From: Rhodospirillaceae bacterium
GTDB taxonomy: Bacteria; Pseudomonadota; Alphaproteobacteria; UBA8366
DNA length: 34,832 nt
Direction: 5' to 3'
Assembly: GCA_002715005.1 (NCBI GenBank)
Contig: PAXN01000022.1
Span: forward strand, 18,955 to 53,786
Shown here one piece after another: positions 1-34,832 of this stretch. Each line of letters begins with the position of its first letter. The stretch's first letter is position 1. The translations under genes and the position numbers were made by a program. Under the pieces are notes generated by a model. It was not told where the DNA came from. It worked only from the letters and a program-made list of their open reading frames with translations, and made no database searches.

Positions 1-131
1 TCGTCCAGTTGGTCGGACGTCTTATGCCAGAGCGGATAATCCGCGCTGGCGAGGTACAGTTTTATCTCAGGTACCAAAGGCGTTGGTTGGAGGGCGGTAT
101 TGGCGCGGATGAAGTCGGATTTATTTTGCAT
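1..131 (-). CDS. COG3897-type class I methyltransferase, N-terminal part (cut by window edge)
   Basis: An ATG at 131 on the minus strand opens a frame that runs off the window after about 43 codons. It begins MQNKSDFIRANTALQPTPLV and continues with PEIKLYLASADYPLWHK. This matches my memory of the N-terminus of the COG3897 family (predicted nicotinamide N-methylase-like proteins): an FIRANT opening, a PLVPEI segment and a PLW motif ahead of the SAM-binding domain. Some members of this family are bacterial counterparts of the ETF-beta lysine methyltransferase. The SAM-binding motifs lie outside the window, so the substrate cannot be judged. The start is 7 nt after the ubiA stop, so the two genes are probably co-transcribed, with this one second. 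Confidence 0.7.
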   Translation of the reverse strand, partial: MQNKSDFIRANTALQPTPLVPEIKLYLASADYPLWHKTSDQLD

Positions 132-138
132 CCGTTTT

Positions 139-1059
139 TTAGAACTGTCGGCCAATGAGGATGGCCGCGAGCAACCACATCCCAATCCGTGCATTGGACT
201 TGAAATGGTCGAGGCAGTCCTGTGGGTTGTCTAGATCCACCTGACGGACCTGGGTAAAAAGCAGCGTGGCAGGGAACAATAAGGCGACGAAATACACCAT
301 GCTAAGATGCGCTATTACACCGGCGACGGCAAAACAAAGCACGGTGCAGGTGTAAAAAACACCAATCCAAATTTTGCTCGTATCGCCGAACTTCAGCGCC
401 GTAGATTTAACGCCGACCATCGCGTCATCTTCTTTGTCCTGGTGTGCATAAATTGTGTCGTAGCCCAGCGTCCAGAAAAAGGCCCCGGCATAAAGAAAGA
501 GCACGGCCGGATCGAGAGCCTCAGTGATCGCAGCATACCCTACCATAACGCCCCAGTTGAAGGTGAGCCCCAGAAAGGCCTGCGGCCAATAGGTTATGCG
601 CTTCATTAGCGGGTACAGGGCAACCAGTACTAGGGATGAGACCGCAAGCAGTTTCGTGAAGTCGTTGAGCGCCAGCAAGACGAGCGCGGATAAAGTTAAA
701 AGCAGAACTAGGAAAAAGGCGGCGTGTCTCAGCCTCAATCGCCTGCTGGCCAGCGGCCGATTTGCGGTGCGCGCGACCTTGGCATCAATGTTACGGTCCA
801 GAATGTCGTTCCACGTGCAGCCTGCGCCACGCATGAGAAAGGAGCCTATTAAAAATAGTAGCGCTAATTTGGCTATTTCATGAGGTGACGCGCCGACAAT
901 CGATGTAAATGCAAGGCCTAAGCCCCACCAACATGGTATCGCCAGCAGCCAAACACCGATAGGACGGTCGATTCGGGCAAGCCTGCAATAAGGCTTTAGT
1001 GCCTCGGGTGCCTTGCGGTCAATCCAATCGCCTTGGGAAATGTCACTAGCATCGTTCAT
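139..1059 (-). CDS. ubiA: 4-hydroxybenzoate polyprenyltransferase UbiA
   Basis: This membrane enzyme transfers the polyprenyl tail to 4-hydroxybenzoate in ubiquinone synthesis. The product is 306 aa with about eight hydrophobic segments. The first Asp-rich motif is clear (N84, D85, D88, D92, followed by ARTANRPL), and the second lies in the YDTIYAHQDKEDD stretch; both bind the Mg-diphosphate of the prenyl donor. I chose the ATG at 1059 (MNDASD...). A TTG at 1131 in the same frame would add 24 basic residues that do not look like the family, although no strong ribosome binding site is visible for either. The gene is divergent from rsmE and lies directly upstream of the methyltransferase gene. 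Heme O synthase in this window belongs to the same superfamily, but the sequence signature here is UbiA. Confidence 0.95.
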   Translation of the reverse strand: MNDASDISQGDWIDRKAPEALKPYCRLARIDRPIGVWLLAIPCWWGLGLAFTSIVGASPHEIAKLALLFLIGSFLMRGAGCTWNDILDRNIDAKVARTANRPLASRRLRLRHAAFFLVLLLTLSALVLLALNDFTKLLAVSSLVLVALYPLMKRITYWPQAFLGLTFNWGVMVGYAAITEALDPAVLFLYAGAFFWTLGYDTIYAHQDKEDDAMVGVKSTALKFGDTSKIWIGVFYTCTVLCFAVAGVIAHLSMVYFVALLFPATLLFTQVRQVDLDNPQDCLDHFKSNARIGMWLLAAILIGRQF

Positions 1060-1518
1060 GTCGATTATACTGCGATGGTTCCGTTTCGATCTCAAGAATG
1101 CTCGCTCGCACTTTCTGAGAATTGATGGCAAATTGTGATGATGAAAATCTTTGGGTGATAATTGCTTTTCTTATTGGGTTAGCCCAGTTCGACATGGTGT
1201 GCGCAGCAAATTAAGAGAGAAGTTACCGCTTAACCGGCAATGGGAATGATTGTTTTAGCCAATGGGTAACCGCGGGATTTATAGAAACGCCTTAGGCAAT
1301 GCAAATTGAATCTTGATTGCTTGGCTGTTTAGCGGAGACTAATGTTTGACAGTCCAATGCTGGCGATGTGACTGGGGGTATGAAATCGGGCTAAATCTCT
1401 GAATAGATAGTCGAGTGTTTTAGGCTAAAACAGAGAGGGTGTGTTAGCGAAGGGGCTAGGAATTTGGCGTTCGGATTGGACGAACCTCTAAAACCCAACA
1501 AGATGAGTAAATAATGCC
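1060..1518. other. Divergent intergenic region ubiA/rsmE
   Basis: About 460 bp without a convincing gene. It should hold the promoters of ubiA (leftward) and rsmE-gshA (rightward). A TTGACA at 1346-1351 resembles a -35 box, but no good -10 box follows at 16-18 nt, so I do not call a promoter. A perfect short palindrome at 1416-1432 is listed separately. Confidence 0.5.
1416..1432. promoter_or_regulatory. 8-bp perfect inverted repeat, possible operator
   Basis: TGTTTTAG and CTAAAACA flank a single G. The stem is AT-rich and no T-run follows, so it does not look like an intrinsic terminator. It lies 87 nt before the rsmE start, in the divergent region shared with ubiA. A dimeric regulator site is possible, but I recognise no known consensus. 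Confidence 0.25.
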
Positions 1519-2289
1519 ATGGCAAAAGTGCAGCCACGTTTGTTTGTGGAAGATAGTTTGGGTGCAGGCCTGAATGTGAATTTGGGCAATTCGCATGCCC
1601 ATTATTTAAAGAATGTCTTGCGTTTGAAAGTTGCCGCTGAGGTTTCCTTGTTTAATGGTCGCGATGGAGAGTGGCATGGCAAACTTAATTCAATCAGAAG
1701 GTCTCGGGTGGTAGTTGATCTCGTGCAAATGGTTTATCCGCAGCCGGACGACGTCGGGCCGGCATTGATGTTCGCGCCTGTGAGGCGAGGGCCGATGGAA
1801 ATAATGGTGCAAAAAGCAACAGAACTGGGTGTAACGCATTTACAGCCGATGATCACCGAATTTACAGATGTTGTGCGCTTTAATGTGGATCGAATGCGCG
1901 CCACTGCAATTGAAGCGGCCGAGCAATGCGGAAGAATGAGCGTACCATTGATCGAAGAGCCGCAGCCGTTGAACGAGATTTTGGCGCAATGGCCAAACGG
2001 GCGCCGCCTTTTATTTGCCGCTGAATCCGGCTCTGTACGCCCGATTTCCGAGGTGCTTTGGGGATTTAAAGATCACTCTGCACCGGATCAGTGGACTATT
2101 GCAGTTGGCCCAGTCGGTGGTTTTAGTCCTGCAGAACATGGATTATTGCGCAATTTGCCATTTGTTGTTGCTGTTGGGCTGGGGCCTAGATTGCTAAAGG
2201 CGGAAACTGCCGCTCTAGCGGCGTTGAGTTGTTGGCAGTCTGTTTTGGGCGATTGGGAGAATCGCCCCATTGACAGAATCCATCAATAG
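1519..2289 (+). CDS. rsmE: 16S rRNA (uracil(1498)-N(3))-methyltransferase RsmE
   Basis: RsmE methylates N3 of U1498 in 16S rRNA. The 256 aa product has the family layout: an N-terminal PUA-like RNA-binding part (PRLFVED, then HYLKNVLRLK) and a C-terminal SPOUT domain with the MVQKATELGV segment and the knot-forming GLGPRLLKAETAAL segment. The normally invariant GPEGG motif reads GPVGG here (G197, P198, V199, G200, G201), replacing a conserved Glu. The rest of the knot looks intact, so I still call it a functional-looking gene. The ATG at 1519 gives the usual start just before the PRLF motif. gshA follows after 47 nt, an order I know from other alphaproteobacteria. Confidence 0.93.
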   Translation: MAKVQPRLFVEDSLGAGLNVNLGNSHAHYLKNVLRLKVAAEVSLFNGRDGEWHGKLNSIRRSRVVVDLVQMVYPQPDDVGPALMFAPVRRGPMEIMVQKATELGVTHLQPMITEFTDVVRFNVDRMRATAIEAAEQCGRMSVPLIEEPQPLNEILAQWPNGRRLLFAAESGSVRPISEVLWGFKDHSAPDQWTIAVGPVGGFSPAEHGLLRNLPFVVAVGLGPRLLKAETAALAALSCWQSVLGDWENRPIDRIHQ

Positions 2290-2336
2290 CTTAGGTACAA
2301 GTGCGGATTTTATCTGATTTGAAAGCTTCAATATAA

Positions 2337-3701
2337 ATGGTCGCAATCACGTCACCCGTTGAACCACTCACCGATAAAAGGACGCTTACCGATTATCTAT
2401 CCCAGGGCGTGAAGGCGCGTGATGCTTGGCGGATCGGCACAGAGCATGAAAAGTTTGCCTACCGGTTATCTGACTTTACGCCATTGGCCTACGATACTAA
2501 GCCTGGTATCCGGCAAATTTTGGAAGGTCTGAAACGCTTTGGCTGGGATTCGATTTTGGAAGGTAGCAATATTATTGCGCTCAAGAAAGCAGATGGCTCG
2601 TCAGTGACCTTGGAGCCTGGCGGTCAATTTGAGCTCTCCGGTGCACCAGTTAAAACTATTCACAATACCTGCGATGAGGTGCACTCCCATCTGGCAGAAG
2701 TGAAAGAAATTTGTCAGGAAATTGGCGCGGGGATGATTGGTATAGGTTTCATCCCACAATGGCAGCGCGATGACATCCAATGGATGCCAAAGGGCCGTTA
2801 TAAGATTATGCGGGAATACATGCCAAAAAAAGGGACACTCGGACACGATATGATGTTGCGCACCTCGACGGTACAGGTCAATCTAGATTTCGACTCCGAA
2901 TGGGATATGGTGCAGAAAATGCGAATTGCTGTTGCATTGCAGCCCGTTGCGACAGCATTATTCGCAAACTCGCCTTTTACAGAAGGCAAACCTAACGGTT
3001 TTTTGAGCTATCGAAGTCATACATGGACCGATACTGACCCAGATCGAAGTGGCATGTTGCCGTTTGTGTTTGATAACGATTTCGGTTTTGAGCGATGGGT
3101 AGATTATGTGTTGGACGTGCCCATGTATTTTGCTTATCGGGGTGGCAATTATCTCGATGTGTCAGGCCGTTCTTTCCGTGATTTTATGGGTGGCAAGTTA
3201 GAAGGCTTTGAAGGCCAATATCCTAGCCTGCGCGACTGGGAAGATCACATGACTACGCCGTTCCCAGAAGTTCGCCTCAAACATTTCATTGAAATGCGTG
3301 GCGCGGACGGTGGACCGTGGAGCCGACTTTGTGCGCTTCCCGCGCTTTGGGTGGGGCTTCTTTATGATAGTGTTGCGCAAGATGCAGCATGGGAACTAAT
3401 AAAGGATTGGACGGTTGACGAAATGCAGTCGCTTCGTGACAACGTGCCAAGGATGGCTCTAAAGACGCCTTTTCGGGGCGGGATCCTTCAGGATATTGCA
3501 AAGCAGACCGTTACTATTGCGTATGATGGGTTGAAGAGACGCGCGGTGCCCGGTGGGAAGAGCGTGGACGAGACACAATTTCTAGAGACACTCAGAGAAA
3601 TTGCAGACAGCGGAATTTCGCCAGCCGAACGCCTGCTTGAGAGTTTTGAGAAAGAATGGGGTGGCGATATTCGTAAGGTATATGAGGAAACCGCATATTG
3701 A
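2337..3701 (+). CDS. gshA: Glutamate-cysteine ligase, plant/alphaproteobacterial type
   Basis: The enzyme catalyses ATP-dependent joining of L-glutamate and L-cysteine, the first step of glutathione synthesis in the cytosol. The 454 aa length and sequence fit the GCS2-superfamily class shared by plants and alphaproteobacteria rather than the E. coli type. Recognisable parts are WRIGTEHEKFAY near residue 30, the LEPGGQFELSGAP block near residue 98, the MMLRTSTVQVNLDF segment, and RGADGGPWSRLCALPALWVG in the C-terminal half. The ATG at 2337 has only a weak purine-rich stretch upstream. It probably shares a transcript with rsmE and converges on the tldD-lipoprotein pair, whose last stop is 17 nt away. 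Confidence 0.95.
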   Translation: MVAITSPVEPLTDKRTLTDYLSQGVKARDAWRIGTEHEKFAYRLSDFTPLAYDTKPGIRQILEGLKRFGWDSILEGSNIIALKKADGSSVTLEPGGQFELSGAPVKTIHNTCDEVHSHLAEVKEICQEIGAGMIGIGFIPQWQRDDIQWMPKGRYKIMREYMPKKGTLGHDMMLRTSTVQVNLDFDSEWDMVQKMRIAVALQPVATALFANSPFTEGKPNGFLSYRSHTWTDTDPDRSGMLPFVFDNDFGFERWVDYVLDVPMYFAYRGGNYLDVSGRSFRDFMGGKLEGFEGQYPSLRDWEDHMTTPFPEVRLKHFIEMRGADGGPWSRLCALPALWVGLLYDSVAQDAAWELIKDWTVDEMQSLRDNVPRMALKTPFRGGILQDIAKQTVTIAYDGLKRRAVPGGKSVDETQFLETLREIADSGISPAERLLESFEKEWGGDIRKVYEETAY

Positions 3702-3718
3702 GGACGGTGTTTGCAGTG

Positions 3719-4159
3719 CTATTTCACTGTTACCTTAGCGCCTGATGTTTCTACGGTTCGCCTAATATGGACCGGCTCACCATTGTCGGCAGTACCCCAA
3801 TATTCGATGGTAATGTTATCTTTATTTAGGATAGTCGCGACTTTGTGATTAGGCTGCGTTAGGGTCTTACCAGCTTCAACGCGATATCGAACTGCAGATT
3901 CCACGCAATTTTTGCCGTTTTCAACACACACCTTGCCCCGAGTCAGGGTCACCCCGATACCACCGGATTCTATATAATTTCGATTTTGATAATAAGTGTT
4001 TCGGCCCTTCTCGACGGCAAAACGAAAGGACGAGAGGTCGAGTTTGAGCTCTGATCGAGTACTCAGGCTTTGTTGTCTGCTTGTTTCTTCGTCTTCACAG
4101 GCTGCCAACAGTAAAAATGCTACTGCGCAACAGCATCTTGTTGCTGAATTTGTTATCAT
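3719..4159 (-). CDS. Small predicted lipoprotein downstream of tldD
   Basis: I do not recognise the family. The 146 aa product starts MITNSATRCCCAVAF and has a lipobox LAAC ending at C21, followed by an acidic EDEE stretch. The Asp/Glu after the lipidated Cys leaves inner- or outer-membrane sorting open. The mature part is mostly beta-like and carries two Cys in the VCVENGKNCVES segment that could form a disulfide. The ATG at 4159 is separated from the tldD stop by one base, so translation is probably coupled. Longer starts inside tldD would add a non-signal extension and are rejected. Membrane-anchored export fits the signal; any role linked to TldD substrates is a guess. Confidence 0.75.
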   Translation of the reverse strand: MITNSATRCCCAVAFLLLAACEDEETSRQQSLSTRSELKLDLSSFRFAVEKGRNTYYQNRNYIESGGIGVTLTRGKVCVENGKNCVESAVRYRVEAGKTLTQPNHKVATILNKDNITIEYWGTADNGEPVHIRRTVETSGAKVTVK

Positions 4160-4160
4160 T

Positions 4161-5594
4161 TTAGGCCGCCGTTCCGCCAACTGTAAGGCCATCAAGCCGC
4201 ATGGTCGGCTGACCGACACCAACTGGGACGCTTTGACCATACTTACCGCACGTGCCCACGCCAGGGTCTAATTCCATATCATTTCCGATCATCGACACTT
4301 TCGTCAGCGCGTCCGGTCCATTACCGATTAGTGTCGCGCCTTTTACTGGGGCCCCTTTTTTCCCATTCTCTATTTGATAAGCCTCGGTGCAACTGAAAAC
4401 GAACTTTCCACTGGTGATATCCACTTGACCACCACCGAAATTGACTGCGTATAAACCATTGTCGACGGACGCGAGAATTTCCTCGGGGTCTTTGTCGCCG
4501 GCTAGCATGTATGTATTTGTCATCCTTGGCATTGGGGCGTGAGCGTAGGATTGCCGCCGACCATTTCCGGTAGCTGTCATGCCCATGAGCCGGGCATTCA
4601 TGCGATCTTGAATATACCCTGTCAAAATACCATCTTCGATAAGCGTTGTTGCTGCCGGTGCAGTTCCTTCGTCGTCGATAGTGATAGAACCGCGTCGGTC
4701 GGCAATCGTGCCGTCATCCACCACTGTGACGCCGGGGCTGGCCACCCTTTCTCCCATTAAATCTGCGAAAGCCGATGTTTTTTTGCGATTAAAATCACCC
4801 TCTAGCCCATGACCGATTGCTTCATGTAATAAGATGCCAGGCCAGCCGGGACCCAGTACTACGGTCATTTCACCGGCAGGGGCGGGTCTGGAGTCCAAAT
4901 TCACCAATGCTTGACGAAACGCTTCATCGGTTTGAGCTTTCCACGAACTTGGATCAAAAAAAGTTTGGTAACTGGAGCGCCCCCCTGTGCCATGGCTTCC
5001 GGTTTCCATGCGATCTCCATCCGCGACTACTATAGAGATGTTGACCCTGACCAAAGGACGAATATCCGCGCTGCGGGCACCATCGGGCCGAATGATCTGT
5101 ACAGCCTGCCACTCGCCAGCGATTGAAGCCATAACCTGTGAAACTCGCTTATCCAGGCTTCGGGCATAGGCGTCGATTCCCGTCAGTAAATTAATCTTAC
5201 CGTCGAAATCAAATTCGCTAAGCGGGTTCGCATCAGAGTAAAGGTTTTGGTTAGTGACTGCTGGTCCTTCGGCCCATTTGCCGCTTCTGCCCGCCGCTAC
5301 CGCTTGCACGGCGCTCGCGGACCGTTTGATTGCATCTTCCGAAATTTCGGAAGAATGAGCATATCCCGTTGCCTCGCCGGAAACTGCGCGCAGTCCAAAT
5401 CCTTGAACTGTGTCAAAGTTGGCACTTTTTACTTTACCGTCGTCGAACGCAATGCTTTCGGACTGACAATATTCGAGGAATAGCTCACCATCATCTGCGT
5501 TGTGCAAGGTCTCGCGGACCAGCGCTTCCGTGCGCTCCTGATCAAGGCCAACGCGATTGAAGAATAGGTCGTTTGTTGTGGAAAGATGATCCAT
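4161..5594 (-). CDS. tldD: Metallopeptidase TldD
   Basis: TldD belongs to the TldD/PmbA (peptidase U62) family. With TldE/PmbA it forms a zinc protease that trims modified peptides and acts on CcdA and microcin precursors in enterobacteria. The 477 aa product has the diagnostic HEAIGHGLE motif (H257, E258, H262) and the C-terminal CGKYGQSVPVGVGQPTMRLDGL block. I chose the ATG at 5594 because GGGGAG sits at ideal spacing upstream; a TTG at 5615 in frame lacks this. The gene is divergent from the oxidase operon, the standard alphaproteobacterial arrangement. No pmbA partner is visible in this window, so it must lie elsewhere if present. Confidence 0.95.
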   Translation of the reverse strand: MDHLSTTNDLFFNRVGLDQERTEALVRETLHNADDGELFLEYCQSESIAFDDGKVKSANFDTVQGFGLRAVSGEATGYAHSSEISEDAIKRSASAVQAVAAGRSGKWAEGPAVTNQNLYSDANPLSEFDFDGKINLLTGIDAYARSLDKRVSQVMASIAGEWQAVQIIRPDGARSADIRPLVRVNISIVVADGDRMETGSHGTGGRSSYQTFFDPSSWKAQTDEAFRQALVNLDSRPAPAGEMTVVLGPGWPGILLHEAIGHGLEGDFNRKKTSAFADLMGERVASPGVTVVDDGTIADRRGSITIDDEGTAPAATTLIEDGILTGYIQDRMNARLMGMTATGNGRRQSYAHAPMPRMTNTYMLAGDKDPEEILASVDNGLYAVNFGGGQVDITSGKFVFSCTEAYQIENGKKGAPVKGATLIGNGPDALTKVSMIGNDMELDPGVGTCGKYGQSVPVGVGQPTMRLDGLTVGGTAA

Positions 5595-5925
5595 AGGTGT
5601 CTCCCCGTTTTCCAAATTGCATGCCTCCCCCTCGCAAAAAAATAAGACGAAGACTTTGACTGATCATAGGGCCCTTTGAGCGAATAATTAAGTTGTTTTG
5701 AATAATTTTAACAAGTGTAGCTTTGAGTTTTTTACGGGTTTACCCAGACACTTCACTCTACCTAGAAATTTTGCGACATAGTGTCACGCGCGATAGGATG
5801 GCTTATCACCGAATGCTATATATTTAAGATCAGATTTGTTAGTGGCTGATCCCATTCTTCGGCTGCGGGAAACATCGGACGGCAGCTGATTTTATAGTTA
5901 AAATCTGCTGGGGGGAGAAAGAAAA
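5595..5925. other. Divergent control region tldD / cytochrome oxidase operon
   Basis: About 330 bp without a gene, AT-rich in the middle. It must contain the tldD promoter (leftward) and the oxidase operon promoter (rightward). A CTATAT at 5816-5821 resembles an alphaproteobacterial -10 box for the oxidase genes, but no matching -35 box sits 17-18 nt upstream. A small GACA-TAG-TGTC inverted repeat lies at about 5775-5785. A strong purine-rich ribosome binding site (GGGGGAG, 5911-5917) precedes the GTG start of ctaC. Confidence 0.45.
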
Positions 5926-6822
5926 GTGAAACGGATTTTAGCTGCAGTTGCAGCCTCAGGCACAGGGTTGATTGCATCTACCTTGCTGGCTGCCGACAGT
6001 CCTAAAGTAGGCCCACAGCCATGGCAGTTGGGGCTGCAGCCGTCAGCATCTCCGACAATGGATTTTATCGTGTCCTTTCATGATTGGCTTGTCATTGTAA
6101 TTACTGGGATTTCCCTATTTGTTTTGGCATTGCTGCTTTATGTGGCCTTTCGATTTAGGGAGTCAAAAAATCCAACGCCGTCTAAAACAACGCATCATTC
6201 TCTTCTGGAGGTGGCATGGACTGCGATTCCAATTATAATCTTGGTTGTCATCGCGGTCCCGTCCTTCAAGTTGCTCTACTTTGCAGACCGTGTCGAAAAA
6301 GCTGACATGACTCTAAAAATTATTGGCAATCAGTGGAACTGGACATATCAATATCCTGATCATGGAAATTTTGAGTTTACAGCTTCAATGCTTCAGGGAG
6401 ATGAGCTGAGAGAAGCAAAAAAGACGGAGGCCGCTAAGAATTCGGGTCGGCCAATACTGCGGCAGTTAAGCACAGATAATCCAGTAGTTTTGCCGGTTGG
6501 TAAGAAAATACGACTGATAATGACTGCGACTGATGTCTTGCACGCTTGGGGAGTTTCGCCGTTAGGCGTTAAATTGGACACTGTGCCAGGCCGTTTAAAC
6601 GAGACTTGGGTAGAAATTAAGAAACCAGGCGTTTACTACGGTTATTGCTCGGAGCTTTGCGGTGCCGGACATGCCTACATGCCCATTGAATTACATGCGG
6701 TCAGCCCATCGAAGTTTAAGGAATGGGCGGCCGCAAAGAAAAAATCAGCTGGGCTTGATCTACCGTCAAAGCCTGTTGCTGCGACACCAAACTCATTAGA
6801 ACTCGCGCGTTCAGCGCAATAA
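5926..6822 (+). CDS. ctaC: Cytochrome c oxidase subunit II
   Basis: Subunit II accepts electrons from cytochrome c through a binuclear CuA centre on the periplasmic side. The 298 aa product has an N-terminal signal sequence (about residues 1-22), two membrane helices (about 45-75 and 92-115) and a cupredoxin domain. The full CuA ligand set is present: H206, C241, E243, C245, H249 and M252, and the NQWNW aromatic stretch used for electron entry is intact. It starts with GTG at 5926, supported by GGGGGAG 8 nt upstream. There is no C-terminal heme c domain, so this is the caa3-less, aa3-type form. ctaD follows after 24 nt. Also named coxB. Confidence 0.97.
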   Translation: MKRILAAVAASGTGLIASTLLAADSPKVGPQPWQLGLQPSASPTMDFIVSFHDWLVIVITGISLFVLALLLYVAFRFRESKNPTPSKTTHHSLLEVAWTAIPIIILVVIAVPSFKLLYFADRVEKADMTLKIIGNQWNWTYQYPDHGNFEFTASMLQGDELREAKKTEAAKNSGRPILRQLSTDNPVVLPVGKKIRLIMTATDVLHAWGVSPLGVKLDTVPGRLNETWVEIKKPGVYYGYCSELCGAGHAYMPIELHAVSPSKFKEWAAAKKKSAGLDLPSKPVAATPNSLELARSAQ

Positions 6823-8466
<1,644 letters not shown>

Positions 8467-8487
8467 CGGCGGGGTCTGGGGGCATCC

Positions 8488-9405
8488 GTGGCTGACACTG
8501 CCTACCGTATAAATTCGACGGGTAGCGCCGAAATAATTGGCGCCGAACCTGCGGATTTTATTCAACTTTTGAAGCCGCGCGTTATGTCGCTTGTCGTGTT
8601 TTCTGGTCTTGCTGGGCTGTTAGTGGCGCCAGGCACGCTACATCCAATACTGGCGGTTGTCGCCGTACTTTGCATTGCTGTAGGTGCAGGTGCGTCCGGT
8701 GCTATTAATATGTGGTATGATCGTGATATTGATGCGGTGATGGAACGGACCCAAACGCGTCCTATCCCGATGGGCCGCATGATTCCGGGCGACGCTTTAG
8801 GATTCGGGGTTGTCCTGGCAATTGGCTCGGTCACTGTGATGGGTCTAGCCGTAAATATTGTGGCCGCGTCCCTTCTAGCGCTGGCAATACTCTTTTATGT
8901 TTTCGTTTACACTGTTTGGCTCAAGAGGCGGACACCGCAGAATATTGTGATTGGTGGCGCGTCCGGCGCGTTCCCACCTATGATTGGTTGGGCTGCAGTA
9001 ACTGGCAGTGTGGGTGTTGAATCGTTTGTCTTGTTTGCGATGATTTTCTTTTGGACGCCACCGCATTTCTGGGCGCTGAGCCTGCTGGCCCATTCGGAAT
9101 ATGAAAAAGCAGGCGTGCCGATGTTGCCAGTAGTCGCCGGTCAACGCGAAACCAAACGTCAAATGTTATTATACACCCTTTTGCTGCTACCTCTTGCGTT
9201 GGCACCTACATTCATGGGGATTGCTGGATGGTTGTATGGGGGCGTAGCCGCTGTTATGGGGGTGCTGTTTTGTATGGCGGCTCTGGCCGTCTGGTATGGC
9301 GAAGGCGATCGCGCACCTAAACGCATGTTCGGCTTTTCGATATTCTATTTGTTTGTTTTGTTTGCGCTGATGATTGCTGACCGTACTGTCAACGGTGGCG
9401 TTTGA
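8488..9405 (+). CDS. ctaB: Protoheme IX farnesyltransferase (heme O synthase)
   Basis: The enzyme farnesylates heme b to heme O, the precursor of heme A for the oxidase encoded just upstream. The 305 aa product is a multi-helix UbiA-superfamily membrane protein. Its prenyl-diphosphate motif is seen at N74, D78, D80 and D82, followed by ERTQTRPIP; the FWTPPHFWALSL block with conserved His is typical of CyoE/CtaB. The start is GTG at 8488 behind a G-rich stretch, 21 nt after ctaD. No ctaA (heme A synthase) gene is visible in this window, so that step must be encoded elsewhere. Also named cyoE or cox10. Confidence 0.96.
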   Translation: MADTAYRINSTGSAEIIGAEPADFIQLLKPRVMSLVVFSGLAGLLVAPGTLHPILAVVAVLCIAVGAGASGAINMWYDRDIDAVMERTQTRPIPMGRMIPGDALGFGVVLAIGSVTVMGLAVNIVAASLLALAILFYVFVYTVWLKRRTPQNIVIGGASGAFPPMIGWAAVTGSVGVESFVLFAMIFFWTPPHFWALSLLAHSEYEKAGVPMLPVVAGQRETKRQMLLYTLLLLPLALAPTFMGIAGWLYGGVAAVMGVLFCMAALAVWYGEGDRAPKRMFGFSIFYLFVLFALMIADRTVNGGV

Positions 9406-9427
9406 GGCATGGCTACTGGATTTAACG

Positions 9428-9589
9428 ATGACTGAAGAGCCCGATAACGTAAAAGGTGAGACCGGTTTGAATAGCCCTGCTGAAATAAAGCGCCGCCAGC
9501 GATCAAAGAATTTGGCACTTGCGGTTGTATTGGTAGGGCTTGCGATTCTGTTCTATCTGGTAGCCATCGTACGTATTGGCGGGATGTAA
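9428..9589 (+). CDS. Small single-helix protein of the cox cluster (CoxF/CtaF-like)
   Basis: A 53 aa protein with a hydrophilic N-terminus, a basic KRRQRSKN patch (about residues 19-26) and one membrane helix (about 28-46), ending VAIVRIGGM. Small proteins of this shape, with RRxRN before the helix and a closing (I/V)VR(I/L)GG motif, sit between ctaB and ctaG in many alphaproteobacteria and are labelled CoxF or CtaF-like. I take the ATG at 9428; an upstream in-frame start at 9374 would overlap the end of ctaB. The stop is 3 nt before ctaG, so translation is likely coupled. A role in oxidase assembly is inferred from position only. Confidence 0.8.
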   Translation: MTEEPDNVKGETGLNSPAEIKRRQRSKNLALAVVLVGLAILFYLVAIVRIGGM

Positions 9590-9592
9590 CGG

Positions 9593-10168
9593 ATGACGGA
9601 CAGTTTGAGAGTAAAAAATAGGCGTATTCTTGGGGCGCTTACCGTTATTGTCGCTGGAATGATTGGTATGTCTTATGCGGCAGTTCCGCTTTACGATCTG
9701 TTTTGCCGGGTTACCGGCTTTGGTGGCACAACACAAGTAGCAAGTGCTCCAAGCGCGAAGACCGCAGACCGTATTATAAAAATTCGCTTTGATGCTAGCT
9801 TGAGTAACTCAATGCCTTGGAAGTTCCAACCGGTACAACGAGAAATGAGTTTGTCGGTGGGCAAGACGGGCATTGCTTTTTATCGCGCCGAGAATCAATC
9901 GGAACAAACCATTGTGGGAACGGCAACCTTCAATGTCACTCCCCTTAAAGCCGGCATCTATTTTAGCAAAATTGATTGCTTCTGTTTCAAGGAGCAGCGA
10001 TTAAAATCCGGTGAAAAGGTGGATATGCCAGTCACATTTTTTGTCAATCCTGAAATTATGATGGATCGGAATTTAGATGATGTAGATACTATTACCTTGT
10101 CTTATACTTTTTTCGAAACCGCTGGCTCCTTGAGTGCTGTGGAGAATACCGTTAGGACTGTAAATTAA
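9593..10168 (+). CDS. ctaG: Cytochrome c oxidase assembly protein CtaG (Cox11)
   Basis: CtaG/Cox11 delivers copper to the CuB site of subunit I. The 191 aa product has one N-terminal membrane anchor (about residues 11-30), a periplasmic VPLYDLFC segment with a conserved Cys, and the immunoglobulin-like domain holding the copper-binding CFCF motif (C129, C131) within DCFCFKEQ. The VPLYDLFCRVTGFGGTT stretch is diagnostic for Cox11 and excludes the unrelated CtaG of Bacillus. The ATG is 3 nt after the preceding stop. ctaE follows after 56 nt, the largest gap between intact genes inside the oxidase operon up to subunit III. Confidence 0.97.
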   Translation: MTDSLRVKNRRILGALTVIVAGMIGMSYAAVPLYDLFCRVTGFGGTTQVASAPSAKTADRIIKIRFDASLSNSMPWKFQPVQREMSLSVGKTGIAFYRAENQSEQTIVGTATFNVTPLKAGIYFSKIDCFCFKEQRLKSGEKVDMPVTFFVNPEIMMDRNLDDVDTITLSYTFFETAGSLSAVENTVRTVN

Positions 10169-10224
10169 TTTAATGAATTGCCCCTAGGGGCGATGGTATC
10201 AAGACCGAAAAGGAGAGGTCAGCC

Positions 10225-11088
10225 ATGAGTGCCGATGCACACCACGAACAACCCCACGATTATCATTTAGTGGATCCGAGCCCTTGGCCAGCTGCTGGCG
10301 CTGCTGCGGCGTTTATATTGTTTTTCGGGCTTATTCTATACATGCACCCAAGCACTTTAGGCGATGGCCTTGAAAAAACAGTTGCTAGCTTTGGCTTTTG
10401 GATATTTATGCCCGGCTTGCTAATGGTCATGGCGACGATGTGGGTGTGGTGGCGCGATGTTATTCACGAGTCAAATGTTGGGGGACATCACACACCTGTT
10501 GTGCAGCTAGGGCTTCGTTACGGGATGATGTTGTTTATCGCCTCGGAAATTATGTTCTTTGCGGCATTTTTCTGGGCTTTTTTCGATGCTAGTCTTTATG
10601 CGGGTGAAGCCCAGCAAGTAGCGCGTACAGCGGCGACGGGCGGCGTATGGCCGCCGAAAGGTATAGAGACTTTCGATGCCTTCGACATACCGTTTATGAA
10701 TACGCTGATTTTACTGTTGTCTGGTTGTACCGTGACCTGGGCTCATCACGCTTTGCGTGAGGGTAATCAGAAAGATTTGGTACGGGGCTTGGGCTACACG
10801 ATCGTCCTCGGCATCGCTTTTACTGCTTTGCAGGCTTACGAATATGTTCATGCAAGCTTCACGATAGGGAGCGGAATTTACGGTTCAACTTTTTATTTGG
10901 CGACGGGCTTCCACGGCTTCCATGTCATCGTAGGTACCATTTTCCTGACGGTGTGTTATTTCCGTGCGCGTGGGGGCCAATTCAAGCCCGATCATCATTT
11001 TGGACTTGAAGCAGCAGCCTGGTACTGGCACTTCGTTGACGTGGTCTGGCTATTCCTCTTCTGCTGTGTTTATTGGTGGGGCGGCTGA
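10225..11088 (+). CDS. ctaE: Cytochrome c oxidase subunit III
   Basis: Subunit III stabilises the catalytic core and lines a lipid-filled oxygen path. The 287 aa product has seven predicted helices. It carries the family landmarks: FIASEIMFFAAFFWAFFDAS (the conserved Glu and Phe run), the WPPKGI loop, and the C-terminal TGFHGFHVIVGTIFL and WYWHFVDVVWLFLF blocks. A strong ribosome binding site (AAGGAGAGG) precedes the ATG. It is the last oxidase structural gene; a degraded DUF983 reading frame follows before surf1. Also named coxC. Confidence 0.98.
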   Translation: MSADAHHEQPHDYHLVDPSPWPAAGAAAAFILFFGLILYMHPSTLGDGLEKTVASFGFWIFMPGLLMVMATMWVWWRDVIHESNVGGHHTPVVQLGLRYGMMLFIASEIMFFAAFFWAFFDASLYAGEAQQVARTAATGGVWPPKGIETFDAFDIPFMNTLILLLSGCTVTWAHHALREGNQKDLVRGLGYTIVLGIAFTALQAYEYVHASFTIGSGIYGSTFYLATGFHGFHVIVGTIFLTVCYFRARGGQFKPDHHFGLEAAAWYWHFVDVVWLFLFCCVYWWGG

Positions 11089-11139
11089 TCTTTTCTCAGG
11101 TTTGACCGGCCGGCTTCTGATATCACGGTTTCTGTCGAA

Positions 11140-11483
11140 TTGCGCTACCGATGCCCTAGATGCGGCATCGGCAAGCATCGTATCCGTTTTTTAATCGTGT
11201 CTGATATTTATGAATATTGTAATCTAGCTTCTAAAGCCGGGGCGAGCGGTGTCAGGTGGGCGATTTTTTTATGTTTATCATTGCGTCGGCCGCCGCCGGA
11301 TTGACGTTGGGGGTCGGTTCGGTTTTTGCTCTGCCCAAGTGAGTGCATATGTTTTTGTGCATACCGTTTATACTTAGTGGATCGGGTTTCTTGCTACGCC
11401 CCTTTAAGTCCGTTTTGATTGCGCTACAATATCATCTTAAAGCTAACGATAGCTGCCTTGATACGTTTAGTGAAGAGGACTAG
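11140..11483 (+). pseudogene. Degraded DUF983 gene between ctaE and surf1
   Basis: No intact frame fills the 398 bp between ctaE and surf1, but pieces of a DUF983 protein are readable. From 11143 one frame reads RYRCPRCGIGK, the CxxC zinc-like opening of DUF983, followed by a poor version of its second Cys pair (YEYC at 11209-11220). From about 11259 the similarity moves to another frame (GDFFMFIIASAAAG), indicating a net one-base loss. That frame is cut by TGA at 11340-11342 and then continues with LLRPFKSVLIALQYHLKAND at 11391-11450, which is the DUF983 C-terminal signature, ending at TAG 11481-11483, 3 nt before surf1. No ATG opens the first part. DUF983 sits at exactly this place in many alphaproteobacteria. 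A sequencing error could explain one lesion but hardly frameshift plus stop plus lost start. Confidence 0.75.
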
Positions 11484-11486
11484 TGA

Positions 11487-12182
11487 ATGGCCTTCCGTCC
11501 CAAATTAGTGCCAACCCTATTTACCATACCCGCTTTGATTGCGCTGTTGGCGCTGGGCTCATGGCAGGTGCAACGGTTATATTGGAAAGACGCGCTGATA
11601 GATAAGCTGCAATCTCGAGCCAGCGCTGCCGCAATCGAGCTGTCTGCCAATCCAGAAGACCTAGATGCCCTCGAGTATAAACGTATTTCGGTAGAGGGTC
11701 AGTTCGACCATGCTAATGAATTTCATCTAGTCAATCGGTCGTTGAACGGCAACCCCGGTGTTCACATTATTACGCCATTGATCCGCGCTAATGGAGATGT
11801 TGCTCTTTTGGTAAACCGCGGCTGGGTGCCGTTTGATAAGAAATCGCCATCGCAAAGAGTAAACGGTCAAATCACGGGGTCGGTTAAGGTGGAGGGAATT
11901 GTCCGGCTCGTAAAGGGACCGGGACTATTTACGCCCAAAAATGAACCGAAGAAAAATTTTTGGTTTTTCATCGACCCACCCACCATGGGGCGGCTTGCCA
12001 AGCTTTCTGTTCAGTCTCGGTATTACTTGGTGGATGGCAATAAAGCCGTGCCTGGCGGTTTTCCTATTGGGCGCCAATGGACGCTGAAAATTCGGAACGA
12101 TCATCTGCATTACGCTATCACGTGGTACGCGCTAGCAATTGCTCTTTTGGCGATATATGTGCTGTACCATAGAAAGTCGTAG
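11487..12182 (+). CDS. SURF1 family oxidase assembly protein
   Basis: SURF1 (Shy1 in yeast) helps insert heme a into oxidase subunit I. The 231 aa product has the expected layout: an N-terminal helix (about residues 8-25) followed by LGSWQVQRLYWK, a large periplasmic domain with VNRGWVP, and a C-terminal helix preceded by NDHLHYAITWYALA. The ATG at 11487 has GAGG 9 nt upstream. It completes the oxidase locus and is followed after 6 nt by the M32 peptidase gene, so transcription may continue into the next group. Confidence 0.95.
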   Translation: MAFRPKLVPTLFTIPALIALLALGSWQVQRLYWKDALIDKLQSRASAAAIELSANPEDLDALEYKRISVEGQFDHANEFHLVNRSLNGNPGVHIITPLIRANGDVALLVNRGWVPFDKKSPSQRVNGQITGSVKVEGIVRLVKGPGLFTPKNEPKKNFWFFIDPPTMGRLAKLSVQSRYYLVDGNKAVPGGFPIGRQWTLKIRNDHLHYAITWYALAIALLAIYVLYHRKS

Positions 12183-12188
12183 TAAAGA

Positions 12189-13685
12189 GTGATCGACGGA
12201 AGCGACGCTTATGATGCGTTAGAGCGGCGCTTTCGGCGCCTCGATATTTTGCAGCAAGCCGTAGGCATTCTGCATTGGGATCAATCGGTTTTCATGCCGT
12301 TGAAGGGCACTTCTGCGCGCGGCGCGCAACTCGCCGAACTCAAGCTAATCGGTCACGAAATCATTACCAATCCAGAAATAGAGCGTCTTTTAGGCGAAGT
12401 TGATCCGACAGCGTTGGACTCCTGGCAGCAGGCGAATGTCCGCGAAATGCGTCGCATTTGGGCGAATGCTAACGCTGTTCCAGCGGATTTAGTTGTGGCG
12501 CATAGTAAAGCTTGCACGGCATGTGAAGCGGTTTGGCGCGAGGCGCGGACAAACAGTGATTTTGCTTCTGTGTTGCCGACCCTTGAAGAGGTGTTAAGAC
12601 TAACGCGGGAAATAGGGGAGGTTAAAGCATCTTTTCTAGAGTTGGGTCTTTATGATGCGCTATTGGACCGATACGCACCAGGTATGCGGATCGATGATAT
12701 CACGTTAGTTTTGAACGATTATGCCGACTTTCTACCCTCATTCTTAGACCGTGTTTTGGAACGACAAAATACGGAACAGCCGGCTATTGCGCCGATGGGG
12801 CCGTTCCCGCGGGATAGGCAGCGGAAGTTGATGCGCCGGTTAGCCGAAACAGTGGGGTTGGATTTCCAATCGGCCCGTCTTGATGAAAGTTTGCACCCAT
12901 TCTCCGGCGGAATACCAGAAGATAGTCGTATTACTACGCGCTATGACGAAGATGATTTTGCCGACGCTATGATGGCGGTGCTGCATGAGACTGGGCATGC
13001 GATGTATGAGCGAGGGCGACCGGCTGCTTGGCGAGGCCAGCCGGTGGGCCATTCTCGAGGAATGGTTATCCATGAGAGCCAGTCTCTATTAGTTGAAATG
13101 CAGGTATGTCGGTCGCAAGAATTCATTGGCTGGGCTGCGCCAATGTTGAAGGCTAGTCTTTCCGGTGAAGGTCCAGCCTGGGAAGCACACAATTTATATC
13201 GCCGTGCAATTTATGTGAGGCCAGGCTTTATCCGTGTTGATGCAGACGAAGTAACCTATCCGGCGCATATCATTATGCGGACAAGGTTGGAACAGGCCAT
13301 GTTGTGCGGCGATTTGGTGCTACGGGATTTGCCGGGCGCTTGGAATGATACTATGCAAGGGTTACTGGGCATTGCACCGCCCGAAGATAGGCTTGGTTGT
13401 TTGCAAGACATACATTGGTATGACGGAGCTTGGGGATATTTCCCTTCCTATACATTAGGCGCTATGGCAGCAGCGCAAATCTTTCAGACGGCCCGAACGG
13501 CCGATTCTGATATTTTGCCGTCTATCGCGGGGGGAGATTTTAAACCGCTGATGGATTGGTTGCGGAAGAACATACATAATTTGGGCTGCTTTTATACGGC
13601 GGATGAATTGGTTGAGCACGCGACTGGTCGACCGCTCGACCCATCATCCTTTAAGGCGCATCTGCAAACAAGGTATCTGGGCTGA
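12189..13685 (+). CDS. M32 family carboxypeptidase (Taq-type)
   Basis: A cytosolic metallocarboxypeptidase that removes C-terminal residues from peptides. The 498 aa product matches the M32 family length. The zinc-binding HETGH motif is at H266-H270 with E267 as catalytic base, and the second family motif HESQSLLVE supplies the third ligand region around H295/E296. The terminal GCFYTADELVEHATGRPLDP block is also typical. The start is GTG at 12189, 6 nt after surf1, with no strong ribosome binding site, which suggests coupling. The stop overlaps the next start by one base (TGATG). A role in peptide recycling is inferred. Confidence 0.93.
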   Translation: MIDGSDAYDALERRFRRLDILQQAVGILHWDQSVFMPLKGTSARGAQLAELKLIGHEIITNPEIERLLGEVDPTALDSWQQANVREMRRIWANANAVPADLVVAHSKACTACEAVWREARTNSDFASVLPTLEEVLRLTREIGEVKASFLELGLYDALLDRYAPGMRIDDITLVLNDYADFLPSFLDRVLERQNTEQPAIAPMGPFPRDRQRKLMRRLAETVGLDFQSARLDESLHPFSGGIPEDSRITTRYDEDDFADAMMAVLHETGHAMYERGRPAAWRGQPVGHSRGMVIHESQSLLVEMQVCRSQEFIGWAAPMLKASLSGEGPAWEAHNLYRRAIYVRPGFIRVDADEVTYPAHIIMRTRLEQAMLCGDLVLRDLPGAWNDTMQGLLGIAPPEDRLGCLQDIHWYDGAWGYFPSYTLGAMAAAQIFQTARTADSDILPSIAGGDFKPLMDWLRKNIHNLGCFYTADELVEHATGRPLDPSSFKAHLQTRYLG

Positions 13686-14428
13686 TGTGGGAAATTAGCG
13701 CTATCATTATCGTCGCTTTCACATTTCTGTTGGCAGGGTTTACGAAAGGTGTGGTCGGATTGGGTTTGCCGACGGTCTCACTGGCATTATTAACAGTGTT
13801 TTTTGGCCTTAAGGAAGCCATGGTGTTGATGCTGGTTCCGTCCCTCGTGACTAATGTCTGGCAGGCACTAGATGGGCCCCACTTTCGCACTATAGTAGGT
13901 CGGTTTTGGCCTTTATTGTTAGCAGGGTTTTTAGGAACATGGCTCACTGCGGGCTTAATCACGAAGGCGGATGCCACGCTGCTAACAGCCATTCTGGGTG
14001 CGTCTATTATCATTTACGCGGCCTTCGGCCTGTCGTCGGTGAAAATTCCAAACCCCAAAGTTCAAGAGCGTTGGTTATCGCCTTTGGCCGGTGGCCTTAC
14101 CGGCGTACTAACTGGATTAACGGGGTCGTTCGTTGTGCCCTCGGTATTGTTTTTTCAATCGCTTCAGCTGCCGCGTGAGTATCTCATTCAGGTGATGGGC
14201 ACGTGGTTTTCAATGGCGACGTTCGCTTTGGGCATGGCATTGGGGTGGCAAAGCTTGCTGCCGCTTGATCAAGGCATTATCTCGGCCGGGGCGCTTTTAC
14301 CTGCTGTTGGAGGCATGTTCCTCGGACAAATGGTCCGTCGCCGCTTGTCGGAACAGGTCTTCCGGAAGGTTTTCTTTGTTTCTTTGCTCGCACTTGGTCT
14401 GTATATCGCTGGCGTTGCGCTTATATAA
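13685..14428 (+). CDS. TauE/SafE family permease (UPF0721)
   Basis: A 247 aa polytopic membrane protein with about eight helices arranged as two repeats. The first repeat begins with the Gly-rich FTKGVVGLGLPTVSLALL segment; the second has the matching LTGVLTGLTGSFVVPSVLFF segment. These are the hallmarks of the TauE/SafE family, whose members export or import organic anions such as sulfonates and sulfoacetate. The substrate cannot be told from sequence. The ATG overlaps the stop of the M32 peptidase gene by one base, so translation is coupled. There are no sulfonate genes nearby, so the usual name should not be read as function. Confidence 0.88.
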   Translation: MWEISAIIIVAFTFLLAGFTKGVVGLGLPTVSLALLTVFFGLKEAMVLMLVPSLVTNVWQALDGPHFRTIVGRFWPLLLAGFLGTWLTAGLITKADATLLTAILGASIIIYAAFGLSSVKIPNPKVQERWLSPLAGGLTGVLTGLTGSFVVPSVLFFQSLQLPREYLIQVMGTWFSMATFALGMALGWQSLLPLDQGIISAGALLPAVGGMFLGQMVRRRLSEQVFRKVFFVSLLALGLYIAGVALI

Positions 14429-14494
14429 GGTCTACTTGCTCCGGAAGCGCGTCGCGATTAGGGTATCGCCTTCTTAATTCGGGGAGAGTGCATT

Positions 14495-15892
14495 TTGCAC
14501 TATATCAGCACCAGAGGTGAGGCGCCGGCTCTCGCATTCGATGATGTCCTGCTTACGGGGCTTGCTCGTGATGGCGGCCTCTATGTGCCCGAGAGCTGGC
14601 CGCAATTTTCCGTTGCTGATTTGGAAGCAATGCGTGGCCTTTCTTATTCGGATTTGGCCTGCCGCATTATGACGCCGTTTCTCGGCGGCACGATTCCGGA
14701 AGAGGACTTCGCGGAAATGGTCGCTGGAGCCTATGCATCTTTTGAATCTGAAGACGTTGTGCCCATGGTCAATATGGGTGACGCCCAATGGCTAATGGAA
14801 CTCTTCCATGGGCCCACCCTAGCTTTTAAGGACGTGGCGTTACAATTGATGGGTAGACTGTTTGACTACGTCCTGCAAAAGCGCGGCGAGCGGGTCACTA
14901 TTGTGGGGGCTACGTCAGGAGATACTGGATCTGCGGCTATTGAGGCCTGCAAGGACCGTGCGGCAATTGATATCGTCATGCTGTATCCGTTTGGGCGTGT
15001 TTCTGAAGTCCAACAACGGCAAATGACTACCGTAACCTCCGCAAACGTCCATAACGTTGCCATCGAGGGGACGTTCGATGATTGTCAGGATTTGGTGAAG
15101 GCTTGTTTCAATGACCTTCCATTCCGTGATGAGATGCATCTCTCGGCAGTGAATTCGATCAATTGGGCGCGCATTATGGCGCAAATCGTTTATTACTTCC
15201 GCGCCGGATTAATGTTGGGCGCACCGGAGAAAAGTATCGGCTTCACAGTGCCGACAGGAAATTTCGGCAATATATATGCCGGTTACGCGGCCCATTTAAT
15301 GGGCCTGTCTGTGGAACAGTTCGTCGTGGCTTCGAACCGGAACGATATCTTGTTCCGCTTTTTCGAAAAGAATGCCATGGAAATGGAGATGGTAGTTCCC
15401 ACCTTATCGCCAAGCATGGATATTCAAGTCTCTAGTAACTTTGAAAGGTTGCTGTTCGATCTGTTCGATAGGAATGGTGCTGAAGTTTCTTACGCTATGG
15501 CCGAGTTTCGCGATTCTGGCAAACTCACTATTGCGGAAACCGTTTGGGAAAAATCACGGGAACGATTTGATGCTTGCCGTATTGATGATGTGATGACGAG
15601 TGAGGTTATTGATCGTGTCTATCGTGAACATGGAATGCTGATTGACCCGCATACTGCAGTCGCTATGGAGGCTGCGTGCGTGAAACGACGTAACCCCAGC
15701 CTGGAAATGGTTTCGCTTGCAACCGCGCACCCTGCTAAGTTTCCCGATGCGGTGAAAAACGCAACAGGTATCACGCCGGAATTACCAGTGCATTTAAGCG
15801 ACCTTCTTGAGCGAGAGGAACGGTTCACTCTGCTATCTAATCAGCTCGATCTATTGCAAGAATTTATCCGCTCACGGGCAAACGTTTCATGA
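14495..15892 (+). CDS. thrC: Threonine synthase
   Basis: This PLP enzyme converts O-phosphohomoserine to threonine, the last step of the pathway. The 465 aa product begins MHYISTRGEAP and carries the N-terminal threonine synthase domain (DDVLLTGLARDGGLYVPE). The PLP lysine is K112 in GPTLAFKD, and the GATSGDTGSAA loop binds the cofactor phosphate. The start codon is TTG at 14495, backed by GGGGAGAG a few bases upstream and by the exact family N-terminus; no ATG is available there. The stop overlaps the next start (ATGA). The partner gene thrB is about 7 kb away on the other strand. Confidence 0.97.
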   Translation: MHYISTRGEAPALAFDDVLLTGLARDGGLYVPESWPQFSVADLEAMRGLSYSDLACRIMTPFLGGTIPEEDFAEMVAGAYASFESEDVVPMVNMGDAQWLMELFHGPTLAFKDVALQLMGRLFDYVLQKRGERVTIVGATSGDTGSAAIEACKDRAAIDIVMLYPFGRVSEVQQRQMTTVTSANVHNVAIEGTFDDCQDLVKACFNDLPFRDEMHLSAVNSINWARIMAQIVYYFRAGLMLGAPEKSIGFTVPTGNFGNIYAGYAAHLMGLSVEQFVVASNRNDILFRFFEKNAMEMEMVVPTLSPSMDIQVSSNFERLLFDLFDRNGAEVSYAMAEFRDSGKLTIAETVWEKSRERFDACRIDDVMTSEVIDRVYREHGMLIDPHTAVAMEAACVKRRNPSLEMVSLATAHPAKFPDAVKNATGITPELPVHLSDLLEREERFTLLSNQLDLLQEFIRSRANVS

Positions 15893-17148
15893 CCGTGCGA
15901 ATGACACAGCTGGATAATGGTCTGCGTGTGGTTACCCATGAGATGGCGAGTGTAGAAAGTGCATCCCTTGGTATTTGGGTTGGTTCTGGCACCCGGCATG
16001 AAGCTGACGGTAGCAACGGTGTTGCGCATTTGCTCGAACATATGGCTTTTAAGGGTACAGAGAGGCGAAGCGCGCAGGAAATTGCTTCTGAAATAGAAGC
16101 GGTCGGCGGGCATTTAAATGCTTATACGGGCCGAGAAAGCACCGCTTATTTTGCTAAAATATTAGCGCCAAACATTCCCCTCGCTACAGATATTCTGACC
16201 GACATTATTCAAAACGCTACCTTCGAAATAGTGGAGCTAGAGCGTGAGCGCCAAGTGGTCTTGCAGGAAATCGGTCAGGCCGCCGATACTCCAGATGATA
16301 TTATTTTCGATTATTACCAGGCTACAGCATTCCCTGACCAGCCCATAGGCTTGCCTGTTTTGGGTGAACGCGAGATTTTGAAGTCCATTTCACAGGAAAC
16401 AATCCGTGAATACCTAGCCAGCAATTATAGTTTTGGGCGCTCGGTCTTCTCGGCAGCCGGCAAGGTTGAACACAACGCAATCGTCAAATTGGCGGATGAT
16501 TTGTTCAAGAGACTGCCGGCTCATGGCGCTCCCGAAAATGTTCCGGCGTGTTACTGTGGCGGCGAGAAACGGGTCGAAGCCGGTTTGGAGCAAGTCCATT
16601 TTTTGCTCGGATTTGAGGGTTTACCTTATAGCGATCCGGATTTTTATGCATTGAGTGTTCTCTCTATGGTTTTTGGTGGTGGTATGTCATCTCGTTTGTT
16701 CCAGGAAATTCGGGAAAAGAGGGGATTGGCCTACTCAGTTTATTCTTTTTCCGCTTCTTATTGTGATAGCGGTACATTTGGGATCTATGCGGGGACTGGA
16801 CCTAAACAGATAGATGAATTAGTTCCGACACTGTGCGATGAAATTATACAATTGGCCGGCAGTATAACTAAAGATGAGGTCGCACGCGCCCGCACGCAGT
16901 TAAAAGCAGGTACTCTGATGTCATTGGAATCCACCAGCGGTCGAGCTGAACAGTTGGGTCAGCAAACACTTGTTTATGGCGCACCGGTATCGATGGACGA
17001 ACTCGTGAAGAAGATTGAGAGCGTAGATCTAAATCAGGTATGTCATACAGCGGAGCGGTTGTTTTCGGGGCGGCCCACATTGACTGCGATCGGGGCCTTA
17101 GAGAACCTTGAAAGCTACGAAAGCGTATGTGAAAGGTTGGCCGCTTAG
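15889..17148 (+). CDS. M16 family zinc peptidase (processing-peptidase-like)
   Basis: The 419 aa product is a single-unit M16B peptidase, related to the mitochondrial processing peptidase beta subunit. The inverted zinc motif HLLEH (H47, E50, H51) lies in GVAHLLEHMAFKGT, and the distal Glu is in the region of the LERERQVVLQEI helix (about 118-129). The second half has the Gly-rich flexible-loop segment GGGMSSRLFQEIREKRGLAYSV. No signal peptide is seen, so it is probably cytosolic. It overlaps thrC by 4 nt; thrC-M16 adjacency is a conserved alphaproteobacterial pair whose meaning is unclear. Substrates are unknown. Confidence 0.95.
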   Translation: MTVRMTQLDNGLRVVTHEMASVESASLGIWVGSGTRHEADGSNGVAHLLEHMAFKGTERRSAQEIASEIEAVGGHLNAYTGRESTAYFAKILAPNIPLATDILTDIIQNATFEIVELERERQVVLQEIGQAADTPDDIIFDYYQATAFPDQPIGLPVLGEREILKSISQETIREYLASNYSFGRSVFSAAGKVEHNAIVKLADDLFKRLPAHGAPENVPACYCGGEKRVEAGLEQVHFLLGFEGLPYSDPDFYALSVLSMVFGGGMSSRLFQEIREKRGLAYSVYSFSASYCDSGTFGIYAGTGPKQIDELVPTLCDEIIQLAGSITKDEVARARTQLKAGTLMSLESTSGRAEQLGQQTLVYGAPVSMDELVKKIESVDLNQVCHTAERLFSGRPTLTAIGALENLESYESVCERLAA

Positions 17149-17151
17149 TCC

Positions 17152-17766
17152 GTGCTTAAGGAGATATCGCTGTTTTTAAGATCAATCTTTGAACGCCAAA
17201 CGCCACATATCACTGGCACACGTGTCTATATTCGTCCGCCGAGCCGGTGGGATTGCAAAGAATGGGTCGCGTTACGACGTGAAAGCCGAAGTTTTTTGGC
17301 CCCTTGGGAGCCTAGCTGGCCTGCTGACGCATCGACATCGGTAGCTTTTCGACGGCGTTTGCATCGGTTTAAGTCTGAATGGAGATATCGTACAGCATAT
17401 CCTTTTTTCATCTTCGAACACGAAGAAGGGCGGCTGGTGGGGGGTATTACGCTTTCTAATCTCCGCCGGGGTGTTGCGCAAAGCGTTAGCGTTGGCTATT
17501 GGACCGGCGCTGCTTATGTGCGTCGGGGCTACATGTACGATGCGCTGCGATTAACTGTTGGCTACGCATTTGATGAGTTGGGTTTCCATCGGATGGAGGC
17601 CGCCTGTTTACCCCATAACGCACCGAGCCGGAGACTTCTTGCGAAAATTGGTTTCCAAGAGGAGGGATTGGCACGGGAATATCTTTGCATAAACGGTCGG
17701 TGGCAAGACCATATTTCTCACGCGTTATTGAATACCGATCCTAGGCCCGCACCGGAGTTGCCCTAG
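17152..17766 (+). CDS. GNAT family N-acetyltransferase, RimJ/RimL-like
   Basis: The 204 aa product is an acetyl-CoA-dependent acyltransferase of the RimJ/RimL type, a group that acetylates N-termini of ribosomal proteins or small substrates. The acetyl-CoA loop is around VRRGYMYDALRL, preceded by the SVGYWTG beta strand, and the C-terminal NAPSRRLLAKIGFQEEGLAREY block is typical. An N-terminal extension of about 20 residues precedes the TRVYIRPP opening strand. The start is GTG at 17152, 3 nt after the M16 stop. The order thrC-M16-GNAT is common in alphaproteobacteria. The target is unknown. Confidence 0.9.
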   Translation: MLKEISLFLRSIFERQTPHITGTRVYIRPPSRWDCKEWVALRRESRSFLAPWEPSWPADASTSVAFRRRLHRFKSEWRYRTAYPFFIFEHEEGRLVGGITLSNLRRGVAQSVSVGYWTGAAYVRRGYMYDALRLTVGYAFDELGFHRMEAACLPHNAPSRRLLAKIGFQEEGLAREYLCINGRWQDHISHALLNTDPRPAPELP

Positions 17767-17881
17767 CGGGATTTTAGAGACCATTCGCAGATTACAGAAG
17801 CGTGCTAAGTTCGGGCATTATTCACATAATTAAGAGACCTTTTGGTTTCGGAAGGCGTCAAAAATTTCAATTGCCCGTACT

Positions 17882-19225
17882 TTGGCTGGTTTCCTATGCG
17901 ACGCAGCCTATACTGATCTCTCCTCGCAATCGACCGATCATGCGGCAATGCTGATTGCGAGTACTATTGCGAGTGCAGCAGCTGGCCGAGATATTACGTC
18001 TGCTTCGATTATCCGAGAGCTAGTGATGGAGCGTGGGGGCTGGCCTGACGGGACGGTTTGGTTTGCCCATGGCGTCAAGCTACCAGTTATTAACGCAGCG
18101 AGGGCTAATGCACTAATGAGCGATGCGGCGGCATCCGATGATAGTGATCTAAGAAATATTACCCATGCGGGCACCCCGCTTACCTCGGCCACGCTTGCGA
18201 CAGCTGAAAAAACCGGCGCCTCGGGTAAGGACGTATTGGCGGCTATTGTGCTCGGTTATGAAGCGGCGGGTAGGATCGGCGCGTCAATTACACCTGGTTA
18301 TCGCCGGCGTGGCTTTCATGCCTGTATAATTGCAATTTTTAGCAGTGCTGTAGCGATGGGAAAGTTGCTGGGCCAAGACGAGGTTCAAATGGCTAGCACC
18401 TTGGCATTATCGGCCACCTCAATCGGCGGTTTGGTTGCTGCGGGTAATGAAACAGTTTCGCGTGAGTATTATGCGGGTCTGGCAACTATGCTGGGTATGG
18501 AGGCGGCGCTTGCGGCGCACCGAGGCTTTGCTGGCGAAGAGCGGGTGTTTGAGATGCCAGGTGGGTTCTGTGAGACTTATGGTGCACCTGAAGCGGGGGG
18601 CGATGAAATCTCTACAGGTATCGTCAAGGAGATGGGTGATGAATGGGATATCGTCACCGATATGGCAATTAAATTAGTCCCTGGCAGTCACTTTAATCAT
18701 GCAACAGCGGAAGCGGCCGCTAACGCTGCGCGGAAGGGCAATATTACGCCAGATGAAGTGGCAAAAATCATAATGTCCCGACCTGGTACAACAACGTTCT
18801 CGGGTCCCCTGCATCCAAGAAACCTCATCGATATGGCCCACAGCACTGCTTATTTTTTGGCCGCCAGCGTGGCCGATCATGATTTCAATTGGAGCCATGC
18901 CACGCAGGAGAAAATCGATGATCCGACTATTCACCAGTTGATTGATAAAACGGAAGTCGGCCCGGAGCCAACTGAGAATTTGACAGCCTATCGTCAAGGC
19001 GCGGCGGTCACTATCGAAACCACGGATGGGAGAAGTTTCTCTGATACGGTTTTGGTGCCCAAGGGCGCTGGATGCCGCGGAATAAATTGGTCGGATGTGG
19101 ACGCTAAATATCGCTATTTAACGCCCGCGGCGCTAGGGTCGGCAGAAGTAGAAGAAAGCCTGAAAGTAATCCACGATTTTGCCCAACTATCGAGTGTTAC
19201 CGATCTGATGATACTTCTACAATAG
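17882..19225 (+). CDS. MmgE/PrpD family protein (first copy), start uncertain
   Basis: The family includes 2-methylcitrate dehydratase and cis-aconitate decarboxylase, but most members, this one included, have no known substrate. At 447 aa from TTG 17882 it has the helical first domain (ASTIASAAAG, then SDAAASDDSDLRNITHAGTPLT) and the second domain from about residue 260 (VPGSHFNHATAEAAANAA). Family-like coding continues upstream of the TTG as ISIARTLAGF, back to about 17864, without any ATG, GTG or TTG in frame before the stop at 17831. An ATT at 17864 lies 8 nt behind GGAAGG, so an unusual start or a damaged 5' end is possible. It stands apart from its neighbours: 115 nt after the GNAT gene and convergent with yqgE. 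Confidence 0.85.
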   Translation: MAGFLCDAAYTDLSSQSTDHAAMLIASTIASAAAGRDITSASIIRELVMERGGWPDGTVWFAHGVKLPVINAARANALMSDAAASDDSDLRNITHAGTPLTSATLATAEKTGASGKDVLAAIVLGYEAAGRIGASITPGYRRRGFHACIIAIFSSAVAMGKLLGQDEVQMASTLALSATSIGGLVAAGNETVSREYYAGLATMLGMEAALAAHRGFAGEERVFEMPGGFCETYGAPEAGGDEISTGIVKEMGDEWDIVTDMAIKLVPGSHFNHATAEAAANAARKGNITPDEVAKIIMSRPGTTTFSGPLHPRNLIDMAHSTAYFLAASVADHDFNWSHATQEKIDDPTIHQLIDKTEVGPEPTENLTAYRQGAAVTIETTDGRSFSDTVLVPKGAGCRGINWSDVDAKYRYLTPAALGSAEVEESLKVIHDFAQLSSVTDLMILLQ

Positions 19226-19245
19226 GTGCAATCTCTGTAATCAAA

Positions 19246-19836
19246 TTATGCGTGTCCGGCGTCGCCTGATAGTAGACGAAGATCAACACCTAACTTAGAA
19301 ATTGCACGCTCCCACTTCTCATCAATGATATTATCGAAAATTAGCGAGTGGTCTCCAGGGACATTTAGCCAAGCATTTTGATAAATTTCCTTGTCCAATT
19401 GTCCGGCCCCCCAACCCGCGTAGCCTAACGCCAGCAAAGATTTCTGCGGCCCCTGTTTTTCAGCAATGTCGCGCAATATATCCGTAGTAGCAGTCAATCC
19501 CACATTGTCGGCGATTGAGATAGTACCTTCCTGGCAATAATCCTGCGAATGTAGAACGAAACCGCGACCTGATTCCACCGGTCCCCCATAATGAATAGCC
19601 GTTGGCGGCACTGTATCGGTGCCTTCAATATTCAATTGGTCAAGCAATTCGGGGAAGGTAAATGAATCTAGAAGCTTGTTAACCACAAGCCCCATAGCGC
19701 CCTCATAATTATGGACACAAATATAGATTACCGTTTTAGAAAATCGTGGGTCACCCATGTTAGGCATGGCGACAAGCAATTGCCCCGTGAGGTAACCCTC
19801 TTGCAATTCTTCACTATCTTTGTCGGAGATATTCAT
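19246..19836 (-). CDS. yqgE: YqgE/AlgH family protein (UPF0301)
   Basis: The 196 aa product matches YqgE/AlgH (DUF179) across its length: YLTGQLLVAMPNMGDPRFSK at the start, then YEGAMGLVVNK, the HYGGPVESGRGFVLHS block and LGYAGWGAGQL. It is a cytosolic alpha/beta protein; despite the AlgH name, no biochemical function is firmly established. The ATG at 19834-19836 gives a 14-residue leader before the conserved core. It is divergent from the ScsB/DsbD-like gene, an adjacency seen in other alphaproteobacteria and often with a peroxiredoxin nearby, as here. Confidence 0.93.
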   Translation of the reverse strand: MNISDKDSEELQEGYLTGQLLVAMPNMGDPRFSKTVIYICVHNYEGAMGLVVNKLLDSFTFPELLDQLNIEGTDTVPPTAIHYGGPVESGRGFVLHSQDYCQEGTISIADNVGLTATTDILRDIAEKQGPQKSLLALGYAGWGAGQLDKEIYQNAWLNVPGDHSLIFDNIIDEKWERAISKLGVDLRLLSGDAGHA

Positions 19837-20038
19837 AAATGACTGTTTAATTGCTCAATGATCTGGATCTTCATGATAACTGTAGGCTGATCAGAAAGAA
19901 ACTAAACCAATGTTTTGTTGATGGATGCGATATTAGGCCGCATGCGTTGTGTATATGGAAAGTTTTCAGGATATGGGACGAATTCTGCCTATATTGAGGC
20001 ATAGAATGGACGACAGGTCTGCATGAACGAAGAGAAGT

Positions 20039-22144
20039 ATGTTGTTGAAAAAGTTTACTTTAATTTTTTGGTTGTTGGCTCCGTTTGAGCACGCATTGGC
20101 TGCGGCCAGTACGTGGGTAGTTGAGGATCAGGTGTCGGTGCGTTTGCTGAGTGCTGTTGATAGGATTGGGGATAATAAATTTATCCCAATGGGATTACAT
20201 TTTAAATTGAAGCCGGGCTGGAAAATTTATTGGCGTTCTCCAGGTGATGCAGGCCTACCGCCACGAATTTCGTGGAAAAATTCTAAGAATGTGGCAAGTG
20301 CCAAAATCCAATGGCCCGCTCCATCACGATTTTCTGTATTGGGGCTCGAGACCCTCGGCTACAAGAAAGAAGTCGTACTGCCAATAAATGTGTCGCTGCG
20401 TGAGAAGGGTGCAACTACGCTGAATCTTAAGCTTGACTATTTGGTTTGCGAAGAAGTCTGCATTCCCTATAGCAGTAAGCTATCTCTTACCCTGCCCAGA
20501 GGAGACGAAAAGCCGTCTTCAGTTGCAAACCTGTTGGCACGATACCAGGCAACAGTCCCAATGCGCGATGACCGCCATGGAATATCGGTAAAGGGTGCCA
20601 TGTTCCAAAAGGTGGAAAAGGGTATTCAGGTGGCTCTCGTTGCGGATGCTAAAGTGCCGTTCGTTGCGCCGGATGTGTTTATGGAGGGGCCGGACGGTAG
20701 CTATTTTGGTCGACCGGAAGTCATTTTTTCAGAGGATAAAAAGCGCGTGTGGCTTACGCTAAAAGCCAGTGGGGTGACGCCGTCCGGTTTCGAGAAATCG
20801 GGGTTGGTTGCAACGTTGGTTGATGAGGAGCGGTCGATGGAGGTGAGTATCCCGGTCGATTTTAAGTTGACTGCGCCAGCACCGCCCAATGCTGTTTCTA
20901 GCTCTGATAGGAGTTTGTTGGTAATACTTGTATTGGCCGTTCTGGGCGGCTTAATTTTGAACGTGATGCCCTGCGTTTTGCCAGTTCTGTCGATTAAGTT
21001 ACTGGGGGTCATTGGCGAAAGCGGCAAAGATCGAGCGACCATCCGGGCTGGTTTTTTAGCCTCTGCAGCGGGCATTCTTTTCTCATTCCTCCTGTTAGCT
21101 GGGTTTTTGATAGCTTTAAAATTAGGCGGTATGGCGATTGGCTGGGGAATCCAGTTTCAGCAACCTGTTTTCCTCTCCTTCCTCGCTGTCATACTGGCTT
21201 TTTTCGCTTACAACCTCTTCGGTATATTCGAACTTACTGTGCCGGCTTGGGCGGGCAATTTGATCGCTGGATCCGGGTTGGAACAAAATCTCACAAGCCA
21301 TTTCATGACCGGCGCATTGGCTACGTTAGTGGCAACGCCGTGCTCCGCGCCATTCCTCGGGACGGCTGTCGGTTTTGCCTTGAGCAAAGGGTGGCTCGAT
21401 ATTATCGCGGTATTTTCAGCCCTTGGTGTTGGCTTTGCCATCCCGTATTTAGCGGTCGCTGCTTTTCCCGTGTTAGCGCAAAAACTACCTCGTCCCGGCC
21501 GCTGGATGAATTGGGTGCGCATGGCAATGGGAGGGGCCCTCACTTTAACTGTTCTATGGCTTCTTTACGTTATGGCTAATGTGATCGGCCAAGAGGGAGC
21601 GGTGGTGCTTTCTATATTCCTCTTGCTCATTGGGGTGGTGCTATGGTTACGCCGTGTGCCGGCATCGAAATTGGGTCGCAATGCGAGCAAAGCCCTTATC
21701 ATCTTGAGCGTCGCGGCCATAACCTTTCCCGCCATGTGGGAGCGGTCACCTGAACAAGCTCGGGATCAAGCTTTCAATAGTGTTTGGCAAAACTTTGATC
21801 GGGCTGAGATTCGTAAGCTTGTTGCAGATGGTAAAACCGTCCTTGTTGATGTGACGGCTGATTGGTGTGTCACCTGTCAGGTAAACAAGCGCCTTGTGCT
21901 GCATGTAGGCGACGTCGGAGAAAAGTTAAAATCCCGCAAAATTATAGCGATGCGTGCTGACTGGACCCGGCCGAGTGATAAGATCCCTGCATATCTTGCG
22001 AGATTCGGACGTTACGGAATTCCGTTTAACGCGGTTTACGGCCCAGAAGCGCCAAATGGTATAGTGCTACCCGAGTTATTAACCTCTGGGCTGGTATTGG
22101 GGGCGTTTGAGAAAGCATCCGGCGAGACGGTTGTGTCCAAGTAA
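20039..22144 (+). CDS. Protein-disulfide reductase, ScsB/DsbD family
   Basis: The protein carries electrons from cytosolic thioredoxin across the inner membrane to periplasmic partners. The 701 aa product shows the three-part design: a signal sequence (about 1-21) and periplasmic domain with C137/C141 in the VCEEVC segment; an eight-helix core starting near residue 290 with redox Cys C312 (NVMPCVLP) and C435 (ATPCSAPF); and a C-terminal thioredoxin-fold domain with DWCVTC (C610, C613). The long N-terminal domain looks like ScsB rather than classic E. coli DsbD. The ATG at 20039 follows AAGAGAAG. No partner (ScsC, DsbC or CcmG) lies nearby. The peroxiredoxin gene follows after 94 nt. Confidence 0.93.
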   Translation: MLLKKFTLIFWLLAPFEHALAAASTWVVEDQVSVRLLSAVDRIGDNKFIPMGLHFKLKPGWKIYWRSPGDAGLPPRISWKNSKNVASAKIQWPAPSRFSVLGLETLGYKKEVVLPINVSLREKGATTLNLKLDYLVCEEVCIPYSSKLSLTLPRGDEKPSSVANLLARYQATVPMRDDRHGISVKGAMFQKVEKGIQVALVADAKVPFVAPDVFMEGPDGSYFGRPEVIFSEDKKRVWLTLKASGVTPSGFEKSGLVATLVDEERSMEVSIPVDFKLTAPAPPNAVSSSDRSLLVILVLAVLGGLILNVMPCVLPVLSIKLLGVIGESGKDRATIRAGFLASAAGILFSFLLLAGFLIALKLGGMAIGWGIQFQQPVFLSFLAVILAFFAYNLFGIFELTVPAWAGNLIAGSGLEQNLTSHFMTGALATLVATPCSAPFLGTAVGFALSKGWLDIIAVFSALGVGFAIPYLAVAAFPVLAQKLPRPGRWMNWVRMAMGGALTLTVLWLLYVMANVIGQEGAVVLSIFLLLIGVVLWLRRVPASKLGRNASKALIILSVAAITFPAMWERSPEQARDQAFNSVWQNFDRAEIRKLVADGKTVLVDVTADWCVTCQVNKRLVLHVGDVGEKLKSRKIIAMRADWTRPSDKIPAYLARFGRYGIPFNAVYGPEAPNGIVLPELLTSGLVLGAFEKASGETVVSK

Positions 22145-22238
22145 CTAAACCGCAATTTCTGAGTGTTACTTGGCAGTCTTGGCAGATTCGTCTATCACAA
22201 ATCGCTATTTTAACTTTTGAAAAACCTGGGAGAATAAA

Positions 22239-22721
22239 ATGGCTATTTCCACCGGAGAATCTATGCCGTCCGTAACTCTATTCGAAATGGGTGAAGAAGG
22301 ACCAGGGCCTGTAAGTACCGATGATTTATTTGCTGGGAAGAAGGTTGCGGTATTTGGTGTGCCGGGGGCGTTTACCCCAACCTGCTCCGCTAAGCATTTG
22401 CCCGGCTTTGTCCAGAATGCTGATGCACTTAAAGCTAAGGGCGTGGATGAAATCGTGTGCGTCTCCGTGAACGATGTATTTGTTATGGGCGCTTGGGCAA
22501 AGGATCAGAATTCTGGCGGTACCGTTCGTCTATTAGCTGATGGCAGCGGTGAACTTGCCAACAAGATGGGCATTGAGCTTGACCTGAAAGATAAAGGGCT
22601 TGGCATGCGCGGTTGCCGGTTTTCAATGATCGTCGATGACGGGAAGGTGAGCGTCCTAAACCTGGAAGATGGCGGTGGATTTGAAGTGTCCAGTGCTGAA
22701 CAACTTCTCGAAGCTCTTTAG
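22239..22721 (+). CDS. Peroxiredoxin, Prx5 type
   Basis: A thiol peroxidase that reduces hydrogen peroxide and alkyl hydroperoxides. The 160 aa product has the Prx5 active site PGAFTPTCS with peroxidatic C49, the conserved VSVNDVFVM segment and the MRGCRF motif with the catalytic Arg nearby. Cys residues at about 73 and in GCRF are candidates for a resolving Cys, but many bacterial Prx5 proteins use glutathione or glutaredoxin instead, which would fit the gshA gene in this window. No fused glutaredoxin domain is present. GGGAG precedes the ATG. It converges on rnhA, 32 nt away. Confidence 0.95.
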   Translation: MAISTGESMPSVTLFEMGEEGPGPVSTDDLFAGKKVAVFGVPGAFTPTCSAKHLPGFVQNADALKAKGVDEIVCVSVNDVFVMGAWAKDQNSGGTVRLLADGSGELANKMGIELDLKDKGLGMRGCRFSMIVDDGKVSVLNLEDGGGFEVSSAEQLLEAL

Positions 22722-22753
22722 GGCAGGCGAAGCGGCGGCTAATTCACCCCGAC

Positions 22754-23197
22754 CTACTGATCGAGAGATGCTAGTCTCGCCAGTTCGTCGGCGCGCTCGT
22801 TTCCCGGATGTCCGGCATGGCCTTTTATCCATTGCCAATCGATAGTGTGTCGTTTCGCGGCCAGATCGAGCCGTTGCCATAAGTCGACATTTTTTACGGC
22901 TTTTTTGGCAGCGGTTTTCCAGCCGTTCTTTCTCCATCCATGAATCCATTTTGTGATGCCGTCGCGGACGTAGGTGCTGTCGGTATAAAGGCACACCTTG
23001 ATGGGTCGCTTTAGCGATTCGAGTGCCATAATGGCGGCCATCAATTCCATGCGGTTATTTGTTGATTCCGCTTCTCCACCCGACAATTCTTTTTCGGTAT
23101 CACGGTAGCGTAATAGCGCCCCCCAGCCGCCAGGGCCCGGATTGCCGGAACAGGCACCGTCGGTAAATATCTCCACCGTGTTTTCGTCGATTGTCAT
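22754..23197 (-). CDS. rnhA: Ribonuclease HI
   Basis: RNase HI cuts the RNA strand of RNA-DNA hybrids in replication and R-loop removal. The 147 aa product is a typical short bacterial form without an extra hybrid-binding domain. The catalytic set D13, E51, D73 and D137 is complete, in the contexts [32 protein letters not shown] and NERADELA. Its ATG overlaps the thrB stop by four bases (ATGA), so the two are translationally coupled. thrB-rnhA is a standard alphaproteobacterial pair. Confidence 0.97.
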
Positions 23198-24156
23198 AAA
23201 AGACCGTATTCGCCTGGATCACTGACTTTTTGATGAAAACTCAGAATCTCAATATACTCCAACGGGTTTTTAGGCTGCACCATGGCGCCGGCCGGATGGT
23301 TAATCCAATCATAGAGGCGAGTTAGCAAGAACCGCACAGCGCTGCCTCGCGCGAGTATGGGCAAGGCGAGCAATTCCACCTCTTCTAAATTGCGTGTTTT
23401 TCTATAGCTATTCAATAGCTGCCGAGCCTTAGACACGTTAAAGCTGCCATCACGTTCAAAACACCACGCATTCAGACAAATGGCCAAATCGTATGCAAGG
23501 AAATCGTTGCAAGCGAAATAGAAGTCGATCAGGCCGGATAGCTTGCCGCAGAGAAAAAAAACATTATCTGGAAACAAGTCTGCGTGACAGATGCCGGCCG
23601 GCAAATCCTTCGGCCATGAGTTTTCTAAGAAATCGAGTTCAGTAGTTAATAAATTTATCAATCCGTGCTTCACCTTATCAATTTGTTGGCCGCAGGAGAC
23701 TAACAACGGCCGCCAGTTGTTCAGGGATAGGCTATTTTCTCGGGACATTCCAAAGTCTGCACCGGCGATGTGTAACAGTGCCAATGCGTTGCCGAGTTCA
23801 CCGCAATGGTTGGGTTGTATTCTTCGTGGTGACATACCCTCCAGAAAGGAGAAAACAGCTGCAGGACGATTACAAAGTTTGCGCAGAGCTGAGCCGTCCC
23901 TGCCGTGTAATACAGTAGGGCAGGGAATTGCGTTGGTAGCTAAGTGCTCCAGCAAACCTAGGAAATAAGGCAAGTCTCCTGGATTGACCCGTTTTTCATA
24001 TAAGGTCAGGATGTGATGGCCTTTCTCTGTTTGAAGCAGATAATTACTGTTCTCCACCCCTTCAGCGATTCCCTTGCATGATAGCACGCGACCAATATCA
24101 TATTCGGCAACAAACGCTTCGAGTGCATCGTCAGTAACTTCGGTGTAAACAGCCAT
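23194..24156 (-). CDS. thrB: Homoserine kinase, APH-fold type (ThrB2)
   Basis: This kinase phosphorylates homoserine, giving the substrate of threonine synthase (thrC, 14495-15892). It belongs to the aminoglycoside-phosphotransferase fold class of homoserine kinases found in proteobacteria, not the GHMP class of E. coli. At 320 aa it has the [11 protein letters not shown] nucleotide loop, the catalytic HADLFPDN motif and the metal-binding LIDFYFA Asp. I chose the ATG at 24156 (MAVYTEV...), with GAGGG 7 nt upstream; a further in-frame start at 24180 lacks this and adds eight atypical residues. In many relatives ispH precedes thrB; here a divergent CDGSH gene does. Confidence 0.95.
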
Positions 24157-24286
24157 ATTACCCTCTTCGGCATTACCCACGCTTGTGGTGGTGAAGCCGC
24201 TTGTCTAGACTCCATTCTCATCGACCTGCAATGTGTTTCCAGGCGATGTTTTGATATAACGCTCTAGCTTGGCGAAAGGAATAAAC

Positions 24287-24526
24287 ATGTCGGATCCAGT
24301 TGTCGCCCAAAAGTCGCCCTTTGAAGTGCAAGTGGAGGCCGGTGAGACCTATTGGTGGTGTGCCTGCGGCAAAAGTAAGGAGCAGCCCTTTTGCGACGGT
24401 AGCCACAAAGGTATGGATTTTAGCCCCATAGAATATAAATGTTCCGAATCCGGTACGCAGTATTTTTGCGGCTGCAAATATACGAAAGATGCGCCAATGT
24501 GCGATGGGTCGCACAAAGTCTTATAA
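24287..24526 (+). CDS. Tandem CDGSH iron-sulfur protein (CISD3/MiNT-like)
   Basis: The 79 aa protein has two complete CDGSH motifs. The first uses C25, C27, C36 and H40 (CACGKSKEQPFCDGSH) and the second C61, C63, C72 and H76 (CGCKYTKDAPMCDGSH), each matching the 3Cys-1His ligand pattern of a [2Fe-2S] cluster. Two motifs in one chain without a membrane anchor resemble mitochondrial CISD3 (MiNT) and its bacterial relatives, so it probably acts as a soluble monomer in redox or iron-sulfur handling. I chose the ATG at 24287 because AAGGA sits 7 nt upstream; a TTG at 24269 adds six residues without that signal. It is divergent from thrB and 40 nt upstream of a lipoprotein gene. Confidence 0.93.
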   Translation: MSDPVVAQKSPFEVQVEAGETYWWCACGKSKEQPFCDGSHKGMDFSPIEYKCSESGTQYFCGCKYTKDAPMCDGSHKVL

Positions 24527-24566
24527 GCCATATTATAGTTTTCAATCAATTTCATACGGGCGCACC

Positions 24567-25112
24567 ATGGAAAGCCTTGTTAAACCGTTTCGGAAAACAC
24601 TCGTGGCAATCACAATGCTGCTGGCTACAGGCTGTGCAGTACTGGATGATTCGTACGAGGCGCCAGATGTGTGTCCACTGCCATCGATTTTGGAGGACTT
24701 GCAGGAATTGGTGCGGTTTAAACCCGGTGGTGGGACAGATATAAGCCAGGCACAATTTCATGTGAGGTTGAACACTTTTAGCGGTGAATGTGAGATCGAT
24801 AAGAAGCAAATTACGCTTACTATACATATGGATATGACAGCACTTCGCGGCGCAGCCTTGGTAGAGGCTAATACGGAATTTGCTTTCTGGGTATGGATTT
24901 TGGACCGGGAAAAGAAGGTGCTTGCGCGGCACCGGTTCCCGATTCTCGCTAAATTCGAAGGACGTGATTCGCGAATCGACTTTTCTGATATATTTGATGT
25001 CATTATTCCACAGCGCAAAGATCATTCGCCGCCTGACTGGCTCATCTATATCGGACTGGACCTTAGCAGAAAAGAATTAGCATATAACCGGCGACGACTC
25101 GGGAATAAATAG
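24567..25112 (+). CDS. Predicted lipoprotein, alphaproteobacterial family of unknown function
   Basis: The 181 aa product has a short signal peptide ending in the lipobox LLATGC (Cys at residue 23), then CPLPSILEDLQELVRFKPGG. The mature part has a beta-rich domain with GECEIDKKQITLTI and ALRGAALVEANTEFAFWV. The pattern of a CP opening, a GxC-centred strand and an RG-A turn recalls a family of uncharacterised alphaproteobacterial lipoproteins, but I know no name or function. The ATG at 24567 places the signal peptide at the N-terminus; longer starts inside the CDGSH gene would bury it. No clear ribosome binding site. It may share a transcript with the CDGSH gene. Confidence 0.8.
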   Translation: MESLVKPFRKTLVAITMLLATGCAVLDDSYEAPDVCPLPSILEDLQELVRFKPGGGTDISQAQFHVRLNTFSGECEIDKKQITLTIHMDMTALRGAALVEANTEFAFWVWILDREKKVLARHRFPILAKFEGRDSRIDFSDIFDVIIPQRKDHSPPDWLIYIGLDLSRKELAYNRRRLGNK

Positions 25113-25217
25113 AGTGAGTAGGCACTTAGTCCGTTAATTTGATACCACGGTGTGCGTAGAGAGCGTTGCGCAGCAATTCTGAGCCGGTTAAACTAACCCT
25201 GAATAAACCTTAAGACC

Positions 25218-25410
25218 CTAGCGGGAGAGACCGATGTGGTTCGGGCTACATCGGCGCCGAAGGAGCAACCAGCCCTGGAATCTCTCAGGCAAATGGACCG
25301 TTAGGCGAGGGAACTCTGGAAAGCAGGCTCGGCATGGGTATGTCGTCCTCACCGAAGGGGTAAACCGGGAAATACCGGCGATACTCTCAGGTTCCGTGAC
25401 AGAGCTGGGC
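25218..25410 (+). ncRNA. Tandem glycine riboswitch
   Basis: Two glycine aptamers lie head to tail in the 354 bp leader of gcvT. The first has GGGAGAG (25223-25229), GCCGAAGGAGCAA (about 25255-25267) and CTCTCAGGCAAA with GGACCG (about 25282-25300). The second has GGAACTCTGGAAAGCAG (about 25309-25325), CACCGAAGGGGTAAA (about 25351-25365) and CTCTCAGG with ACAGAG (about 25384-25404). These are the conserved cores of the Rfam glycine class. In most bacteria glycine binding turns on the downstream gcv genes; a hairpin just after the second aptamer may be the expression platform. Confidence 0.95.
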
Positions 25411-25412
25411 GG

Positions 25413-25433
25413 CGACCCTAACTCTTGGGGTCG
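25413..25433 (+). terminator. Hairpin after the glycine riboswitch, likely expression platform
   Basis: CGACCCTA and TGGGGTCG form an 8-bp stem (one G-U pair) around the loop ACTCT. It starts 8 nt after aptamer 2 and is followed by a T-rich but interrupted stretch (TTCGTTGTTGGCTTT). It could act as a weak intrinsic terminator. The loop ACTCT is complementary to AGAG at 25401-25404, the 3' strand of the aptamer-2 basal helix, which offers a possible ligand-controlled switch. The ribosome binding site of gcvT (GGAG, 25453-25456) is beyond the hairpin. Confidence 0.45.
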
Positions 25434-25466
25434 TTCGTTGTTGGCTTTGAACGGAGATATTTAAAA

Positions 25467-26591
25467 GTGTCGGACGGGTTAAACGTCGCATTGAAACAAA
25501 CACCTTTGCACGCACTGCATGTTGCGAAGGGCGGAAGACTGGTGCCGTTCGCAGGATATGATATGCCGGTGCAGTATAAGCTTGGCATTTTGAAAGAACA
25601 TTTGCATACGCGGGCTGCAGCTGGATTGTTTGATGTGTCGCATATGGGCCAACTGGTGTTGCGGGGAGCAGGTAGTGGCGAGGCACTCGAGAAACTAGTG
25701 CCAGCCGATGTATTGAGCCTTGCTGAGGGACGTATGCGCTATGGCCAGTTTACAAACGCGGCTGGCGGCATTCTTGACGATTTTATGATTTCAAATTGTG
25801 GTGACTGTTTAGGTTTAGTGGTCAATGCCGCGTGTAAAGAAGCCGATATTGCGCATCTCGAGGCGAACCTCCCAGAGGGTTGTACACTTGAATATCTGGA
25901 AAGTAAGGCATTACTTGCCTTGCAAGGGCCGAAGGCAGCCGAGGTGCTGGCTCAATATTGTGACATTTCTTTCGAATGCTTTCCGTTCATGTCATTGCGT
26001 GAGGCAACTGTGGCTGGAATAGCCGTAACTCTTAGCCGCTCAGGATATACCGGCGAGGATGGGTTTGAAATTTCGATGGAAGGCGATGACGCGCATTTGC
26101 TTGCGGAAACTCTTATCGGCGAGGAGGATGTGGAATTAATCGGCCTGGGTGCCCGTGATTCTCTCCGTTTGGAGGCGGGGCTTTGTCTATACGGGCATGA
26201 TATCAATGAAACCACGTCGCCGGTAGAAGCGGGGTTGAGTTGGTCCATCGGTAAGCGGAGGCAAGAAGAGGGCGGATTTTTAGGCGATGAGACCATTTTG
26301 CGCCATCTTTCTGAAGGCACAGAGCGGAAACGAGTAGGCTTGAAACCGGAGGGCCGGGCGCTACTTCGTGACCATGCAGTTTTGTCGACCGTTAACGGTG
26401 AGCAAGTGGGTGAAATAACCAGCGGTGGCTTTGGCCCGACGTTAGGCGGGCCTTTAGCAATGGGCTATGTGCGCTCGGATAGTGCGAAGGTCGGAACCAT
26501 ATTGAGCGCTGAGTTGCGTGGTAAATCGGTTGTGGTTGAAGTTGTGGCGATGCCAGCGGTACCGGCACGCTTTTTCAGGATGAAGCACTAA
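25467..26591 (+). CDS. gcvT: Glycine cleavage system T protein (aminomethyltransferase)
   Basis: GcvT transfers the methylene carbon from the aminomethyl-lipoyl arm of GcvH to tetrahydrofolate and releases ammonia. The 374 aa product has the family segments TPLHALHVAKGGRLVPFAGY, LFDVSHMGQ, the GYTGEDGFEI folate-pocket block, and GLGARDSLRLEAGLCLYGHD. I chose GTG at 25467 (MSDGLNVALKQTPL) with GGAG 10 nt upstream. A TTG at 25425 opens the same frame but lies inside the riboswitch hairpin and is unlikely. First gene of a gcvT-gcvH-gcvP operon under the tandem glycine riboswitch. Confidence 0.96.
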   Translation: MSDGLNVALKQTPLHALHVAKGGRLVPFAGYDMPVQYKLGILKEHLHTRAAAGLFDVSHMGQLVLRGAGSGEALEKLVPADVLSLAEGRMRYGQFTNAAGGILDDFMISNCGDCLGLVVNAACKEADIAHLEANLPEGCTLEYLESKALLALQGPKAAEVLAQYCDISFECFPFMSLREATVAGIAVTLSRSGYTGEDGFEISMEGDDAHLLAETLIGEEDVELIGLGARDSLRLEAGLCLYGHDINETTSPVEAGLSWSIGKRRQEEGGFLGDETILRHLSEGTERKRVGLKPEGRALLRDHAVLSTVNGEQVGEITSGGFGPTLGGPLAMGYVRSDSAKVGTILSAELRGKSVVVEVVAMPAVPARFFRMKH

Positions 26592-26624
26592 TTCTATATT
26601 TCCGTAGGGGAAGGAATTTGAACG

Positions 26625-27002
26625 ATGAGTAAAATGCAATTTAGTGAAGATCATGAGTGGGTAGTCGTCGATGGAGATGTTGCAACCGTTGGGATCACAA
26701 ATTTCGCCCAGGAACAATTGGGCGACATAGTTTTTGTTGATTTGCCTGATACCGGTAAGACGGTCGCTAAGAGTGATGAGGTTGCGGTCGTCGAATCCGT
26801 GAAGGCCGCAGCTGAGGTCTACACACCAGTTTCTGGTGATATTGTCGAGACCAACGACGTGCTTGATTCAGCGCCCGAGACAGTGAATAGCGATCCACAA
26901 GCGGGTGCGTGGTTCTTTAAAATTAAAATGTCCGACCCTGGGGAGTTGGACGGTTTGATGGATGCGGCAGCATATGACGTATTTGCGTCGGATGAGGGCT
27001 GA
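26625..27002 (+). CDS. gcvH: Glycine cleavage system H protein
   Basis: GcvH is the small lipoylated carrier that shuttles the aminomethyl group between the P, T and L proteins. The 125 aa product matches the usual length, with [16 protein letters not shown] near the start, GDIVFVDLP, and the lipoyl-attachment lysine K60 in VESVKAA. The C-terminal [18 protein letters not shown] block is standard. GAAGGA lies upstream of the ATG. It is 33 nt after gcvT and 21 nt before the preferred gcvP start. The L protein (lipoamide dehydrogenase) is not in the window. Confidence 0.98.
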
Positions 27003-27023
27003 CGCATGCCAAGGGGAGATGAG

Positions 27024-29894
27024 ATGACCGTGGCTAGGCGAACACTAGAGCAACTTGAACAACACGATGATTTTGTTAATCGGCATATTGGTCCGAGTGA
27101 CGAAGATATTCTCCAGATGCTGGAAACGCTCGACGTCCCCTCTCTGGACCAGTTGATTGAACGTGTCGTGCCGGATTCGATTCAGAATATGGAAGCCCTC
27201 GACCTTGCCGGTTATCAACGAGAGGATGCGGTCTTGGCGTCCCTTCGCGAAATAGCGTCGCGGAATCAAATAAAAAGCTCAATGATTGGATGTGGCTATT
27301 ATGACACAATCACGCCGACGGTTATCCTCAGAAACGTACTTGAAAACCCCGGATGGTATACCGCCTATACGCCTTACCAGCCCGAGATTAGTCAAGGCCG
27401 GCTCGAAGCATTATTGAATTTCCAAACTATGGTTGCCGATTTGACCGGCATGGAAATCGCCAATGCGTCGCTTTTGGATGAGGCATCGGCGGCCGCGGAG
27501 GCGATGACCATGAGCTATCGTTTGGCCAAAAATAAATCAGATCAATTCATCGTAGCTAAGAATTGTCACCCGCAAACCATTGCGGTCTTGGAAACTCGTG
27601 CCGAACCGCTTGGTATTGAATTGGTTGTTGGCGACCCTGCTACCGTCCTGGGTGATAGCAATCCATTTGGCGTGTTGTTGCAATATCCGGCGACTGACGG
27701 CGGGTTGGCGGATTATGCGGCCCTTGTGGCGGATATTCATGAAAAAGGCGCGCTGGTTTGCGTCGCAACCGATTTGCTGAGCCTCATGCTTCTTCGCCCT
27801 CCAGGAGAGTGGGGTGCGGACCTTGTATTCGGTAGCGCGCAGCGATTTGGTGTACCGCTTGGTTTTGGCGGTCCGCATGCTGCATTCCTGGCAACCTCCG
27901 ATACATTCAAACGCTCTTTGCCCGGCCGATTGGTGGGCGTGTCGGTCGATAGCCGCGGCAATCCAGCACTTCGATTGTCGCTGCAAACACGTGAGCAACA
28001 TATTCGTCGTGAAAAGGCGACGAGTAATATCTGCACCGCCCAGGTTTTGTTGGCGGTTATGGCTGGTTTCTATGCTGTTTATCACGGGCCGGATCGGTTG
28101 CGGACCATTGCGGAGCGCATACACAGACTAACCGGAGTATTGGCTACGGGGCTTAAGGAACTAGGGTTTTCCCTCGCCCATGGTCAGTATTTCGACACGG
28201 TATGCATACAAACAATCGACGCTGCAGCAGTTGTGAAACGTGCGGCACAGGCAGGCGTTAACATTCGCCTTGTTGATACGAACCATGTGGGCATATCGGC
28301 TGACGAGAAAACGACAAGAGCTGATGTAGAGAGCCTATGGCGGGTTTTTGCGGCGGCTGATGAAACCGGATTAAATTTTGATGACTTGGAACGGAATGTT
28401 TTGCCGGCAATTCCGGAAGGTCTGCGCCGTGCTGGTCCTTGTCTGACCCATCCGGTGTTTCATCAGTATCATTCGGAGACTGAAATGTTGCGCTATTTGC
28501 GGCGCTTGCAAGGAAAAGATATAGCGTTGGACCGATCTATGATTCCACTCGGTTCTTGTACGATGAAACTGAATGCTACTACAGAAATGATTCCGATCAC
28601 CTGGCCTGAATTCGGTGGAATTCATCCCTATGCTCCCGCCGACCAAACCAAAGGCTATAAAGTACTAATCAATGGTTTGGAAGAAATGTTGTGTCGGATA
28701 ACTGGTTTCCATGCTTTTTCTTTGCAACCGAATGCTGGTAGCCAGGGCGAACTGGCTGGCTTGCTGGCTATTCGTGCTTATCACGAAAGCAATGGGGAAG
28801 CAGAACGAAACATTTGTCTTATCCCAAACTCCGCACACGGCACTAATCCAGCCAGTGCGATCTTGGCGGGCATGCATGCAGTCGTTGTTGGCTGTGATGC
28901 CGAAGGCAATGTTGATTTATTAGATCTGGAATCTAAGGCTCTAGAACATAGGGACGATCTAGCCGCTTTGATGGTGACTTATCCGTCTACTCATGGCGTT
29001 TTTGAGGCAGGTATTACCGATATTTGTGAAATCATTCATAAAAATGGCGGACAGGTTTATATGGATGGGGCGAATTTGAACGCTTTGGTCGGGGTCGCCC
29101 GGCCTGGTCGATTTGGGCCAGATGTTGCCCATGTCAATCTTCACAAAACCTTCTGCATCCCCCATGGTGGGGGTGGACCGGGTGTTGGGCCGATTGGGGT
29201 CGGCGAACATTTAGTACCCCACTTGCCGGGACACGCACTTGGCAAGAAGCATGGCGCGGTGACTGCGGCCCCATGGGGGAGCGCGGGAATATTGCCGATC
29301 TCGTGGGCCTACATTGCCCTCATGGGTCGGCAAGGGCTGAAAAAAGCGACCTCGGTCGCTATTCTTAATGCTAATTACATGGCGAGGAAGCTGAGCGCCC
29401 ATTACCCCGTTCTTTATTCGGGTCCGGATGATTTAGTGGCACACGAATGCATAATTGATGTGCGCCATTTGAAGGAGAGCGCCGGTGTTTCGGTAGATGA
29501 TATTGCCAAACGTCTGATAGATTACGGTTTCCATGCGCCCACTATGTCCTGGCCAGTAGCCGGTACTTTGATGATTGAGCCCACTGAAAGTGAATCCAGG
29601 GCTGAACTGGATCGGTTCTGCGAGGCTATGATTGCTATTCGCAGAGAAATTGCCGAGATCGAGAGCGGCACTTTTGAGATGGAGAATAATCTGTTAGTCA
29701 ACGCGCCACATACGATGGCGGATTTGCTCGATTGGGACCGGCCCTATTCCATAGAGCGGGCTGTGTTTCCCACGGCTTTAGCAGCCGTAGATAAATTTTG
29801 GCCGACCGTCAATCGTATCGATCAAGTCTATGGTGATCGTAACCTCGTGTGCAGTTGTGTGCCTCTTGAAGCCTACGGAGACGCTGCGGAGTAA
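27024..29894 (+). CDS. gcvP: Glycine dehydrogenase (decarboxylating), single-chain P protein
   Basis: GcvP decarboxylates glycine on PLP and loads the aminomethyl group onto lipoyl-GcvH. At 956 aa it is the fused form; both halves are present, with no split into gcvPA and gcvPB. The first half starts [13 protein letters not shown] and contains GYYDTITP; the second, catalytic half begins near [12 protein letters not shown], and the PLP lysine is K708 in [17 protein letters not shown] prefer the ATG at 27024 because AAGGGGAG lies 6 nt upstream; the ATG at 27006 would put that signal inside the coding region. A MmgE/PrpD gene follows after 6 nt, so the transcript probably extends beyond the gcv genes. 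Confidence 0.97.
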
Positions 29895-29900
29895 CCTGCG

Positions 29901-31235
29901 GTGGGTCCAGTTGCTTCAGTTGCGGCCCGGTACATCGCCGCGGCGCGGGATCGTTGCTATCCACCGGAGGTTATTGACGCAGCGCTTAAATGCTTGACCG
30001 ACTTAGTTGGCGTCGCGGTTGGAGGGCGGCGGGAGCCGGTCGTTCAACTGGTGTTGGCGGAAGTCGATCGCTGGCGGTCCAACGGCAACGCACCGATATT
30101 CCTAGGGCCGCGCACGGCCCCTCCTATTGCGGCCATTGTTAATGCCACGATGGCGCACGTAAATGATTTCGATGACACCCATATTCCGACGGATGCGCAT
30201 TTTAGTGGACCTATATGGCCCGCCTTGCTAGCGCTGGCCGATGAGGTAGGCGCAAACGAGATGCAATTGTTGGGCGCATTTGTTACCGGTTTTGAGGTGG
30301 GCGCAAAATTGGGTGGGCGCCGTCTCGGCCATGCCATGTTGGCGCGGGGCTTTCAGGCGACGGGTGTCATGGGTCGCTTGGGTGCTGCGGCTGCGGCTGC
30401 AGCTCTCTTACAACTTAACGCCGAAAAATCAGCCCACGCGCTGGCATTGGTTGCGACACAAGCAGGAGGCCTGTCTCGGGCCGCAGGTTCCATGTCTAAG
30501 GCATATCAAAGTGCCAGGACAGCGCAGGACGGCCTCGTGGCTGCTCGGATGGCCGCCGACGGTTTCGTTGCTGCGCCTAATATTTTTGAGGGGGATGGAG
30601 GTCTGGCGCGTGCCTTTGTGCAAGACGGATTTGCGCAAATTATAGTGCCTGATTTTGACGCCGGATGGGAAGTGCTGGCAAATTCTTTTAAACCCTATGC
30701 TTGCTTGCACGGTATACACCCTGCCGTCGATGCAGCCCGTCAATTGGCGCCGCAAATGAGGAGCCGTGAGATTAAAAAAATAGAAGCATTTGTTGCCCCA
30801 GGTGTCGCTCGAATAGGCGGCATTAAAGAACCTGACACCGTTCTTGAGTGTAAATTTAGTGTGCGGTTCTGCGTTGCCTTGGGTCTCGCCGGTTCTATGG
30901 TCCATGGCCGAGATTTCACGGAAGCTGCGGTGCGGGAGTCAGGCACTAGGATGTTGATGAGTAAGGTTAAGGTTGTGCCTGTCGAGGGCCGAAAGATGCT
31001 AGGCGCAGCGGTCAAAGTAACGTTCGCGGATGGTAGCCTGGTTGAAGCCGACGTGCCGTTATCGCTTGGACACCCCGGCAATCCGATGGGGTGGACCGAT
31101 CTTGAAACAAAATTTACTCGCTCTGTGGAACCTGAATTGGGTGCAAAAACCCGATCGCTTTTTAATACCCTAAAAACTTTTCAGGCTCCGGGTAGCTTGC
31201 AACAAGTCTGGCAATTACTGTCGCCTTTGGGGTAG
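29901..31235 (+). CDS. MmgE/PrpD family protein (second copy)
   Basis: The 444 aa product has the usual two-domain MmgE/PrpD form. Near the N-terminus it reads PPEVIDAALKCLTDLVGVAVGG, then the family motif HVNDFDDTH (D89, D91, D92, H94), and the YACLHGIHPAVDAARQL segment opening the second part. Characterised relatives dehydrate 2-methylcitrate or decarboxylate cis-aconitate, but the wide family is mostly uncharacterised, so no substrate is named. It starts with GTG at 29901, with GGAG 9 nt upstream that overlaps the end of gcvP. The CoA-transferase gene follows after 27 nt, and that pairing suggests catabolism of an organic acid. It is clearly different from the copy at 17882, which lacks the DFDDTH motif. 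Confidence 0.93.
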   Translation: MGPVASVAARYIAAARDRCYPPEVIDAALKCLTDLVGVAVGGRREPVVQLVLAEVDRWRSNGNAPIFLGPRTAPPIAAIVNATMAHVNDFDDTHIPTDAHFSGPIWPALLALADEVGANEMQLLGAFVTGFEVGAKLGGRRLGHAMLARGFQATGVMGRLGAAAAAAALLQLNAEKSAHALALVATQAGGLSRAAGSMSKAYQSARTAQDGLVAARMAADGFVAAPNIFEGDGGLARAFVQDGFAQIIVPDFDAGWEVLANSFKPYACLHGIHPAVDAARQLAPQMRSREIKKIEAFVAPGVARIGGIKEPDTVLECKFSVRFCVALGLAGSMVHGRDFTEAAVRESGTRMLMSKVKVVPVEGRKMLGAAVKVTFADGSLVEADVPLSLGHPGNPMGWTDLETKFTRSVEPELGAKTRSLFNTLKTFQAPGSLQQVWQLLSPLG

Positions 31236-31262
31236 AATCGAAAGCAAATTATTGGACGGGAA

Positions 31263-32447
31263 ATGCTCGACGGTAAAACCTTTCAGGGGCTGAAAGTGCT
31301 GGATTTGAGCCAAGGTGTGGCGACCCCCCATTGCGCGATGATGTTGGCCCAGCACGGTGCTTCAGTGACGAAAGTGGAGCCTCACGACGGTGATTGGAGT
31401 CGGATCATTGGCAAGCGCTATGATGATTTTACCGCCGCGACCGTGATTTTTAATCGAGGCAAGCAAGGTTTGGCGCTTGATCTAAAATCTCCGGCGGGTT
31501 TAGCGATTGTCAAAAAGCTTGCGGCGGAAGCCGATATTTTTCTTCAAAGTTTTCGCCCTGGTGTAATTGAACGGCTCGGTCTCGACTATCAGACGGTGAA
31601 GTCGTTCAATCCCAATGTTGTCTATCTCTCTTTGAGTGGTTTTGGGGCCGAAGGTCCCTATGCAGAACTACCAGGTACGGATACGGTTATGCAGGCCTAT
31701 TCGGGTTTCATGTCTATTAACAAAGATGCGACCGGTATGCCGCAGCGTGCGGACATATATGTTGTTGATTTGGCGACTAGTCTCTATCTCTACAGTGCTG
31801 TTACGACCGCGCTCTATGGCCGCCAGGCCAGTGGGGAGGGCTGCCATATTGAGACGAGTTTGGCCGAAGCGATGGGAGCTTTCCAAGCCTATAAAATGGT
31901 CGAGCATCACCTCCAGGGCGAAGAGGTGGAAATCATTGGCGCGCCGGTAGGCACCTTTCAGACCGCTGACGGCTATATGAATATCAATGCGCGGCGGGAT
32001 ACGCAGTTCCCTGGCTTCTGCAGAGTGGCGGAGCGCGAGGAATGGCTTGAGGATCTTAGATTTTCAACCTACGAGGGACGTAAAAAGAATGCAGCGGAGC
32101 TGTTGGAGCTCGTTCGAGAGGTCATTAAGTCCAAGCCCACGGTATTTTGGCGGACTGGGCTGGACGAGGCCGGGGTGCTGAATGCCAGCGTCAATACGTT
32201 CTCAGATTACTTCGAAGACGAACAAGTAAAGGCATGCGGGTTAGTCTCTTGGGTCGAGCACCAGTCTACCGGGTCTATTCCAATGTCTAAGGTGCCCGCC
32301 CTTCCGGATTTTGAAGAAGGAACTCCTAAAGCGCGATCACCTCATATCGGCCAAGATAGTCGTGAGGTCCTTTCACGCCTTGGATATGGTGCAGACCAAA
32401 TTGAAGCGTTAATTATTGATGGTATCGTGAAAGTCTATGGAAAATGA
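31263..32447 (+). CDS. Class III CoA-transferase (CaiB/BaiF family)
   Basis: Class III enzymes move CoA between carboxylic acids through an aspartyl-anhydride intermediate. The 394 aa product starts LKVLDLSQGVATPHCAMMLA and has VTKVEPHDGDWSR, the NRGKQGLALDLKSPAG block and the catalytic Asp at D169 in VVDLATSLYLYS, the same number as in well-studied family members. Substrates in this family (oxalate, carnitine, succinate, bile acids, mesaconate) cannot be told apart by sequence alone. It has a weak ribosome binding site (GGACGGGAA). Its stop overlaps the antiporter start by four bases. Together with the upstream PrpD gene it forms an uncharacterised acid-catabolism candidate. Confidence 0.94.
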   Translation: MLDGKTFQGLKVLDLSQGVATPHCAMMLAQHGASVTKVEPHDGDWSRIIGKRYDDFTAATVIFNRGKQGLALDLKSPAGLAIVKKLAAEADIFLQSFRPGVIERLGLDYQTVKSFNPNVVYLSLSGFGAEGPYAELPGTDTVMQAYSGFMSINKDATGMPQRADIYVVDLATSLYLYSAVTTALYGRQASGEGCHIETSLAEAMGAFQAYKMVEHHLQGEEVEIIGAPVGTFQTADGYMNINARRDTQFPGFCRVAEREEWLEDLRFSTYEGRKKNAAELLELVREVIKSKPTVFWRTGLDEAGVLNASVNTFSDYFEDEQVKACGLVSWVEHQSTGSIPMSKVPALPDFEEGTPKARSPHIGQDSREVLSRLGYGADQIEALIIDGIVKVYGK

Positions 32448-33697
32448 GTATATTTGATGTTGCGGCTATTTTAGTTGGTCTCTCGGCATTATTTGGCTAC
32501 ATGAATTACCGATTTTTGAAATTGCCGCATACGATCGGGCTCGTGGTGGTAGCAATGGCCGCATCAATTTGTGTTGTTATTTTGGATAAATTTTTGCCCG
32601 GAATGCAGGCGGGGCAGCATCTAAGTGGCGTCCTCAGTCAAATCGATTTTCACAAGGCTCTTATGCACGGGTTCTTGAGTTTTTTATTATTTACCGGCGC
32701 TTTGCATGTGGACTTTACGGCATTAGCGAGCCGCAAATGGGCTATTACGCTCATGGCCACGGTCGGTGTTACTCTCTCAACTGTTATGATTGGGGGTGCA
32801 GTTTGGGCCATGGCCGCATTAATCGGGTTAAATCTTCCATTTTTGTGGGCACTCGTCTTTGGCGCCTTGATAAGCCCCACCGATCCGGTTGCTGTGCTTG
32901 GCCTGTTCAGAACCGTAAAAGTGCCAGCGTCTTTGGAGGCGAAAGTGGCGGGAGAGTCCTTATTCAATGATGGGGTTGGCGTTGTGGTGTTTACGGTTGT
33001 GGTCGCCATCGCGATCAGTAGTTCCGGTAATGGCGAAGCGCTTAGTGTCAGAGATGTGGCGCAACTATTTGCAAAAGAAGCTGTGGGAGGCGCCATTCTT
33101 GGGCTGATTGCCGGCTATATTGGGTACCGAGCTATGTATCAGATTGATGAATACAATCTGGAAATTTTGATTTCGCTTGCTGTTGTTATGCTCAGCTACT
33201 CGGTAGCTATTACGCTGCATATGAGTGGCCCTATAGCGGTTGTCATCGCCGGCTTGCTGATTGGAAATCGGGGGGTTAAATATGCGATGAGCGAGACCAC
33301 ACGGTCTTATTTGACGCGCTTTTGGACCCTGCTGGACGAGGTGCTGAATTCGGTCTTATTCTTACTGATAGGGCTGGAGGTTGTCGTTGTAGCAGGCGGT
33401 ATTGGCAATGCTTGGCCTCTGGCCTTGTTGGCCATTCCCATTACTCTCGGCGCACGGTTTTTCAGCGTTTCAATTCCGGTGCTGATGCTTTCGCGCTCGG
33501 AGGAATTTACCAAAGGTGCCATTCCGGTTTTGACCTGGGGCGGGTTGCGCGGCGGTATTGCGGTTGCGTTGGCCTTGTCTCTGCCGGAGAATGAATACAA
33601 GCCGACGATTCTCTCTGTCACTTATGCGGTGGTTTTATTTTCAATCATCATACAGGGATTGACAGTGAGACGTCTCGTGGAGAAGGTGGTGCACTAG
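32444..33697 (+). CDS. CPA1-family Na+/H+ antiporter (NhaP-like)
   Basis: An inner-membrane cation/proton exchanger for sodium and pH homeostasis. The 417 aa product has about 12 helices and the CPA1 signatures: FTGALHVDF, GALISPTDPVAVL with D147, and GESLFNDGVGVVVF with the ion-binding N175-D176 pair; LTWGGLRGGIAVALALSLP near the end is also characteristic. There is no long cytosolic tail. The ATG lies within the stop region of the CoA-transferase gene (ATGA), so translation is coupled. The gene would be the last of the riboswitch-led transcript if no terminator intervenes. A sodium-coupled physiology fits a marine host but proves nothing. Confidence 0.95.
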   Translation: MSIFDVAAILVGLSALFGYMNYRFLKLPHTIGLVVVAMAASICVVILDKFLPGMQAGQHLSGVLSQIDFHKALMHGFLSFLLFTGALHVDFTALASRKWAITLMATVGVTLSTVMIGGAVWAMAALIGLNLPFLWALVFGALISPTDPVAVLGLFRTVKVPASLEAKVAGESLFNDGVGVVVFTVVVAIAISSSGNGEALSVRDVAQLFAKEAVGGAILGLIAGYIGYRAMYQIDEYNLEILISLAVVMLSYSVAITLHMSGPIAVVIAGLLIGNRGVKYAMSETTRSYLTRFWTLLDEVLNSVLFLLIGLEVVVVAGGIGNAWPLALLAIPITLGARFFSVSIPVLMLSRSEEFTKGAIPVLTWGGLRGGIAVALALSLPENEYKPTILSVTYAVVLFSIIIQGLTVRRLVEKVVH

Positions 33698-33867
33698 TTA
33701 TTACTCCAATTTTGGCCCAGACGACCTTCAAACGGGATAGGCTTGTACCGGCCTAGTAAATTTTCAGTGTGATCCTTGGGAAACGTCGGATGAGGTGGAA
33801 GCGGCATACGATGATAAAGAGGGGTTCAATCACATAAGCTGCGTACCTTGCAGGGCGAAAACGGGCT
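33698..33867. other. Convergent intergenic region antiporter/atpF
   Basis: 170 bp between two gene ends. I see no coding frame. A short imperfect stem (TAGGC ... GCCTA, about 33739-33757) is followed by AAATTTT, which could be a weak terminator for the antiporter transcript, but the 5-bp stem is too short to call. Confidence 0.35.
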
Positions 33868-34344
33868 TTACTGCAGTTTGTTGGGAAGGTCACCTATGGC
33901 GTTATCAATTAGGCCTTTTCCTGCCTTACCGGTAAGCCGTTCCATCAGAATCTTTTCTGTCGCGGATATAGCAAGATTCACTGCCATAGATTGAACTCGT
34001 GCTATGGCCGCCGCCTCGGCTTGTGCGATTTTTTCACGGGCGATGGTTTCTTGTCGCTTAATCGCTTCATCAAGGTCATTCTTCGCTTCAGTTCGCATAC
34101 GGGATGCATTTTCTTCGGCGCGATCGACAATCTCTTCTGCTTCTTTTAGGGCTTCACGCTGTTGGCGTTGATACGTTGCTAGCAGCGCTTGTGCTTCTTC
34201 GCGAAGCTGTTGAGCTTCTTCCACTTGGGAACGAATTTCATCTATCTTGGCATCAAGTCCCGAGAGAATGAAATTCTTTGCAGGTTTAAAGATAGCAATA
34301 ACGAATAGAACGAAAGCTACCGCTGTCCAGTCTGTCGGATTCAT
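33868..34344 (-). CDS. atpF: F0F1 ATP synthase subunit b
   Basis: Subunit b is part of the peripheral stalk that holds F1 still against the rotor. The 158 aa product has one N-terminal membrane helix (about residues 6-25), then a long charged helix rich in Glu, Ala, Gln and Lys (about 30-130) that forms the stalk coiled coil. Its ATG overlaps the stop of the b' gene by one base (TAATG), so the two are coupled. Alphaproteobacterial F0 operons commonly run atpB-atpE-b'-b, so subunits a and c are expected just past the window end. The N-terminus (MNPTDWTAVAFVLF) is short but complete. Confidence 0.93.
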   Translation of the reverse strand: MNPTDWTAVAFVLFVIAIFKPAKNFILSGLDAKIDEIRSQVEEAQQLREEAQALLATYQRQQREALKEAEEIVDRAEENASRMRTEAKNDLDEAIKRQETIAREKIAQAEAAAIARVQSMAVNLAISATEKILMERLTGKAGKGLIDNAIGDLPNKLQ

Positions 34345-34832
34345 TAGCTTGATCCCCCCAGGACGGCTTTTACGGCTGCCGTTGCCTCTTTTTTCGCAGT
34401 TTTGCCGGCCTCCAATTGAACCGTAGCTAGCTGCACTAAATCGGCTGCAACATCGCTAATTAATTTAGCAGCCCGGGTTTCTTCTGCTGCGATGAGTTTT
34501 TCGGCTTCTTGGAACTGGCACGACAGGTTATCTGCTACTTCGTCTAGTTTGCGATTCCGTTCGGCAATGAGCTCATCTGAGATTTTTCGATGGATGGCCT
34601 GAGCCTTTCCAGTCGCCTCAGCTAAGGATTCCTCATGGGCTGCAAGCACTTCCTCCGCTTCTTCCTTTAGACTCGTTGCTTTTTCGAGGTCGGTATCAAT
34701 GCGAGAACGCCGGACATGCCGAATGTGAGCGATGCGCGGTAGCGCTAACTTCCAAACGACGAGAAAAAGCAGCACAAACACAACGAACAACCAAAAAAGC
34801 TGCGTCGGGAAAAAGGTGGGGTCTAATTGCGG
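34344..34832 (-). CDS. F0F1 ATP synthase subunit b' (5' end cut by window edge)
   Basis: This second, diverged stalk subunit pairs with b to make a heterodimer, as in photosynthetic and many other alphaproteobacteria. 162 residues are visible, opening PQLDPTFFPTQLFWLFVVFV; this is the usual b' N-terminus, so probably only the initiating Met (or a short leader) lies beyond the edge. One membrane helix (about 12-32) is followed by a long amphipathic helix to near the end. An internal start at 34790 would cut into the membrane helix and is rejected. The gene order b'-b is normal. Often called atpF2 or atpG. Confidence 0.92.
   Translation of the reverse strand, partial: PQLDPTFFPTQLFWLFVVFVLLFLVVWKLALPRIAHIRHVRRSRIDTDLEKATSLKEEAEEVLAAHEESLAEATGKAQAIHRKISDELIAERNRKLDEVADNLSCQFQEAEKLIAAEETRAAKLISDVAADLVQLATVQLEAGKTAKKEATAAVKAVLGGSS

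Follow-up and report, generated by a model that had tools for sequence, protein, structure and literature searches.

A decayed cox-linked DUF983 gene between intact cox3 and surf1 genes in an alphaproteobacterial genus

Main finding

Directly between cox3 and surf1 of Rhodospirillaceae bacterium GCA_002715005.1 (genus g1) lies a degenerate reading frame that we interpret, with a probability of roughly 0.94, as a pseudogene of the cox-linked form of DUF983 (type A, defined below), inactivated in the ancestor of this organism and its congener RS386, drifting approximately neutrally since then, and carrying a later frameshift in the genome studied here. DUF983 is a small gene, widespread in alphaproteobacteria and normally located inside the cytochrome oxidase cluster. 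The window, i.e. the whole stretch of DNA that was analysed, comprises 34,832 nt of contig PAXN01000022.1, from an assembly of 64 contigs that is about 94% complete (G000). The congener (Rhodospirillaceae isolate RS386, PBOR01000015.1; G001) is another species of g1, available as a separate assembly rated 100% complete. The features of the locus are listed in Table 1.

Table 1. Features of the cox3-surf1 region, in window coordinates
Feature	Position	Strand	Evidence
cox3 (cytochrome c oxidase subunit III), intact, upstream neighbour	10225..11088	+	ORF; omega 0.03 vs congener
cox3 stop	11086-11088	+	TGA codon
N-terminal piece (SVELRYRCPRCG...) of type-A DUF983 pseudogene	11131..11262	+	type-A profile 28.9 bits; alignment
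1-nt deletion (frameshift) relative to congener, in run of T	11263..11265	+	pairwise alignment
Middle piece (FFMFIIASAAAGLTLGVGSVFALPK), second frame	11265..11339	+	inside PF06170 match 11265-11432
In-frame TGA at conserved Trp (PPxW) of intact relatives; also in RS386	11340..11342	+	alignment
C-terminal piece, 46 codons + TAG	11343..11483	+	PF06170 E 2e-4; type-A profile 41.8 bits
surf1, intact, downstream neighbour	11487..12182	+	PF02104 E 1.9e-47; omega 0.19 vs congener

Lesions of the remnant

An uninterrupted frame with a start codon is not found in the remnant, which combines a missing start, a 1-nt deletion and an internal TGA. Neither ATG nor GTG occurs in its frame from the cox3 stop to the CPRC motif (11152-11163), and the sole TTG in this stretch, at 11140, aligns to an internal leucine; in RS386 the only start codon is a GTG that overlaps the end of cox3. 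The frame change is real, as an earlier note on this DNA had reported, but alignment with the congener shifts it from about 11240-11260 to 11263-11265, where GAT-TTTTTTATG, one base short, faces GATGTTCGTTATG in RS386. The CPRC motif, the TGA and the segment LLRPFKSVLIALQYHLKA at 11391-11444 lie exactly where that note had placed them. The remnant's frame closes with a TAG at 11481-11483, which leaves 3 nt up to the start codon (ATG) of surf1. The remnant has also lost residues of its motifs: the first cysteine of the second CxxC has become tyrosine (at 11209), with the same change in RS386, while the first CxxC pair is intact only in the genome studied here, and the GDG motif is lost in this genome and broken in RS386 too. 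The comparison with a close relative that had been suggested thus yields the same TGA in RS386 and no uninterrupted frame there. A search against Rfam returned no RNA element in the cox3-surf1 gap.

Assignment to the cox-linked subfamily

The Pfam model PF06170 matches the gap at window positions 11265-11432 (C28:30219-30386) across one internal TGA, with E 5e-7 and 31.9 bits, above the curated cut-off of 22.6 bits. Taken alone, the C-terminal piece scores 22.1 bits, just below this cut-off, and the N-terminal piece gives no match to Pfam DUF983. Only two of the 54 PF06170 matches in the order contain an internal TGA, those of this genome and of its congener. This profile search, which had likewise been proposed, recovered a single intact copy elsewhere in the genome, and that copy is of a different type.

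Among intact DUF983 copies of the order, two types can be told apart. Type A is linked to cox genes, standing just before surf1 in the genomes checked, and has the motif DSGDGPAVFV, exactly or in a closely similar form; in type B the motif is RTDDIAPYFTI or something close to it, and the end is usually GDEQH-like. Both occur together in several genomes (G002, G006, G004, G010, G011, G017, G019 and G033). A profile of intact type-A proteins matches both the N-terminal and the C-terminal piece of the remnant (Table 1), a type-B profile matches neither, and in the DUF983 tree the remnant pieces fall within type A, with a support of 100 for the split between the types. The remnant resembles intact type-A genes in position, in length (the gap is about 400 nt), in its residual CPRC and LLRPFKxxLIALQY motifs and in phylogenetic placement, but differs from them in lacking a start, in its frameshift and TGA, in the lost cysteine and GDG motif, and in the absence of coding constraint. 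With type B it shares the Pfam family, and an intact type-B copy is present on contig C26 of the same genome; however, type B is a separate subfamily, 15-25% identical to the remnants of the two congeners, and does not adjoin oxidase genes here.

Age and neutrality of the decay

Over 112 aligned codons, the remnants of the two congeners differ by 20, 19 and 22 substitutions at the first, second and third codon positions (chi-square p 0.89); in six genes of the cox locus third-position substitutions dominate. The omega of the remnant between the two genomes is 0.60 (bootstrap 0.34-1.03), which falls within the range that a neutral simulation gives when its transition share is set to the one observed (median 0.70, 95% range 0.40-1.34). 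The intact neighbours have omega values from 0.014 (coxA) to 0.24 (TauE-like), bearing out the earlier description of an inactivated gene among intact neighbours. COX1 gives a single match in the genome, and CtaA is also present.

Because both genomes, which stand at a synonymous divergence of about 0.3, share the TGA, the cysteine-to-tyrosine change and the loss of GDG, the inactivation, as read from the sequences, is older than the split between this organism and RS386. The suggestion of recent decay is therefore not supported. The inactivation is probably younger than the split from genus g3, whose gap has no recognisable similarity to the remnant.

Alternative explanations

That the gene is in truth intact and was garbled in sequencing or assembly is a very improbable account. 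The assembly is in 64 contigs, and the 1-nt deletion behind the frameshift, being situated in a T run, could itself have arisen in sequencing, but none of the remaining lesions depends on it; since the TGA and the cysteine-to-tyrosine change recur in a separate assembly of another species, and the substitutions ignore the reading frame, we do not attribute the decay to error. Readthrough of the TGA as tryptophan or selenocysteine, with a protein still being made, deserves almost no weight, even though the TGA falls exactly on a conserved tryptophan codon: cox3 in the same locus terminates with TGA, the remnant also lacks a start and carries a frameshift, a metal-binding cysteine is gone, and the substitution pattern is neutral. 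Barely any probability attaches, too, to the idea, raised in the earlier note, that the gene has moved elsewhere and that the copy on C26 is the relocated functional DUF983. The genome has no intact DUF983 apart from this copy (C26:38613-38867), which is constrained relative to that of the congener (omega 0.08), but it is type B by profile (239.6 bits against 67.0 bits for type A), it groups with type-B copies of G002, G006, G004 and G010, which also carry type A, and it is flanked by unrelated metabolic genes near nuo. As the only other copy in the genome is an older paralogue that relatives also possess, some of them alongside an intact type A, we conclude that DUF983 has not moved. A type-A copy might, strictly speaking, lie in sequence missing from the genome, which is about 94% complete; there is no type-A DUF983 elsewhere in the congener. 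Type B, kept and constrained in g1, is an old paralogue and at most a candidate substitute, and g3 has neither type.

A further possibility concerns the part after the TGA, which might be translated by restart at ATG 11349 into a single-helix microprotein of 44-45 amino acids. This microprotein might couple to the translation of surf1 or still serve oxidase assembly, in which case the gene would be reduced and not lost. The frame is open in both congeners with a common ATG, and the C-terminal piece (46 codons) has an omega of 0.36 (P = 0.07 against neutrality), while its share of third-position substitutions gives P = 0.06. These statistics are not significant, however, no clear ribosome-binding site is visible by eye, and nothing comparable exists in g3. 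The last stretch of the piece is identical over about 34 nt between the two genomes, and its last 30 nt or so probably double as the surf1 leader. The hint of constraint comes partly from this conserved stretch just before surf1; we discount it as a weak signal that may reflect chance or constraint on the leader, and we regard both the microprotein and a role for it as improbable.

Distribution in relatives and across the class

The pseudogene of g1 has a place in a wider series within this family of genomes, in which DUF983 is intact in g2, g5 and two of the three g4 genomes, recognisable but inactivated in g1, eroded beyond recognition in g3, and separately lost in one g4 genome. A tree of six cox-locus proteins places g1 and g3 as sister groups with a support of 100. 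The three g3 genomes (L135, L136, L137), one of which (G003) is rated 100% complete, all retain the cox genes and surf1 and have no DUF983 of either type; their cox3-surf1 gap is 308-335 nt long and non-coding, and neither ORF profiles nor blastn detect DUF983 homology in it. In G008, of genus g4, a gap of 270 nt stands where its congeners G004 and G010 carry DUF983, so that the cox-linked copy has been lost independently of g1; because this genome is 64% complete, we claim only a local loss. The COX1 of G008 looks split, with one match piece containing a TGA at G008:C32:85083-85364 (L138); either the oxidase gene is broken or, in a genome this incomplete, the assembly is at fault.

We also surveyed 96 genomes, one per family of Alphaproteobacteria, with SURF1 as a stand-in for the aa3-type oxidase locus. 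Among the 69 genomes besides our own that carry SURF1, DUF983 lies beside surf1 in 45, only elsewhere in 9, and is absent from 15, with adjacency judged from coordinates transcribed by hand. SURF1 without DUF983 is thus common across the class, and our case is one more instance of it.

Implications for DUF983 function

The losses in g1, g3 and G008, together with the absence of DUF983 from 15 of the 69 SURF1-bearing families, indicate that DUF983 is dispensable for keeping an aa3 oxidase, a conclusion already implied by its wider distribution. For the aa3 locus of this lineage, the dispensability that had been proposed gains support, and g3 manages without any DUF983. What we see is ordinary gene loss, repeated in the class, with the oxidase intact, and since absence of DUF983 is common in alphaproteobacteria the case is a modest one. 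The process would be loss of an accessory gene by relaxed selection followed by neutral erosion, the function of DUF983 having perhaps become unnecessary in the clade of g1 and g3.

The type-A product would be a small membrane protein with a zinc ribbon that probably serves the aa3 oxidase as an assembly or accessory factor; its membrane helices and zinc ribbon are predictions. On the basis of sequence signatures, DUF983 has been grouped with COX4-like small subunits (PMC4013037), with which it shares the character of a small membrane protein encoded in COX operons; a role as a subunit is putative. The literature searched does not name PF06170, and the PDB contains no convincing structural relative, the best match being a ribosomal zinc-ribbon protein (E 0.006). 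A series running from intact through decayed and eroded to lost, with the aa3 oxidase genes kept, offers a natural series for the function of DUF983.

Other observations

The stand-alone type-B DUF983 (L003:8581-8958, minus strand) adjoins a phytanoyl-CoA-dioxygenase-like ORF, with nuo genes nearby; the surrounding region is collinear with that of the congener. Elsewhere in the window, Rfam identifies a tandem glycine riboswitch at 25212-25406 with two aptamers (72.8 and 38.0 bits); an aminomethyltransferase (gcvT-like) ORF begins just downstream at 25425, and a gcvP-like ORF extends from 27006.
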